Positions 1 to 64,000 of a stretch of 64,000 nt of DNA are shown piece after piece. A program made the position numbers and the translations under genes. The first letter of the stretch is position 1. Every line of letters starts with the position of its first letter. The notes beneath the pieces were generated by a model. The model was given only the letters and a program-made list of their open reading frames with translations, did not search any database and was not told where the DNA came from. The DNA comes from Kiloniella sp. EL199 (lineage in GTDB: Bacteria; Pseudomonadota; Alphaproteobacteria; Kiloniellales; Kiloniellaceae). Location: assembly GCF_900313065.1 (NCBI RefSeq), contig NZ_OMPU01000013.1, positions 372,001-436,000 on the forward strand. Direction: 5' to 3'.

Positions 1-39
1 TAAGGCAATCAATCTGATTGTGTATGAGGTTAGGAATTT

Positions 40-2226
40 ATGATGGATGATCTGGCTGTTGACCTTCCGGATGAGGGGATTGAAAAGCATAAAAAGGAAA
101 CTGATCATCCTGATTGTGATTGGCTGGCTAAGAAATCGCCCAAGCGCTTCATTAATCGTGAACTGTCTTGGTTAGCATTTAATTTTAGAGTGTTGGAAGA
201 AGCAAGTAATTCCCAGCACCCTCTGTTGGAGCGGCTGCGCTTTGCCTCGATTTCTGCAAGTAATCTAGATGAGTTCTACATGGTGCGTGTTGCCGGTTTG
301 ATGGGACAGGTCGCGGCTGGTGTTACGAAGCTCAGTCAGGATGGCCTGACACCGGCAGAACAATTAGAGGAGATCTCACTTCAGGCAGGGCGCCTGATGC
401 AGCAGCAACAGATTGCTTTGCAAGATGTGTTTACCAGGCTCCGGGCCAAGGACGTTTTTCTTTTAAACCCGGATGAATTGAAACAGGACGAAAAGGAGTG
501 GCTGACATCATGGTTTCAGACACAGGTTTTTCCTGCTTTGACGCCCTTGGCAGTTGACCCTGCTCATCCATTTCCTTTTATTCCGAATAAGGGATTGGTT
601 TTGGCACTAGAGCTTTCTCGAAATCAGGATAATCACTTGATTAATGCTCTTGTTCCCATTCCTCATAACATCAAACGCTTTGTTAAATTACCGGGAAATC
701 AGGACCGTTTTATTGCTCTGGAAAATGTTATCCGTATGTTTATGGATACATTATTCCCGGATTTTAAGCTTTTAGGGGATGGGCTCTTCCGCATATTGAG
801 AGATTCGGATGTAGAGGTCGATGAGGAAGCGGAAGATCTGGTTCGAACTTTTGAAACCATGCTGCGCCGTCGCCGTCGGGGTTCTGTTATCAGGCTTCAG
901 GTTGATGCATCTATGCCGGAAGGTTTGCGTGCTTTTGTGACAAAGCATCATTTGGTCAATGATAACGATGTTTTTGTCTTGGCTGGTATGCTGGGTATTT
1001 CCGATGTATCCCAGATGATTGTTTCTTCGCGGCACGATCTTCTGTTCGAAAGTTATACACCTCGTTTTCCAGAAAGAATTAAAGATTTTGGTGGGGATTG
1101 TTTCGCCGCGATCAGGGCCAAGGATTTCATTGTTCATCACCCTTACGAAAGCTTTGATGTTGTTGTCCAGTTTGTGAAACAGGCTGCTCGTGATCCAAAG
1201 GTTATTGCCATCAAGCAGACACTCTATCGGACATCAAATCAGTCACCAATCGTCCGTGCGTTGATTGATGCTGCAGAAGCTGGAAAATCGGTCACGGCGC
1301 TGGTTGAATTGAAAGCACGCTTTGATGAAGAAGCGAATATTCGTTGGGCACGTGATCTGGAGCGTGCTGGTGTTCAGGTTGTTTATGGCTTTGTTGATCT
1401 GAAAACCCATTCCAAGCTGTCTATGGTTGTGCGACGTGATGGTGACGGGATGAAGACCTATGTTCATTTTGGAACAGGAAACTATCACCCGATCAATGCC
1501 AAGATCTATACGGATCTCAGTTTCTTTACCTGTGACGAGAAACTGGCGCGAGACGCTGCCTGCTTGTTTAATTTCACGACCGGATCTGCCGCGCCAAAGG
1601 GCATGGAAAAGCTCGAATATGCACCAAACACTTTGCGTCAACGGATCAAAAGAGAGATTTCATCAGAAATCAAACATGCGAATGCAGGGAAGCCAGCGGC
1701 GATTTGGATCAAGGTTAACAGTCTGGTCGATGCAGATATTATTGATGCCCTTTATGAAGCCAGCAATGCCGGGGTGCAGATTGAAATTGTGGCTCGGGGG
1801 ATTTGTTGCCTGAAAGCAGGTATAGCTGGTTTGTCAGAAAACATACAGGTACGCAGTGTTATCGGGCGCTTTTTGGAACACAGCCGTATTTTTTGTTTTG
1901 GTAATGGACAGGATCTGCCGTCTCCTGATGCCAAGGTGTATATATCCTCAGCGGATTTAATGCCCCGGAATCTGGATCGCCGGGTCGAGGTGATGGTGCC
2001 GATTGAAAATGATACCGTAAAGCGACAGGTGCTGGATCAGGTAATGTTTGCCAATCTACAGGACGAAGCGCAGAGCTGGATTATGCAAGAGGATACGACT
2101 TTCAAACGTATCGAGCCGATTGGTGTTGGCTTTAGTGCCCATAATTTCTTTATGACAAACCCAAGTTTATCCGGGCGGGGCAAAGCCCTAAAAAAGAGTA
2201 TGAGCAAAAAACGGCGGAAGAAATAA
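40..2226 (+). CDS. ppk1: polyphosphate kinase 1
   Basis: Makes inorganic polyphosphate reversibly from the gamma phosphate of ATP. The 728 residues fit the Ppk1 family. The N-terminal domain carries [12 protein letters not shown] (about residue 37). The first catalytic domain has KTHSK, in which His457 is the expected phosphohistidine, followed by HFGTGNYHP. The second catalytic domain has RGICCLKAG and [16 protein letters not shown]. The C-terminus is a lysine/arginine-rich tail. The ATG at 40 has an AGGA ribosome-binding site five to six bases upstream; the ATG at 43 is an alternative. No ppx follows: the next gene, glpK, is convergent. Family assignment is firm. Confidence 0.97.
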
Positions 2227-2302
2227 TACCATTAATATTGTCCGCTTTTTGTGAACGTTAGATATTAACCGAAGAAGCCCTAATACAAAGTAGCAAGTTT
2301 TC

Positions 2303-3790
2303 CTATTGATATCGAGTTTTCTTGATCGCCAGATCCCAGCCCGCAAGATTCTGTTTTCTAGTGGCTTCATCCATTGTTGGTGTGAAGCTTCGATCCAGCT
2401 TCCAGTTTTTTTGAATATCGTCGAGCGACTTATATATACCGTGCTGAAGGCCCGCGAGATAAGCTGCTCCCAATGCAGTGGTTTCTGCGACAGCAGGCCT
2501 GTCCACTTCCAGATTTAGCGTATCGGAAAGGAATTGCATGACCCAGTTATTGGCCACCATTCCGCCATCAACTTTTAGAGCCTTTGGTTCAATACCATCA
2601 TCTGCCATCGCTTCAAAAAGGTCTCTGGTTTGGTAACAAACTGCTTCCAGTGTCGCGCGGATGATTTCTTCTGGTCCGCTATCTCTTGTTAACCCGTAGA
2701 TTGAGCCGCGAGCATGAGGGTCCCAGTAAGGGGCGCCGAGGCCGGTAAAGGCTGGAACAAGGTAAACCCCTTTATTGTCTGAGAGGCTTTTGGCAATCTC
2801 TTCGGTTTCGGATGCTGATTTGATTATCTTGAGGCCGTCGCGAAGCCATTGGACTGCTGCGCCAGACATGAAAATTGCACCTTCAAGGGCGTAGGATGTT
2901 TTACCATTAATCCGATAGCCGATGGTGGTGAGCAGTCGATTTTTTGATGCCAGAGGCTTTTCGCCTGTATTGAGCAAGACAAAGCAACCCGTTCCATAGG
3001 TGCTTTTGATATCGCCTGCATTATAACAGGTCTGCCCAAAGCTTGCCGCCTGTTGATCGCCTGCAATACCCTGAATAGGAATGGGAGAGCCAAATATATC
3101 AGTATTTGTCGTGCCGAAATCAGCAGCGGAGTCTTTTACTTCGGGTAAAAGGGATGCGGGAATATTAAACAATTCCAGAAGGTCATCATCCCATTTGAGA
3201 TCATGAATGTTATAGAGCATGGTTCTGGACGCATTGGTAACGTCTGTAGCGTGTTCTTTACCATTGGTTAGGCGCCAAAGCAGGAAGCTATCGATGGTCC
3301 CAAAAGCGAGTTCACCACGGGTTGCTTTTTCACGCGCGCCATCGACATTATCTAGAATCCAGGCGATTTTCGTGGCAGAGAAATAGGGGTCAAGTAACAG
3401 GCCTGTCTTGGCTGTTACTTTGCCTTCTTGATTTTGCTCTTTGAGTTTTGAACATAGTTCCGCGGTACGTCGATCCTGCCATACAATTGCATTGTAGACA
3501 GGTAATCCGGTTGACCTGTCCCAAATAACGGTAGTTTCCCGTTGATTCGTAATCCCGATGGTCACAACGCTTGCGCCTTTGGTCTGTGCAGATTTCAGGG
3601 CTTCGCGGGAAACTTCTAGCGTCGATGACCAGATTGCTTCGGGATCGTGTTCGACCCATCCATCTTCTGGGAAGATTTGGGGGAACTCTTGCTGTGATGT
3701 TGCCAGGATATTGCCTTTGACATCAAAGATAATTGCCCGACTACTTGTTGTGCCCTGGTCAATTGAAAGAATGTGCTGATTTTCGTTCAT
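2303..3790 (-). CDS. glpK: glycerol kinase
   Basis: Phosphorylates glycerol to sn-glycerol 3-phosphate in the cytoplasm, the first step of glycerol catabolism. At 495 residues it is full length for the FGGY kinase family. Visible motifs are the N-terminal phosphate-binding loop [26 protein letters not shown], the STYGTGCF adenosine motif and the C-terminal [13 protein letters not shown]. It is transcribed divergently from a DeoR/GlpR-type repressor gene, and a GlpR-like operator lies between them (3838-3857), which suggests repression lifted by glycerol 3-phosphate. No glpF or glpD is present in the window. Confidence 0.97.
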
Positions 3791-3826
3791 TCCGGCTTCC
3801 CTTTTTGACTCCCCTTGGAATTTGAT

Positions 3827-3867
3827 CTTTACTTTCGTATGTTCGTTTATGAAAGTAAAGTGAACAT
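3827..3867. promoter_or_regulatory. GlpR-like operator region between glpK and glpR
   Basis: Two interleaved inverted repeats are visible. CTTTACTTTC (3827-3836) pairs with GAAAGTAAAG (3851-3860), and ATGTTC (3839-3844) pairs with GAACAT (3862-3867). The 20-mer at 3838-3857 begins TATGTTCG and matches the E. coli GlpR operator form TATGTTCGATAACGAACATA at about 15 of 20 positions, by eye and from memory of that consensus. The position in the divergent gap fits autoregulation plus control of glpK. Binding is inferred. Confidence 0.6.
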
Positions 3868-3959
3868 CGGTTCCTTTTTTGCTGGAAATTGAGTAAAGGA
3901 GGCCAGCTATTGGTATCGGGTGCTGATAAAAGTGCGAATTTGTTAGTGGGGAATAGCAG

Positions 3960-4724
3960 ATGAATCTGGAAAAACTTAGCCGTCGTCAAAGGCAGATTCT
4001 TGAGTTGGCGAAGGATAATGGCTTCGTATCTATTGATTCAATGGCACAGGATTTCTCTGTTACCACACAAACAATTCGTCGGGATATAAATGAACTTTGC
4101 GATGCCAAGTTACTGAACCGCTTTCACGGTGGGGCAAGTTTTAGTTCCTCTGTTCTCAATCTTGACTATACGCAACGCCAAGGTATCAACGCGCAAGAAA
4201 AAGAAGGCATCGCCCAGCTTGTGGCACGTGAAATCCCTAACAATGCATCACTGTTCATCAATATGGGAACAACAAATGAGAGCGTAGCCCAGGCTTTGAT
4301 GGGGCACACAGGCCTGCGAGTTATTACAAACAGCTTGAGTGTTGCTCACATTATGAGTCCGAATCCCAGTTTTGAGATTATTGTTGCGGGTGGCGTTGTT
4401 CGGAATGTTGACCGAAGCATTATTGGTGAGGCGACAATTGACTTTTTCCGCCAGTTTCGTGCCGATTATGGTGTGATCGCCGTTGGTGGTATTGATGAAG
4501 ACGGCAGTCTTTTGGATTACGACTATGGTGGTGTTCGGGTATCCCAAACAATTATAGAAAATGCTCGCCATACATTGCTTGTTGCTGATAGCAGTAAATA
4601 CGGGCGAAATGCTTTGGTACGCTTGGGACACTTGTCTCAGATCGACACATTGGTTACTGACAGTATGCCGACTGAACCCTTGTCTTCTATTATTAAATCG
4701 TTGGATCTCGAAGTTCTCTGTTGA
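3960..4724 (+). CDS. glpR: DeoR-family transcriptional repressor, GlpR-like
   Basis: A 254-residue DeoR-family regulator. The N-terminal winged helix-turn-helix is recognisable ([20 protein letters not shown], then [13 protein letters not shown] and the HGGA signature). The C-terminal sugar-phosphate sensor domain of the phosphosugar-isomerase-like fold includes [29 protein letters not shown] and [12 protein letters not shown]. GlpR proteins are displaced from DNA by glycerol 3-phosphate. Divergence from glpK supports the GlpR assignment over other DeoR members, and GlpR-like operators are found beside glpK and upstream of gap. Confidence 0.92.
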
Positions 4725-4945
4725 AGCCGGATTCTTTCCAATTTTTGTAACTGAACATTCATAATCAATGATGGATTTGTCGTGATCATTCTTTGTTGTG
4801 ATCTCGAGATTACTGATCGTTGTACCTCCACCTTGTTTTATTCTTTTGTTTTAAAACAGTTATTTCTAAAATTTATGTTTTGAGATAATTTTTCCAACGT
4901 TCTTTTTTCTCAATTTTGTGTCATAAAATATTCACTTTAGAAAAA

Positions 4946-4951
4946 TATAAC
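4946..4951 (+). promoter_or_regulatory. possible -10 element of gap
   Basis: TATAAC lies about 70 bases upstream of the gap start and just upstream of the GlpR-like palindrome. I see no good -35 hexamer at 16 to 18 bases, so this is a weak call. If it is right, the operator at 4959-4978 would cover the transcription start and act as a repressor site. Confidence 0.25.
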
Positions 4952-4958
4952 TTGCGTT

Positions 4959-4978
4959 TATGTTCAAAAATGAACATT
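4959..4978. promoter_or_regulatory. GlpR-like operator upstream of gap
   Basis: A perfect palindrome, ATGTTCA-AAAA-TGAACAT, sits inside a 20-mer that begins TATGTTCA and ends TGAACATT. It matches the E. coli GlpR operator form at about 16 of 20 positions by eye, better than the site beside glpK. It ends 42 bases upstream of the gap ATG. Regulation by the neighbouring repressor is an inference. Confidence 0.6.
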
Positions 4979-5020
4979 TTATCATCAAGAATTACAAATC
5001 AAGTCCCTGAGGAGCAGATT

Positions 5021-6028
5021 ATGGCGGTTCGCGTAGCAATTAATGGTTTTGGTCGTATCGGCCGACTTGTGTTGAGGGCCATTATTGAATCTGGCCGTGA
5101 CGATATCGAGGTTGTTGCCATCAACGACTTGGCATCTGCTCAGGCCAATGCCCATCTTCTCAAGTATGATTCAGTTCATGGTACACTTCGTAAAAGCATC
5201 AAGGCGGATGACAAGGCCTTGATCATTGAGGGCAAGCGAATTGCTGCTTTGTCTGAACGGAATCCAGCTGATTTACCTTGGGGTGAACTCGGCGTTGATG
5301 TCGCGCTGGAATGCACCGGACTTTTTACAGATCGCGAAAAAGCCTCTCTTCATCTGGAAGCTGGCGCAAAGAAGGTTTTAATTTCTGCGCCGGGTAAAAA
5401 CGCTGATCTAACCGTTGTTTACGGTGTGAACCACGACAAGATTGTCCCGGAACATACAATTGTTTCCAATGCGTCCTGTACGACAAACTGTCTGGCTCCG
5501 GTTGCCCATGTTCTCAACGAGATCGTTGGTCTGGAAGAAGGTTTTGTAACAACGGTTCATGCCTACACAGGTGATCAGAACACTGTTGATACAATGCATT
5601 CTGATTTACGCCGTGCCAGAGCGGCTGCTCTTTCCATGATCCCGACATCTACGGGTGCGGCCCGTGCTGTTGGGCTCGTTTTGCCGGAACTTGACGGAAA
5701 GTTAGATGGAACGGCTGTTCGCGTTCCCACAGCAAATGTTTCCATGATTGATCTTGTCTTTACAGCAGGCAGAAAGACAACAACCGAAGAAATTAATGCG
5801 GCAATGATGGCTGCTTCCGAAGGTGCTCTCAAAGGTGTTTTGGACACGAATGATGAGCCCTTGGTTTCAATAGATTTTAACCACTCTCCTGCCAGCTCTA
5901 CCTTTGATCTTACGCAAACCCAACTTGTTGGGGATCGTTTGGTTCGTGTCTTGAGCTGGTATGATAATGAGTGGGGGTTCTCCAACCGTATGGTTGACAC
6001 TGCTGTCGCCCTGGGGCTTAGCCTCTAG
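5021..6028 (+). CDS. gap: glyceraldehyde-3-phosphate dehydrogenase
   Basis: Oxidises and phosphorylates glyceraldehyde 3-phosphate to 1,3-bisphosphoglycerate with NAD(P). The 335-residue protein begins [20 protein letters not shown], the Rossmann loop. The active-site motif [12 protein letters not shown] places the catalytic Cys at 153, and HAYTGDQ supplies the catalytic His. An upstream in-frame extension to 4916 is rejected: the ATG at 5021 has a GAGGAG ribosome-binding site and gives the standard family N-terminus. It ends in a strong terminator, so gap and pyk are probably separate transcripts. A GlpR-like palindrome lies upstream. Confidence 0.97.
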
Positions 6029-6036
6029 GTCTACTT

Positions 6037-6077
6037 GATCAGGAGAGAGTAGAGGGCTCTCTCCTGATCTTTTTTTG
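6037..6077 (+). terminator. intrinsic terminator of gap
   Basis: A perfect 13-base-pair stem, GATCAGGAGAGAG (6037-6049) with CTCTCTCCTGATC (6057-6069), a seven-base loop and a run of seven T. Confidence 0.93.
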
Positions 6078-6138
6078 TCCTGATTTTTAAGCGGCAATAA
6101 AAACAGTGTTTTTGTAGAGAAACCATAAAGTAAAAAGC

Positions 6139-6162
6139 CGGCACGAATTAACGTGCCGTTTT
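6139..6162 (+). terminator. second terminator-like hairpin before pyk
   Basis: CGGCACG (6139-6145) pairs with CGTGCCG (6152-6158) around a six-base loop, followed by TTTTC. It lies 70 bases beyond the gap terminator and 160 bases before pyk. It could be a back-up terminator or part of a pyk leader. No gene lies between the two hairpins. Confidence 0.5.
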
Positions 6163-6323
6163 CTGTATTCTGGTTCTGAACTTGGAATTAAGAATACAGC
6201 GCAAGAGTTTCGTTGATCGAGACAAAACTGTCGTCGTTGAGCCAAGCTTTTGTAATAGAAAACTGATAAGACAGATAAAACAGGATATAATCCTGAAATA
6301 AACATAATGAAAAGGTTCCTGAA

Positions 6324-7766
6324 ATGAAACGTAAGCGTCTTTGTAAGATTGTAGCGACACTTGGCCCGGCCAGTTCGGATAAGGCGACTATTACGGCGCT
6401 GTTCGAAGCGGGTGTTGATACTTTCCGTCTTAATTTCAGCCATGGAACCCATGCAGACCACAAAGAGCGTTATGATCTGATCCGTGAGGTCGAAAAAGAA
6501 GCCGGTCGTCCAATCGCGGTTTTGATGGACTTGCAGGGACCTAAGTTACGTGTTGGCCGCTTTGTCAATGATTCTGCTGAATTAACAAACGGAGCTACCT
6601 TCAAGTTGGATATGAAGGATGAGCTTGGAGACGCAAATCGGGCAACCTTACCACATAAAGAAATTTTTGATGCACTAGAAGTCGGAACTGACCTGTTATT
6701 GGATGATGGTCGTATTCGCTTGCGTGTCACAGGTATAAACGGGACAGAAGCCACGACCGAAGTGATGGTCGGTGGTGTGTTATCAAACAACAAAGGAGTG
6801 AATGTCCCGGGTGTTGTTCTGCCACTGTCAGCTCTTACCGAAAAAGACTTGCTGGATATGGAGTTTGGTCTTGAACTCGGCTGTGACTGGTGTGCGTTAT
6901 CATTTGTCCAGCGTCCAGAAGACGTGATGGAAGCACGAAGGCTGGTCAACGGGCGCGCTGGTGTTATGGCCAAGCTGGAAAAACCATCGGCTATCGAGCA
7001 GCTCGAAGCCATTGTTGAACTGACAGATGCGGTTATGGTTGCGCGTGGAGACTTGGGCGTTGAATTGCCGCCGGAAAACGTACCTGTTTTGCAAAAACGT
7101 ATTATTGGAACCTGTCGCGAACATGGAAAGCCCGTGATTGTGGCAACACAGATGCTGGAAACAATGGTTTCTGCGCCAACGCCGACCAGAGCGGAAGCGT
7201 CTGATGTTGCCACAGCTGTTTATGACGGCGCTGATGCTGTGATGCTGTCAGCTGAATCCGCAAGTGGTGCTTATCCCTTTGAAGCTGTGACGATGATGAA
7301 CCGGATTATCGAAACCATCGAACAGGATCCACTCTATCTTAAGCTGGTGCATGCAGATGAAGTTCTACCTAATCCAACAGAGGCTGATGCGATTAGTGAT
7401 GCTGCGCGTCATGTTGCCGACTTGGTTGATGCGAAAGCGATTGTTACTTTTACGACAACAGGTAGTACAGCTTTCCGGGCTGCGCGTGGTCGTCCCAATA
7501 CACCATTGCTGGGATTGACCCCTGACTTGCGGGTCGCAAGAAAGATGGCATTGGTTTGGGGGGTTCATTCTGTAAATACACGGGATGTCAGCAGCTTTGG
7601 TGAAATGGTCGGGAAGTCAACACGTATTGCCCGTCGGGAAGGTTTCTGTGAGAACGGCGATAAGGTTGTTGTAACGGCAGGAGTTCCCTTTGGTACACCG
7701 GGCGCGACAAACAACCTGCGCATAGCAACAGTTGGTCAGCACGAGAAACCAGATCCAATTTCCTGA
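6324..7766 (+). CDS. pyk: pyruvate kinase
   Basis: Transfers phosphate from phosphoenolpyruvate to ADP, the last step of glycolysis. The 480 residues fit the bacterial PK family. It starts KRKRLCKIVATLGPASSD and contains FVQRPEDV, the active-site lysine region VMAKLEKPSA, the substrate/metal motif VARGDLGVELP and ATQMLETM. The C-terminal allosteric domain follows to the end. The ATG at 6324 has AAAGG eight bases upstream. Proximity to glpK, glpR and gap suggests a small lower-glycolysis cluster. Confidence 0.97.
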   Translation: MKRKRLCKIVATLGPASSDKATITALFEAGVDTFRLNFSHGTHADHKERYDLIREVEKEAGRPIAVLMDLQGPKLRVGRFVNDSAELTNGATFKLDMKDELGDANRATLPHKEIFDALEVGTDLLLDDGRIRLRVTGINGTEATTEVMVGGVLSNNKGVNVPGVVLPLSALTEKDLLDMEFGLELGCDWCALSFVQRPEDVMEARRLVNGRAGVMAKLEKPSAIEQLEAIVELTDAVMVARGDLGVELPPENVPVLQKRIIGTCREHGKPVIVATQMLETMVSAPTPTRAEASDVATAVYDGADAVMLSAESASGAYPFEAVTMMNRIIETIEQDPLYLKLVHADEVLPNPTEADAISDAARHVADLVDAKAIVTFTTTGSTAFRAARGRPNTPLLGLTPDLRVARKMALVWGVHSVNTRDVSSFGEMVGKSTRIARREGFCENGDKVVVTAGVPFGTPGATNNLRIATVGQHEKPDPIS

Positions 7767-7853
7767 CCTTTGATCTCTAACAGATAATAAGAAGTAGCTA
7801 TTAGGCAGCTTTTTATGAGGTGTATAGTTGGAAAGCGCAGAAGCCTATTCGCT

Positions 7854-8714
7854 TTACAGCTTGTTGAGCGGGATTTTCAAATACCTGTCACCGTCTTCTT
7901 CTTTAGGAGGGAGATCACCTGCACGCATGTTGACTTGGATAGAAGGAATTAAGAGCGCTGGCATAGCGAGTTGTTTATCCCGTTCTGTCCTCATTTTGAT
8001 AAATTCTTCTCTTGTTACGCCTTTGTGTGCATGCAGGTTGTTATCACGTTGTTCTTTGACGGTGCTTTCCCATGCGATTTGACGACCATTCGGGGCATAA
8101 TCGTGACAGGTATAAAGCTTTGTATTTTCATCTAGTGATAAAATTCTCTCAATGGAATCATACAATTGACCTGCATCTCCCCCGGGGAAGTCTGTCCTTG
8201 CCGTGCCAAAGTCGGGCATAAATAATGTGTCACCTACAAAGGCATTTCCATCAATCAGGTAGGTCACGCAAGCAGGTGTGTGTCCAGGCGTATGGATGAC
8301 TCTACAGACAGTGTTGCCAAGCGGGAACTCTTCATTTTCTTCAAACAGATGATCGAATTGCTGGCCGTCTGTGTTGAAGTCTGATTCTGTATTATAGATA
8401 GTTTTAAAAGTTTTTTGAATTTCGGGAATATGATTACCCACAGCAGTTTTTCCCCCGACATTATTTTTAATAAACGGTGCGGCGCTTAAATGATCGGCAT
8501 GCACATGGGTTTCAAGAATCCACTGGCAGGAAAATTTCTGTTCTATAATACTATTAATAATTTTCTGGGCGCTTTTTGTTGAAGTTCTTCCTGAATTGGC
8601 ATCAAAATCAAGAGCAGAATCTATCACGGCGCATTTCTTGGTTTTAATATCCGAGACAAGATAGGAAATTGTGTTGCTTGCATCATGAAAGAAAGCTTCA
8701 ATTTTTACCTGCAT
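7854..8714 (-). CDS. MBL-fold metallo-hydrolase, persulfide dioxygenase/Blh-like
   Basis: A metallo-beta-lactamase-fold protein of 286 residues. The metal-binding motif THVHADHL is near residue 70, followed by HTPGHTPAC, GDTLFMPDFGTARTDFPGG and TCHDYAPNGR. This pattern is that of the ETHE1/Blh group, which oxidises glutathione persulfide in sulfide detoxification; hydroxyacylglutathione hydrolase activity is a less likely alternative. The start is placed at 8714 because GGAG lies six bases upstream, whereas the ATG at 8726 lacks a ribosome-binding site. No rhodanese or BigR regulator is adjacent. Confidence 0.85.
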   Translation of the reverse strand: MQVKIEAFFHDASNTISYLVSDIKTKKCAVIDSALDFDANSGRTSTKSAQKIINSIIEQKFSCQWILETHVHADHLSAAPFIKNNVGGKTAVGNHIPEIQKTFKTIYNTESDFNTDGQQFDHLFEENEEFPLGNTVCRVIHTPGHTPACVTYLIDGNAFVGDTLFMPDFGTARTDFPGGDAGQLYDSIERILSLDENTKLYTCHDYAPNGRQIAWESTVKEQRDNNLHAHKGVTREEFIKMRTERDKQLAMPALLIPSIQVNMRAGDLPPKEEDGDRYLKIPLNKL

Positions 8715-9064
8715 GCCGATCTCCATTTTTCAAAAAGGATAACACCTTCTTTTATAAAATAGGGAGTTTTGTTTGTGATGATAGTGCTTTGATCCTCGGA
8801 TAAGCGCTTTAGACAGGAAATAAAACCGGTAAATGAAGCTATGAAGAGAAGTCTTGAAAATTTCCTTAAGTAAAAACAACTCACAGGTAGTTGTCTTGGG
8901 TGCCCGAAATTCTGGTGTGGACAGTAAAATTGTATGTTTTTGAAACAAGTACTGATTTTTAATGGTTTTATAACTCTCAGTGCCTATTGTTGTTTTTCTA
9001 GGTTAATTACTTTCTGTCCGTAGGATTCGGATAGCATGTTGTTTTGTGGTTCAGGAAGGCCTTG
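8715..9064. other. AT-rich divergent intergenic region
   Basis: Separates the minus-strand MBL hydrolase from the plus-strand histidine kinase. A small inverted repeat, ACAACT (8876-8881) with AGTTGT (8889-8894), is visible. I see no convincing promoter hexamers and no credible gene; a 72-residue minus-strand frame here has no ribosome-binding site or recognisable sequence. Confidence 0.5.
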
Positions 9065-10276
9065 TTGTTAGATCCAGATATTAAACAGTCGCGGATTGTC
9101 ATCGTTGGTGATGACAAAGCTTTTTGCAAAGATGTTAGCATTGCACTTAACGATGCTGGTTTCTCGAAGATTGTTGTATCCCAAAAATTTGAGCTTGAAA
9201 GTAAAAGTAAGCCAGACCTTCTGCTGTTTTCATTTAAGGTTTTGAATCGAGATTTGATGCAAAAACTTGATCAATTCAAGTCTCTGTCTTGGACGCAAAG
9301 ATGCCCGCTTATTTGTGTTGCCAATGATGATCACCGGGCTTTTGGACAAGAGACAATTTCTTTGTTTGATGATTTTATTGTATTTCCTCGGGATATTGAT
9401 CGTCTTGGATTGACGTGCCGCACTTTACTGAGCATTTCCAAGGAAAGATCAAGGCTTGAAGCTGAACTTGCAAAAAAAACACAGAAGGCTGATCTCGCAC
9501 TTGTTCTGTTGAAGCAGGCTGAGCGAAAAATCCTGCAGCAAAACCCAGAGCTTCCAGAAGAAACAAAAGAAAACAATAATATCATCGCAGATATGAGCCA
9601 TGAGTTGCGCACTCCGTTGAATGCAATTCTGGGGTTTTCTGAAATCATGAAGCAGGAAAGATTTGGCTCTCTTGGACATGAAAAATATCTTGGTTATGCT
9701 GATGATATTCATAATGCCAGCAGACATTTGCTAGGTATTGTCAATGACGTGTTGGATCTTGCCAAAACGGAATCCAGTGAAGAGAATCTTGTTATAACAG
9801 AAGTTTCGGCGCAAGATGCCGTGAACGAGACTTTGCGTTTGATGGCCTTGCTTGCTGAAGAATCAGGTATTGAACTGTCAGCAAATATTCCTGATGAATT
9901 TCCCGACCTTAAAACAGATGAACGTCGCTTTAAGCAGGTATTGACCAACCTGGTTTCAAATGCAGTTAAATTTACCCGCAGAGGGGGGCGTGTCAGTGTA
10001 GAAGGGCAGTATGATGTTGAAAACGGTGCTGTTTTGATGGTGATACGTGACAATGGTATTGGTATGTCATCAGAAGAGCTTGCTTTGGCTCTATCCCCTT
10101 ATGGGCAGGTTCTGGATGCTCAAACGCATACTCATATTCGCGGGACCGGGCTTGGCTTGCCTGTTTCAAAGCGATCAATTGAGGCCTTGGGTGGTGATTT
10201 TTCTATCACGAGTGAACCAGGGTTGGGAACGGCGATTACTCTTAGGTTTCCGTCCGATTTAGTCGTGAAAAAATAA
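9065..10276 (+). CDS. sensor histidine kinase with degenerate receiver-like N-terminus
   Basis: About 403 residues. The N-terminal 110 residues resemble a response-regulator receiver (IVIVGDDKAFCKDVSIALNDAG), but the strand that should carry the phosphoacceptor Asp reads PDLLLFSF. A coiled coil follows, then HisKA with MSHELRTPLNAILGFSEIM (His near residue 180). The HATPase domain has NLVSNAVKF, DNGIGM and GTGLGLPVSKR. There is no membrane segment, so the kinase should be cytosolic. The start is uncertain: TTG at 9065 has AGGAAGG five bases upstream, while TTG at 9044 is a longer alternative. No partner regulator gene is adjacent. Confidence 0.85.
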   Translation: MLDPDIKQSRIVIVGDDKAFCKDVSIALNDAGFSKIVVSQKFELESKSKPDLLLFSFKVLNRDLMQKLDQFKSLSWTQRCPLICVANDDHRAFGQETISLFDDFIVFPRDIDRLGLTCRTLLSISKERSRLEAELAKKTQKADLALVLLKQAERKILQQNPELPEETKENNNIIADMSHELRTPLNAILGFSEIMKQERFGSLGHEKYLGYADDIHNASRHLLGIVNDVLDLAKTESSEENLVITEVSAQDAVNETLRLMALLAEESGIELSANIPDEFPDLKTDERRFKQVLTNLVSNAVKFTRRGGRVSVEGQYDVENGAVLMVIRDNGIGMSSEELALALSPYGQVLDAQTHTHIRGTGLGLPVSKRSIEALGGDFSITSEPGLGTAITLRFPSDLVVKK

Positions 10277-10285
10277 CGAAAAGCC

Positions 10286-10450
10286 TTAATGTTCTTTTCT
10301 GTCTTGTGAACGAAGTTTGTTGCGCCTTTTATCACGCTTTGCTTCTTCCAGTCTTCTTTTTTCGCTTTGCTCAGCTTTAGCTTGAGCAATCGAACGCAAA
10401 GGCTTGGCTAAATAGGGACTTGAGGCAACTGACAACGAGCTTTTCATCAT
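10286..10450 (-). CDS. small basic hypothetical protein
   Basis: A 54-residue frame from the ATG at 10450, or 61 residues from a GTG at 10471. It begins MMKSSLSVASSPYLAKPLRS and ends in a lysine/arginine/glutamate-rich helix. I do not recognise the family. The longer start would read through a DnaA-box-like sequence. The ribosome-binding site is weak. It is convergent with the histidine kinase gene. Confidence 0.4.
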   Translation of the reverse strand: MMKSSLSVASSPYLAKPLRSIAQAKAEQSEKRRLEEAKRDKRRNKLRSQDRKEH

Positions 10451-10451
10451 G

Positions 10452-10601
10452 TTATCCACAGAGTTTTCCACAACATGTGGTGTTGATCATGCATAGGTAT
10501 ACACAATTTACAGTGATTTGGAAAGAAATTAAATCTTGGGTAGTTGATCCGTTGTGAATAAAAATCTGTGGATGTCAACGCGTCGTGCTTTAATTTCCAC
10601 A
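10452..10601. other. cluster of DnaA-box-like sequences
   Basis: Two exact matches to the consensus TTATNCACA are present: TTATCCACA at 10452-10460, and the reverse complement of TTATTCACA at 10553-10561. Weaker relatives are TTTTCCACA (10464-10472), the reverse complement of ACATCCACA (10567-10575) and ATTTCCACA (10593-10601). All fall within 150 bases of an AT-rich gap. This could be an origin, a DnaA-titration or reactivation site, or a DnaA-regulated promoter. The flanking genes are not those usually found at alphaproteobacterial oriC. Confidence 0.45.
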
Positions 10602-10615
10602 AATTGGTTAAATCC

Positions 10616-10693
10616 TCCGACTTCAGTCGGATAAATATACAATTTTGCGCCAAAGGCACTCATTACACTGAACCCTCTGACTTTAGTCGGAGG
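10616..10693. repeat. two related short hairpins
   Basis: TCCGAC-TTCA-GTCGGA (10616-10631) and CCTCTGAC-TTTA-GTCGGAGG (10674-10693) share the core CYGACTTYAGTCGGA and are 58 bases apart. They lie between the DnaA-box cluster and the hsp20 promoter. Neither is followed by a T run, so they are not typical terminators. Their function is unknown. Confidence 0.6.
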
Positions 10694-10732
10694 AGGCTCA
10701 GTATATAAAATGTCAGGATTTTGTCCGCTGGC

Positions 10733-10761
10733 CTTGACCTGTGCAGCTGTAATCCCCAAAT
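10733..10761 (+). promoter_or_regulatory. sigma-32 (RpoH)-type promoter of hsp20
   Basis: CTTGAC (10733-10738), a 15-base spacer and CCCCAAAT (10754-10761) match the heat-shock pattern CTTGAA / CCCCATNT closely. Transcription would start near 10768 and leave a leader of about 100 bases before the hsp20 start codon. The promoter fits a small heat-shock protein gene. Confidence 0.75.
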
Positions 10762-10767
10762 ATGTAT

Positions 10768-10869
10768 CACTGTGGCGCTGCTTGGTGCAGGCCACTTGGT
10801 TAAACTTACTGGTTGCCATTACGGGGCCGCGTTATGAATGAGCCTTGCTCTTTCGAGGAGGTATAGTTG
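10768..10869 (+). ncRNA. ROSE-like RNA thermometer in the hsp20 leader
   Basis: The leader folds into successive hairpins. The first is GTGGC (10772-10776) with GCCAC (10791-10795), extended by CTGC/GCAG. A second, weaker one lies near 10811-10827. The 3' hairpin pairs CTTGCTC (10844-10850) with GAGGAGG (10855-10861) around TTTC, burying the ribosome-binding site AGGAGG. TTGCT opposite AGGAG with a central G-G mismatch is the hallmark of ROSE elements, which melt on heating. ROSE elements are known upstream of alphaproteobacterial small heat-shock genes. Confidence 0.75.
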
Positions 10870-11319
10870 TCGAGATTATCTTTGTTTAATAGCCCGCTTA
10901 TGCTTGGATTTGAACAATTCGAGCAAGCTGTTGATATGATTTCTAAAACAGCGTCAGATGGTTATCCCCCCTACAACGTTGAAAAGGTGAGCGAGAATAA
11001 GATACGTATTACGCTCGCTGTTGCAGGCTTTTCCCAAGAGGACATGCAGGTTCAAATCGAAAATAACCAGCTTGTAATTAAAGGGAAGGCTAAATCAGAT
11101 GATGATAAAGAATACCTTCACCGTGGTATTGCCGCGCGACAATTCAGGCGCGCGTTTGTTTTGGCTGAAGGGATTGAAGTTTTAGATGCAAAGCTGGAAA
11201 ACGGCCTTCTACATGTTGATTTGGAACAGCCATTGCAAAATATAGCTATTCGTAGCATTGAAATTCAAACAGGTAATGAAAAACCTTCGGCGACTGTGAT
11301 TGAAGACAAGAAGAGCTGA
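10867..11319 (+). CDS. Hsp20 family small heat-shock protein
   Basis: A 150-residue alpha-crystallin-domain chaperone that holds unfolded proteins. The N-terminal part includes LFNSPLMLGFEQFEQAVDMI. The alpha-crystallin domain spans roughly residues 35-130 and includes ITLAVAGFSQEDMQVQIENN and the conserved LENGLLHVDL. The start is TTG at 10867, with AGGAGG five bases upstream. The context is an IbpA-like protein with a DUF1150 gene behind it, a common alphaproteobacterial pair. Control is predicted by a sigma-32 promoter and a ROSE-like thermometer. Confidence 0.93.
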   Translation: MSRLSLFNSPLMLGFEQFEQAVDMISKTASDGYPPYNVEKVSENKIRITLAVAGFSQEDMQVQIENNQLVIKGKAKSDDDKEYLHRGIAARQFRRAFVLAEGIEVLDAKLENGLLHVDLEQPLQNIAIRSIEIQTGNEKPSATVIEDKKS

Positions 11320-11447
11320 TTTCAGAAAATAATAGGCCGTAAGAAATATTACTGATTGATGGTTCCTTAAGAATAGGGAACTATACTGATTACAAATTTT
11401 GCAGTTCGTTTAAATGGGCTGCCGCTGTTGAAGCTGGAAAAAGAGTT

Positions 11448-11666
11448 ATGATGATTAAGCAAGTTATATCAGAATTGATGACAGATCAGGACATGACTGC
11501 ACTGGGCCTGGAGATAGTGGCCTATGTGAAGCCTGTGGATGTAGATGGTGATGCTTGCTTTGGCATTTACGCGGCGGATGGAACAGAAATAACAGTTGTT
11601 AGCGATCGCGATGTCGCTTTTGCTGCTGTGCGTCAACAGGACCTTGAGCCGTTAAGCGTGCACTGA
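11448..11666 (+). CDS. DUF1150 family protein
   Basis: 72 residues including ALGLEIVAYVKPVDVDGD, FGIYAADGTEI and ending with DVAFAAVRQQDLEPLSVH, which I recognise as the DUF1150 family. Its function is unknown. It commonly follows hsp20 in alphaproteobacteria, which suggests co-expression under heat stress. The gap to hsp20 is 128 bases with no obvious terminator, so read-through is likely. The shared terminator at 11688-11714 closes the unit. Confidence 0.85.
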   Translation: MMIKQVISELMTDQDMTALGLEIVAYVKPVDVDGDACFGIYAADGTEITVVSDRDVAFAAVRQQDLEPLSVH

Positions 11667-11687
11667 TGTTAGGAAAATAGTTATAAA

Positions 11688-11714
11688 AAAGGCTCCGGAA
11701 TTCGGAGCCTTTTT
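11688..11714. terminator. bidirectional terminator between DUF1150 gene and ptsN
   Basis: GGCTCCG (11691-11697) pairs with CGGAGCC (11703-11709) around a five-base loop, flanked by A6 on the left and T5 on the right. It can stop transcripts from both convergent genes. Confidence 0.92.
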
Positions 11715-11742
11715 GATTTGTGATCAGAACCGTTTATCCCTT

Positions 11743-12207
11743 TCAGGCTGCATGGCTTGTGGCCGTCGCGCTTAAAAGTGCGTATATGCCATCGTTGCTT
11801 TCTGTTCCCCTAAGTTTTTCACAGGTTGATGCATTCCGCAGAAAGCGAGATACTCGTGCGAGAGCTTTGAGGTGGTCAGCACCAGCAGTTTCCGGAGCAA
11901 GAAGAAGGCAAATAAGATCTACGGGCTGTTCGTCAATCGAATCGAAGTCGATTGGGCGTTCCAGCTTTACAAAGAAGCCGTAGAGCCTGTCTAGGTTTGG
12001 GAGCTTACCATGTGGAATAGCAATACCTTGTCCAATACCTGTCGTGCCGAGTTTCTCTCTTTCGATAAGAACTTCGAAAATATCACGTTCTTCTGTTCCG
12101 GTGATCTCAGATGCGCGTTTTGCAACTTCCTGAAGGAATTGCTTTTTGCTGTTGACTTTCATGTCAGCAGCAATGGCATCTGGGCCGATAAGGTCGGTTA
12201 GTTCCAT
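11743..12207 (-). CDS. ptsN: PTS IIA-like nitrogen-regulatory protein
   Basis: The phosphoryl acceptor EIIA-Ntr of the nitrogen PTS (PtsP-NPr-PtsN). The 155-residue form begins MELTDLIGPDAIAADMKV. The phosphorylated histidine is in GIAIPHGKLP, His66. A longer in-frame start at 12279 overlaps hpf and exceeds the family length, so the 12207 start is preferred, although its ribosome-binding site is weak. It is the last gene of the rpoN-hpf-ptsN group. The family controls potassium transport and carbon/nitrogen balance by protein contacts. Confidence 0.93.
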   Translation of the reverse strand: MELTDLIGPDAIAADMKVNSKKQFLQEVAKRASEITGTEERDIFEVLIEREKLGTTGIGQGIAIPHGKLPNLDRLYGFFVKLERPIDFDSIDEQPVDLICLLLAPETAGADHLKALARVSRFLRNASTCEKLRGTESNDGIYALLSATATSHAA

Positions 12208-12235
12208 TACATGTAGTTCTTTGGTTATTCGCGTC

Positions 12236-12805
12236 TTAGCTCTTTGATGGATCAACCCACCCGATGTTTCCATCCGCACGACGGTAGATCATATTCAGAC
12301 CTCCGTGCTTGCTGTTACGGAACATCATGGCTGGTAAGTCTTCCAAATCCATACGCATTACAGCTAATCCGGCTGTTAATGTTGGGATTTCGGTTGCCAT
12401 CTCTGCAACGATCAAGGGGCTGTCTTCGACTTCCTCTTTGTGATCGTCTTTGTCTTCTTCGCCAGACAAAATGTAATGCTGAGCATGGGTGGCTTCTTTA
12501 CCGCCTTCAGCATGGTCATCACGAAGTTTGCGTTTATGACGGCGCAGACGTTTGGATAAACGTTCTGCAGCTAGATCAAATGCAGGATAAGGTTCTCCTG
12601 CCTCGCCGTTTGCTTCCAGGCGAATATTTTTACCTACATGTGCAACCACAGTTGCACGGTAAAGGTAGGCGTTTTTGGACATGGTGACATTTACATCAAT
12701 GGCGTCACCAAAATATTTATCCAAAGTAGCGGAAAGGCTGTTTTCTATATGAGTGCGCAGCGCGTCGCCAACGTCGAGCTGCTTGCCTTTAACGGAAAGC
12801 TGCAT
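12236..12805 (-). CDS. hpf: ribosome hibernation promoting factor, long form
   Basis: 189 residues, the two-domain long HPF/RaiA type that dimerises 70S ribosomes to 100S in stationary phase. The N-terminal domain (MQLSVKGKQLDVGDALRTHI, residues 1-100) occupies the mRNA/tRNA channel. A charged linker (about 100-125) leads to the C-terminal dimerisation domain, with VVRMK-like VIRMDLEDLPAMMFRNSKHG read here as AVMRMDLEDLPAMMFRN and ending NIGWVDPSK. It lies between rpoN and ptsN, the usual alphaproteobacterial arrangement. Confidence 0.94.
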   Translation of the reverse strand: MQLSVKGKQLDVGDALRTHIENSLSATLDKYFGDAIDVNVTMSKNAYLYRATVVAHVGKNIRLEANGEAGEPYPAFDLAAERLSKRLRRHKRKLRDDHAEGGKEATHAQHYILSGEEDKDDHKEEVEDSPLIVAEMATEIPTLTAGLAVMRMDLEDLPAMMFRNSKHGGLNMIYRRADGNIGWVDPSKS

Positions 12806-13013
12806 GTGAACAAATTCTCTGAATTGTTAAGGGGGTTAGCGTAATGGCCATATGTGCCAATCAAGCCCCGCTATCTGGGGCGGCACCATAGTGACGTCGT
12901 TTACCGGAGTCAAGGATAGTAGGTCGAACCATGTTTTCCTCCCGTAATGATACACGACACGGACAGTATACATAGTCTTTTGGAATAAGTCGATTTTGTT
13001 ACGTGAAAAAAAA

Positions 13014-14543
13014 TCAAAAAGAGAGCTTTTTTTCACGCCTTCTTTGTACTGAAGAAGGGATTCCCAAGGCTTCACGATATTTTGCGACAGTACGTCGCGC
13101 AATGTCGATTCCTTCAGCTTTAAGCTTGGTGACCAAAGCATCATCTGACAGGATTTTCTTTGGATCTTCCTGATCAATAAGATTTTTTATCCGATCTCTT
13201 ACAGCTTCGGATGAATGTGCATCCCCGTCTCCTCCACTAATAGAAGAGGTGAAGAAGTATTTCATTTCAAAGGTGCCGCGTGGTGTGACCATGTACTTGT
13301 TCGAGGTAACACGACTGACTGTTGATTCATGCATTTCAATGACTTCGGCAATGTCCTTGAGTGTGAGAGGTTTTAAAGCCTGTACACCTTTTTGTAAAAA
13401 GCCATCTTGTTGGCGCACAATTTCAGTTGCAACCTTAAGAACTGTTGTTGCCCGTTGATGAAGGGCCTTGATCAACCAGTTTGCTGACTGAAGCTGATCA
13501 GAAATATAGGATTTATCTTCTTTTGTGCGTGCCAGATCAGAAACAGTTCCGTGATACTTGTTATTGATCAGTACCTTGGGTAAGGCATCATTGTTAAGTT
13601 CAATGCGCCAGCCGCCAGCATTATCTGATTTAATAATCACCTCGGGGACTACGGTTTCAACATCACTGGTATCAAAGGTCGCCGCTGGGCGTGGATTAAG
13701 GGCGCGAATTTCCGCGATCATATCCGTGATGTCTTCTTCATCGACTCCACAAATCTGTTTTAAGCTTTTTAAGTCACGCTTTGCGAGAAGTTCGAGATTG
13801 TCCAGTAACGCCTGTATCGCTGGATCCAAACGGTTCTGTTCTGAGAGCTGTATTGCAAGACACTCGCCCAGATCGCGGGCACAGATGCCGACAGGATCAA
13901 AAGACTGAAGTATTTTTAGGACGGATTCGACAAGACCCAAGGGACACCCCAGTTGATCCGCGATCTCATCCAGCGGGGCTTTCATATAGCCAGCTTCATC
14001 AACGTGATCAATGAGATGAACCCCGATCAATCGCTCGGTTGGCTCATCAACTTCCATTTGTAACTGTTCGCGAAGATGGTCGCGAAGTGTAACGGTGTCT
14101 CGTAATCGATTTTCCAATGAATATTCTGGATCATCAAAGCGCGTATTCCCTCCTGCACCCCAGCTGGAAAATGCAGTGTCCTGATCATTCCATTGGTTGT
14201 CCGGGCTACTGTCATAATAATTATCAAACTCATTATCCAGCGGCGCTTGATTGTTGTCAGGTAAAGTATCGGCGTTGGATAATTCCAGAGAGTCTGGCTG
14301 TTGATTTTCGTTATCAGAGGGGGATGCTGCGGCGGAATGAATATCGTTGGAATCTGTGTCGGCGAGAGCTGTATTTTGGGTGCCGTCATCCCGATCCAGA
14401 AGAGGATTTTGTTCGACCTCTTGCTGTACATAGTCTGCGAGCTCTATATTTGACAGTTGCAACAGTTTGATTGCCTGCTGTAACTGCGGGGTCATAACGA
14501 GGCTTTGACTCTGCCTCAGCTCTAGTCTTTGCGATATTGCCAT
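13014..14543 (-). CDS. rpoN: RNA polymerase sigma-54 factor
   Basis: 509 residues. Region I begins with RLELRQSQSLVMTPQLQQAI, the activator-interacting segment, and is followed by a long acidic, asparagine-rich region II (about residues 55-150). The core-binding region and helix-turn-helix (KDIAEVIEMHESTVSRVTSNK) come next. The RpoN box ARRTVAKYREALGIPSS, near residue 482, reads the -24 element. It starts 11 bases after lptB ends and sits in the conserved lptB-rpoN-hpf-ptsN order. Confidence 0.97.
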   Translation of the reverse strand: MAISQRLELRQSQSLVMTPQLQQAIKLLQLSNIELADYVQQEVEQNPLLDRDDGTQNTALADTDSNDIHSAAASPSDNENQQPDSLELSNADTLPDNNQAPLDNEFDNYYDSSPDNQWNDQDTAFSSWGAGGNTRFDDPEYSLENRLRDTVTLRDHLREQLQMEVDEPTERLIGVHLIDHVDEAGYMKAPLDEIADQLGCPLGLVESVLKILQSFDPVGICARDLGECLAIQLSEQNRLDPAIQALLDNLELLAKRDLKSLKQICGVDEEDITDMIAEIRALNPRPAATFDTSDVETVVPEVIIKSDNAGGWRIELNNDALPKVLINNKYHGTVSDLARTKEDKSYISDQLQSANWLIKALHQRATTVLKVATEIVRQQDGFLQKGVQALKPLTLKDIAEVIEMHESTVSRVTSNKYMVTPRGTFEMKYFFTSSISGGDGDAHSSEAVRDRIKNLIDQEDPKKILSDDALVTKLKAEGIDIARRTVAKYREALGIPSSVQRRREKKLSF

Positions 14544-14554
14544 AGGTATAACCC

Positions 14555-15340
14555 TTAAAGGCTAAACCTTTCTCCTAGGTAAACGCGACGAACATCATCA
14601 TTGTTTACGATTTCATCCGGGGTTCCTTCCATTAGCACCATGCCATCGTGAATAATGTATGCTCTGTCAACAATATCAAGTGTTTCGCGAACATTATGAT
14701 CGGTAATCAAAACGCCAATACCGCGATCTTTCAGATGCATGACGAGGTCGCGAATATCACCGACAGCGATTGGATCAATGCCAGCTAGCGGTTCATCCAG
14801 TAAAATAAAGCTTGGGTCTGACGCGAGTGCACGAGCAATTTCAACACGTCTTCTCTCGCCGCCTGACAAGGCAATGGCCGGGGTATTTCTCAGGTGCGTA
14901 ATTGAGAATTCCGCAAGGAGGCTATCCAGCTTTGCTTCTCTTTTGCTGCGAACCGATTCAACAACTTCCAGAACACCGCGAATATTTTGCTCGACTGTCA
15001 AGCCTCTGAAAATGGAGGCTTCCTGTGGGAGGTAGCCAATGCCCATGCGCGATCTGCGATACATGGGGAGATCGGTAATGTCCTGGTTGTCCAGGGTAAC
15101 CCACCCGGAATCGGGAGAGAGCAAACCTGTAATAATATAGAAGCTGGTGGTCTTGCCAGCACCATTAGGGCCAAGCAATCCGACAACTTCCCCTCTTTGA
15201 ACCCGCATTGTAACGGCGCGAAGAACGGGGCGCTTCTTAAAGCTTTTCCCAATGTTTGTTGCCATCAATCCCTGATTGTCGGCAACAAGTGATGGCTTGG
15301 CACTGCTTTCCTGATTGGCAGATTGTTGCTTGTTGGTCAT
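14555..15340 (-). CDS. lptB: LPS export ABC transporter ATP-binding protein
   Basis: The cytoplasmic ATPase that powers LPS extraction from the inner membrane with LptF/LptG. 261 residues with Walker [11 protein letters not shown], signature [15 protein letters not shown] and Walker [13 protein letters not shown]. It is longer than E. coli LptB because of a polar N-terminal extension of about 20 residues ([18 protein letters not shown]). The start overlaps the end of lptA by four bases, which indicates translational coupling. Confidence 0.96.
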
Positions 15341-16149
15341 GGTTTTTTCTTTTTGCTTGATGGCAGGATGAGACCTTGAACAGGTTTGCCGCTTTTGCTG
15401 ACGAGCTTGCTGACACCAGTTGCTAGATTAAATTGTGCCTCGTCCCCGTTCATCTGGTTTTCTCCCTGCGTTATCTTTACGTTCCCAATCAGATTGGCTA
15501 GTTCTTGTTTGACAAAATAGACACCTTTGTCGCCGGTAGCATACTCTGTTTTTGTGGCAACCCGAACATCACCATGTGCGTCAATGCGTTCAATTTCCAA
15601 TTTATTTTGAGCATCACGAACAAAATGAGCTGTCAAAACATTGCCATGTACACGTTTGTCTTCGCGTATGGCAATTGCATTACCCCGTGCTATAGCAAGT
15701 TGCTTGGTTTCCCAATATTCAAGGCTATCACGTGCCGTAATGGTATCGGCGCCACTAACCATGCGCAGGTTTTGGCCTGTTAAGACCATAACCTGTTTGT
15801 CGATGTCGTAAACACCGTTGTCGCCATAGGCCGTTTCACCGGGAGAAACAATCTTGACATTACCAACAGCGTCAACACGATATATTTCTGTACCGCCCTC
15901 AACAGCTTCTCTGTAGTGGGCGATGAGCTGATCGCCAAAGACTTCCAACTCGCCTTGTGCAGCGCGTGCATTGCCACTTGCAACATATTGTTTTAGATCT
16001 CTGCGCCATTCAATACCTTCGTCGGCGTTAATTTCCAGGGGAACATTGCTTTCCCCTAAGCCTTCAGTCAGACCTTGGCTCGAAGCGATGTTGCCCTGCG
16101 CCATTGTGATGCTGAAGATCAAAGCCAAAGTTGCTACTAGACGGGTCAT
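15337..16149 (-). CDS. lptA: LPS transport periplasmic protein LptA (OstA-like)
   Basis: The periplasmic bridge protein of LPS transport. 270 residues with an N-terminal signal peptide ([23 protein letters not shown]). The OstA-like beta-jellyroll repeats follow ([26 protein letters not shown], in which the IxAdegiew pattern is characteristic, and [19 protein letters not shown]). It is longer than E. coli LptA, as is common in alphaproteobacteria. It overlaps lptC by four bases and lptB by four bases, so the three form a coupled operon. Confidence 0.9.
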
Positions 16150-16850
16150 TGTTTCAGGGCCTCCTGAGCCCCAGGAAGGATGATCAGTTTACTCTTGCCG
16201 GTAAAGGTTATTCGCTTCCCGCGATCTGTGATGACAAAACCTTCTGAATTTATCGTTCCAGCTGGACCATGGCCTTGTACGGACATTTGTCCGTATGCAG
16301 ACCCCGCCTTGGCGTCAAACATGGCTTCTTCGGTTACAATCTCAAAGCCTTGATCCTGAAAGATGTTTACATTGCCATTTAGATTGAGGTACTTCGCATC
16401 CCTGTCATACACGCCAGATTGAGCCGAGAGGGCAAGCCAGGTGCCATCTTCCAGTGTGATGTCGGCTTTAGGTAGTGTCAGGAAAATCTCGTTTTCACGT
16501 TCGCTGGACTGTTCTGCAAGGTCGGCAATGATCGTGTAGGGTTGATTCTTTTCGTCCAAACCTAGGTATTTGGGATTAAGAGCGCTTAATGTATCGGGGG
16601 TGCTGGATTCCAGAATACTGTTGCCGATAGCTGTTCCTTCGGTAATCACCTGTTCTTCAAGCTGAGGCCAGACAACAACCAGAAGAATCAAGACTACAGC
16701 AAGGAAGGGGAGCGTTATTTTTGCGACGCTGACAAAAGCACTGTAGGCATTTCCACCAGAAAAACGAGGCGGTTTAACGGGTGTTGCAGGCTCGGGTTCT
16801 TTTTGAGGAACTGTGTTGTCCTTTTTATTGGATCTGGCGGGTGAGTCCAT
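16146..16850 (-). CDS. lptC: LPS export protein LptC
   Basis: A bitopic inner-membrane protein that hands LPS from LptBFG to LptA. 234 residues: a proline-rich cytoplasmic N-terminus, one membrane segment (ITLPFLAVVLILLVVVWPQL, about residues 47-67), then a periplasmic beta-jellyroll with NPKYLGLDEKNQPYTIIAD and LTLPKADITLEDGTWLAL. It lies directly downstream of kdsD (14-base gap) and overlaps lptA. Confidence 0.9.
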   Translation of the reverse strand: MDSPARSNKKDNTVPQKEPEPATPVKPPRFSGGNAYSAFVSVAKITLPFLAVVLILLVVVWPQLEEQVITEGTAIGNSILESSTPDTLSALNPKYLGLDEKNQPYTIIADLAEQSSERENEIFLTLPKADITLEDGTWLALSAQSGVYDRDAKYLNLNGNVNIFQDQGFEIVTEEAMFDAKAGSAYGQMSVQGHGPAGTINSEGFVITDRGKRITFTGKSKLIILPGAQEALKQ

Positions 16851-16864
16851 GCTGGTTCGCAGCC

Positions 16865-17869
16865 TCAGGCAATCCCTGCCCGGAGGCAGTCGTGGATGTG
16901 GATGATACCAACCGGCATTTCATCTTCAGTGACAAAAAGGCTTGTGATTGAACGTTCATTCATTTGCCCCAACGCTTCTGCAGCGAGAGCTGAGGAGCGT
17001 ATGGTTCTGGGAGCAGGCGTCATGACGTTTTTTGCTGTCATTGATAACAGGTCTGTATCCATGTGTCTTCTTAAGTCGCCGTCTGTGATAATCCCTGCAA
17101 GTTTGCCGTCATGATCTGTGACACCAATGCATCCAAATGAACGCTTTGTCATAATCAGGATGGTTTCAGTCATCGATGTATTTCCGGCACAAAGAGGGAG
17201 CTCTTCGCCGTGCATAATGTCGGACACTTTCAGGAGTTGGTTCCCAAGCGCGCCACCAGGATGAAATATTTTGAAGTCTTGTGGCTGGAAGTTTTTTTGT
17301 TCCATCAATGCGATTGCGAGCGCATCGCCAAGTGCAAGTGACATCGTTGTTGATGTCGTGGGGGCGAGACCGTGAGGGCAGGCTTCCGGGAGTGATGGTA
17401 AGATAAGCGCAACATCTGCGGCTTCTGCCAAAGCTGAATCTTTCCGGCTGGTCATTGCGATAAGGGGGATGCCAAAGCGCCTTGTATAGGTGATGAGGTC
17501 GCTGAGTTCTGAAGTATTCCCTGAATTCGACATGGCAAGAACGGCGTCGCTACGGGTGATCATGCCAAGATCACCGTGGCTGGCTTCGCCTGGGTGAACG
17601 CAGTAAGCAGGTGTTCCTGTCGAGGCCAAAGTTGCTGCGATCTTTTTGGCGATATGACCGCTTTTCCCCATACCAGATATAATAACGCGACCAGTCACAC
17701 CCGCCAGGATGTTTAGGGCTTCGACAAAACTGCCGTTCAGTTCTGCACTTAATTGTTGAATACCCCGCGCTTCAAGATCAAGAACCCGGCGAGCTGTTTC
17801 TATTGCCTGTTGCACATTGGCTGGTGTTGTTGTCATTTCCGGCTCAGAATTATGAACTGCGTTAGCCAT
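16865..17869 (-). CDS. kdsD: arabinose-5-phosphate isomerase (KpsF/GutQ family)
   Basis: Converts ribulose 5-phosphate to arabinose 5-phosphate, the first step of KDO synthesis for LPS. 334 residues: a SIS domain (about 40-185) with SGMGKSGHIAKKIAATLAS and the HPGEASHGDLGM motif, then two CBS domains to the C-terminus (DIMHGEELPLC and NVMTPAPRTI). It heads the lptCAB-rpoN genes, so KDO supply and LPS transport are in one transcription unit. Confidence 0.95.
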   Translation of the reverse strand: MANAVHNSEPEMTTTPANVQQAIETARRVLDLEARGIQQLSAELNGSFVEALNILAGVTGRVIISGMGKSGHIAKKIAATLASTGTPAYCVHPGEASHGDLGMITRSDAVLAMSNSGNTSELSDLITYTRRFGIPLIAMTSRKDSALAEAADVALILPSLPEACPHGLAPTTSTTMSLALGDALAIALMEQKNFQPQDFKIFHPGGALGNQLLKVSDIMHGEELPLCAGNTSMTETILIMTKRSFGCIGVTDHDGKLAGIITDGDLRRHMDTDLLSMTAKNVMTPAPRTIRSSALAAEALGQMNERSITSLFVTEDEMPVGIIHIHDCLRAGIA

Positions 17870-18068
17870 TTTCTAGATTTTTATCCCGTTTCCTGAATTA
17901 ATGTTCCAGGCAAAATATAAACTGGCACTAATGGTGCATGTCATACTCAATTGGTACACGTTATTTGCCGGGAAGTAAAATCGGCACTTTAAAAAAATGT
18001 CGGTAAGCGGCCAGTACAAATGGACTGTAAAAATGTACTTTAAAAATGGCACCAAGATGGCGAGTGGG
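17870..18068. other. gap between rnd and kdsD with degenerate ATTTTTA-rich motifs
   Basis: On the minus strand the gap carries several similar stretches of the form GNCATTTTTAAAGT or GTACATTTTTACAGT, for example at 17979-18000 and 18017-18051. I see no gene. It presumably contains the promoter of the kdsD-lpt unit, but no clear hexamers were found. The motifs may be diverged repeats. Confidence 0.35.
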
Positions 18069-18692
18069 TTATGAGTGTGCAAAAATATCTGTTTCGTCCC
18101 ACCCTGCGATGTCCAGCTTCGCTCTCCAAGGTAGGAAATCAAAGCACGCTTTTGCCATTTCAATTCGGCCTTCTCTGGCAAGTCGTTCATCCAGAATCTT
18201 TACCATGCGGTGGAGATACAGAACGTCAGAAGCTGCGTAACGCAATTGGTCTTCACTTAGATCGGTAGATCCCCAGTCAGAGGACTGTTGTTGTTTGGAA
18301 ATATCAACACTCAAAAGCTCTTTGCAAAGTTCTTTCAGCCCGTGACGATCAGTGTAGGTTCTGATCAGTTTGGAGGCAATCTTTGTACAATATACAGGAT
18401 TACAAGTCACGCCGAGATAACGCTCGATCGCCGCGAGATCAAAGCGGGCAAAGTGGAAAATTTTTGTAATATCCTGGTTGGTGAAAAGAGTTCTCAAGTT
18501 CGGGGCGTCAAAGTTTCCATCTTTGAACTGGACAAGGTGGCAAACACCATCACCTGCAGAGAGTTGAATGAGGCACAGGCGGTCTCTGGAAAGGTTGAGG
18601 CCCATGGTTTCTGAATCAACAGCCACGGATGTGCCGAAGTCAATGTCGTTTGGCAGATCTGTTTGATGAAGGTGAATTTTTACATCGCTCAC
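18069..18692 (-). CDS. rnd: ribonuclease D-type 3'-5' exonuclease
   Basis: 207 residues, covering only the DEDD exonuclease domain; the HRDC domains of E. coli RNase D are absent, as is usual for the short alphaproteobacterial form. The motifs are Exo I AVDSETMGLNL, Exo II FHFARFDLAAI and Exo III YAASDVLYLHRM, which makes it DEDDy. The start is GTG at 18692, with GGAGCC seven bases upstream. The role is probably 3' trimming of tRNA or other small RNA. It lies upstream of kdsD, a conserved neighbour. Confidence 0.92.
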   Translation of the reverse strand: MSDVKIHLHQTDLPNDIDFGTSVAVDSETMGLNLSRDRLCLIQLSAGDGVCHLVQFKDGNFDAPNLRTLFTNQDITKIFHFARFDLAAIERYLGVTCNPVYCTKIASKLIRTYTDRHGLKELCKELLSVDISKQQQSSDWGSTDLSEDQLRYAASDVLYLHRMVKILDERLAREGRIEMAKACFDFLPWRAKLDIAGWDETDIFAHS

Positions 18693-18946
18693 AATGTGGC
18701 TCCTGATTTATCTGTGCTTCCCAAACCTAAAACCTCTGGCGGGTGGTTTGGCAATAATGTGTTTAGTCTGACTGTAAGGCGAATAGTCTAATAATAAAAC
18801 ATCGACTTTGTGTTAATCTCGGCATTCTCACAGCAAAGCTGTTTCTGTCAAGGATGATTGATGATTTCTGCGGTTGAAGGGGGGGTATTTATTCAGGTGT
18901 GGTGTCATTTGTTAATCTAATAATGCGTGTTGGAGGAGGTGCAAAG

Positions 18947-19864
18947 ATGAATGGTTCAAAGGTAGTAACAGTTTTTGGTGGTACCGGTTTCTTGGGGCGC
19001 TATGCGGTTTCCAGATTTGCAAAGGCTGGTTGGCATGTGCGGCTTGCTGTGCGTGATCGTGTGCAAGCATCTTTTCTGACTTGTTGCGGTGATGTTGGCA
19101 GTGTGATGCCTGTTTTTGTTGATGTGAGCGATAAGATCTCCATTGAGCAAGTGATTCGTGGCTCTTCCGCGGTTGTAAACTTGATAGGCATTTTATTTGA
19201 GGGTGGAAAGCAACGTTTTGATTATCTGCACAGTGAACTGCCGGGTGTGATTGCAGAAATTTCGCAAGCGAATGATATCTCTTCATTTGTTCAGGTTTCG
19301 GCTATCGGTGCGGATGTTGCCTCTCCCTCTAGGTATGGGCGCAGTAAGGGAGAAGGCGAAGCCGCTGTTCTGGGGGCATTTCCCTCTGCGAGTGTTTTGC
19401 GGCCGAGTATTGTGTTCGGGGCTGAAGATGATTTCTTTAATCGGTTTGATCGGATGTCTGCTGTGAGTCCTTTCTTGCCCTTGGTTTGTGGTGGCGTCGC
19501 AAAGTTTCAACCCGTTTATGTCAGGGATGTGGCGGAAGCTGTTTTGAAGTGCGTTCAGCAACCAGATGTACATGGAGGGCACATTTATGAGCTTGGAGGA
19601 CCCAGGGTTCTTTCTTTCCGGGATTGTTTGGATCTCTTGCAAAAATACAATGGTCGCTCTCGACCTTATCTTGTCTTGCCGTTTTCGGTTGCGTATTTGC
19701 AGGCCATTTTCATGGAGCTTATGCCACAACCACCTTTGACGCGGGATCAGCTAAAGATGCTCAAGAAGGATAACGTGGTCGCTGATACAGTACGTGGCTT
19801 TGACGAAATTGGTGTCTCTCCTGTTGATGTGGAGGTTATTTTGCCTACCTATTTAGAGGGTTAA
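18947..19864 (+). CDS. complex I NDUFA9 subunit family protein (atypical SDR)
   Basis: 305 residues. The N-terminal nucleotide-binding loop is TVFGGTGFLGRYAVSRFAKAG, with VQVSAIGADVASPSRYGRSKGEGE containing the YxxxK pair, and VLRPSIVFGAEDDFFNRF follows. This matches the NDUFA9-like atypical SDRs of alphaproteobacteria, thought to bind NAD(P)H and assist complex I. The start is set at 18947 by the strong ribosome-binding site GGAGGAGG; a longer frame to 18899 lacks one. It is monocistronic. Confidence 0.9.
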   Translation: MNGSKVVTVFGGTGFLGRYAVSRFAKAGWHVRLAVRDRVQASFLTCCGDVGSVMPVFVDVSDKISIEQVIRGSSAVVNLIGILFEGGKQRFDYLHSELPGVIAEISQANDISSFVQVSAIGADVASPSRYGRSKGEGEAAVLGAFPSASVLRPSIVFGAEDDFFNRFDRMSAVSPFLPLVCGGVAKFQPVYVRDVAEAVLKCVQQPDVHGGHIYELGGPRVLSFRDCLDLLQKYNGRSRPYLVLPFSVAYLQAIFMELMPQPPLTRDQLKMLKKDNVVADTVRGFDEIGVSPVDVEVILPTYLEG

Positions 19865-19976
19865 CTATATAGTCTCATATCGGAACTATATTCTTGTCTT
19901 AAATAAACTTACTTTATATTTTTACCGATCAGTTAGTGTGTTGTTTGACAAATAGGTCAAATATAGTTACCTATAT
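19863..19976 (+). promoter_or_regulatory. repeated AACTATAT motif and inverted repeats upstream of gltD
   Basis: AACTATAT occurs at 19863-19870 and 19884-19891, a 21-base period, and inverted at 19961-19968. The inverted copy forms part of ATATAG-TTAC-CTATAT (19961-19976). Next to it TTTGAC (19944-19949) and GTCAAA (19956-19961) form another inverted repeat that contains TTGACA, a possible -35 element. A regulator-binding region is plausible. No regulator is identified. Confidence 0.35.
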
Positions 19977-20085
19977 TGTCCATTGATCATTGTGATGATT
20001 TGCGGGTGCGGCCCAAATTCCAAAGAAGTAGCCAGCAAGCTTCTGTAAATAAAAACAAAATAGTTGCCCGATTAGGAGAGAGACA

Positions 20086-21513
20086 ATGTCCGAAAAGATG
20101 CTGAAGTTTGTTCAGCAAGGCAGGGAAATGCCTGAAAAGAGATCTGCTGATCAGCGAAATGAAGATTTTCGTGAAATTTACGATTCTTTTTCCGAAGCTG
20201 CGGCGCAAATTCAGGCGAGTCGCTGTTCTCAGTGCGGTGTCCCTTTTTGCCAGATCCATTGTCCTCTCTCTAATAATATTCCTGATTGGTTGATGCTTAC
20301 AGCCAATGGGCGTTTGGAAGAAGCCTACGAAATTTCTCAGGCTACAAACAACTTTCCGGAGATTTGCGGACGTATTTGTCCCCAAGACAGATTGTGCGAA
20401 GGTTCCTGTGTTATTCAGCAATCAGGGCATGAAACCGTAACAATTGGTGCTGTAGAGAAATATATTACGGATACCGCTTGGGAGAACGGTTGGGTTCAAT
20501 CGGTAAAACCTGTGCGCGAACGCGCTGAAAAAATTGGTATTATTGGGGCTGGTCCCGGTGGTTTGGCAGCTGCTGAACAGTTACGCCGCAAAGGGTATCA
20601 GGTTCATGTTTATGATCGATATGACCGTGCGGGAGGCCTTTTATCTTATGGTATTCCCGGGTTTAAGCTGGAAAAGTATGTTGTAGATCGCCGGATCAAG
20701 CTGTTGGAAGATGCAGGAATTGTTTTCCATCTTGGTATCGATATTGGTGGCTCAACTTCTTTTGCAGAAATTCGTGAGAAATATGATGCTCTTTTGATCG
20801 CAACAGGTGTTTATCAAGCGCGGGACCTTCGTCTGCCTGGTAGCGAACTTGGTAATATACTGCCTGCGCTATATTATCTTACAGAAGCAAATCGTAACGA
20901 CCTTGGTATGAAGTCGGATCATATGAGTGATGGACTTAATGCCAAGGGTAAAGATGTTGTCGTTATTGGTGGTGGTGACACAGCGATGGATTGTGTCCGG
21001 ACTGCTGTTCGTCAAGGGGCGAAATCGGTCAAGTGTCTCTATCGGCGTGATAAAGAAAATATGCCGGGTTCAGAACGTGAAGTGAAGAATGCCGAAGAAG
21101 AGGGTGTAGAATTTGTATGGTTGTCATCGCCGGATGCTTTTATTGGCGATGAAAATGTACGCGAAGTTTTGGTCTCAAAAGTACATCTTGGAGTGCCGGA
21201 TTCCTCTGGCCGACAGGTTCCGCAAATTGTACCTGATTCTCGCGAAGCTATTCCTGCTGACTTGGTGATCAAGGCCCTTGGTTTCTCACCAGAAAATCTG
21301 CCCCAATTGTTTAACGAACAAGGGTTGGAAGTCAGCAGTTATGGTACGCTGAGGGTTGATAACTCGACGATGATGACCGCATTGGATGGTGTCTTTGCCG
21401 CCGGTGATATTGTCCGTGGAGCATCATTAGTCGTTTGGGCGATCAAGGATGCCCGTGATGCTGCCGATCAAATCCATACCTATATTGAGCGCAGAAAAAC
21501 TGCCGCCGCCTGA
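20086..21513 (+). CDS. gltD: glutamate synthase (NADPH) small subunit
   Basis: Passes electrons from NADPH through FAD to the large subunit for glutamate synthesis. 475 residues. The N-terminal iron-sulfur cysteines are in CSQCGVPFCQIHCPLSNN and CGRICPQDRLCEGSC. The FAD loop is GIIGAGPGGLAAAEQLRRKG, the NADPH loop is VVVIGGGDTAMDCVRTAVRQG, and the C-terminal FAD motif is GVFAAGDIVRGASLVVWAI. The ribosome-binding site GGAGAG precedes the ATG. It stands before gltB in one operon, 11 bases apart, the order known from Azospirillum. Confidence 0.97.
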   Translation: MSEKMLKFVQQGREMPEKRSADQRNEDFREIYDSFSEAAAQIQASRCSQCGVPFCQIHCPLSNNIPDWLMLTANGRLEEAYEISQATNNFPEICGRICPQDRLCEGSCVIQQSGHETVTIGAVEKYITDTAWENGWVQSVKPVRERAEKIGIIGAGPGGLAAAEQLRRKGYQVHVYDRYDRAGGLLSYGIPGFKLEKYVVDRRIKLLEDAGIVFHLGIDIGGSTSFAEIREKYDALLIATGVYQARDLRLPGSELGNILPALYYLTEANRNDLGMKSDHMSDGLNAKGKDVVVIGGGDTAMDCVRTAVRQGAKSVKCLYRRDKENMPGSEREVKNAEEEGVEFVWLSSPDAFIGDENVREVLVSKVHLGVPDSSGRQVPQIVPDSREAIPADLVIKALGFSPENLPQLFNEQGLEVSSYGTLRVDNSTMMTALDGVFAAGDIVRGASLVVWAIKDARDAADQIHTYIERRKTAAA

Positions 21514-21524
21514 GGAGAGAGCAA

Positions 21525-24500
21525 ATGGAACATAAAAAAATAACTCCGAACCCGATTTCACAATGGGAACAAAAGGCAGCACACTATCAAAAGCATGGCC
21601 TGTATGATCCGGAGGACGAACATTCGTCCTGTGGTGTCGGGCTGATTGCTGCGGTTGATGGTAAACCACGTCGCTCTGTCGTTGAGGCAGGTATTGAGGC
21701 GCTGAAGGCGGTTTGGCACCGTGGTGCTGTAGATGCAGATGGCAAGACTGGCGATGGTTGCGGTATTCACGTTGAAATTCCAAAAGGCTTTTTTCAGGAA
21801 CACATAGAACACATTGGCTATGCGCAAAAAAACGAAGACCTTGCCATCGGTATGGTCTTCTTGCCGCGAACCGATTTTGGGTCTCAAGAGCGTTGCCGTG
21901 TTATTGTCGAACGCGAAATTCTGAACTTTGGCTATTCCATTTACGGATGGCGACAGGTGCCTGTTAATACCGCAATTTGCGGTGAAAAAGCGAGTTTGAA
22001 CCGCCCCGAGATTGAACAGATCATGATCGCGAACAGCAAAGGTGTTGATGCGGAGCGATTTGAGACGGATCTCTATATTATTCGACGCCGTATTGAAGCG
22101 GCAGTAGAGCGTGATTCAATCAAAGATTTTTATATTTGCTCACTGAGTTGTCGCTCTATTATTTACAAAGGAATGGTTCTCGCAGAAAAGCTGGCTGATT
22201 TCTATCCTGATTTGCTGGACGAACGCTTTGTTTCAAGCTTTGCGATTTTCCATCAGCGCTTTTCTACAAATACTTTCCCGACATGGCATTTGGCTCAACC
22301 TTTCCGTGTTATTGCGCATAATGGTGAAATCAATACGCTTCGTGGCAACGTCAATTGGATGAAATCCCACGAATGCCGCATTGATCACCCAAAGTTCGGA
22401 TCGCATGTTGAGGATTTGAAGCCGGTTATTCTGCCGGGAAGTTCTGATTCTGCGGCGTTGGATGCTGTCTTTGAGTTGATGATCAGATCTGATCGAAGTC
22501 TTCCCATGGCGAAGACCCTTCTTGTGCCAGAATCCTGGAGTAAAAACGACGCTGTTCCCCAACACCACAAAGAACTTTATGCCTATTGTAATGCCGTGAT
22601 GGAACCTTGGGATGGACCTGCTGCAGTATGTGGTTTTTCTGGTCCGTGGGCGCTGGCTGGTACTGATCGGAATGGTTTGCGTCCGATGCGCTATGCGATT
22701 ACCCGCGATGGTTTGCTGTTTGCAGGGTCAGAAACCGGGATGGTTCATATTGATGTTGATCGTGTGATTGAGAAAGGGCGTCTTGGCCCCGGACAGATGA
22801 TCGCGGTCAACTTTGAAGAGGGCAAGATATACAAGGATAAAGAGATCAAAGATCGTCTGGCCGCTCAGCAACCTTTTGGTGATTGGCTGAAAAATATCCT
22901 TGTGATTGATGATCTGGTTAAGAAGCACAAATATAGCAGAGAGCCCCTTTCTAAAGATGAACTGCGTCGTCGCCAGTTAGATTTTGGGCTGACTATTGAG
23001 GACATGGAACTCATCCTGCATCCAATGGTCGAAACGGCAAAAGAAGCGATGGGATCAATGGGGGATGATACGCCCTTGGCAGTTCTGTCTGATAATGTGC
23101 GACCTATGCACCACTTCTTTCGCCAGAACTTTAGTCAGGTGACAAATCCTCCGATTGACAGTCTGCGCGAAAAACAGGTCATGTCTTTGATTACTCGCAT
23201 TGGTAATCTCGGCAATGTTCTGGACGAAGAAGAAGGTCAGGTTACAATTCTTCAACTTGATTCGCCTGTCCTGACGAACTCGGAATTTGTTGCTCTCTCC
23301 AAGCACATGGGGCGTACCGTTGGTGTGGTTGACTGTACCTTTGAGGCTAACGGTAAGCCCGGAGCACTCCGTCATGCTTTGCACCGCATCCGTCGTGAAG
23401 CTGAAGAATTGGTTAGAGAGGGGTTCGAGCATGTTGTCCTGAGCGATGAGGCGCAATCTGCTGAACGGGTTTCCATACCTATGATTCTGGCGACAGGTGC
23501 TGTTCATACACATCTGGTAGACCACAAACTACGGTCATTCTGTTCCATCAACGTGCGCAGTGCTGAATGTCTGGATGTTCATTACTTCGCAGTTTTGATT
23601 GGTGTGGGGGCGACAACTGTGAATGCCTATCTGACAGAAGAGGCTATTGCAGATCGTCATCGTCGTGGTTTGTTCGGTGATTTGTCGTTTGATGATTGTA
23701 TGGAACGCTATACAAAGGCTGTGGATGACGGCTTGCTCAAGATAATGGGCAAGATGGGAATATCTGTTATTTCCTCTTATCGTGGTGGATACAATTTTGA
23801 AGCTCTTGGCCTGTCCCGTACGCTGGTTGATGAGTTCTTCCCGGGTATGCCAAGCCGGATTTCCGGGATTGGGATGACAGGGCTGGAAGAAAAGGCCCTC
23901 GAGCTTCACGAAAAGGCGTGGGAATCTGATTCTACAGCCCTGCCAATTGGCGGTTTTTACCGTTATCGCGCTGGTGGTGAAGAGCATGCATGGGAAGGCC
24001 AGTTAATCCACACCATGCAAACAGCTGTTACCAAAGGGTCTTATTCGCTCTTTAAGAAATACACCAAGGGATTGGAAAGTCGTCGTCCGATTAACCTAAG
24101 AGATCTTCTGGATTTCAAGCGGGCGACAGATGGTGGTCTGGATGTTGAAGATACAGAATCTATTACATCCCTCCGAAAGCGTTTTATTACCCCGGCGATG
24201 TCTTTGGGGGCGTTGAGCCCTGAAGCGCACGGAACGCTCAATATTGCCATGAACCGGATCGGTGCCAAATCTGATTCAGGGGAAGGCGGCGAGGTGCCTG
24301 AACGTTATGTGCCACATCCGAACGGCGACAACGAAAATTCGGCTATTAAACAGGTTGCATCGGGTCGTTTCGGTGTAACGGCAGAATATCTCAACAAGTG
24401 CCGTGAAATTGAAATTAAAGTTGCCCAAGGTGCAAAGCCGGGTGAGGGCGGACAGCTTCCGGGCTTCAAGGTGACAAAGCTGATTGCGCGCCTGCGTCAT

Positions 24501-26066
24501 TCCACACCCGGTGTGACCTTGATCTCTCCGCCACCTCATCATGATATCTACTCGATTGAGGATCTTGCGCAACTTATCTATGACTTGAAGCAGATTAATT
24601 CGAAAGCCAAGGTTTGTGTGAAGCTTGTTGCACGGTCTGGTATTGGTACGGTTGCCGCAGGGGTAGCGAAAGCAAAGGCCGATATTATTTTGATTTCCGG
24701 TAATGTCGGTGGAACGGGTGCTTCACCACAAACATCGGTCAAGTTCGCTGGGGTGCCTTGGGAAATTGGTCTGAGTGAAGTTCAGCAGGTTCTTACTCTC
24801 AACGGACTGCGGAATAATGTTACGCTCCGAACAGATGGTGGTTTGAAAACCGGACGTGATATCGTTATTGCGGCTCTTTTGGGAGCAGAGGAATATGGTG
24901 TTGGGACGGCGTCGTTGGTTGCTATGGGCTGTATTATGGTGCGCCAATGTCATTCCAATACTTGTCCTGTCGGGGTTTGCACGCAGGATGATGATCTGCG
25001 AGCGAAGTTTGATGGTACGCCAGAAAAGGTCGTGAACCTCTTTAGCTTTATCGCAGAAGAAGTGCGCGAGATCCTTGCCTCACTCGGTTATAAAACGTTG
25101 AATGAAATCATTGGTCGAACTGACTTGTTGAAACAGGTCAGTCGAGGCGCACCACATCTTGATGATCTGGATCTTAACCCGCTGCTTGCTTTGGCTGATA
25201 GTGGTGATTCAAAGCGTTACTGTACTCTCGAAGGACGCAACGCCGTGCCTGATACGCTTGATGCACAGATCATCGAAGATGCGAACCCTTTCTTTGAAGT
25301 GGGTGAAAAGATGCAGTTGCAGTACAACGTGCGCAACACGCACCGTGCCGTTGGAACACGTCTGGCGTCAAAGATTACAACCCGTTTTGGCATGAAAGAA
25401 TTGCAACCGGGACATATTACGGTTCGCTTGCGTGGTTCTGCCGGGCAGTCATTGGGTGCTTTTGCTGTTCAGGGTATGAAGCTGGAGGTCTTTGGTGATG
25501 CTAATGATTATGTTGGCAAGGGTCTTTCCGGTGGAGAGATTGTGGTGCGACCTTTGGCGTCAAGCAAGCTGCCCACTCAGCACAACACGATTATAGGGAA
25601 TACGGTTCTCTACGGTGCTACGGCAGGTAAACTGTTTGCTGCCGGACAGGCTGGGGAGCGCTTTGCTGTGCGAAATTCCGGTGCGCAGGTTGTTGTCGAA
25701 GGCTGTGGCTCCAACGGTTGTGAATATATGACAGGCGGAACGGCTGTTATTCTTGGTGATGTGGGCATGAACTTTGCGGCCGGGATGTCTGGTGGCATGG
25801 CCTTTGTTTATGATCCGAGCCGTATCCTGCCGAGCCGTATCAATGACGAGAGTGTTATCTATCAACAGGTTGAGACAGACCATTGGGAACAGGTGTTGCT
25901 GGATCTGGTAAAAGAGCATCATGCAGAGACGCAATCGGTTTACACCGAGCGTTTGTTGAATGACTGGGCGCAAATCAAAGGTGATTTCTGGCAGGTGGTT
26001 CCAAAGGAAATGCTAGCGTTGCTTGAGCATCCTGTAACAGATTCTGCAGAACTTAAATCAGCTTAA
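21525..26066 (+). CDS. gltB: glutamate synthase large subunit
   Basis: Hydrolyses glutamine and channels ammonia to 2-oxoglutarate. 1513 residues. A 35-residue propeptide precedes Cys36 in SSCGVGLIAAVDGK, the catalytic N-terminal nucleophile after processing. The class II amidotransferase domain carries FHQRFSTNTFPTWHLAQPFR. A central domain follows, then the FMN-binding synthase domain (GEGGEVPERY, KPGEGGQLPG, SGNVGGTGASP) and the 3Fe-4S cysteines in CIMVRQCHSNTCPVGVC. The C-terminal beta-helix GXGXG domain closes the protein. A good terminator follows. Confidence 0.97.
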   Translation: MEHKKITPNPISQWEQKAAHYQKHGLYDPEDEHSSCGVGLIAAVDGKPRRSVVEAGIEALKAVWHRGAVDADGKTGDGCGIHVEIPKGFFQEHIEHIGYAQKNEDLAIGMVFLPRTDFGSQERCRVIVEREILNFGYSIYGWRQVPVNTAICGEKASLNRPEIEQIMIANSKGVDAERFETDLYIIRRRIEAAVERDSIKDFYICSLSCRSIIYKGMVLAEKLADFYPDLLDERFVSSFAIFHQRFSTNTFPTWHLAQPFRVIAHNGEINTLRGNVNWMKSHECRIDHPKFGSHVEDLKPVILPGSSDSAALDAVFELMIRSDRSLPMAKTLLVPESWSKNDAVPQHHKELYAYCNAVMEPWDGPAAVCGFSGPWALAGTDRNGLRPMRYAITRDGLLFAGSETGMVHIDVDRVIEKGRLGPGQMIAVNFEEGKIYKDKEIKDRLAAQQPFGDWLKNILVIDDLVKKHKYSREPLSKDELRRRQLDFGLTIEDMELILHPMVETAKEAMGSMGDDTPLAVLSDNVRPMHHFFRQNFSQVTNPPIDSLREKQVMSLITRIGNLGNVLDEEEGQVTILQLDSPVLTNSEFVALSKHMGRTVGVVDCTFEANGKPGALRHALHRIRREAEELVREGFEHVVLSDEAQSAERVSIPMILATGAVHTHLVDHKLRSFCSINVRSAECLDVHYFAVLIGVGATTVNAYLTEEAIADRHRRGLFGDLSFDDCMERYTKAVDDGLLKIMGKMGISVISSYRGGYNFEALGLSRTLVDEFFPGMPSRISGIGMTGLEEKALELHEKAWESDSTALPIGGFYRYRAGGEEHAWEGQLIHTMQTAVTKGSYSLFKKYTKGLESRRPINLRDLLDFKRATDGGLDVEDTESITSLRKRFITPAMSLGALSPEAHGTLNIAMNRIGAKSDSGEGGEVPERYVPHPNGDNENSAIKQVASGRFGVTAEYLNKCREIEIKVAQGAKPGEGGQLPGFKVTKLIARLRHSTPGVTLISPPPHHDIYSIEDLAQLIYDLKQINSKAKVCVKLVARSGIGTVAAGVAKAKADIILISGNVGGTGASPQTSVKFAGVPWEIGLSEVQQVLTLNGLRNNVTLRTDGGLKTGRDIVIAALLGAEEYGVGTASLVAMGCIMVRQCHSNTCPVGVCTQDDDLRAKFDGTPEKVVNLFSFIAEEVREILASLGYKTLNEIIGRTDLLKQVSRGAPHLDDLDLNPLLALADSGDSKRYCTLEGRNAVPDTLDAQIIEDANPFFEVGEKMQLQYNVRNTHRAVGTRLASKITTRFGMKELQPGHITVRLRGSAGQSLGAFAVQGMKLEVFGDANDYVGKGLSGGEIVVRPLASSKLPTQHNTIIGNTVLYGATAGKLFAAGQAGERFAVRNSGAQVVVEGCGSNGCEYMTGGTAVILGDVGMNFAAGMSGGMAFVYDPSRILPSRINDESVIYQQVETDHWEQVLLDLVKEHHAETQSVYTERLLNDWAQIKGDFWQVVPKEMLALLEHPVTDSAELKSA

Positions 26067-26126
26067 GTTCTGAGAGGCAGGGCATAAATAAAGGAGCTGT
26101 ATTCGTTACGGCTCCTTGTTTTTTTG
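26049..26126 (+). terminator. terminator of gltDB
   Basis: The main hairpin pairs AAGGAGCTGTA (26091-26101) with TACGGCTCCTT (26107-26117), including one G-T pair, and is followed by a T-rich run. An earlier perfect eight-base inverted repeat, GAACTTAA (26049-26056) with TTAAGTTC (26063-26070), spans the gltB stop codon. Confidence 0.85.
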
Positions 26127-26149
26127 CATTAAGCATGGTGATAGATATT

Positions 26150-26482
26150 TTAACTTAGATAGTTTTCCAGCAAGGATACCAGCGTGTTGGACAAGTTATC
26201 GGGTTGATGGCATTTCAGGGGGTGCGATGTTTCAGTTTCATAAAAGCCAAGGTCCTCATTGAAGCGAAGTTTTCCTTCTTCGAACTCTCTTGATTGAAAG
26301 CCGTTTTCTTCGCTCATGGAGACAAAGATAAGCTTCTGAATGGAGTGATCTTGGTTGATTAAAATCCAGTGGAAAATATCTGACTTGGCAGCCGTTGCCG
26401 GAAGATCCAAGCGTTTAATTTCAACAAGGTTTATATCTTCATTCGAGAAATAAAAAAGAGTTTGAAAACGTGGTGCGTTCAA
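26150..26482 (-). CDS. hypothetical protein
   Basis: 110 residues with no family I recognise. It starts MNAPRFQTLFYFSNEDINLV. There is no signal peptide or membrane segment, and the composition is mixed and slightly acidic. It looks like a small soluble alpha/beta domain (FHWILINQDHSIQKLIFVSM). It lies 31 bases downstream of the ArsR-type regulator gene on the same strand and may be cotranscribed with it. Confidence 0.6.
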   Translation of the reverse strand: MNAPRFQTLFYFSNEDINLVEIKRLDLPATAAKSDIFHWILINQDHSIQKLIFVSMSEENGFQSREFEEGKLRFNEDLGFYETETSHPLKCHQPDNLSNTLVSLLENYLS

Positions 26483-26513
26483 ATTTTTGTCCTGTATTAC
26501 GGATTAGTGGGTC

Positions 26514-27203
26514 TTAATCAGTGAGCAATGGGAACTGGGCATGAAACGCGGCTTCACCACTACGTGAGAACTGAACAACCCTCATATCATCAAGGCGTTT
26601 TGCCCAGCCCTTTTCATAGATGTGATCCAGTAAGGCAGTACCAAGTGATCCTGCGAGATGGCTTCTGCGTGCGCTCCAGTCCAAACAAGATTTACAGAGT
26701 GGACGCTTGGCTTTTTGCAATGGATCAAGATCAATACCCAGATCTTTTATAAAATCACGACCTGAGTTTGTAAGTGTAATCTCATCCTGATTTTCGAGAA
26801 GAAATCTTCTGCCAACCAGACTGTCAAACATCTGAACGCCAAATTCACCGGCAAGATGATTATAACAAACCCGTGCCTTCCTCATTTCAGGGGCTTTAGG
26901 GCCTGTACGGGTTCGGATATGCCCTTTTTTTGCAGCTAAACCCATCATGGTTTCAAGCAAAGCAGCCACATCTTCATCTGCGAGATTGAAGTATCGATGA
27001 CGTCCTTGCTTGCGTTGACGTATCATGCCACCAGCTTCAAGTTTTTTAAGATGAGCGCTGGTTGTTTGTAAGGTGATGCCTGCTTCATGGGCAAGTTCAC
27101 TGGCCGTCAGGGCTTTTCCGCTAATCAAGGCAGAGAGCATATTTGCCCGGGCTGGGTCTCCGATGAGGGAGCCGATAAGAGTGATATCTGGTCCTTCTTT
27201 CAT
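26514..27203 (-). CDS. ArsR-family helix-turn-helix regulator
   Basis: 229 residues. The N-terminal winged helix (IGDPARANMLSALISGKALT, then EAGITLQTTSAHLKKLEAGG and RQKQGRHRYF-like KQGRHRYFNL) is ArsR type. The C-terminal half carries paired CYNHLAGEFGVQ and CLDWSARRSHLAGSLG motifs, seen in a subgroup of larger ArsR-like regulators whose ligand is not known to me. The conserved cysteines could sense metal or redox state. It is divergent from the GST gene, which may be its target. Confidence 0.85.
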   Translation of the reverse strand: MKEGPDITLIGSLIGDPARANMLSALISGKALTASELAHEAGITLQTTSAHLKKLEAGGMIRQRKQGRHRYFNLADEDVAALLETMMGLAAKKGHIRTRTGPKAPEMRKARVCYNHLAGEFGVQMFDSLVGRRFLLENQDEITLTNSGRDFIKDLGIDLDPLQKAKRPLCKSCLDWSARRSHLAGSLGTALLDHIYEKGWAKRLDDMRVVQFSRSGEAAFHAQFPLLTD

Positions 27204-27417
27204 GCTTCGATATTAAGCGAACTATGTGAAGGTGTAAACCTCACCCTGAAAAGTCAATTTAAAAAGAGATGTCATTTTTTCGACAAAATTTAAGTAGATT
27301 TATAATTCTTCATTTAAAAACAAAGTGTTTTCTTCGTTATTATTCTGTGTCAGATCTTTTGCCTAAACTTGTTTTCCGTGGTTTTCTCATTCGCTCAGTA
27401 GGGTTATAGTCCAGAAA

Positions 27418-28089
27418 ATGAGAAAGCTTCATCATCTTCCCCTCGATTCTGGCTGTCGTAAAATTCGCATGTTGTTGCGAGAGAAAAAGCTCGAATTCGA
27501 ATTATATGCTGAAAAAGTCTGGGAGCGCCGCGAAGCGTTCTTGGCACTAAATCCGGCTGGCGAAGTACCTGTGCTTGTTGAAGATGATGGAACAAGCATA
27601 ACAGGTGGTGCACAGGTCATCTCTGAATATCTGGAAGAAGCCTACCCAGATCAAAGCCTTTTGGGCGATGATCCTTTGTGTCGCGCCGAAGTCAGGCGTT
27701 TGATTTCGTGGTTTGATGACAAATTCCGCCGTGAAGTTACCGCTAATCTGGTTGAAGAGAAGATGCTAAAGCGTTTTCTGGGGCTGGGAGAGCCAAATTC
27801 TCAGGCTATACGGGCAGGGCACGCCAATATTCATTATCATTTGGAATACATCAGTTGGCTTACAGATCGCAGAACATGGTTGGCCGGTGATGATTTTTCG
27901 CTGGCTGATATAACGGCTGCTTCTCACATCTCATCCCTTGACTATATCGGGGATGTTCCCTGGAAAGAGCATCAAGGGGCCAAAGACTGGTACGCGCGTG
28001 TAAAATCCCGCCCTTGTATGCGCGGTGTTCTAACCGATTTGATACCGGGTGTGCCACCGCCCAAACACTATGCTGATCTCGATTTCTAG
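27418..28089 (+). CDS. glutathione S-transferase family protein
   Basis: 223 residues. A thioredoxin-like N-terminal domain holds SGCRKIRMLLREKKLEFEL, NPAGEVPVLVEDDGT (with the cis-Pro) and ISEYLEEAYPDQSLLG. A helical C-terminal domain contains LAGDDFSLADITAASHISSLDYIGD, the usual GST N-capping box. The substrate cannot be read from the sequence. The gene starts 214 bases from a divergent ArsR-type regulator. Its stop codon lies inside a perfect inverted repeat. Confidence 0.9.
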   Translation: MRKLHHLPLDSGCRKIRMLLREKKLEFELYAEKVWERREAFLALNPAGEVPVLVEDDGTSITGGAQVISEYLEEAYPDQSLLGDDPLCRAEVRRLISWFDDKFRREVTANLVEEKMLKRFLGLGEPNSQAIRAGHANIHYHLEYISWLTDRRTWLAGDDFSLADITAASHISSLDYIGDVPWKEHQGAKDWYARVKSRPCMRGVLTDLIPGVPPPKHYADLDF

Positions 28090-28104
28090 GTAGCACTAGA
28101 AATC
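28081..28104. terminator. hairpin at the convergent GST/TPR gene ends
   Basis: A perfect nine-base stem, GATTTCTAG (28081-28089) with CTAGAAATC (28096-28104) and a six-base loop. It includes the GST stop codon. The T run is poor on both sides, so terminator function is likely but not certain. Confidence 0.5.
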
Positions 28105-28117
28105 ATAATTTTAGAAA

Positions 28118-28897
28118 CTACTCGACAGTTACATCCAATTTTTCGAGGTTTAGTTGTGCGGCATCAGCAGCAGGTGTCCCCAAAGCAATGTTGACGATTC
28201 TGAGCCAATCTTCCCGTGCGCCATTATTATCGCCAGCCAGGCGTTTTAGTATGCCACGTTCAAGCAAGGCTTCCAGATTGTCTGGTTCCAGGTTCAGTGC
28301 GAGAGTGATGTCTTGTAGGGCTTCAGCATCGTTCCCCAGGAAACGCTTTGCGGTGCCGCGCAAGGCTAGGATGTCTGCGCGTTCCGGCTCCAAACTGTGA
28401 GCAACTTCCAGATCAATTAAAGCTTCGTCAAAGCGGCCAAGTTCAGCCAAAATTTCTGCTCGGTCGATGTAGTATTCCGTGCCGTCGGGGAAGAGGGTAA
28501 TTGCTGTGCTTTGTACGGCAAAAGCACGTTCCAAATCACCATGATCATACCAGGCGCGCCCGGCCTGATGAAGCAGTTGCGAGCGTAATTCAACATTGTC
28601 CGTCTTCATCACGTCCGCGAGCTTTTCCAGACGTGTTGCCGCGGCATCGTATATTTTTAATGCATACAATGCTTGCGTCGCACAGTGCTCAGCGGGAAAG
28701 CCGCCGCCTTGAGATGCCCAGGAAAGAGCGGATTCAAATGCAGCGTCCGGTCGGCGTTCAACCAGTTTTATACAGGCGATGTATTGTTCTTCGTGATTGA
28801 TTGGTTCTTTGCGCCCCGCTGCTTCACTTGAAAAGGAGAAGCTAACAGCCATGGGCAGCATAAAAAGAGTCGTGAAGAGTGTGTTTTTTTGTGTCAT
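28118..28897 (-). CDS. secreted tetratricopeptide-repeat protein
   Basis: 259 residues. A signal peptide (MTQKNTLFTTLFMLPMAVSF, ending near SSEAAG) directs it to the periplasm. Several TPR units follow, most clearly AEILAELGRFDEALIDLEVA, SLEPERADILALRGTAKRFL and LNLEPDNLEALLERGILKRL. TPR proteins act as scaffolds; no partner can be named. It is divergent from the SDR gene and convergent with the GST gene. Confidence 0.85.
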   Translation of the reverse strand: MTQKNTLFTTLFMLPMAVSFSFSSEAAGRKEPINHEEQYIACIKLVERRPDAAFESALSWASQGGGFPAEHCATQALYALKIYDAAATRLEKLADVMKTDNVELRSQLLHQAGRAWYDHGDLERAFAVQSTAITLFPDGTEYYIDRAEILAELGRFDEALIDLEVAHSLEPERADILALRGTAKRFLGNDAEALQDITLALNLEPDNLEALLERGILKRLAGDNNGAREDWLRIVNIALGTPAADAAQLNLEKLDVTVE

Positions 28898-28999
28898 AGG
28901 CGCATTTGGACCATAAATTTATTACTTTGCAAGCTTTGCTTTTCAGTTTGTAACGAGACCCTATATAAGAAATTAGGCAATTTCGAGATTGAGGAACGT

Positions 29000-29887
29000 A
29001 TGTCACATCATTCCAAGCATTTGTTTTGTTTTGGCCTGGGTTTTTCTGCCCTGATTTTTGCTAGGCGGATGATGTCTCTTGGCTGGAAAGTATCGGGAAC
29101 AATCCGTCCTGATTCGGATAAAGACAAGGGAAAAAGAGAAAGGTTGGAGAGCGAAGGTATTGTCATTCACAATTTTGAGCGCTCTTTACCTCTAGCAGAT
29201 GCATCAACAGTGTTGGGTGACGTGACCCATATTCTTTCTTCTATCCCACCGGGTAAGGAAGGGGACTGTGTTTTACAGTTGCATGCTGCGGAAATTACCA
29301 AGAGTAAAAATCTTGAATGGATTGGGTATCTTTCTACGACTGGCGTGTATGGTAATCGTGATGGTGGTGTCGTTTTTGAAGATGACCCGCTAGATCCTTC
29401 AAGCCCGCGAAGCGAACAGCGTGCGCAGGCTGAAAAAGAATGGCTGGCTCTTTCGGAAGCAAGTGATATTCCGGTACACATTTTCAGGTTGGCAGGTATC
29501 TATGGCCCGGGGCGAAATCCTTTGGTCTCTCTTAAATCGGGCAAGGTGAAGCAGCGGATAGATAAGCCAGGACACATTTTTAGCCGCATTCATGTTGAAG
29601 ATATTGCAAATGTTCTCGAAGCATCTGTTAACAGCCCTCGGGCTGGACGCATTTACAATGTATGTGACAACGCCCCGGAAGAGCCATCTAAGGTCACCAC
29701 CTACGCCAGCCAGTTGCTGGGTATTGATCCGCCACCTCTTGTTTCATTTGATGAGGCGGAAATGAGTCCTATGGCACAAACCTTCTGGCTGGACAACAAG
29801 CGGGTAGATAATAGCCGTATTGTAAACGAGCTTGGTGTGAAGCTTGATTACCCCGACTATCAATCCGGATTGAAAAGTTTGCTTTAG
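29000..29887 (+). CDS. SDR family NAD(P)-binding protein, YeeZ-like
   Basis: 295 residues. The N-terminal Rossmann loop is FCFGLGFSALIFARRMMSLG, a GxGxxA-type atypical SDR. WIGYLSTTGVYGNRDGG and IFRLAGIYGPGRNPL are typical of the YeeZ / NAD-dependent epimerase-like group. Its substrate is unknown. The start at 29000 has GAGGA five bases upstream; the longer frame to 28889 is rejected because it overlaps the TPR gene start and lacks a ribosome-binding site. It overlaps the end of the convergent cupin gene by four bases. Confidence 0.88.
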   Translation: MSHHSKHLFCFGLGFSALIFARRMMSLGWKVSGTIRPDSDKDKGKRERLESEGIVIHNFERSLPLADASTVLGDVTHILSSIPPGKEGDCVLQLHAAEITKSKNLEWIGYLSTTGVYGNRDGGVVFEDDPLDPSSPRSEQRAQAEKEWLALSEASDIPVHIFRLAGIYGPGRNPLVSLKSGKVKQRIDKPGHIFSRIHVEDIANVLEASVNSPRAGRIYNVCDNAPEEPSKVTTYASQLLGIDPPPLVSFDEAEMSPMAQTFWLDNKRVDNSRIVNELGVKLDYPDYQSGLKSLL

Positions 29888-30339
29888 GTGTTCGCTTTAT
29901 TGGGCTTTAGCGTTTCCTGTGAACAGGCAATTGCTTGAATTAGTCCTCTGAAACGGGTCAGGGATTGCATCTGTCCCTCTAAGTCGTTTGCTGTTGTATC
30001 GTGTGGACTGTTTTCTGTATCTACAGCAAGTTCAGGTTCCGCCAGAAGTACAATCCAGCATTCTTCTTCGGCAAATGGTTTGTGCATGATGCCTTTGGGA
30101 ATTACGTGCAGATCGCCTTCGTTGAGTTCAAGAGTTTTGTCCTTGTAATGCATGAGAAGGCTGCCTTTTACAACATACAGTAATTCATCGTCTTCATCGT
30201 GTTTATGCCAAGCGTATTCATCTTTTATTTTGGCAACTTTAACGCAGTGGTCATTAACCTGTGCCAAAGTTTGAGGTGACCAATGATCGGTTACCTGCTT
30301 CAAGGCATTTGGAAGATTTACAATGTTTTGATCGAGCAT
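29884..30339 (-). CDS. cupin domain protein
   Basis: 151 residues with a single conserved cupin barrel. Motif 1 is DEYAWHKHDEDDELLYVVKG, with His, His and Glu as metal ligands, and motif 2 is EGDLHVIPKGIMHKPFAEEE. The start at 30339 has AAGGA upstream. An in-frame extension to 30627 runs antisense to sense across azlD and is not credible. It is probably the last gene of the MarR-GNAT / azlC / azlD unit, but its role there is unknown. Confidence 0.88.
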   Translation of the reverse strand: MLDQNIVNLPNALKQVTDHWSPQTLAQVNDHCVKVAKIKDEYAWHKHDEDDELLYVVKGSLLMHYKDKTLELNEGDLHVIPKGIMHKPFAEEECWIVLLAEPELAVDTENSPHDTTANDLEGQMQSLTRFRGLIQAIACSQETLKPNKANT

Positions 30340-30404
30340 TTCGGCGCATTTCCTTAATTGGTCGAGGTTATTGAAGGTGGCAAAGCTTATAGATTTGCCA
30401 CTTG

Positions 30405-30722
30405 TCACAGAAGCCATTTGAAAAGGCCAAAGGCGATCATGCCGATGACAATGGTCGTCAGCAGATCCTTGCGAATAAAGCCAACGACCACAGCAACGCA
30501 GGCTGCGAGCAGGGACGCATTCTGCAGATTGAATTCGATATCGCTGCCGTTGGGCATTAAAACGGCGGGGACAATGATGGCTGTTAGAACGGCGGGAGGA
30601 ACAAAATCCAGGGCGATTTTTGCCCAACCCGGAAAGGTAAAGTGGCCCGCAGAAGCAAGAAGGACATATCGTATGCCGAAGGTTACAATGGCCATGCCAG
30701 CAATCATAAGGGCTTCGTTCAT
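30405..30722 (-). CDS. azlD: AzlD family branched-chain amino acid export subunit
   Basis: 105 residues with about four hydrophobic segments (EALMIAGMAIVTFGIRYVLL, AVLTAIIVPAVLM, LAACVAVVVGFI, TTIVIGMIAFGLFKW). This is the small partner of AzlC in a LIV-E type exporter. The start codon shares one base with the azlC stop codon (TAATG), so the two are translationally coupled. Confidence 0.92.
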   Translation of the reverse strand: MNEALMIAGMAIVTFGIRYVLLASAGHFTFPGWAKIALDFVPPAVLTAIIVPAVLMPNGSDIEFNLQNASLLAACVAVVVGFIRKDLLTTIVIGMIAFGLFKWLL

Positions 30723-31534
30723 TATTTTTTACTCCGGCTTAAGAGGTGATAGGACAGGCCAACAGCTAATGCACTGAGGGCAGAGACCATCAAGCCGATT
30801 TTGTGCGGCATGTCGGCTGTTCCCAATGACATGGCACCAGCAATAAGAACACAGGCCAGCATCGGGCGGGTCGTCAGGTAGGGAAGAACCATCCCGATAA
30901 AGGTTGCGGACATGGCAAAGTCTAGACCCCAGTTTCCGATGTCGGGAAAAAGTTCGCCGAGGGTAATGCCGATGACAGTGCAGAGTATCCAGTTGCCATA
31001 CATTGCTGAGAAAGATCCAAGGTAGAACCATTGGACATATTTTTTGCGCCAGATGTCATCAGATTTACGGATCTTGTCTGCAATTGTGGCAAAGCTTTCG
31101 TCGGTCAGGCCAAAGGCAATCAAGGCTCGCCAAGGCCCGGACAGATGTTTTACATCGTCCACCAATGCGGCTGAATAGAGCAGATGGCGAAGGTTTACGA
31201 TAAAGGTTGTGGCTATAATAATGAGTGGTCCGGTTCCGGCGGCAAGCAACCCCAGAGCAATAAACTGGGATGAACCGGCAAACACAAAAATTGACATTGC
31301 GATTGCCCCGAGGGGAGACAAACCACTTTGTTCGGCAAGGGTGCCAAATATAATGCCGAAGGGAATGGCGCCGACAATCATGGGAATGGTCGCGCGAGAT
31401 CCGGCAAAAATTTCTCTAAAGATCTCTTTCCGGGAGAGTTTTTGATCTTCGGCTGTTGTCATGTCCCCGGTATCTATAGGCTGTGTGCCCATAGATATTG
31501 TCGCACAATTGTCAGATGGGGGTACGTTACTCAT
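30722..31534 (-). CDS. azlC: AzlC family branched-chain amino acid transporter
   Basis: Up to 270 residues with several membrane segments. MIVGAIPFGIIFGTLAEQSG, FAGSSQFIALGLLAAG, NLRHLLYSAAL and AFGLTDESFA are conserved AzlC motifs. With AzlD it exports branched-chain or related amino acids. The usual length is near 240, so the ATG at 31462 (MTTAEDQKLSR) may be the true start. It lies nine bases after a MarR-GNAT gene on the same strand, suggesting a coordinated unit. Confidence 0.92.
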   Translation of the reverse strand: MSNVPPSDNCATISMGTQPIDTGDMTTAEDQKLSRKEIFREIFAGSRATIPMIVGAIPFGIIFGTLAEQSGLSPLGAIAMSIFVFAGSSQFIALGLLAAGTGPLIIIATTFIVNLRHLLYSAALVDDVKHLSGPWRALIAFGLTDESFATIADKIRKSDDIWRKKYVQWFYLGSFSAMYGNWILCTVIGITLGELFPDIGNWGLDFAMSATFIGMVLPYLTTRPMLACVLIAGAMSLGTADMPHKIGLMVSALSALAVGLSYHLLSRSKK

Positions 31535-31543
31535 TATTCATAC

Positions 31544-32506
31544 TCATAGTGTTACGGTCATATAGATGTTGGCGCGCCGATAGTCAGATTTACCGTTGGG
31601 GTGTGGCACTTCACAGAAACCCAGTTTTCGATAGAGTTTTTGGGCGTTAATCAGCTTGCGATTACTTTCGAGAAATACTTTTTTTGCGCCAAGATGACGG
31701 GCTTCATTCAAGGCAGCAACAACAAGACGGCGCCCAATGCCTCTGGATTGAGCGGCTGGTGTGACACCAACTTTGGAGATTTCGTAGACGTCGTCTGTGA
31801 CACGTGCGAGAGCGCAAGTGCCGACGGGAGCTCCGCCACAAAGACCGAAGAAAATTGTTCCTCCACGTGAAAGGTAATATCCCCCGGGATTGTCCAGAGA
31901 CTCTTTATCCCATTCCTCTTGAAGGTTGAGGAAATAGTAATCCAGCCATTCTTTGTTCAGTTCTTTGAATGATACTGCGTACTGTGGATCCCAGTTGATG
32001 ATCTCGATGTCTCCGGACAGATAGGGATCCGCCAGATTGTTAAGAACTCTTTGACTGAGCGAAGACTTGTCATTCAGCTGTTCTAGATTGAGAAGCTGGT
32101 TAAGCAAATTACCTGGCTCTGTATCTTTTAACATATTATCAAGAGAGCGTTTGATCTCGTCCCAAATGGGAATAAGTTTTGGTAAAGTGTGCTTTGCCTG
32201 ATCTGACAAGGTCAGTAGCTGTGTGCGTTCATCCCGGGGGGAAGGCTTTTTCTCTATCCAACCCTCCTCAATCATTTTCCGCGCCATTTTGCTGATTGCG
32301 GGGTGGCTGACGCCTGTCGCCGTAGCGCAATCAGACACCGAAACAGCCCCTTCTTTGTACAGAAGGTAGAAGAGCGGGAAAAAACCGGCCTGAATGGTGA
32401 GGCCGGTTTTTTCGTAAATGATGTTGACCTCATTAAAAAGCATATCGCTCAAACGTTTGAGGCGACTGCCAAGTGTGAGGCTGCCGAGGGAGGCAAGAAA
32501 ATTCAT
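31544..32506 (-). CDS. MarR-family regulator fused to GNAT acetyltransferase
   Basis: 320 residues. The first 150 form a MarR winged helix (GAVSVSDCATATGVSHPAISKM, with the wing KKPSPRDERTQLL). The second half is a GNAT domain with the acetyl-CoA loop VTPAAQSRGIGRRLVVAALNEA and the tail SNRKLINAQKLYRKLGF. Such fusions are known as regulator/acetyltransferase proteins. The 32506 ATG gives a sensible N-terminus; an extension to 32614 has no support. It probably regulates the azlCD-cupin genes directly downstream. Confidence 0.9.
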   Translation of the reverse strand: MNFLASLGSLTLGSRLKRLSDMLFNEVNIIYEKTGLTIQAGFFPLFYLLYKEGAVSVSDCATATGVSHPAISKMARKMIEEGWIEKKPSPRDERTQLLTLSDQAKHTLPKLIPIWDEIKRSLDNMLKDTEPGNLLNQLLNLEQLNDKSSLSQRVLNNLADPYLSGDIEIINWDPQYAVSFKELNKEWLDYYFLNLQEEWDKESLDNPGGYYLSRGGTIFFGLCGGAPVGTCALARVTDDVYEISKVGVTPAAQSRGIGRRLVVAALNEARHLGAKKVFLESNRKLINAQKLYRKLGFCEVPHPNGKSDYRRANIYMTVTL

Positions 32507-32633
32507 AATAAACCTATTACGTAACTGGTTACATATTGTCTTATCAAATAGACCTGTTTCGGAAAAGAAGAAAAAGCAGCCGAGATTAAATCGACTGCTT
32601 TGTATGATGTGCAAAAGAGGTTAAGTGAGTGAC

Positions 32634-33431
32634 TTAACGACTGATCTCTTTAACAATTTTCTTAAGTCGTTGTAGATCCTGTGGTTCAGAAAGGCGATGA
32701 TCACCGCTTTTAACCAGAACGACTTCCATGTCGTCAGTTTCAAGCGAATCGACAATTCTGGGGACAATATCCCAAGGAACATCGACGTCCTTCATGCCCT
32801 GAATAAGACGGACTGGACAAGTGATCGGCTGTTTCTTGTCCAGTAAGAGATGTTGCCTGCCTTCTTCGATGAGTTTCAGAGTAATGGCGTAGGGTTCGTC
32901 ACCGTATTCACTTGGTTCGTAATAAACGCCTTCGCTTAATAACGTATCTTTGATTTCTTGCGAAAAGGTGTCCCACATCAGGTCCTGCGTAAAGTCAGGA
33001 GCGGCAGCAATGCCAACAAGACCTTTGGTCCTTTCTGGCCTTTTCAAGGCGGCATTCAACATGATCCAACCACCCATGGATGATCCAACCAGTATCTGAG
33101 GTCCACTTGTCAGTTCGTCAATAACGGCAATGGCATCTTCTGTCCATTGTCCGATTGTGCCATCTGTGAACTTGCCAGAGGATTGTCCATGCCCCATATA
33201 GTCAAAACGGACAAAATTTTGTTTACTGGATTTTGCAAACTCTTCCAGTGCAGTCGCTTTCGAACCCGTCATGTCGGACATATAGCCACCCAGAAAGACG
33301 ATTCCCGGTAAATCGTTATCGCCTTCTGTCTTTATATAGGCTATATGCTGCCCATTAGGGCGTTCGAGAAACTCTGGAACTTGTGCAGTGAACTCTGTAT
33401 CACTATTGGGCGCTGTATCTTTATTGGGCAT
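32634..33431 (-). CDS. alpha/beta hydrolase, ABHD10-like
   Basis: 265 residues. The fold motifs are IVFLGGYMSDMTGSKA (oxyanion region) and FVRFDYMGHGQSSG. The nucleophile elbow is GSSMGG, the acid is in GMKDVDVPWD and the histidine is in SGDHRLSE. The pattern resembles ABHD10-type acyl-thioesterases and esterases. The substrate is not deducible. It diverges from the glycosyltransferase gene, with only 32 bases between the start codons. Confidence 0.85.
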   Translation of the reverse strand: MPNKDTAPNSDTEFTAQVPEFLERPNGQHIAYIKTEGDNDLPGIVFLGGYMSDMTGSKATALEEFAKSSKQNFVRFDYMGHGQSSGKFTDGTIGQWTEDAIAVIDELTSGPQILVGSSMGGWIMLNAALKRPERTKGLVGIAAAPDFTQDLMWDTFSQEIKDTLLSEGVYYEPSEYGDEPYAITLKLIEEGRQHLLLDKKQPITCPVRLIQGMKDVDVPWDIVPRIVDSLETDDMEVVLVKSGDHRLSEPQDLQRLKKIVKEISR

Positions 33432-33463
33432 GAATTAAATAGGACTCCTTGTAGTACCGACAC

Positions 33464-34690
33464 ATGACGGATGGTTCTCACCTTAACACTTTGATCTCTG
33501 AAGCCGCTACCCCGGAGCTTCCTTCTCTTGTGAAATCTGATGGCACCCCCATGACGGTGCTGCAGGTTGTTCCTGCAATGGATTCTGGTGGTGTCGAGCG
33601 CGGTACACTGGACATGGCTAAGGCTATTATTGAAGCCGGCGGGAAAGCAATCGTGGCTTCCCGGGGTGGACAATTGGTTGCACGTCTGAAAATTGCCGGG
33701 GCGGAACATGTTGAGCTTCCGGTACATTCCAAGAATCCATGGACGATGTGGCGAAATACTGGTCGTCTTGTGCGTCTGATTAAAGACAGAGGTGTTGATT
33801 TGGTGCACGCCAGATCGCGCGCTCCAGCTCGTCCAGCTCACAGGGCTGCCCGTAAAACCGGGGTACCTTTTGTGACAACAGTTCATGCGCCATACAATAT
33901 CAACAATGGTCTAAAGCGATATTACAATTCGATTATGACCAAGGGTGATGTTGTTATCTCCATATCTGAATTTGTGGCGGACTATATCCGTAAGAACTAT
34001 CAGGTTGATGAGAGTAAAATCCGCATCGTACACAGAGGCATGGACACGGATAGCTTCTCTCCACATGCTGTTAGTGCCGAGCGTGTTATCCAGTTATCGA
34101 CACAATGGCGACTTCCAGATGGCGTTCCACTGATTATGCTGCCCGGCCGTTTGACTCGCTGGAAAGGACAGAAGGTTCTTCTGCAGGCACTCACGCATCT
34201 TCGGGATATTGATTTGTGTTGTGCACTGGTTGGATCTGATCAAGGGCGGGCAGCTTATCGTGATGAGCTGGAAAAGATGATTATGGATAATGATCTTCTG
34301 AGCCGCGCTTTCATCATGGATGACTGTAATGACATGCCCTCAGCCTATATGCTGTCTGATGTCGTTGTTTCTGCCTCTACTGATCCCGAAGGTTTTGGTC
34401 GGGTTGTTTCCGAAGGGCAGGCAATGGGGCGTCCTGTTGTGGCAAGTGATCACGGTGGCGCAAAGGAACAGCTGGTTCCAAACGAGACAGGCTTTTTGTT
34501 TGAAAACGGCGATGCCGAAAGTTGTGCCCGCGCTATCCGCCGGGCTTTAAGCCTAAATGCCCGCGAGCGAGAAATTCTCTCGCTCAAGGGACAGGAACGC
34601 GTTCAGAAATTTTTCACAAAAAAGCTGATGTGTGCCAAGACCGTTGGCATTTATCGCGAACTTATTTCTGAAAAAACAATCATTGGATAA
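33464..34690 (+). CDS. GT4 family glycosyltransferase
   Basis: 408 residues. A GT-B fold retaining transferase: the N-terminal domain has VLQVVPAMDSGGVERGTLDM and HARSRAPARPAHRAA, and the C-terminal donor-binding domain has MLPGRLTRWKGQKVLL and the EX7E motif DPEGFGRVVSEGQAMG. It probably adds a sugar to LPS or another envelope glycan. The start could instead be the ATG at 33551, since the first 29 residues are low in conservation and the ribosome-binding site at 33464 is distant. Confidence 0.88.
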   Translation: MTDGSHLNTLISEAATPELPSLVKSDGTPMTVLQVVPAMDSGGVERGTLDMAKAIIEAGGKAIVASRGGQLVARLKIAGAEHVELPVHSKNPWTMWRNTGRLVRLIKDRGVDLVHARSRAPARPAHRAARKTGVPFVTTVHAPYNINNGLKRYYNSIMTKGDVVISISEFVADYIRKNYQVDESKIRIVHRGMDTDSFSPHAVSAERVIQLSTQWRLPDGVPLIMLPGRLTRWKGQKVLLQALTHLRDIDLCCALVGSDQGRAAYRDELEKMIMDNDLLSRAFIMDDCNDMPSAYMLSDVVVSASTDPEGFGRVVSEGQAMGRPVVASDHGGAKEQLVPNETGFLFENGDAESCARAIRRALSLNAREREILSLKGQERVQKFFTKKLMCAKTVGIYRELISEKTIIG

Positions 34691-34719
34691 AGCTAGGTTG
34701 TCCCTAGCGTATTGCTATC

Positions 34720-35760
34720 TCAGGAAAAACCCTCTATTGCATTTTGATAGGCGAATAGTGCCGGGTTTCCACCCGTGTGGATAAAGAGAACCTTTGCGCC
34801 GCGGGGGATTTCGCCTGTGCGAACCTGATCTATCAGTCCAGCCATGGTTCTTGCGGTATAGACGGGATCCAGAAGGATCGCTTCCTGTTGTGCTGTTTTT
34901 TCAATGGCCTCTTTGACCTGCGAGTTCATTTTCCCATAACCCGGCGCCAGGGTTTTATCTGATATAATAATATCCTGATCGATTATCAGATTGGGACGGG
35001 ATATCATCTGTGCCAGTTCGCTAGATCTTTTCCTGATACGATCAGTTTGGCTTTTCTGATCTCGTCTGACGCAAATACCTATGATCGGGACATCCCAGCC
35101 AATGGCGCGCGCGCCAACAAGAAAGCCGGCATGTGTCAGGCCACTACCGGAGGGAATGACAACATAGTCAGGCTTCTTTCCTGATGCCATAACCTGTGCA
35201 TAGGTCTCTGCAGCGGCCCTGATATAACCAAGGCCACCATAAGGTAGTGATCCTAATCCGAGATGAATAACATAAGGGCGCCGCCCTTCACCCTCGAGCT
35301 CTTTAGCACGCTTATCAAGTGCTTTGTCAGCACCAGCTTCGTCCTCTCCCTCGGGGAAATAACTAATTTCTGCGCCGAGTAAATTGTTTAAAAAAATATT
35401 TCCAGATTTCCGATAAAGCTGATCATCACTTGGAACGCGTTCTTCGAGTTGAACGTGTGCCTGCCAGCCAAGTTTTGCCGCTGCTGCGGCTGTCAGTCTT
35501 ACAAAGTTTGATTGTAAAGCTCCGGTGATCAAAACTGTATCTGCGTTCGCGTCGACACCAGGTCCAAGGTAGTATTCCAATTGCCGTACCTTATTGCCAC
35601 CAAAGGCCAAGCCATTGCAATCATCTCTCTTGATCCAGAGCTCAATGCCAAGATTTTGTCCAAGCCTTGTTAGCTTCTCAATCGGCGTCGGTTCGTGTCC
35701 AAGAACGATGCGTCGATGTTGCTTGAGTTCAGGAACCAGGTCTTCAGGTTTCGTGTCCAT
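34720..35760 (-). CDS. PLP-dependent D-cysteine desulfhydrase / ACC deaminase family protein
   Basis: About 346 residues, a fold-type II PLP enzyme. The PLP lysine is in AFGGNKVRQLEYYLG, with ITGALQSNFVRLTAAAAAKL and IPSGSGLTHAGFLVG typical of the family. Family activities are D-cysteine desulfhydrase, ACC deaminase and L-cysteate sulfo-lyase. The sequence does not discriminate, although the marine style of the genome makes cysteate lyase worth testing. The start is uncertain among ATGs at 35802, 35766 and 35760. Confidence 0.85.
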   Translation of the reverse strand: MDTKPEDLVPELKQHRRIVLGHEPTPIEKLTRLGQNLGIELWIKRDDCNGLAFGGNKVRQLEYYLGPGVDANADTVLITGALQSNFVRLTAAAAAKLGWQAHVQLEERVPSDDQLYRKSGNIFLNNLLGAEISYFPEGEDEAGADKALDKRAKELEGEGRRPYVIHLGLGSLPYGGLGYIRAAAETYAQVMASGKKPDYVVIPSGSGLTHAGFLVGARAIGWDVPIIGICVRRDQKSQTDRIRKRSSELAQMISRPNLIIDQDIIISDKTLAPGYGKMNSQVKEAIEKTAQQEAILLDPVYTARTMAGLIDQVRTGEIPRGAKVLFIHTGGNPALFAYQNAIEGFS

Positions 35761-35968
35761 GTACATAATTACTATACCAGGTGAGATTGGGTGGATGTGC
35801 AACGAATAGGTTTGAAAGCATTTTTGTTATTTGAACATTAATTGTGATTACTGGATTTCCGCCTGTGTTAAGGTTCCATTTTCCTGAAATAGCAGGTGGC
35901 AGCAAAGACGTAAGCTCTAAGATATCATAGATTGCTGTGACTATTCCGAAAAGGAAAGCCTGTTTCAT
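35744..35968 (-). CDS. doubtful small frame between hydrolase and desulfhydrase genes
   Basis: A 74-residue frame beginning MKQAFLFGIVTAIYDILE. Its ATG overlaps the stop of the upstream alpha/beta hydrolase gene (ATGA), which is typical of coupling, and its 3' end overlaps the preferred desulfhydrase start by 17 bases. No family is recognised and the C-terminal half looks unstructured. It may be real, or a remnant. Confidence 0.3.
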   Translation of the reverse strand: MKQAFLFGIVTAIYDILELTSLLPPAISGKWNLNTGGNPVITINVQITKMLSNLFVAHPPNLTWYSNYVHGHET

Positions 35969-36786
35969 GATTCAGCCTGTTTAATGAAATCCAGAATAAG
36001 ATTTTGAATCTTTTCTGGTTGATCGAGATTAGCAAAATGCCCTGCATTTTCTACTTTTGAATGAACGAAGCTTGCCTTTCCTTCCAATACTTCAATTGTT
36101 TCAGGCAAATATCGATTAATACTCTTGTCGTGGCTTCCGCGAATGATCTGAATAGGGCCTTGGAATTCTAATGCTGTCTTTCGGTAATCATAATGGCGAA
36201 GTGATTTTTGGATTGTATAAGCTGCCTTCACATTTAAGTTGGGATACGCAGTTAAAATAAATTGCTTGGTTCTTTCCACACTTGTCGCACTTCTGGCGAC
36301 TAATTTAGCCATACGAGTGGTCCCCAAAAGACGCATCATCGCGTACTGAAGTATGGGAATAAAAGGTGGAAAATTTAATGAGAACGCTGTGCCAAAAGTT
36401 GTCAACGATGAGATTTTTTCAGGTGCAATTTCAAGCAGGGCGAGATTTGCTACCCCTCCCATCGAGTTTCCAACTAAATGGATAGGGCGCTTTCCCATGT
36501 GTTGGCATAGTAATAGAAGATCATCCGCCATTGCCTTCACAGAAATAGATTCAAACGTTAGTGGATCAGGGGGGCTGATGTCACCATGTCCGCGCATATC
36601 AGGCACAACACAGCAATAACCCGAACGACTAAACAACTCAGCGTCAGCATCGAATTGGTGATGATTAGAGCCTAACCCATGCACCATCAATATAACGGAA
36701 TAATTATTTTCACCCCATACTTGGAAGCCTAAAGTCACGCCGTCAGCGCACGTCAGTGTTTTATGGACAGGGTTCATTGAACGCAT
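35965..36786 (-). CDS. alpha/beta hydrolase
   Basis: 273 residues with the classical alpha/beta hydrolase layout: ILMVHGLGSNHHQFD (oxyanion HG), VVPDMRGHGDISPPD, nucleophile elbow GNSMGG, acid in IIRGSHDKSINRYL and histidine in VENAGHFANLDQPE. This is the 3-oxoadipate enol-lactonase/epoxide-hydrolase-like group; the substrate is unknown. It precedes the desulfhydrase gene on the same strand. Confidence 0.88.
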   Translation of the reverse strand: MRSMNPVHKTLTCADGVTLGFQVWGENNYSVILMVHGLGSNHHQFDADAELFSRSGYCCVVPDMRGHGDISPPDPLTFESISVKAMADDLLLLCQHMGKRPIHLVGNSMGGVANLALLEIAPEKISSLTTFGTAFSLNFPPFIPILQYAMMRLLGTTRMAKLVARSATSVERTKQFILTAYPNLNVKAAYTIQKSLRHYDYRKTALEFQGPIQIIRGSHDKSINRYLPETIEVLEGKASFVHSKVENAGHFANLDQPEKIQNLILDFIKQAES

Positions 36787-37190
36787 TCCTGACTTCTAGC
36801 TAATTAATGTTTCACAGTTTTACCGCGCGCATTTCGGGAAGCCTGTTGCAGAACTGAATAGATGTTGGGATGCTTGTTCATACGCATGATTATTGTACCA
36901 AGTAAGATGAGTCATGAATTCGCTTGGAAAGTGTGCCTGCTATTTGAGCATTAATTTCGAAGACGGGGAAGCTCTCTTGTTTAATCAAGTTTATGCCTGA
37001 ATTCTTCTGAATGTCTCTACAGGGTGGCCTGAAAAAATGAATAGAAAAAACGAATAGAGTGATTCTTTTGATTAAAAGCGCGGAATCCTTGGCGGTGTGC
37101 TTGACAGTACAGGGAATCCTTTTACATTGCTGGAACTCTGTAAGAGTCAATTTTCCTAGATGATAGAACAGTAACTGAGAACGATTTCCG
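36787..37190. other. thrS upstream region without a gene
   Basis: 404 bases between the divergent alpha/beta hydrolase gene and thrS. A promoter-like pair, TTGACA and TACATT, lies near its 3' end. A 102-residue minus-strand frame that overlaps the thrS start has no recognisable sequence. No tRNA or T-box-like structure was seen. Confidence 0.5.
37101..37128 (+). promoter_or_regulatory. candidate sigma-70 promoter of thrS
   Basis: A perfect -35 TTGACA (37101-37106) and TACATT (37123-37128) as a 4-of-6 -10 element, separated by 16 bases. The start codon lies 62 bases downstream of the -10. Confidence 0.5.
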
Positions 37191-39110
37191 ATGGTCACAA
37201 TTACATTGCCTGATGAAAGTCAGCGCAAATTTGATGGTCCTGTAACAGGGCACGAGGTAGCAGAATCTATTGGTCCACGTTTGGCCAAAGATGCTTTAGC
37301 TGTGGTGGTAGATGGTGAATTAAAAGATACGACCTATCCAATCACGACGAATGCGACCTTGGAAATTGTGACCCGCAAGCACCCCCTGGCGCTTGATTTG
37401 TTGCGCCATGACTGTGCGCATGTGATGGCCGAAGCTGTGCAAGAGCTTTTCCCCGGCACGCAAGTGACTTTTGGTCCATCGACTGACGTTGGTTTCTATT
37501 ACGATTTTGCGCGTGACGAGCCGTTTTCGACAAATGATCTCGAGAAGATTGAAGCGAAGATGCATGAGATTATCGCACGTGATGAATCCTTTGTTCGTGA
37601 AATCTGGGATCGTGAAAAAGCGAAAGAGCATTTTGCATCCAAGGGCGAAAAGTACAAAGCTGAACACGTTGATAACATTCCGGGCGATGAAGATTTGACA
37701 ATCTATCGTCAGGGTGACTGGCTTGATCTGTGTCGTGGACCGCATGCGCCATCGACCGGGAAGATTGGCAAAGGCTTTAAGCTGATGAAAGTCTCTGGCG
37801 CCTATTGGCGTGGAGATAAAGATAATGATCAGCTACAGCGTATTTACGGTACTTGCTGGTCCGATGAGAAACAGCTGAAAAAATATCTTCAGATGCTTGA
37901 AGAAGCTGAAGAACGCGATCATCGACGTCTTGGAAAAGAGCTAGGCTTATTCCATTTGCAAGAAGAAGCAACTGGTTCTGTTTTCTGGCACGCGAAAGGC
38001 TGGGCGCTGTATCGTTCACTCGAAAATTATATGCGCAAGCGCCTTGAAGCTGGTGGTTATCAGGAAGTGAAAACACCACAGCTGATTGACCGTGCTCTTT
38101 GGGAAGCTTCTGGTCACTGGGAGAAGTTCCGCGAAGATATGTTTGTGGCGACATCCGAAGATGACCGTACACTTGCTGTGAAGCCGATGAACTGTCCCGG
38201 ACATGTGCAGATTTTCAAGCAGGGCCAGACCAGTTATCGCGATCTGCCATTGCGTATGGCAGAGTTTGGTGCTTGCCACCGAAATGAACCATCAGGTGCC
38301 TTGCATGGTTTGATGCGCGTGCGTGCCTTTACGCAAGATGATGCCCATATCTTCTGTACCGAAGATCAGATCAACAGCGAAACAGTTATTTTCTGCGATC
38401 TGCTGAAGACCGTTTATAAAGACCTTGGTTTTGATGAGATCGTTGTGAAGTTCTCTGATCGTCCTGAAAGACGTGCGGGAACAGATGAATCCTGGGACAA
38501 AGCCGAAAGTGCGTTAAGAGAAGCCGTTGAAGAAGCAGGGCTTGAGTACACAATGAATCCTGGTGAAGGTGCATTTTATGGTCCTAAGCTGGAGTTCGTG
38601 CTCAAGGATGCGATTGGTCGTGACTGGCAGTGTGGAACTCTTCAGGTGGATGTCGTTTTGCCGGAACGTTTGGATGCATCTTATATCGGCGAAGATGATA
38701 AACGTCATCGTCCTGTGATGTTGCACCGTGCTATTCTGGGTTCATTTGAACGCTTCCTTGCTATTCTAATTGAGCAGCACGCGGGTAAGTTCCCCTTGTG
38801 GATGTCTCCACAACAGGTGGTTGTGGCTTCGATCACATCTGATGCAAATGATTATGCTGAAGAAGTTCGTGACAAGTTGAAGGCTGCGGGACTCCGGGTG
38901 AAAGCTGATTTGCGTAATGAGAAAATTAACTATAAAATCCGCGAACACAGCCTAAGCAAAACACCTGTTATTGCAGTGGTTGGTCGCCGGGAAGCAGAGG
39001 AAGGGAAAGTTGCTTTGCGTCGTCTTGGTGGTAAGAATCAAGAAATTATGTCTTTAGAAGAAGCGCTTAGCTCTTTGACTGAAGAAGCAAAATCGCCTGC
39101 TGAGAGGTAG
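37191..39110 (+). CDS. thrS: threonyl-tRNA synthetase
   Basis: Charges tRNA-Thr. 639 residues: TGS domain (1-62), editing domain with [12 protein letters not shown] (His73 and His77) and [15 protein letters not shown], then the class II catalytic core. The core has the zinc cysteine in [10 protein letters not shown], motif 2 [20 protein letters not shown] and motif 3 [17 protein letters not shown]. The anticodon-binding domain closes the protein. It is upstream of infC, as in many bacteria, with a 196-base gap. Confidence 0.97.
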
Positions 39111-39294
39111 ACGATAAAAAATAACTTTCGGGTTGCCGACTGGTACTGGTTATTGGCATTATGCGCCACGTTGTGGTTAGGCTTATTGGTGATGTGTATC
39201 GCTAGGGGCGTAAACGCAATATAAACGGTTGGTATTTTAGAGTAACAGCCTATTACAGATCAAAAGGTCTGTATTTTGGGATAACAGAAAAAAC

Positions 39295-39309
39295 GGGAGC
39301 ACGACAATA
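39295..39309 (+). promoter_or_regulatory. ribosome-binding site and AUA start codon of infC
   Basis: GGGAG (39295-39299) lies seven bases before ATA (39307-39309), in frame with infC. The next ATG, at 39322, would be 22 bases from the ribosome-binding site. The extra codons give ARAP before MTTPPR, which extends the alphaproteobacterial IF-3 N-terminus. IF-3 genes typically use rare start codons so that IF-3 represses its own translation. Confidence 0.7.
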
Positions 39310-39843
39310 GCACGCGCACCAATGACGACACCCCCGCGCATCGACGGTCCGCGGGTAAACGAACGGATCACTATCAATTCTGTACGCCTTGTCGACGCAG
39401 ACGGCGAGCAGGTTGGTGTAGTACCTACACGTGATGCACTCAAACGTGCATATGACGCAGGTCTTGACCTTGTAGAGGTTTCTCCGAATGCGGAGCCACC
39501 GGTTTGCAAGATTATGGACTATGGCCGTTATCGTTTTGAAACGCAGAAAAAGAAAAACGAAGCTCGTAAGAAACAAAAAATTGTTGATCTGAAAGAGCTT
39601 AAAGTGCGCCCAAATATCGACACGCATGATTACGACGTGAAGATGCGGGCAGCGCAGAAGTTTATTTCTGCTGGTGACAAGGTGAAAGTGACTATGCGCT
39701 TTCGCGGACGTGAAATCACGCACCAAGAAGTTGGTCTGGAAGTTCTCAAGCGTATTGAGACCGATCTGGAAGAGATCGCAAAGACCGAGTTGAGGCCGAA
39801 AATGGAAGGCCGCCAGATGATTATGATCTTGGCGCCAAAGTAA
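39307..39843 (+). CDS. infC: translation initiation factor IF-3
   Basis: Binds the 30S subunit, monitors start-codon pairing and prevents subunit joining. 178 residues from the proposed AUA start, 173 from the ATG at 39322. The N-terminal domain contains [22 protein letters not shown] and [21 protein letters not shown] lysine-rich linker helix follows, and the C-terminal domain has [17 protein letters not shown] and [11 protein letters not shown] terminator follows directly, so rpmI and rplT lie in a separate unit about 6 kb away. Confidence 0.96.
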
Positions 39844-39878
39844 GCCTGCTGAATGTGAAGCTGAAAAGCTTTAATGAA

Positions 39879-39907
39879 AAGCCGCTCTTGAACAGGGCGG
39901 CTTTTTT
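39879..39907 (+). terminator. terminator of infC
   Basis: AGCCGCTCT (39880-39888) pairs with AGGGCGGCT (39894-39902), with one G-T pair and a five-base loop, followed by a run of six T. Confidence 0.9.
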
Positions 39908-39949
39908 GTTGCCTGTTTATTATTGTTTTTTCCTATAGAAAGTGTAGCT

Positions 39950-41170
39950 ATGGACAAAGCATCGACTGTAATTATTGGTGGCGGTATTCTGGGATGTTCT
40001 ATCGCTTATCACCTTGCAAAACGAGGCGTTGAAGATGTTTTGCTGCTAGAGAGGCTAGATCTTGCTACAGCCGCGTCATCACAAGCGGCGGGGTTGATGT
40101 TTCAGATTTCCTCAAAACCGGCTGTTGATATTCTGAGTCGGCGTACTTTTTCTGTACTTTCTGAATTGGAAAATATCACAGGTGAAGCGCTTGATTTCAA
40201 AGCCGTGGGGACTCTTCGAATTGGGGAGAGTCTTGATAGCAAAGCAAACCTTGAACAACTATATGAGCGTGCTATCCGTGAGGGTATAGCGGCAAAGCAG
40301 GTAGACGCTGCATGGAGATCTCAGCATCTGCCTTGGCTCAGGGTTCAAGATGATGCGCTAACAACAGTTCATTTCAGTGAAGAAGGCTATATTGATCCTT
40401 ATCGTTTGACACACGCCTATGCTAGATCTGCACGATCTTTTGGTGCACAAATCAAGCTTGGTGCAAATGTGTCAGGTATCAAGGCAACCAATGGCGTTGT
40501 CGTTGGTGTCGAGACTGACCAGGGGGATATCGCTTGTGAAAAAGTAGTTGTTGCAGCAGGCTCCTGGTCTAACTTTTTAACACTCTCGCTAGGCTGTGCG
40601 CTCCCCATGATCCCGACCCGAAGCCATTTCTGGATCGCAGCACCGGAAGATCATTTCAGTGATGAACAACCAATGACGGTCCATGCAGATGCCGGGGCTT
40701 ATACCAGACCCGAAGTTGGCGGGGTGTTGTTGGGTGTCCAGGAACAGCATTCCCGTACCTTTGATTATAAAGATCTACCCAATGACATCACATCTTTCGC
40801 TGTAACGGAAGAGGGGAGTGAATGGGATGCCTTGATAGAGGCGGAGCAACGCGTGTCTGGTTTCTTTCCAAAACTTGAAGGGGCGCGTTTTGAAAGCTAT
40901 ATGGCCGGGCTCTCGGCCTATACTCCGGATGGGCACTTTCTTTTAGGCGAAACGCAGGCCGTTAATGGTGCTTTTGTCGCTGCAGGTTGTTGTGGTTCGG
41001 GGGTGATGGCTTCGGGAGGGATCGGGGATGCACTGGCTGAATTGATCATAGATAGCAAGTCATCTTATGATCTGAGTGCTTTTGATCTTAATCGATTTGG
41101 GCAGGTTGATCCCAGCTCGGAAGAATTTCAGCTTCTCTGTGCACAGGCACGGGCAAAGAAAGCGAAATGA
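39950..41170 (+). CDS. FAD-dependent oxidoreductase of the DAO family
   Basis: 406 residues. The FAD loop is VIIGGGILGCSIAYHLAKRG, and the DAO-type C-terminal motif includes SAYTPDGHFLLGE and AAGCCGSGVMASGGIGDALA. Its nearest recognisable relatives are sarcosine dehydrogenase, glycine oxidase and dimethylglycine oxidase-like enzymes; the substrate is not fixed. The ATG at 39950 (MDKASTVIIGG) gives the usual short N-terminus and is preferred to 39923. It is a lone gene between two terminators. Confidence 0.88.
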   Translation: MDKASTVIIGGGILGCSIAYHLAKRGVEDVLLLERLDLATAASSQAAGLMFQISSKPAVDILSRRTFSVLSELENITGEALDFKAVGTLRIGESLDSKANLEQLYERAIREGIAAKQVDAAWRSQHLPWLRVQDDALTTVHFSEEGYIDPYRLTHAYARSARSFGAQIKLGANVSGIKATNGVVVGVETDQGDIACEKVVVAAGSWSNFLTLSLGCALPMIPTRSHFWIAAPEDHFSDEQPMTVHADAGAYTRPEVGGVLLGVQEQHSRTFDYKDLPNDITSFAVTEEGSEWDALIEAEQRVSGFFPKLEGARFESYMAGLSAYTPDGHFLLGETQAVNGAFVAAGCCGSGVMASGGIGDALAELIIDSKSSYDLSAFDLNRFGQVDPSSEEFQLLCAQARAKKAK

Positions 41171-41177
41171 AATAAGA

Positions 41178-41215
41178 AAAAGAGCCGAAGGTAATGGCCT
41201 CCGACTCTTTTTTTT
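41178..41215. terminator. bidirectional terminator between oxidoreductase and RND genes
   Basis: AGAGCCGAAGG (41181-41191) pairs imperfectly with CCTCCGACTCT (41198-41208), with an A run to the left and eight T to the right. It can serve both convergent genes. Confidence 0.8.
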
Positions 41216-41245
41216 AGAGTGTTTTCCTCTGCCTGATTGCTATTG

Positions 41246-44200
41246 TTAGCTTTCTTTTGTCTTCCATAACTTTTTGTTGGTTGCTTCACGCATGGACTGG
41301 AAGGCAACATAAAGCGGCGGAATGAAAAGAAGTCCGATTGATGTCGCAGCAACCATACCACCAAAAACAACAAAACCCACGGCGACGCGGCTGGCGGCCC
41401 CGGCCCCTGAGGCAAAGATCAGGGGCAATACACCAAGTATGAATGAAAGTGCTGTCATCATTACGGCTCTAAAGCGTAAACTTGCAGCATCAAGAGCTGC
41501 TTCTTTTATGGAAAGCCCCTCTTCGCGTCTGACCTTTGCAAACTCCACAATGAGGATGGCACTTTTACTCGCAAGCCCGATGAGCATCACCATCCCGATC
41601 TGGGCATAGAGGTTGTTGTCGAGGAAGGGCAAGAGTGCCATAGGCACCAAAGCACCAAAAGCGGCGAGAATAACGGAAACGATAACCGATAATGGGACGC
41701 TCCAGCTTTCATATTGAGCAACAAGAAAGAGATAGGCAAAGATAAGAGCCAGAGAAAAGATGATAACAATGTAGCCACCAGCTTCCTGTTCTTGTTTTGA
41801 AGTCCCTGTCCATTCAATACCATACCCATCCGGTAGCGCACTTGCCGCAGCACGTTCCAATGCTGCAATAGCATCACCACTACTATAACCTGTCGCTGGC
41901 GATCCGGTTATGGAGGCTGATTTAAACTGATTATAACGTGCGACAGATAATGGGCCGAGAATAGGCTCAATTTCGATGAGTGTCCGTAGGGGGATCATAT
42001 CACCGTTATCGTTCCGAACATGTAAGTTATCTATATCTTCCAATCCGTCACGGAATTGCGCCTCGGCCTGTATCTGGACCCGATAAACCTTTCCATAGAG
42101 ATTAAAGTCATTGATATAAGATGACCCAAGGTTTGCCTGTAGGGTTGAGAAAATATCTGAAATTTTAACGCCGAGAACGAGCGCTTTTTCCCTGTCTACT
42201 TCCAAAAAGAGTTGTGGGATATTTGCAGAATAGGTGCTGAACACAGACGTTAGTTCTGGTTGCTGATTGGCAGCAAACGCCAAACTGCGTACTGCTGCTG
42301 CAAGCTCTTGAGGTGTTCGCCCAAGATAGTCCTGAACCTGAGCTTCAACACCACCACTTGTGCCCAACCCCATAATTGGAGGGAGTGGGAAGGCAAAAGA
42401 TTCTGCAGAAGCCAAGCCGGCGAGTTTGCCATTTATTCGTCCCAGAATGTTGTACCACTGGAGTTCAAATTCGGTTCGCTCTGACCAATCACTTAGAATG
42501 GGAATGAGAAGAGATGAATTTGAGGCTGCTCCTGATATTATACTGAAACCGGAGACAGAAATAACGTCCGTAACACCATCTTCTTCCAACAGCATATTTG
42601 TCACATCAGCGGAAACTTTATTTGTCCGCTCTAATGATGCACCATCTGGAAGCTGCACATTCACGAAGAACACACCTTTATCTTCCATAGGGATAAAGCC
42701 TGTAGGAACGATCTGGAACATATAAACCGTCACACCGGCAAAAATACCAAGCACTGCCAGCGAAATGGCAAGTCTTCTGATCATAAGGGCAACAACTCTG
42801 CTATAGCCATTACGGGTACGATCAACAAGATTTGCGAAAAGTTTCAAGGGACCTCGCGGTTCGCCACTGTCGGGTTTTAAAAGAAGTGCACAGAGTGCAG
42901 GTGACAGTGTTAGGGCGTTTATAGAGGAAAGAGAAACCGCAACGCAGATGGTTAATGAGAATTGTTTATAAAGTTCACCAGTAATGCCGGGCATGAATGA
43001 TACAGGTACAAACACGGCCAGTAGCACCAGGGTTGTTGCGACGACAGGGCCCGTGACCTCTTTCATGGCCAACTTGGTTGACTCCGCGGCTGATTTGCCC
43101 GTTTCTTTCATGATTCTTTGGACGTTTTCAACAACGACGATGCTGTCATCCACCACGATCCCGATTGCCAGGATGATGGCAAAAAGCGTGATCATGTTTG
43201 CGCTGAACCCGACAACATAAAGGACTGCAAATGTACCAATAAGGGACACGGGTATTGCCAAGCTTGGGATCAGTGTTGAACGCCAGTCACTTAAAAAGAG
43301 AAAGGTAACACTGACCACAAGTGCAAAGGTAATGAGCAGTGTTTCAATAACTTCTTTAACCGAAGCGCGTACCGCATTTGTCGTATCATAGAGAATTTTG
43401 TACTCCATGCCTTGCGGAAAGCTTTCTGATAGCTGATCAAGCTCTGCATAGATGGCGTCTGCAACTTCAAGCGCATTGGCTCCGGGGGATTGATACACTG
43501 CGATTGCTGCTGATGGGGCGTTATTGAGTTTTGAAGCCGAGGAATAGCTCTGTGAACCAAGCTCAATCCGGGCGATGTCTCTTAATCTTACAAAAGAACC
43601 ATCACGATTGGCTCTAATAACAATGTTTTCAAACTCTTCGACTGTTGTTAAACGTCCTTTTGCCTGGAGAGTATATTGAAACTGGGGTGTTCCTTCGTAA
43701 GGTGGTGCCCCCAATTGTCCTGCCGTGGCTTGAATGTTTTGATTCTCAATCGCTTCAGTTACATCTTTGGTTGTTAGTTCAACAGCTGTAAGGCGATCGG
43801 GATCAAGCCAGACACGCATTCCATAATCCAGTGCGCCGAACTGGGAGACACTGCCGACACCGTTAATTCTGGCCAATGAATCCTGAATATAAATAGAGGC
43901 ATAGTTGCTCAGAAAGAGAGAGTCTTGGGAGTTATCTGGCGAAACCATGTTGATTACAAGAAGCATGGATGTTGACTGCTTCTGGGTGATAACGCCTTGT
44001 CTGGTGACTTCTTGCGGTAGAGATGAATTGGCTGTTGCGACACGGTTTTGAACGTTAACCGCGGCGATATCTGGATCAGTTCCAACCGCAAAAGTAATGG
44101 TTAGTTCGTAGCTGCCGTCATTACCGCTTGTTGATGACATGTAGAGCATATTGTCAACACCGTTGACTTTCGCTTCAATGGGGGCAGCGACAGATTGTTC

Positions 44201-44374
44201 AACAACGGTTGCATTTGCACCGGGGTAGCTGGTGGTTACTTTCACCTGTGGGGGGGTGATATCCGGGTATTCAGCGACTGGAATTGCATTAAGGGCAATG
44301 ATACCTGCCAGAGATATTACGATGGAAATGACCAACGCAAACTTGGGGCGATTAATGAAAAAGGCTGAGAACAC
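41246..44374 (-). CDS. RND efflux pump permease, HAE1 (AcrB-like) family
   Basis: A proton-driven multidrug transporter in the inner membrane. 1042 residues, full length. The N-terminus [20 protein letters not shown] and the [15 protein letters not shown] segment are typical of AcrB/MexB. The proton-relay aspartates are in [20 protein letters not shown], and [15 protein letters not shown] is the second-repeat equivalent. Twelve membrane segments are expected. The partner adaptor gene is two bases upstream. No outer-membrane factor gene is present, so TolC must come from elsewhere. Confidence 0.96.
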
Positions 44375-44376
44375 GA

Positions 44377-45486
44377 TCAGGCTCCTTCTTCAACCGGATT
44401 GACAACCATATCAGGTTTTACCTTTTGGATGCCTTGCAAAATAATGCGTTCTCCTTTTAGAAGGCCGTCTTTTATGACCCAGTTGGTATCAACCTGTTCA
44501 CCAACTTGGACACGCCGGATTTCAACTTTGTTGGTGCGATTTACCACCAAAGTGAAATATCCTTGCTGATCCTTTTGCACAGAGGCCTGAGGAATTACCA
44601 GCTCACTGCGCGTTTCTTTATTGCGGACAATTACATTGACGAATTGGCCAGGTACCAGAATGTGTTTGGGGTTTGGGAATATGGCTCGGGTAATGATCGA
44701 GTTTGTATTTTGATTCACTTCGGTATTGATAAAATCGAACCGCCCTTCACTTTCGTAAGGCTCTCCGTCCGAGAGAACAAGTGAGGGAATGACGGGCGCT
44801 TCACTTGACAGGCCTTTGCGTCGTTCTTGCAGAATTAATTTATCGCTGACTGGAACTGTGACATAGATTGGATCAAGGCTTGTGATTGTGGCAAGTGGTT
44901 CGCTACTGGAATTGACCAAGTTACCAACACTATAACGGGAACGGCTAATCTGTCCGTCGAGGGGGCTATGAATTTCCGTGTAGCTTAAATCGAGTTCTGC
45001 CCGGCGGAGAGCTGCCTTTGCCTGCATTACGGATGCTAGCGCAGAAGATTCACTTGCTTCTGAAGTATCCAGTGATGCTTCGGAGACGACTTTCTTTTTG
45101 CGAAGATCTTTTTTCCGTTTTAGATCAGAACGTGCGTTTTTCAGTGTCGCGTTTGCGCCGGCCAAATCTGCCTTGGCTTGTTCTACTGCGATTTGATAAG
45201 GCGCTTTTTCCAGGACGTAGAGCAAGTCGCCCTTCTTTATATTGGTGCCTTCTTTAAAAAGGCGTTCTTCAACAAAGCCCTCAACGCGTGCTCGCAGGTC
45301 AACTGTATTCACTGCTTCTACGCGCCCAATAAATGTGAGCTCAGGGGTGATATTCTGTTCCTGTACTGTTGTGACAATCACGCTAGGTGCAGGGGCGGAA
45401 GCGTCTTGTGCCGAGGCTAGTTGTGTCGTGATCATGACCGTTGATGCGAAAATCAAGACGGATGTTTTTGTGTTTAGAAGCTTCAT
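44377..45486 (-). CDS. RND efflux periplasmic adaptor subunit
   Basis: 369 residues. A signal peptide ([20 protein letters not shown], cleavage near ASAQ) is followed by the first half-lipoyl motif ([19 protein letters not shown] and [10 protein letters not shown]), a coiled-coil hairpin, the second half-lipoyl motif, [23 protein letters not shown] and the beta-barrel domain. It couples the pump to an outer-membrane channel. The start is set at 45486, where the signal peptide begins. It lacks an obvious lipobox. Confidence 0.95.
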
Positions 45487-45596
45487 GACTTGGCTCTCTT
45501 CATTATGGTCGAGCAACAGGCTCTGGCAAAAGTGTGGCAAAGGATAAGAGTGTAATGCAAGAAGTATAGAGTTAGACTGAATATTCAATTTCCCAG

Positions 45597-45646
45597 GGTA
45601 CATTTTATATGTTTTATCTTATATGTTTTATCCTCAAAAATGTACC
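45597..45646. promoter_or_regulatory. compound repeat element upstream of the RND operon
   Basis: A 13-base direct repeat, TATATGTTTTATC, occurs at 45606-45618 and 45620-45632 (14-base period). It is flanked by a perfect 10-base inverted repeat, GGTACATTTT (45597-45606) with AAAATGTACC (45637-45646). It lies 111 bases upstream of the adaptor gene and 206 bases before rpmI. An operator for an efflux repressor is plausible, but no regulator gene is adjacent. Confidence 0.5.
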
Positions 45647-45851
45647 TATCTCTCTTATAATCTAGCGCTAATGGTAAAAAGATGTGAGAAAAGCGATCAG
45701 CGGTCTTTGTAATGAAGACTCCATATTTTGCCTATGTTAGAGCTTGCCAAGGCGGTTAAAGGGTACTATAAACCCCGCCATTGTCGGGTGGCATGTGCCA
45801 AAGGGTATGCCTAGTCACTCTGAAAAAGAACTTTATTTACAAGGAAAGAAA
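45647..45851 (+). promoter_or_regulatory. rpmI-rplT leader region with competing hairpins
   Basis: GGCGG (45751-45755) can pair with CCGCC (45775-45779), whereas CCCG (45774-45777) can instead pair with CGGG (45785-45788), and GCCA with TGGC nearby. The pairings are mutually exclusive. Leaders of rpmI-rplT operons are L20-regulated in other bacteria, but this fold is by eye only. Confidence 0.3.
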
Positions 45852-46052
45852 ATGCCCAAACTTAAAACGAAATCTGGCGCGAAGAAACGCTTCCGCCTGA
45901 CCGGAACCGGTAAAGTCGTTGCTGCTCAGGCAGGTAAACGTCACGGTATGCGCAAGCGCTCACAAACAATGATTCGTAACGCACGCGGTACGACGACGCT
46001 TTGTGAAGCGGATGCCCGCATCATCAAACGTAATTTCCTCGTTAACGGTTAA
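45852..46052 (+). CDS. rpmI: 50S ribosomal protein L35
   Basis: 66 residues, [20 protein letters not shown] with a [20 protein letters not shown] segment, all L35 signatures. A frame extending upstream to 45744 is rejected: the ATG at 45852 has AAGGAAAG a few bases before it. It lies 17 bases before rplT. Confidence 0.97.
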
Positions 46053-46069
46053 GGTGAAGGAAGTAGCAA

Positions 46070-46426
46070 ATGGCTCGTGTTAAACGGGGCGTGACTGCGC
46101 GCGCACGCCACAAAAAAGTTGTTAAACTTGCTAAAGGCTTCCGTAGCCGTGGCAAAAACGTCTTCCGCGTAGCGGTACAGCGCCTTGAAAAAGGCTGGCA
46201 GTACGCATATCGCGATCGTCGTGTTAAGAAACGTACATTCCGCGGCTTGTGGATTCAGCGTATCAACGCTGGTGCCCGCATGCACGGTGTTACTTATTCT
46301 CAGTTCATGAACGGTGTTAAAAAAGCTGAAATCGGTCTGGACCGTAAGGTTCTTGCTGATCTGGCTGTTCGTGAGCCTGCTGCGTTTGCTGCTGTTGTTG
46401 AAAAGGCAAAAGCAGCTCTGGCTTAA
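46070..46426 (+). CDS. rplT: 50S ribosomal protein L20
   Basis: 118 residues, beginning [20 protein letters not shown] and including [14 protein letters not shown] and [21 protein letters not shown]20 is an early 23S rRNA assembly protein and often represses its own operon. It is followed by a hairpin with a weak T run. Confidence 0.97.
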
Positions 46427-46452
46427 CGCACCCACGATTAGGCTTTATGACA

Positions 46453-46485
46453 GGGCAGCATCCGGTTCCGGATGCTGCCTGTTTG
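46453..46485 (+). terminator. hairpin after rplT
   Basis: GGCAGCATCC (46454-46463) pairs with GGATGCTGCC (46470-46479) around a six-base loop, followed by the weak run TGTTTGT. Partial read-through into the genes downstream is possible. Confidence 0.65.
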
Positions 46486-46600
46486 TCATTAAGGGCCTAT
46501 GTTTATTCAAAGTTTCAGGATTACTTGAGCTTTGACATGATCTCCCAGCTTTGCTGGACTGCTTATTAACTCTATCTCGCCGATGACAGGATACTGTAAC

Positions 46601-47011
46601 GTGATCTCTTCCTTGAAGATCTTCCTCCCTGTTTCTCTTTGTATTTTATTGCTTTCTGGTTGTTTTGATGCCGACGGCGCGACCAATGCTGAATACGCTG
46701 ATGATATTGATGCTGTGCGGGAACAGGTCTTCAGTGGCCAAAGCAATGCTGATCTGGTGGGGGAGTTAGCTGGTCGTCATGGGAAAGTCACTTGGCTCGC
46801 AGGGCCATGGGATGATAAACAATCTGATCAATTGGTGTTGGTTAGTGCCAATATCCAGAAAAACCTGGATAACGCAAAACACGAACTAACACTCCTTTAT
46901 CGTTATGACCGGGCTTCCAATAAGGTGAGCCTGGATAAGGTATTATTGGATGGCAAACCACAAAGTGTCATCGGTGGTGCCGTTGCAATGCTGGCTATGA
47001 AGCTGGAATAG
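46601..47011 (+). CDS. small predicted lipoprotein
   Basis: About 136 residues from the GTG at 46601, with AGGA nine bases upstream. The signal is SSLKIFLPVSLCILLLSGCF, with a lipobox LLSGC that should be lipidated at the cysteine. The mature part is acidic and polar and shows no family I know. A short alpha/beta domain (KHELTLLYRYDRASNKVSLD) is visible. It lies between rplT and pheS on the same strand. A cotranscribed lipoprotein among translation genes is unusual. Confidence 0.75.
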   Translation: MISSLKIFLPVSLCILLLSGCFDADGATNAEYADDIDAVREQVFSGQSNADLVGELAGRHGKVTWLAGPWDDKQSDQLVLVSANIQKNLDNAKHELTLLYRYDRASNKVSLDKVLLDGKPQSVIGGAVAMLAMKLE

Positions 47012-47052
47012 AAAACGACTGAGTGGGGGCAACCCCATGAGCGGGAAGTAAA

Positions 47053-48123
47053 ATGGATAATCTGGAAGAACTTCGCAGTGCCCTACTGCAAAGAGTAGAA
47101 GAAGCCTCAGATCTTGAAGCACTGGATACAGTGCGCGTTCAGGCCCTGGGTAAAAAAGGTGAAATTACCCAGCATATGAAAACGCTTGGAAGTCTTGCGC
47201 CGGAAGAGCGTAAAGAAGCAGGCCAGGCTTTTAACCTTATTAAACAGGCAGTGGCAGAAGCCATCGAAGTTCGCAAAACAACCCTGCACGAAGCAGCTTT
47301 GGAAGCTCGTTTGGCAGAAGAAAAGGTTGATGTGTCTCTTCCTGGACGCCCTTCTACAATCGGTAAACTGCATCCAATTAGCCAAACTCTGGAAGAGTTG
47401 GTTGCCATCTTTGGTGAAATGGGTTTCTCCGTTGCCGAAGGGCAGCATATCGAAGACGATTTCCATAATTTTACGGCATTGAACATTCCGCCTGAGCATC
47501 CCGCGCGTCAGGAGTTTGACACTTTTTATATGCCTGAGAAGGAAGATGGTAGCCGTCCGGTTCTTCGCACGCATACATCACCAGTACAAATTCGTTCCAT
47601 GCAGAACACGACTCTGCCAATCCGGATCATTGCACCGGGACGTACTTTCCGGGCGGATCACGATGCGACACACTCGCCAATGTTCCATCAAGTCGAGGGT
47701 TTGGTGATCGACGAGAAAACCAACATGGGGCACCTCAAAGGCGTGCTGATCGAATTCTGTCGTGCCTTCTTCGGTGTGCAGGATCTTCCCCTGCGTTTCC
47801 GTCCAAGTTACTTCCCCTTCACTGAGCCTTCAGCTGAGGTTGATATCGGGTGTTCCCGTTCTGGCGGTCAGCTCAAGATTGGCGGTGGAGACGATTGGCT
47901 CGAGATTCTGGGCAGCGGTATGGTGCACCCAAAAGTTCTTGAGAACTGCGGCATCGATTCAACGAAGTATCAGGGTTTTGCTTTTGGTATGGGGATTGAG
48001 CGTATTGCCATGCTCAAATATGGAATTCCGGATTTGAGAACCTTTTATGATTCAGATCTGCGCTGGATGAAACACTATGGCTTCCTGCCAATGGAAATGC
48101 CTAGCATGGTCCGTGGTCTGTAA
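47053..48123 (+). CDS. pheS: phenylalanyl-tRNA synthetase alpha subunit
   Basis: 356 residues. An N-terminal coiled-coil tRNA-binding domain (about 1-90) is followed by the class II core: [12 protein letters not shown], motif 2 [37 protein letters not shown], and motif 3 [18 protein letters not shown]. It pairs with PheT as an alpha2-beta2 enzyme. It lies 14 bases before pheT. Confidence 0.97.
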
Positions 48124-48137
48124 GGAGGTTTGAGATA

Positions 48138-50546
48138 ATGAAATTCACACTTAACTGGTTGAAAGATCACCTCGATACAGATGCTTCTCTGGAAGCCATT
48201 GTCGAAAAACTTTCTCTCATTGGCCTCGAAGTCGAAGGCGTTGAAAATAAAGCTGACGAGCTAAAAGCCTTTAAAACAGCAAAGGTGATTGAAGCGGTTC
48301 AGCACCCAAACGCCGATCGTCTGCGTGTCTGCCAAGTTCAATCTGATGAAGGCATCAGCCAGGTTGTCTGTGGTGCGCCAAATGCGCGTACTGGCATGAT
48401 CGGGGTATTTGCCCCTGTTGGCTCCTATGTTCCTGGCATCGATCTTACTCTAAAGGCAGGTAATCTCCGCGGCGAAGATTCAAACGGAATGTTGGTGTCT
48501 GAGCGCGAAATGGGCCTCTCTGATGAGCACGATGGTATCATTGATTTGCCCGAAGGCACTGAAGTTGGTGTGCTGATTGCTGAAGTTCTTGGCCTTGATG
48601 ACCCGATCATTGAAATTGCCATTACGCCTAACCGTGGTGATTGCCTTGGTGTTCGAGGTGTTGCTCGTGATCTTGCCGCTGCAGGCATGGGAACACTCAA
48701 GCCACTGAAAGTTGAGAAGATCGAAGGCTCTTTCGATAGCTCTATCAACTGGAAAGCGGATGCAGCAGTAGCCGATGATGTGCCTTATGTAGCCGGACGT
48801 TACTTCCGAAACCTGAAAAACGGCCCAAGCCCTAAGTGGCTTCAGGAGCGTCTGCTTGCCATTGGCCTTCGTCCAATTTCAACCCTTGTTGATATTACAA
48901 ATTACGTGTCCTTCGATCTTGGTCGTCCATTACACGTGTTTGATGCCGATAAAATATCTGGCAATCTGACCATGCGCTATGCCAAGGAAGGTGAAGAATT
49001 CCTGGCTCTGGATGAAGAGACTTACAAACTCTCAGATACCATGGTTGTGATCGGTGATGACAACGGTGCTCAAGGCCTTGGTGGCGTTATGGGGGGACTT
49101 GAGACCGGCTGTAGCGACGATACAACCAACATGTTCCTTGAGGTTGCTCTTTTTGATCCAATTTCAGTTGCCATGACTGGCCGTAAATCTGGCATTCTAT
49201 CCGACGCGCGTTATCGTTTTGAGCGTACCGTGGACAGCCAGTCTGCTGACTGGGGCGTGGATGTTGCCACACAGATGGTGCTGGATCTTTGCGGTGGTGA
49301 AGTCAGTAACATAACCTCTGCGGGGGCAATCCCAATCGAGAAACGTACGATTGATCTTCGTCCAAGCCGGATCGAAGACCTCTGCGGTGTAGCGGTATCC
49401 AAAGAAAAGCAGATTGAGATCCTTTCCATCCTGGGCTTTGAAGTCTCTGAAAAAGGTGATCTGATTTCAGCTGTTGTACCTAGCTGGCGTCCGGATGTTG
49501 AGCTCGAAGCCTGTTTGGTTGAAGAGATTCTTCGTATCTATGGTTACGAGAATATCCCCGAGATACAGATGGCACCTGCAAGTTATCTTCCACAGGGCGT
49601 ACTGACATTGGTTCAGCGTCGCGTGTCTAATGCGCGTACGGCTCTTTGCTGGCGTGGTTTGGACGAAGCCGTGACTTTCTCCTTCGTCTCTGCAGCACAG
49701 GCTGACCTGTTTGGAAGTGTTCCCGATAGTTTGCGCGTTGCCAATCCGATCTCTACCGATTTGGATACGATGCGCCCGTCTATTTTACCGACCCTTGTTG
49801 CCGCAGCTGCGCGCAACACGGACAGAGGTTATGCTGATAACGCTCTCTTTGAAGTAGGCCCTCAGTACAAGGATGATACGGCAAAAGGCCAACAGCAAAT
49901 GGCGACGGGTCTTCGTTCTGGCAACATTGCTGAACGTCACTGGGAAAGTGCAAGCCGTGTCGTTGATGTTTTTGATGCTAAGGGTGATGCTTTGGCTGCG
50001 CTCTCTGCTGCAGGGGCACCTGTTGAGAATCTTCAGGTCTTCACCTCAGCACCGCCCTATTTCCACCCTGGTCGTTCAGGCGTTTTGGGACTCGGTCCTA
50101 AGAACGTTTTGGCTGCGTTCGGTGAATTGCATCCTCGCGTTTTGGAAGCTATGGATATCAAAGGTCCTGTTGTTGCATTTGAAGTTTTTCTGGATAATAT
50201 CCCTCAGCCAAAAGTCAAAAAAGGCGAGTCAGGCAAGATCAAGCCTGCTTTGGAACTTTCGCCGTTCCAGTCTGTTGATCGTGATTTTGCTTTTCTGGTT
50301 GATGACAGTGTCGAGGCTGGGAAACTTGTCCGTGCTGTTAAGGGTGCGGATAAGAGCCTGATTACAGACGTTGTTCTTTTTGACATCTACAAAGGCAAAG
50401 GTGTTGAAGATGGGCAAAAGTCACTGGCCATTACAGTGACTTTGCAACCGCGGGACAAAACCTTGACGGATGAAGAGATCGAAGCAGTTTCCCAGAAAGT
50501 TATTGCTCAGGCCATGAAAGCAACAGGCGGTACTCTCCGAAGATAA
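48138..50546 (+). CDS. pheT: phenylalanyl-tRNA synthetase beta subunit
   Basis: 802 residues. Domains in order: N-terminal B1 and an EMAP/OB tRNA-binding fold (about 39-150, with VCGAPNARTGMIGVFAPVGS), B3/B4 editing domain, B5 (RPSRIEDLCGVAVSKEKQ), the catalytic-like core, and the FDX-ACB anticodon-binding domain at the C-terminus (LSPFQSVDRDFAFLVDDSVE). An efficient terminator follows. Confidence 0.97.
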   Translation: MKFTLNWLKDHLDTDASLEAIVEKLSLIGLEVEGVENKADELKAFKTAKVIEAVQHPNADRLRVCQVQSDEGISQVVCGAPNARTGMIGVFAPVGSYVPGIDLTLKAGNLRGEDSNGMLVSEREMGLSDEHDGIIDLPEGTEVGVLIAEVLGLDDPIIEIAITPNRGDCLGVRGVARDLAAAGMGTLKPLKVEKIEGSFDSSINWKADAAVADDVPYVAGRYFRNLKNGPSPKWLQERLLAIGLRPISTLVDITNYVSFDLGRPLHVFDADKISGNLTMRYAKEGEEFLALDEETYKLSDTMVVIGDDNGAQGLGGVMGGLETGCSDDTTNMFLEVALFDPISVAMTGRKSGILSDARYRFERTVDSQSADWGVDVATQMVLDLCGGEVSNITSAGAIPIEKRTIDLRPSRIEDLCGVAVSKEKQIEILSILGFEVSEKGDLISAVVPSWRPDVELEACLVEEILRIYGYENIPEIQMAPASYLPQGVLTLVQRRVSNARTALCWRGLDEAVTFSFVSAAQADLFGSVPDSLRVANPISTDLDTMRPSILPTLVAAAARNTDRGYADNALFEVGPQYKDDTAKGQQQMATGLRSGNIAERHWESASRVVDVFDAKGDALAALSAAGAPVENLQVFTSAPPYFHPGRSGVLGLGPKNVLAAFGELHPRVLEAMDIKGPVVAFEVFLDNIPQPKVKKGESGKIKPALELSPFQSVDRDFAFLVDDSVEAGKLVRAVKGADKSLITDVVLFDIYKGKGVEDGQKSLAITVTLQPRDKTLTDEEIEAVSQKVIAQAMKATGGTLRR

Positions 50547-50571
50547 GTCTTGTAAAATCCATCAAGAAGAA

Positions 50572-50602
50572 AAGCCCGATGAAATTTTGTCGGGCTTTTT
50601 TT
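50572..50602 (+). terminator. terminator of pheST
   Basis: AGCCCGA (50573-50579) pairs with TCGGGCT (50590-50596) around an AT-rich loop, followed by a run of seven T. Confidence 0.9.
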
Positions 50603-50896
50603 GCCGAAATGGACTGGTCTCAAACATGCTAAATCAATAGAAAGTCAATTTCAACGCGGTGGGCTGTTGTTATGGGTTACTTTGTGTGATCCGAAACAAG
50701 AGGGGAAAACATTGAATATATTGAAAAAATATAGCTGAATTATATAGGGCTGTACTTTTTTCCTCTGGGTAAAATATTAGGGAAAAAACTTCTAAGTATA
50801 TGATTATCTATCTTCTTTCTCATTGAAAAATAACACTAAATTTAGTGGCCTGATATTTGCTTCATAAAGACAAAGAGTTTTATGAGGTGGGAAAAC
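50603..50896. other. AT-rich gap before the 242-residue unknown gene
   Basis: No gene or RNA is recognised. The stretch is AT-rich, especially at 50710-50860. No clear promoter hexamers were identified. The gene's ribosome-binding site GAGGTGGG is at 50884-50891. Confidence 0.5.
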
Positions 50897-51625
50897 GTGA
50901 GCGTAAATCTGGATGTTGTTTCTCTGAGTACCGGCGTCGGGCACGGGTTGCCAAATGCTGTTGCCCCGGTACCGAGTGACGAGCGCCTAACATCAGGTAG
51001 TAAGGCTAAAAAAGAAGAAAATACTAGCTCCGCAGCCTATGAAATTACCTTGTCTGACGAAGCAAAAGAACTTTTGGCACGCATGGAAGGCTCTGTTCGT
51101 CAGGTTGGTGATGTTCGCTTCGAAGATCTTTTGCCCGCAGAACAAAGTCGTATCCGGGATTTGGAAAGGCAGCTTAGCGAAATATTTGGTGAACAGCCGA
51201 ATAAAAAGTTGAGCACGGACGAGAAGGAACAAATTGCCGCTTTGCGCCAAAGAATGAGCGATGTACTTGGCTTCTCGCCTACGGCAGTTGATCCCATGCA
51301 TCACAACCTTGTTCAACGTTTGGAGGAAGAGGCAGACCGTATGCTTGCTGACCCTCAAAAAATCATGACCGAAAATGAAGAACGGCAATTAGCTGTGGTT
51401 TTCTCTCACCTTGAAAGTTTGCAGGGCGTTTCTGCGGTAAGTTATCAGGTTCCACAGGAGTTGGCTGATCATATTGATTCTCTGCAGGGGCAAGTTGATC
51501 AAATTTCGGGTGTTGCTGATGTTAAGGTTCCCGGTGCTGGAGAAATGCAGCAGGTTACAAAAATATTTGATGATCTCGCGGGCATCTATGATGGTGCTTT
51601 TCGGCGGATGATGAAGGTAAATTAA
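50897..51625 (+). CDS. hypothetical protein, 242 residues
   Basis: Not recognised. The start is GTG at 50897, set by GAGGTGGG six bases upstream; an ATG at 50882 is less likely. The first 40 residues are polar and low in complexity. The rest is helical and rich in Glu, Gln and Leu (AYEITLSDEAKELLARMEGS, LQGQVDQISGVADVKVPGAG). It ends with a short helix, DDLAGIYDGAFRRMMKVN. There is no signal peptide or membrane segment. It is convergent with the nucleotidyltransferase-like gene, nine bases apart. Confidence 0.75.
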   Translation: MSVNLDVVSLSTGVGHGLPNAVAPVPSDERLTSGSKAKKEENTSSAAYEITLSDEAKELLARMEGSVRQVGDVRFEDLLPAEQSRIRDLERQLSEIFGEQPNKKLSTDEKEQIAALRQRMSDVLGFSPTAVDPMHHNLVQRLEEEADRMLADPQKIMTENEERQLAVVFSHLESLQGVSAVSYQVPQELADHIDSLQGQVDQISGVADVKVPGAGEMQQVTKIFDDLAGIYDGAFRRMMKVN

Positions 51626-51633
51626 GTTATAGT

Positions 51634-52206
51634 CTAAAACTCGGTTTTTAAATCTGACCAGCGATCTTGCCACCGTTTTTTGTCTTGCCGAATTTTGAAC
51701 TCAAACAGCTTATGTTCTTTGAAATAAGGGCAGGGTCGAACCTTCTTCTGATAAAGATCCTCTAGTCCAAAAGGATGTAGAAGCTCAATATCGTTTGCAA
51801 CCGTTAGCCGAGCCGCGATTGCCGTCACCGTTTCTGGCCAATGTTGCAGGGCGTCATAACAGCTCTGATAGGGACGATCTCTGTTTACCTGATGCATTCG
51901 GGCTTGATTTTTGACGGACCATTTTCCAAAAATCGCCTCCACTTCTGGTGCTTCTGATTTCAGTTTCTCTTCGTAAACCTGTTCTGTTTTTTGTCGAGTG
52001 TCTTTCGGATCAAAATAGATGACATCAATGTCACTTTTAAGTGGTGGACGTTTGACTTTATGCAGATGATCCCAATAGGAATTACGTATTAATCCCGCCG
52101 CAATCCAGCAATCTGGCAGATCAAGACCCCTGATAATCTTCAGACAATCCATTATCTGTTTTGATGATTGTAGAAAATTAATCAGATGGGTGTTGCTGTT
52201 GGACAC
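51634..52206 (-). CDS. nucleotidyltransferase family protein (DUF925-like)
   Basis: 190 residues. CWIAAGLIRNSYWDHLH and the catalytic-type DxD in KSDIDVIYFD (SDIDV) match the DUF925 group of the nucleotidyltransferase superfamily. The conserved segment HPFGLEDLYQKKVRPCPYF lies near the C-terminus. The substrate is unknown. The start is GTG at 52206 with a weak ribosome-binding site. Confidence 0.85.
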   Translation of the reverse strand: MSNSNTHLINFLQSSKQIMDCLKIIRGLDLPDCWIAAGLIRNSYWDHLHKVKRPPLKSDIDVIYFDPKDTRQKTEQVYEEKLKSEAPEVEAIFGKWSVKNQARMHQVNRDRPYQSCYDALQHWPETVTAIAARLTVANDIELLHPFGLEDLYQKKVRPCPYFKEHKLFEFKIRQDKKRWQDRWSDLKTEF

Positions 52207-52322
52207 AGAATATCTCTTGTTATGCGACTGTTAACTCAAAAGGGTCGAATAGGGTTATCCAGGAGATGAGATAACAGTCTGAATTTCAGCCTTCGTCAAG
52301 GATGATTGGAGAGTAATGATGT

Positions 52323-53915
52323 CTAGCTCTCGCGAGATTGGGTTCGCCAGCGTTTGAGAGCATAGTTAATGTGGTTGGCATCAAAGCGGTCTTCTGCCCA
52401 GTTGTTGGCAAAGCTTGCGGTGTTACTCTCGGGAAGTTCTGTTGCCGAGAGTTCGTGGAACCTGATCCGTGTTGGGAAATTCACGCCTTCTCCTACCACG
52501 ATTGCTTCCTGATTTCTAAGGGAGGGCAAAGATTTTAAAAGGCTGGATGATGATTGTGGCAAGGTGCGTTGCACAAACATCTGGTCACGCTCGTTGCTCA
52601 TTCGCAGAGAAAACATTGTATTACATTGGGACAGGATCGTCTCGGAAAGCTCTGAAGGTCTCTGGGTGATTAGCCCGAGTGAAACACCATATTTACGGCC
52701 TTCCTTGGCAATTTGCTCAAGAGCTTTGCGTGTCGGGGCAAAACCGGAATTTTTATCATAGGGCACATAGCGGTGTGCCTCTTCGCACACTACAAGAATG
52801 GGAATAGGGTCATGCCTGTGTCCCCAGACCGCCAGATCAAACATAGTCCGGCACAGTAGAGACACCATGACATCAACAACTTCGGACGGTACACCAGATA
52901 GATCGAAGATGGAAACGGGTTTGCCATCATTGGGAATACGCATAAGCTGGGACAGGATATAGCTCATGTTATCGCGCAGGGCGACGTTTCCGAACATAAA
53001 GGCGTAGCGGCGATCCCCGCGCAGGTTTTCCAGACGGTTTTTCAGGCGCTGAAATGGTGCGAGTTGTTCCGGTTTACCCAACTGCCCCATCATTTCGTCA
53101 ATGCGGTGGACAAGGTCTGATAGTTTGTAAGGAACAGGCGTATCAACGGTCAGTGTATTGGCATCCGTTCCCTGATCTCCCCAGTTCAGTTTCGCTGTCA
53201 GAATCGCATCTTTAAGGATACCCGCTTCAATATTGCGTGCGGCAGGCTCTTTGCTACAGAAAATCTCGACCGACTCTTCAAAATTCAATAGCCAATAGGG
53301 AAGGCGTAATGATTCGGGGCTGAGAGATTCTGCCTTGTCCTTGAAGGCCGCAGAATATTCGTTGTGGGGATCAATAAGAATGATATGTCCGCAAGGGTGG
53401 CTGTCGAGGATGGATTTCAGGATTACCGTCAGAGAGCAGGATTTTCCGCTACCTGTTGTGCCAAGGATAGCAAAGTGTTTGCCAAGCAGAGCATCGGTCA
53501 TGATGTAGGCGGGTAATTTCTGTTCCTGAGACAGTGCGCCAACAGTAAAACAGGGCTTGTCAGGGCGAGCGTAGATTTCTGCCAACTCGTCGGTTTGGAC
53601 GGGTTCGACCTCTGCTCCCAACACGGGAAAGCGGGAAACGCCACGCTGAAAGCCGGGAAGCTCGCCTTTGCCCGGATTGATCAGTTTCTCTCCCAGTAAA
53701 TCAATGGACATAACCTTGACGTCATCTGGGCTTGGTGGGTGAGAGGGCTTGGGAATTTCCATGTCACTGATCAAGCCAAAGGCGATAGCCGTTTCCGATT
53801 GGATTCTGATCATTTCGCCGATTGTTGGTAGATCAACGTTTGGCGCAACCGAAGCCGACAGGCTGTCGCCGCTAATAGATGTGACATAACCGATGGTGTT
53901 TGTGGTCACGGGCAA
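52323..53915 (-). CDS. HerA-type ATP-binding protein (DUF87)
   Basis: 530 residues. An N-terminal HAS-barrel (IGYVTSISGDSLSASVAP) is followed by a FtsK/HerA-type ATPase domain with Walker A LGTTGSGKSCSLTVIL and Walker B ILVVCEEAHRYVP. The sensor segment GLITQRPSELSETILSQCNT is also present. HerA ATPases act on DNA ends with NurA in archaea; bacterial relatives are less understood and often act in defence. No nuclease gene is adjacent, so a housekeeping role is as likely. Confidence 0.88.
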   Translation of the reverse strand: MPVTTNTIGYVTSISGDSLSASVAPNVDLPTIGEMIRIQSETAIAFGLISDMEIPKPSHPPSPDDVKVMSIDLLGEKLINPGKGELPGFQRGVSRFPVLGAEVEPVQTDELAEIYARPDKPCFTVGALSQEQKLPAYIMTDALLGKHFAILGTTGSGKSCSLTVILKSILDSHPCGHIILIDPHNEYSAAFKDKAESLSPESLRLPYWLLNFEESVEIFCSKEPAARNIEAGILKDAILTAKLNWGDQGTDANTLTVDTPVPYKLSDLVHRIDEMMGQLGKPEQLAPFQRLKNRLENLRGDRRYAFMFGNVALRDNMSYILSQLMRIPNDGKPVSIFDLSGVPSEVVDVMVSLLCRTMFDLAVWGHRHDPIPILVVCEEAHRYVPYDKNSGFAPTRKALEQIAKEGRKYGVSLGLITQRPSELSETILSQCNTMFSLRMSNERDQMFVQRTLPQSSSSLLKSLPSLRNQEAIVVGEGVNFPTRIRFHELSATELPESNTASFANNWAEDRFDANHINYALKRWRTQSRES

Positions 53916-54165
53916 GATTCCCTCAAGAAAAACATAACTGTTTCAATATTAGCGTGGAAAAGTTTACAGGGGATTTAAGAGGAAGGGGGAGAGCAGTCGG
54001 CAAGGCTTTTTGGCTTATGTGCGCAGAGATTTCGCACTGTATTTTATAGGGAAGATCTTGCGGATCCATTATTTTATGACTGCAACTCGGCTATGATGCA
54101 GAGAGAGATTGCGCATTCCGGCTTTAGGGCTTATCTTCCGCACGATTATTGATAGGCATGAAGTA

Positions 54166-55968
54166 ATGGCTGACTTGAAACATATTCGAAACTTTTCAAT
54201 TGTTGCGCACATCGACCACGGGAAATCGACCCTGGCGGATCGTCTGATTCAGCATTGTGGCGCGCTGAGTGATCGTGAAATGCAGGACCAGGTTCTGGAT
54301 AACATGGAGCTTGAGCGCGAGCGTGGTATTACCATCAAGGCCCAGACTGTGCGTCTGAATTACAAGGCCAAAGATGGCGAGATCTATCAGCTCAATCTGA
54401 TTGATACCCCCGGACACGTTGACTTCACCTATGAGGTCAGCAGATCACTAGCGGCCTGTGAAGGATCTTTGTTGCTGGTTGATGCGTCACAGGGTGTTGA
54501 GGCTCAGACGCTGGCGAATGTGTATCTGGCCATTGATAACGATCATGAAATCGTGCCTGTATTGAATAAAATCGATCTGCCCGCGGCAGAGCCCGACCGG
54601 GTTCGTGAACAGATTGAAGAAGTGATCGGCATTGACGCAACTGATGCGCTGACCGTTTCCGGAAAAACTGGCGAAGGTATCGAAGAAGTTCTGGATGCTA
54701 TTGTTGAAAAGCTACCAGCACCAACGGGTAATCCGGAAGAGAAGCTGAAAGCCTTGCTGGTTGATAGCTGGTACGACAGTTATCTCGGTGTGATCACACT
54801 GGTGCGCGTGGTTGATGGCGTGATCAAACCGGGTATGAAAGTCCGTATGATGGGAACAGGAACCACGCATCTTGTGGATGCTGTTGGTGCCTTTTCACCC
54901 AAGTTGACCAAGCTGAAAGAGCTTCATGCGGGTGAAATCGGTTACATCACCGCGGGTATCAAACAGATTACAGATACCAAGGTTGGGGATACTATCACAG
55001 ATGAAAAGAATCTGGCCCAAGAACCATTGGCTGGCTTTAAGCCGTCTGTGCCTGTGGTCTTCTGTGGCCTCTTCCCGATTGATGCCAACGATTACGAGAT
55101 GCTGCGCGACAGCCTTGGCAAGCTGGCGTTGAACGATGCATCATTCCATTTCGAGCCTGAATCCTCTGCCGCGCTTGGCTTTGGTTTCCGCTGTGGCTTC
55201 CTGGGGCTTCTACACCTTGAGATTATTCAGGAACGTCTGGAGCGCGAATTCAACCTTGATCTGATCACGACGGCGCCGAGTGTGGTATACAAAATCCACA
55301 TGACCGACGGGTCGCTGATGGAGCTGCACAACCCGGCTGACTTCCCGGATGTGGTCAAGATTGATCGCATTGAAGAGCCATGGATCAAAGCGAACATTCT
55401 GGTGCCTGATGACTATCTGGGACAGGTGTTGAAGCTCTGCGAAGATCGTCGCGGTATTCAACAGGAACTGACCTATGTGGGCAGTCGCGCCATGATCGTT
55501 TACAAGCTGCCGCTGAACGAGGTGGTGTTTGATTTTTATGATCGCTTGAAATCCATTTCCCGTGGTTATGCCAGCTTTGATTATTCTATTGAGGGCTATG
55601 AAGAGAACGAACTGGTGAAGGTTTCCATTCTGGTGAATTCAGAACCTGTAGATTCTCTGTCGATTATCGTGCACCGCTCGCAGGCGGAACCACGCGGACG
55701 TATCCTTTGTGAACGGCTGAAAGGCTTGATCCCGCGCCAGTTGTTCAAAATTGCCATTCAGGCAGCAATTGGCGGCAAGATCGTTGCCCGTGAGACGATT
55801 TCAGCCATGCGTAAAGATGTGACTGCCAAGTGTTACGGCGGTGATGTGTCACGTAAACGCAAGCTTCTGGAAAAACAGAAAGCGGGTAAGAAACGAATGC
55901 GTCAGGTCGGGAATGTTGAAATCCCACAGACGGCCTTCCTTGCTGCTCTTAAGATGGGCGATGACTAG
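54166..55968 (+). CDS. lepA: elongation factor 4
   Basis: A ribosomal GTPase that can back-translocate stalled ribosomes. 600 residues from the ATG at 54166 ([20 protein letters not shown]), the family N-terminus; an upstream extension to 54109 is rejected. G1 is AHIDHGKST, switch [16 protein letters not shown]3 DTPGHVDF and G4 NKIDLP. The EF4-specific C-terminal domain ends [20 protein letters not shown]. Confidence 0.97.
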
Positions 55969-56070
55969 CACCGTTGCTTTTTTGTGGCTTATCGTTTGAT
56001 TTTTTGAACGAAAAATGCTCCACTTTTGAGGTATTTCATTACTCTAGTTTTACCTCGCTGGGTTTGGCTC

Positions 56071-56709
56071 ATGGTGCTTCCTTCGCTTGAATATTTTTTG
56101 GCTTATTGGCTTGCGAGTACCTTACTCGCCGCAACACCGGGACCAACGTGGCTTTATACTTTGACGATCAATATATCCGATGGTTGGCAAAAGTCACTTT
56201 GGATACCTGTTGGCAATGGTTTGGGATTGTTGGTGCACCTGCTTGCGGCTTTGATAGGGTTGTCGCTTCTCATTCAACAATCGGCAGTGGCCTATGAAAT
56301 CCTTCGCTGGATTGGTGCAGGATATTTGTGTTTCCTGGCGTGGAAAATACTAACAGGAAAAGCGGATCTTGAGGTTGAAGCCAAAACCGTGCGTAAAAGA
56401 ACGTCGGCGTTCAAAGTGGTACTACAGTCGGCGTTAATTAATATTACCAACCCCAAAGTGATTATTTTCATGATTTCCTTTTTGCCGCAGTTCGTGCGCC
56501 CTGAATTGGGGAGTTTTAAGGGGCAAATCATGCTGTATGGACTTATCCATATTTTGAACGCAGGTTTAATTATCAGCCTTGTTGTTCTTTTCTCAGAGCG
56601 TATGAAATTACTCGTTTCCGGTGTTGGAAGGGCTGCTCAAACCTTTCGGTTATTTGCCTCTATGTCGATGGTGGGGATTGCGCTTCGGGTTGCTTTTTCT
56701 GAAAAATGA
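56071..56709 (+). CDS. LysE family translocator
   Basis: 212 residues from the ATG at 56071 (MVLPSLEYFLAYWLASTLLA); a TTG at 56026 would add 15. Family motifs are AATPGPTWLY (the LysE/RhtB PGP signature) and LQSALINITNPKVIIFMISF. About six membrane segments are expected. It exports amino acids or homoserine-like compounds; the substrate is unknown. The ribosome-binding site is weak. It follows lepA by about 100 bases. Confidence 0.88.
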   Translation: MVLPSLEYFLAYWLASTLLAATPGPTWLYTLTINISDGWQKSLWIPVGNGLGLLVHLLAALIGLSLLIQQSAVAYEILRWIGAGYLCFLAWKILTGKADLEVEAKTVRKRTSAFKVVLQSALINITNPKVIIFMISFLPQFVRPELGSFKGQIMLYGLIHILNAGLIISLVVLFSERMKLLVSGVGRAAQTFRLFASMSMVGIALRVAFSEK

Positions 56710-56795
56710 TCATTAATCACTTATAACCAATCACGAAGAACGACGGGTCCTGTTTCGGAAAAGGATGAGAGTTCGCTTGGACTGATCAGGCTTAA

Positions 56796-56825
56796 TTGCT
56801 ATCTCTTTTTTGAAACAACTATACT
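56796..56825 (+). promoter_or_regulatory. candidate promoter of dapB
   Basis: TTGCTA (56796-56801) and TATACT (56820-56825) with an 18-base spacer, ending 34 bases before the dapB ATG. Confidence 0.4.
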
Positions 56826-56859
56826 ATAGATAAACGCTGGTCTTTGACGGGAAAATAAG

Positions 56860-57666
56860 ATGAGTAACAAAATTGGAATTGTTGGTTGTGCAGGCCGAAT
56901 GGGGCGCATGCTGACGGACGTTATTGGTCGGACGGATAACTGTGAAGTGTATGGTGGCGCCGAACTTCCGGGCAGCCCGAACCTTGGCAAGGATCTTGGT
57001 GAGTTGGCGGGTATCGGTACGATTGGCGTAAGTGTTGGGGACAATCCCCTTGCCTTGTTTGAGGACTGTGATGTCGTCATTGATTTCTCTGTACCAGAAG
57101 CAACGCTTAATCACGCAAAACTGGCAGCAAAAACCGGATGCTCGCTGGTTGTTGGGACCACGGGAATGACCCACGAACAAGTTGCCGAACTGGAAGCTGC
57201 GACGACAACAACCTCAATCGTTTTTGCTCGTAATATGAGTTTGGGCGTCAATCTTCTGATGTCTATTGTGGAACAGGTTGCGGCTTCTTTGGACGAAGAC
57301 TACGACATAGAAGTTGTGGAAATGCATCATCGTCACAAAGTTGATTCGCCTTCGGGTACTGCGTTGGCACTTGGTGAAGCGGCAGCCTCCGGGCGAGGTG
57401 TTGATCTGGATAAGGTTGCAGACAAGGTACGCGATGGCATCATTGGCGCCAGAAAACGCGGCGATATCGGTTTTGCAACACTACGTGGTGGTGATGTTGT
57501 GGGTGACCATAGTGTAATCTTTGCCGCTGATGGTGAACGGATAGAGTTAGGGCATCGGGCCAGTAACCGCGAAGTCTTTGCCCGTGGTGCTGTTAAAGCT
57601 GCCAACTGGTTACAGGGCAGGGAAAACGGATTTTACGATATGCGGGATGTTCTTGGATTGAAATAG
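56860..57666 (+). CDS. dapB: 4-hydroxy-tetrahydrodipicolinate reductase
   Basis: NAD(P)H-dependent step of lysine and diaminopimelate synthesis. 268 residues. The nucleotide loop is GIVGCAGRMGRMLTDVI, GTTGMTHEQV follows, and the active-site signature is EMHHRHKVDSPSGTALALGE. The ATG is preceded by GGGAA. A terminator follows within 30 bases. Confidence 0.97.
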   Translation: MSNKIGIVGCAGRMGRMLTDVIGRTDNCEVYGGAELPGSPNLGKDLGELAGIGTIGVSVGDNPLALFEDCDVVIDFSVPEATLNHAKLAAKTGCSLVVGTTGMTHEQVAELEAATTTTSIVFARNMSLGVNLLMSIVEQVAASLDEDYDIEVVEMHHRHKVDSPSGTALALGEAAASGRGVDLDKVADKVRDGIIGARKRGDIGFATLRGGDVVGDHSVIFAADGERIELGHRASNREVFARGAVKAANWLQGRENGFYDMRDVLGLK

Positions 57667-57691
57667 GCTGATAAATCGGGCCAGATATTGA

Positions 57692-57717
57692 AAGGGAGCT
57701 TAAGCTCCCTTTTTTTA
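57692..57717. terminator. terminator between dapB and EamA gene
   Basis: AGGGAG (57693-57698) pairs with CTCCCT (57705-57710) around CTTAAG, itself palindromic, followed by a run of T. It can stop dapB transcripts; the A run on the other side is short. Confidence 0.88.
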
Positions 57718-57725
57718 TTAGCAAT

Positions 57726-58622
57726 TTAGTTTCGTTTACGCTCACGATAGAGGGTATATAGCCCGCTAGAGACCACGGCCAAAGCACCGACAATGGTCCA
57801 TTGATCAGGGAGCTCATCATAGAAAAGCCAGCCAAAGAGTGTTGCCCAGACCAGCAGCGTGTAGTTGAAAGGCTGTATCGCAGACGGGGTTGCGTATTGA
57901 AACGCAAAAATCAGAAAGAAATGACCGAGGCTGATAAAGATGCCTCCGGCGATAAGTGCCAGCCAGCCATATAGATCTGGCGTTACCCAGAAAAACGGGA
58001 TCATGAAAGTGACGCAGATTAGGGGGACGACCCCTGTATAAAACTGTGACGTTTCTCCATCGTCATAACGACTACTGATACGTAGCAAGATCTGATAGAC
58101 AGCAAAGGCCGATGCAGCAAGAAGAGGCAGAAGAAACAGTTCGTTAAAGCCTTCGAAACCGGGGCGTAGAATAATCATTACGCCTGCGAAACCAACAAGC
58201 ACGGCGGACCAACGGCGAATACCGACTTGTTCCTTTAGCCATAGCGCAGACAAAGCCGTAACAACAATAGGGGCCACAGCTACGATTGCATGAACGTCGG
58301 CAATGGGCAGCAACTTGAAACTGAGGGTAAAGAGGAAAGCTTCGCCCAGCAAAAAGACGGACCTGAATATCTGCAGAGGCAGGTTGTTCGCTTGTGCAAC
58401 CTTTTTTAATCCTGCTGGACCAGCTTTATAAAGCGCCATGCTGATGACAAAGACAGACAGAATAATATAACGCACCCACAGCAGTTGTGGCAGGGGATAG
58501 GTTTGTGCAACGTGTTTGACCACGGCGTCACCTGATGAAAAAGCTGCCATGGCGATAATGGCCAGGACAATTCCCTGTCGCGTGGTATCCAGAACGGGTG
58601 CTTGATTTTCCTGTGTGCTCAC
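57726..58622 (-). CDS. EamA family transporter (DMT superfamily)
   Basis: 298 residues with two EamA repeats of about five membrane segments each. The N-terminal motif GIVLAIIAMAAFSSGDAVVK and the central LLPIADVHAIVAVAPIVVTA are typical. Probably exports a metabolite; the substrate is unknown. A strong 10-base inverted repeat lies 20 bases upstream of the start, which suggests a dedicated regulator. Confidence 0.9.
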   Translation of the reverse strand: MSTQENQAPVLDTTRQGIVLAIIAMAAFSSGDAVVKHVAQTYPLPQLLWVRYIILSVFVISMALYKAGPAGLKKVAQANNLPLQIFRSVFLLGEAFLFTLSFKLLPIADVHAIVAVAPIVVTALSALWLKEQVGIRRWSAVLVGFAGVMIILRPGFEGFNELFLLPLLAASAFAVYQILLRISSRYDDGETSQFYTGVVPLICVTFMIPFFWVTPDLYGWLALIAGGIFISLGHFFLIFAFQYATPSAIQPFNYTLLVWATLFGWLFYDELPDQWTIVGALAVVSSGLYTLYRERKRN

Positions 58623-58642
58623 AAGGTGTCTTTCTTTTATTT

Positions 58643-58672
58643 AATACACTGTTATTCATAATACAGTGTATT
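58643..58672. promoter_or_regulatory. operator-like inverted repeat upstream of EamA gene
   Basis: A perfect 10-base repeat, AATACACTGT (58643-58652) with ACAGTGTATT (58663-58672), with a 10-base spacer, so the half-sites sit two helical turns apart. It is followed on the plus strand by T6, so a terminator reading is possible, but no plus-strand gene precedes it. The operator reading is preferred. Confidence 0.55.
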
Positions 58673-59011
58673 TTTTGGTATTTTCAGGCGACTTTACGCA
58701 GCGTTTTATGCCCTTCGTTGGGGGAGATAACGGGTAAAGTTGTTTGAAGTATGAAGCTTTGTAATCCAGTCCGACTTTGGCTTTTATTTTTTGAACGGGC
58801 AAGGGGCAAGATAGTCGAGCGGTTTTTCAATCACTTAAGCCGAATCTGTGTAACTTCCCCTGGATAGAGCACGAGCTTTGTGAGCAACGCATAGGTGCCC
58901 TGTGGCTTTGTGCTTGCCCAGAAAATTGAACTGGCTATACTCCGCGCAAATTGTAACATGACTGTAACCGACCACAGAGGAAACTCTGCGGGCCTATAAC
59001 ACGGAATTCTT
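58673..59011. other. gap between EamA and PfkB-family genes
   Basis: Nothing beyond possible promoter sequences is seen. TTGAACT (58927-58933) may be a -35-like element for the PfkB gene, without a convincing -10. A minus-strand frame here is judged spurious. Confidence 0.4.
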
Positions 59012-60007
59012 ATGAGCGAAAACGCCAAGCTTGATGTTGTCGGCATTGGTAATGCCATCGTTGATATTGTTGCCACTGCTGATGATGCACTGCTTGAAGA
59101 GCAAGGTATTATCAAAGGGGCGATGAACCTGATTGATCAGGATCGTGCCAATGCGCTTTATGATGTTATGGGCCCTGCGATTGAACGCTCTGGCGGATCA
59201 GCGGGTAATACTATGGCCGGTATTGCATCACTTGGTGGCAAGGGTGGTTATTTCGGTAAGGTTCGAGATGATCAGTTCGGTCAGGTTTTCCGTCATGACA
59301 TTCGCGCTGAAGGTGTTGAATTCAATACCGAAGCAGCAACTGATGGACCATCAACAGCCCGTTGTCTGATCTTTGTGACGCCGGATGCCGAGCGTTCAAT
59401 GAATACTTATCTCGGTGCCTGTGTTAACCTAACAGTTGCTGATATTGACGAAGAAATGATCAAGTCTGCCAAGGTAACCTATATGGAAGGGTATCTTTGG
59501 GATCCGGAAGAAGCGAAGAAAGCTTTTATCCACGCGTCTAAAACAGCGCACGCTGCCGGGCGTAAAGTGTCGTTGACTCTTTCAGATTCTTTTTGTGTTG
59601 ATCGTCACCGCGAATCTTTCTTGAATCTGGTGAATAACTACGTGGATATTCTTTTTGCAAACGAAGAAGAGGCCATGGCACTTTTCGAAGTTGATAACTT
59701 TGATGCTGTTCTGCAAGAGGTCCGAGGCTGTTGTTCTGTCGCGGCAATTACCCGTAGCGAAAAGGGTTCTGTTATCTGTTCCGGTGATGAAGTTCACGTT
59801 GTTGATGCTGTTCCAGTTGAACAGGTAGTTGACACAACGGGTGCAGGCGACCTATATGCAGCAGGATTTCTTTACGGATATACGAACGGCTACAATCTTT
59901 ATGACAGTGGCCGGATAGGTTCAATCGCCGCCGCCGAGGTAATTTCCCACTTTGGTGCCCGCCCGGAAACATCACTGGCGGAATTGGTAGAGGAAAAACT
60001 TAAGTAG
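59012..60007 (+). CDS. PfkB family carbohydrate kinase, adenosine-kinase-like
   Basis: 331 residues. The N-terminal GIGNAIVDIVA and SGGSAGNTMAGIASLGGKGG are the PfkB substrate motifs. The C-terminal signature VVDTTGAGDLYAAGFLYGYT carries the catalytic Asp in DTTGAGD. This group is usually annotated as adenosine kinase in alphaproteobacteria; ribokinase or another nucleoside kinase is possible. Monocistronic. Confidence 0.9.
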   Translation: MSENAKLDVVGIGNAIVDIVATADDALLEEQGIIKGAMNLIDQDRANALYDVMGPAIERSGGSAGNTMAGIASLGGKGGYFGKVRDDQFGQVFRHDIRAEGVEFNTEAATDGPSTARCLIFVTPDAERSMNTYLGACVNLTVADIDEEMIKSAKVTYMEGYLWDPEEAKKAFIHASKTAHAAGRKVSLTLSDSFCVDRHRESFLNLVNNYVDILFANEEEAMALFEVDNFDAVLQEVRGCCSVAAITRSEKGSVICSGDEVHVVDAVPVEQVVDTTGAGDLYAAGFLYGYTNGYNLYDSGRIGSIAAAEVISHFGARPETSLAELVEEKLK

Positions 60008-60167
60008 GTCATCGCTCTGTCACACGACTGCGCTACAGACCTTAGAGGTTACGTAGAACAGAAATACAAGAGCACATTGATAACGCTGTGGATGATCCGG
60101 GCGTATTTAATGACCGAAGATAATGCGGGGCGCAGAAGCCCCTCTTGATACATGAGAGTATAAGGCA

Positions 60168-61997
60168 ATGACTACAGCGCTTCGCAACGTGGCAATTATC
60201 GCACACGTTGACCACGGCAAAACCACTTTGGTGGACGAGCTATTAAAACAGTCCGGTACCTTCAGTTCGCATCAGCAGCTTTCAGAGCGTGCGATGGACA
60301 GCAACGATCTGGAAAAAGAACGTGGCATCACGATTCTTGCCAAATGTACATCTGTTACCTGGAACGATACCCGGATCAATATTGTTGATACACCTGGTCA
60401 CGCCGATTTCGGTGGTGAAGTTGAGCGTATCCTGTCTATGGTTGACGGTGTTGTACTGTTGGTTGATGCTGCCGAAGGCCCGATGCCACAAACAAAATTC
60501 GTGACATCCAAAGCACTGGGCTGTGGTTTGAAGCCAATCGTTGTTGTCAACAAGGCTGATAAAGCTGATGCGCGTCCTGACTGGGTTGTGGATCAGGTTT
60601 TTGATCTTTTTGTCAATCTTGACGCGACCGAAGATCAGCTTGATTTCCCTGTGCTCTTTGCTTCGGCAAAACAGGGTTGGGCCGTTGAAGATCTGAGCGA
60701 GCCGCACGAGAACATGGAATCACTCTTCAAGATGATGGTAGATACGCTACCAGCACCAACTGAAGAAGTTGATGCGCCTTTCTCTATGCTGGCGACAACG
60801 CTTGAAGCTGATAACTTCCTTGGTCGTATTCTGACTGGTCGTATTCACTCTGGTGTTGCCAAGGTCAACATGCCAGTGAAAGTGATCACAGCTGATGGCA
60901 AAACTATCAACAACTGTCGCCTGTCCAAACTGTTGGCTTTCCAAGGCCTGAAGCGTGTGCCTGTTGATGAAGCCCGTGCGGGTGACATCGTGGCGATTGC
61001 CGGTATACCTGATGCAACTGTTGCGGATACGATCTGTGACACATCTGTTGAAGAAGGCATTGCTGCACAACCGATTGACCCGCCAACTCTTGCGATGACC
61101 TTCTCTGTGAACGATTCTCCGCTTGCAGGCCGCGAAGGCGACAAGGTTACCAGCCGTATGATCCGCGATCGTTTGAACCGCGAAGCTGAAGGTAACGTTG
61201 CAATCCGTATCAAAGAAAGTGATTCAAAAGATTCTTTTGAAGTTGCTGGTCGTGGCGAGCTTCAGTTGGGTGTTTTGATCGAGAACATGCGTCGCGAAGG
61301 CTTTGAGCTTTCAATTTCTCGTCCGCGCGTTCTGATGCACAAAGACGAAACCGATACCTTGGTTGAGCCAATGGAAGAAGTTGTCGTTGATGTTGATGAA
61401 GAATACTCTGGCGTTGTTGTTGAGAAAATGGCAGAGCGTAAAGCCGAGCTAACTGATATGCGTCCATCCGGTGCAGGTAAAACCCGTGTGACCTTTCTGG
61501 CGCCTTCACGTGGCTTGATTGGTTATCATGGCGAGTTCCTGACTGATACGCGTGGTACCGGTATCATGAACCGCCTGTTCCACAGCTTTGGTCCTTATCG
61601 TGGTGCGATTCAGGGGCGTCGTCAGGGCGTTCTGATTTCAAATGGTATTGGTGCTGCCGTTGCTTACGCTCTTTGGAACCTTGAAGAGCGTGGAGAGATC
61701 TTTGTGAACCCGGGTGATGCGCTTTACGAAGGCATGATCATCGGTGAACACAGCCGTACGAATGATCTGGAAGTGAACCCGTTGAAAGCTAAACAGCTGA
61801 CCAACGTGCGTGCTTCCGGTAAAGATGATGCGATCAAACTGACACCACCACGTATTCGTTCATTGGAACAGTCCCTTGCATACATTCAGGATGATGAGTT
61901 GGTGGAAGTTACACCAAAATCAATCCGTCTGCGCAAACAGTACCTGATCGGCCACGAGCGTAAGCGCCACGCTCGTAACAAAGAAGCCATCGGCTAA
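60168..61997 (+). CDS. typA: ribosome-associated GTPase TypA/BipA
   Basis: 609 residues. A translational GTPase with G1 [19 protein letters not shown], switch [13 protein letters not shown]3 [16 protein letters not shown] and G4 NKADK. The C-terminal domain has [20 protein letters not shown] and the family-specific [10 protein letters not shown]. It acts in 50S assembly and stress adaptation. Preceded by GAGAG and AAGG before the ATG; a good terminator follows. Confidence 0.97.
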
Positions 61998-62022
61998 GCT
62001 ATCTTCGATAGAAATTGATTAA

Positions 62023-62051
62023 GGGGCTGCTTTTTAGCAGCCCCTTTTTTT
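62023..62051 (+). terminator. terminator of typA
   Basis: GGGGCTGC (62023-62030) pairs with GCAGCCCC (62037-62044) around a six-base loop, followed by seven T. Confidence 0.93.
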
Positions 62052-62103
62052 GTGGCGTTTGGTCTTACAAAACGAAGGTGATTTCTACGTTTGTTTCTCC
62101 GCT

Positions 62104-64000
62104 TTAACTTTCCGGTTTGGGTACAGTGTCTTCTTCCCCGGATTTCTCACTCGGCGCAGATCCAATCGGGTAGACAAAGCGTTGATAGAGGAAGCCGATG
62201 CCGATTAGGCAGAGGCCAAGGCCGATAAAGGAGGCCACGCGGTAGAGGCCGCTGAGCGCGGACATATCCCAGAGGAAGACCTTGGTGGTCACCAGAAGTA
62301 CCAATCCGAGCGAGAGATGGCGTATCTTGGAAATATCCCGGATAATCCCGACAGCGAGAAGGACGCCGGCGAAAACAAGCCATGCAGCGGAATAGCTGTA
62401 GCCCTCGGCGTTGAGGATGTCACCGGATGCCATGGCAAGGGGATGGAATGCGCGACGGACTTCAAGGGTCAGGTCAAGGAAGACAAGCCAGACAGCAATA
62501 CCACCAATCCATGGCATGAATTTCTTATGCCCCTGATTACGGGCTTCGCGATAGATAATGATAGAGATCAAACCGGGGATGAGATAGGCGAGGGACAATT
62601 GGTTGAATAGCGGCAAGTCCCCGACGAACTCGTTGGTAAAGACCGGATTGAAGACGAGGGATTGAAACAGCAAGATCTGGAACCCGGCCATAGATAACAG
62701 GATCTTGGAGCCCCAGTCGCTGACAATGCGTGGCACAAGTCGGTTGCGGTAATACAGGAATGCACCGGTGATCAACCAAGACAGCGATTGCAGGCTTTGT
62801 TCAAGGGGCATGTAGTATTGCGCATAAAGGTTATTGTCATTGACCAGATATCGTATCTCAAGGTTGACCAGTGCCACCCCGATAGCAAGCGCCCCGGATT
62901 CAAGAATGGTGACGAGCTGATCATCTTTTTCCCGTTTGAAATAATAGGCTGCCCCTGCAAAAGCGAGAGCCGGAATACCAAAGCTATAGAGAAGCCAGAG
63001 AGCCTCGACCTCTTCCCTTGGCACAATGGGATCGAAATGATTCAAGGCGACAAGACGTATGACAACGATCACGGCAATGAAAAGAATACTTGGCCTGATA
63101 AAGGGGATACGGACTTGAGACGCAATCCATCCGGCAGAGGGCAGCAGCAGTGCAAGGGCAATGGTCAGGCCGCTTTTTTCAAAGGCGATGGCAAAGGCGA
63201 TACCCAAAGCTGCGAGAACCGCAAGGGCATAGACGCCCAATACGGGTTCCATGCCCGCTTCTGATCTTTTGGGAAGGACCTGTTTGGCGGCCATAAAGCT
63301 GAGGCCAGAGAGAACCAATGCGAGTAAGCTCCATGCGAGATCAGCACCAAGCGCAGATACCCTGAGATAAACAAACAGGAAGGCCAACAGAGGAACTGTT
63401 ACTGACAGCGTTGCCAAGTATACAGGCGTTCTGGTTTTGCTTAGGCCTTTAAAGCCGATGGCCGCCGCAATAATGGCAATAAAACCAGAGAGCAACAGGT
63501 AGAAATTAAGCTCTGGTGGAATGATGGGATTAATAAGCGTTCCTGCTTCTTGCCCGGAAACGTAGAAGGTTTCTGGCAGTTCGATTGAACCTGGGAAGGG
63601 ATAGCGCGCGACAACATAAAGCGCGACCAGTGAAATGGCTGTAAGAAGGGCTTCACAGTGTTTTAGCTTGAAGGCGCTATAGCCAAGCCCGCCAGCAATG
63701 ATAAAGAAGAAGATAAGTGAAGCGGTGGAGAAGTTATCCATGGACAAGAGGACAATTTGTAAGGCCAGTACGGATGTAATGGTGGAAAGTCCAAGGATCT
63801 TTTCCGGTGAGAGCTTGCCGACAAAATCAAAAGGATGTTTCAGGTTCTCTACAGAGGTCAGGAAGTTTTCATACCGTGGTGCGATAAAGAGACCGATTAT
63901 CAGGATTTGATGCAGGGCAAGTGGATAGACATCGCCACTTTCCCACACGTTGGCCATCCAGATAAGTTGCCAGAGAACAGAACCTGTGAGAGACATCCAG
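62104..64000 (-). CDS. DUF2339 multi-pass membrane protein, 5' truncated by window edge
   Basis: At least 630 residues with many hydrophobic segments (for example PGFSLALAYLIPGLISIIIY-like stretches near the middle, and LVLLVTTKVFLWDMSALSGL near the C-terminus). DUF2339 proteins are typically 800 to 1100 residues, so the 5' end lies beyond the window and the apparent Met at 63996 is not the start. The motif KVFLWDMSALSGLYRVASFIG is typical of the family. The function is unknown. Confidence 0.85.
   Translation of the reverse strand, partial: WMSLTGSVLWQLIWMANVWESGDVYPLALHQILIIGLFIAPRYENFLTSVENLKHPFDFVGKLSPEKILGLSTITSVLALQIVLLSMDNFSTASLIFFFIIAGGLGYSAFKLKHCEALLTAISLVALYVVARYPFPGSIELPETFYVSGQEAGTLINPIIPPELNFYLLLSGFIAIIAAAIGFKGLSKTRTPVYLATLSVTVPLLAFLFVYLRVSALGADLAWSLLALVLSGLSFMAAKQVLPKRSEAGMEPVLGVYALAVLAALGIAFAIAFEKSGLTIALALLLPSAGWIASQVRIPFIRPSILFIAVIVVIRLVALNHFDPIVPREEVEALWLLYSFGIPALAFAGAAYYFKREKDDQLVTILESGALAIGVALVNLEIRYLVNDNNLYAQYYMPLEQSLQSLSWLITGAFLYYRNRLVPRIVSDWGSKILLSMAGFQILLFQSLVFNPVFTNEFVGDLPLFNQLSLAYLIPGLISIIIYREARNQGHKKFMPWIGGIAVWLVFLDLTLEVRRAFHPLAMASGDILNAEGYSYSAAWLVFAGVLLAVGIIRDISKIRHLSLGLVLLVTTKVFLWDMSALSGLYRVASFIGLGLCLIGIGFLYQRFVYPIGSAPSEKSGEEDTVPKPES

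Follow-up and report, generated by a model that had tools for sequence, protein, structure and literature searches.

A ROSE-like leader with repeated bulged-G hairpins upstream of the hsp20 gene of Kiloniella sp. EL199

Described ROSE-type leaders and the Kiloniella hsp20 locus

The ROSE-like RNA thermometers of the Pseudomonas and Escherichia coli ibpA genes place a U(U/C)GCU motif opposite the Shine-Dalgarno (SD) sequence with a bulged or mismatched G, and are accompanied by one or more stable upstream hairpins with a bulged G, a heat-shock promoter and an IbpA-type gene. The leader of the hsp20 gene of Kiloniella sp. EL199 is alike in all of these respects, but has three hairpins where Pseudomonas has two, and is followed by a TTG start codon. 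In Pseudomonas, the sensor hairpin alone suffices for the heat response whilst hairpin I stays folded, and the available text of PMC3669281 describes the role of hairpin I as not fully understood. The Rfam ROSE family (RF00435) shares with the Kiloniella leader the succession of a hairpin I with a bulged G, a further hairpin and a sensor with UUG-CUC; however, RF00435 pairs the AUG region within the lower stem of its last hairpin, whereas the short Kiloniella sensor hairpin keeps the start codon unpaired, and the bulged G of hairpin II in the Kiloniella leader has no counterpart there in the Rfam model. The Kiloniella SD stem can also set a G opposite a G, as in the ROSE-G thermometers of ABC transporter genes, though these, as far as the available part of PMC12857270 describes them, use CUGCU and precede genes that do not encode small heat-shock proteins (sHsps), in contrast to the UUGCU and sHsp gene found here. 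No published record of a ROSE-like thermometer in Kiloniella was found in a literature search.

The window, a 64-kb stretch of the 4.18-Mb genome of this organism (19 contigs), was compared across a set of 23 family genomes made up of its own and those of 22 family relatives. With a probability that we put at roughly 0.87, the locus consists of an RpoH-type promoter and a three-hairpin leader whose SD-pairing last hairpin melts on heating. The hsp20 gene (positions 10867 to 11319, forward strand) was found in all 23 genomes and encodes an IbpA-like sHsp of 150 amino acids; the named relatives with a gene at 97% identity are Kiloniella species. The TTG start at 10867 that had been proposed from the sequence is correct, since the translation begins MSRLSLFNSP and aligns at its N-terminus with the 22 remaining orthologues, all of which read (M/V/L)(S/T)R-x-SLFNSP. 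The SD sequence AGGAGG (10856 to 10861, forward strand) lies five bases 5' of the start codon. Start codons among the orthologues of the 23 genomes were TTG in five, GTG in two and ATG in 16, the close Kiloniella group having a weak start codon under the same type of leader.

Upstream of the gene, a -35 box CTTGAC (10733 to 10738, forward strand), a 15-base spacer and a -10 box CCCCAAAT (10754 to 10761, forward strand) together span 10733-10761. We take this arrangement to be an RpoH (sigma-32) promoter on the strength of the sigma-32 consensus. The pattern CTTGAY-N12-18-CCCCAWWT had its single match in the window at this site, against 0.01 expected by chance; genome-wide it matched three times, and a reversed-pattern control not at all. 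Similar sites were present in 23/23 family genomes, 128-147 bases 5' of the hsp20 start codon, with CTTGAY as the -35 box in 22 leaders and GTTGAT in one, and with -10 variants including CCCAAAT, CCCCCATTT, ACCAAAT and CCCTATCT. Because the pattern is rare and similar sites occur in all 23 leaders, the promoter of the sequence-only reading is retained exactly as it had been placed, and the heat-shock sigma-factor promoter that belongs to the ROSE-like class is thereby represented as a sequence pattern. Transcription would start near 10768 and give a leader of about 100 bases, the length depending on that putative start.

Ending 30 bp 5' of the hsp20 promoter is a dispersed repeat (10592-10702, about 111 bp) that carries a pair of TCCGACTTCAGTCGGA-like palindromes with a spacing of 60 bp. 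The genome holds four full doublets of this palindrome repeat, and no exact copy of either palindrome was found within 1.5 kb upstream of hsp20 in any of the other 22 genomes. The repeat appears to be a small palindromic element that was inserted recently.

Structure and conservation of the leader

The 3' end of the leader reads CCUUGCUC-UUUC-GAGGAGG, containing the SD sequence, and forms the putative sensor, hairpin III (10842 to 10862, forward strand; -6.7 kcal/mol), in which CCUU-(G10847)-CUC lies opposite GAG-GAGG. The bulged-G form is available in 23/23 leaders. Its ROSE motif UUGCU (10845 to 10849, forward strand) is invariant in all 23, as is the whole of CCUUGCU in the anti-SD arm of the alignment, and a CCUUGCUC-type arm opposite GAGGAGG can be formed in every leader, with GAGAAGG in L035 and GCUU in L004. 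The sequence-only reading had paired TTGCT with AGGAG through a G-G mismatch; the hairpin stands, whilst the mismatch is only one of two registers in which it can be drawn, the other having a bulged G and seven pairs (CCUU-(G)-CUC/GAG-GAGG) and being the usual way in which ROSE elements are drawn. The U(U/C)GCU opposite the SD sequence and the bulged or mismatched G of the SD stem (G10847) that typify the ROSE-like class are thus both present, whereas the CUGCU of ROSE-G is replaced by UUGCU in all 23 leaders. A fourU thermometer, with four U opposite the SD sequence, was considered and rejected, the arm being CCUUGCUC.

The rarity of the short motif was likewise rejected as an argument, as TTGCT-N3-12-AGGAG has 43 matches in the genome and the reversed control 45. 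Of 30 matches inspected among the 43, three stand 2-13 bases before the start of a frame of more than 100 codons, the frames being those of the two sHsp genes and a third that is doubtful. The case for the sensor rests on position and conservation, not on the short motif itself.

Two further hairpins precede the sensor. Hairpin I (10772 to 10795, forward strand), GUGGC-(G10777)-CUG with a bulged G, is the most stable of the three at -14.5 kcal/mol, and the stable hairpin that had been marked at this place is real, with changes on both sides in 6/8 pairs over the 23 leaders. Hairpin II (10810 to 10829, forward strand; -4.0 kcal/mol), GGUU-(G10815)-CC with a bulged G, was absent from the earlier reading; its bulged-G form occurs in 19/23 leaders, across which its pair types vary. 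Leaders of the ROSE-like class have two to four hairpins within 60 to more than 100 bases upstream of an sHsp gene, and the present leader falls in that range when its length is counted from the putative transcription start.

Covariation was observed in hairpins I and II. When RNAalifold was run unaided on the 23 leaders, hairpin I alone was predicted, its bulged G included. Across these leaders, 94.6% of the 184 cells of hairpin I were paired and 33 cells had changed on both sides, and the covariation score was 0.651 as against 0.342 in shuffles, none of 500 shuffles being as high in any of these three measures; with the partner slid, only 31-41% of cells were paired. Two weaker measures, the 6/8 pairs with double changes and the count of pair types, were equalled in 46/500 and 33/500 shuffles, respectively. 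For the three-helix structure in the nine Kiloniella leaders, 97.4% of cells were paired against a shuffled mean of 95.0 (1/500 as high) and 40-58% in slid controls, and four pairs had double changes against 1.5 in shuffles (15/500 as high). The alignment of the 23 leaders places the 3' arm of hairpin III wrongly in several rows, and therefore the pairs of hairpins II and III over the 23 leaders were counted by structural position, without a shuffle control, the counting tool having been applied to the nine Kiloniella leaders only. Under the strict definition, the pair tables are made up without L009, L010 and L025 for hairpin I, and without L032, L034, L035 and L036 for hairpin II. The pairs of hairpin III displayed no covariation over the 23 leaders, and none can appear because this hairpin hardly varies. 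The covariation among relatives on which the sequence-only reading was to stand or fall is accordingly borne out in the upstream hairpins but not in the sensor itself.

A covariance model built from the nine Kiloniella leaders and run against the 23 whole genomes gave strong matches (E 1.7e-17 or better) only at its own nine training leaders, the next match having an E value of 0.14. On other genera its matches were weak or absent, the best orthologue scoring 21.6 bits.

The sequence-only reading had looked to the Rfam ROSE models for support; the search returned no match in the window, at either gathering or permissive thresholds, and none of the 23 family genomes reaches the RF00435 cut-off of 45 bits. 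Weak ROSE scores were obtained at 18 places in 15/23 family genomes, of which 17 adjoin other sHsp matches and none lies at the orthologous hsp20 leader. Since the Rfam search fails, the element is ROSE-like by anatomy and not an Rfam ROSE member. The ROSE-like layout itself was upheld by the CCUUGCU present in 23/23 leaders, the covariation in hairpins I and II and a hairpin I that is the same as in the Rfam ROSE consensus. The hsp20 leader is thus very probably a ROSE-like RNA thermometer by anatomy and conservation, though not RF00435 by score, and ROSE-like is the most fitting label given the combination of U(U/C)GCU, bulged G, three hairpins, IbpA-type gene and RpoH-type promoter. The Kiloniella element would be an expected ROSE-like thermometer, ordinary in kind and overlooked by Rfam.

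Five other weak Rfam matches near the leader were rejected as far below their cut-offs, the best being SMAD5-AS1_2 (E 0.094) and psRNA14 (22.7 bits), both of which lie on the palindromic repeat. The best Rfam ROSE score in Kiloniella, up to 40.4 bits and under the cut-off, belongs to a third kind of sHsp paralogue.

Proposed control and predicted folding

In the proposed mechanism, the RpoH-type promoter would start the hsp20 mRNA on heat shock, with a leader of about 100 bases folding into three tandem bulged-G hairpins. At low temperature, hairpin III would pair UUGCU and its neighbours with the SD sequence and shut out the ribosome; heat would melt hairpin III and allow translation to begin, whilst the upstream hairpins would stay folded. 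Dependence on sigma-32, heat melting of the last hairpin only and translational control are what the known ROSE class would lead one to expect, and the dual transcriptional and translational heat control of the sequence-only reading would follow the same lines.

Folding predictions varied with the length of RNA supplied. In the minimum-energy fold from 10766 to the start codon, hairpin III was kept at 20-37°C and lost at 42°C, and at low temperature this UTR-only fold also paired the hairpin I region with the hairpin II region. In span-limited folds of the window leader, hairpin III was absent at every temperature tried. When 12 coding bases were added, the SD sequence of the window leader had a predicted opening of 0.51-0.55 from 20 to 55°C; with 24 coding bases, stability was not above that of shuffles (z -0.67) and the SD sequence of the window copy was not closed. 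Minimum-energy folds at 25°C contained hairpin I in 16/20 leaders, hairpin II in 12/19 and hairpin III in 12/23, and span-limited folds at the same temperature contained hairpin III in 9/23. The expected thermal opening thus appears between 37 and 42°C when the UTR is folded alone, but with coding bases the SD sequence is about half open throughout. Minimum-energy folding was rejected as proof, as its result depends on context, and these models neither prove nor exclude heat sensing.

When the window leader was folded together with coding bases, its minimum-energy structure contained a small hairpin in which GAGC-CUU-GCUC of the anti-SD arm folds on itself, frees the SD sequence and would compete with hairpin III in a two-state switch. 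We consider such a switch improbable: GAGCCUUGCUY is retained in eight of the nine Kiloniella leaders, but the small hairpin is broken in L005 (GACCCUUGCUC) and its four-pair form is not kept in the family's other 14 leaders. Control by a leader peptide has still less in its favour and was rejected as nearly refuted, in that the ten-codon frame concerned (MNEPCSFEEV*, 10834-10866), which in the window runs through hairpin III and ends directly before the TTG start, recurs in the same form in just 3/23 leaders (L001, L004 and L006), and its absence from the other relatives makes this reading extremely improbable. A ROSE-like leader whose last hairpin melts on heating is preferred to either of these readings.

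The repeated bulged-G hairpin

The element itself is ordinary, and the part worth following is a hairpin repeated within it. Hairpins I, II and III were observed to share a layout consisting of an outer stem of at least four pairs, one bulged G on the 5' arm (10777, 10815 and 10847, respectively), an inner stem of 2-4 pairs, usually with C-G first, and a loop of 3-8. Across the 23 leaders, hairpins of -3.5 kcal/mol or better had 61 G, 6 A, 1 C and 2 U as 5'-arm bulges, and 2 G, 4 A, 7 C and 0 U as 3'-arm bulges, whilst shuffled leaders (40 sets) held 2.6 ± 1.6 bulged-G hairpins (largest 6) against the 61 real ones. Three such hairpins were present in 15 leaders and two in the other eight, and the base after the bulged G was C in 54/61. 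The excess persisted at four thresholds from -2 to -6.5, and was also found in ten spread-out leaders (27 G versus 3 A, 1 C and 0 U). When the window was tiled on both strands (113-base tiles, step 50), just one of 2,556 tiles held three bulged-G hairpins, the tile at 10751, which is the hsp20 leader. Tiling of 41 sHsp loci from the family gave 10,880 tiles, of which 26 held three; 24 of these lay in the leaders of 21 loci and two elsewhere.

The second sHsp gene of the same genome (L002) has its own three-hairpin bulged-G leader, and 12 paralogue leaders held 34 bulged-G hairpins against 0.6 in shuffles, this set being 12 of 18 fetched leaders after exclusion of third-paralogue L019-L023 and L038. 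At a laxer threshold, the six excluded leaders held 0, 0, 0, 1, 2 and 1 bulged-G hairpins, respectively; the third paralogue kind in Kiloniella fits the layout poorly, with 0-2 per leader (n=5). As a separate observation, L002 (G000:C2:181970) and L011-L023 are second or third sHsp paralogues with their own ROSE-like leaders, in which UUGCU precedes AGGAG, GGGAG or GGAG.

Beyond the family, 62 further sHsp leaders, mostly gammaproteobacterial and in many cases closely related to one another, held 83 bulged-G hairpins against 6.0 in shuffles (largest 12). Of these leaders, 61 had a bulged-G hairpin of any kind and 58 had at least one that precedes the sensor, whilst the strict sensor form was present in 21 and three hairpins in only three; 31 of 36 distinct upstream copies outside the family read (U/C)-G-C-C around the bulged G. 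Two upstream copies are present in Kiloniella, and usually one in the gammaproteobacterial leaders scanned. In E. coli K-12 (L157), with an outer stem of at least three pairs allowed, ibpA has three and ibpB two bulged-G hairpins, each with at least one upstream of the sensor. Within the Alphaproteobacteria, Rfam ROSE matched 18/289 genomes, and 15 of 17 such loci scanned (L158-L174) had a bulged-G hairpin outside the UUGCU/UCGCU sensor; L169 was without one, L170 offered no readable stretch and L165 ended before the sensor.

The consensus of RF00435 draws hairpin I with a bulged G, and the feature is therefore implicit in Rfam. No remark on a bulged G outside the SD hairpin was found in the literature text available, including the accessible parts of PMC9450479, PMC12857270, PMC11342760 and PMC3669281, the last of which does not use the word "bulged" there; the founding ROSE papers or figures may show it.

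Amongst the 12 weak Hsp20 matches in the family genomes, taken together as a divergent set, 11 leaders were without the array (ten with no bulged-G hairpin and one with a single hairpin) and UYGCU was lacking from the last 45 bases of all 11. The twelfth leader, of an atypical IbpA-like gene beside another sHsp gene, held three bulged-G hairpins and UUGCU. This locus (L176; G013:C660:9262-9546) encodes a protein in which the R93 region, read by eye, is altered. No bulged-G hairpin by the definition used was found in the leader of E. coli oppF, reported as a ROSE-G thermometer in the available text of PMC12857270, or from -230 to +300 of E. coli rpoH.

The upstream hairpins might be passive, protecting the 5' end of the mRNA or preventing misfolding of the sensor, with the bulged G a relic of hairpin duplication. 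We rate this reading at somewhat less than even odds. The sensor hairpin alone is enough for the Pseudomonas heat response, and roles in stability and folding have been suggested for Pseudomonas hairpin I, at least in the available text of PMC3669281; however, a passive relic should not hold its bulge as G while the stem pairs change, and the counts were 61 G against nine A, C or U. The repetition of the bulged G suggests recognition and not passive support.

Amongst possible recognising factors, we infer that the sHsp itself is the best candidate, because IbpA uses R93 to bind its own mRNA leader and the equivalent residue is present in the window protein, as are those of R97 and Y34. According to the available text of PMC10474464, IbpA acts by way of the 5' UTR to repress its own mRNA in E. 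coli, C. neteri and V. harveyi, self-repression by E. coli IbpA requires R93, R97, K98 and an aromatic residue at position 34, and structured RNAs, thermometers amongst them, seem to be what IbpA binds. The Kiloniella locus compares with that system in having an IbpA-type protein with the equivalents of Y34, R93 and R97 and a structured leader, but differs in that the K98 equivalent is an alanine.

This likeness admits a reading in which the leader mainly senses aggregation, temperature being a second input or none: the sHsp would bind the bulged-G hairpins and repress translation until clients draw it off. Besides the residues retained in the window protein, this reading gains from the bulged-G hairpins of both E. 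coli targets, ibpA and ibpB, the absence of the array from the 11 divergent Hsp20 leaders (ten of them without any such hairpin) and the lack of a bulged-G hairpin in the non-sHsp oppF thermometer. The contrast between IbpA-type and divergent Hsp20 leaders is nonetheless confounded by ancestry, the loss of the K98 equivalent counts against the reading, and rpoH, said in the available part of PMC10474464 to be repressed by IbpA, is without a bulged-G hairpin, which speaks against this hairpin as the sole thing that IbpA recognises. Aggregation sensing as the main function seems doubtful, and somewhat less probable than passive upstream hairpins.

To be set beside a leader that opens on heating is the tentative proposal, to which we give about the same limited credence as to aggregation sensing, that ROSE leaders consist of one repeated module, a hairpin whose single 5'-arm bulged G mostly precedes a C-G pair, of which the thermometer would be the last, SD-bearing copy and the upstream copies would be kept in both the alpha- and the gammaproteobacterial class because they are recognised, most likely by the sHsp. 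If true, this would make the leader a combined sensor of temperature and aggregation. The bulged-G layout common to the upstream and sensor hairpins makes the role of the upstream hairpins testable by a single base, and the same single-base change would test what IbpA recognises in repressing its own mRNA.

A different form of sensor may exist in Anderseniella and in another alphaproteobacterium: by eye, the AAGCTGCTT-N4-AAGGGCTT in which their orthologous leaders (L054, L057 and L058) end can be drawn as a sensor hairpin whose SD and anti-SD differ.
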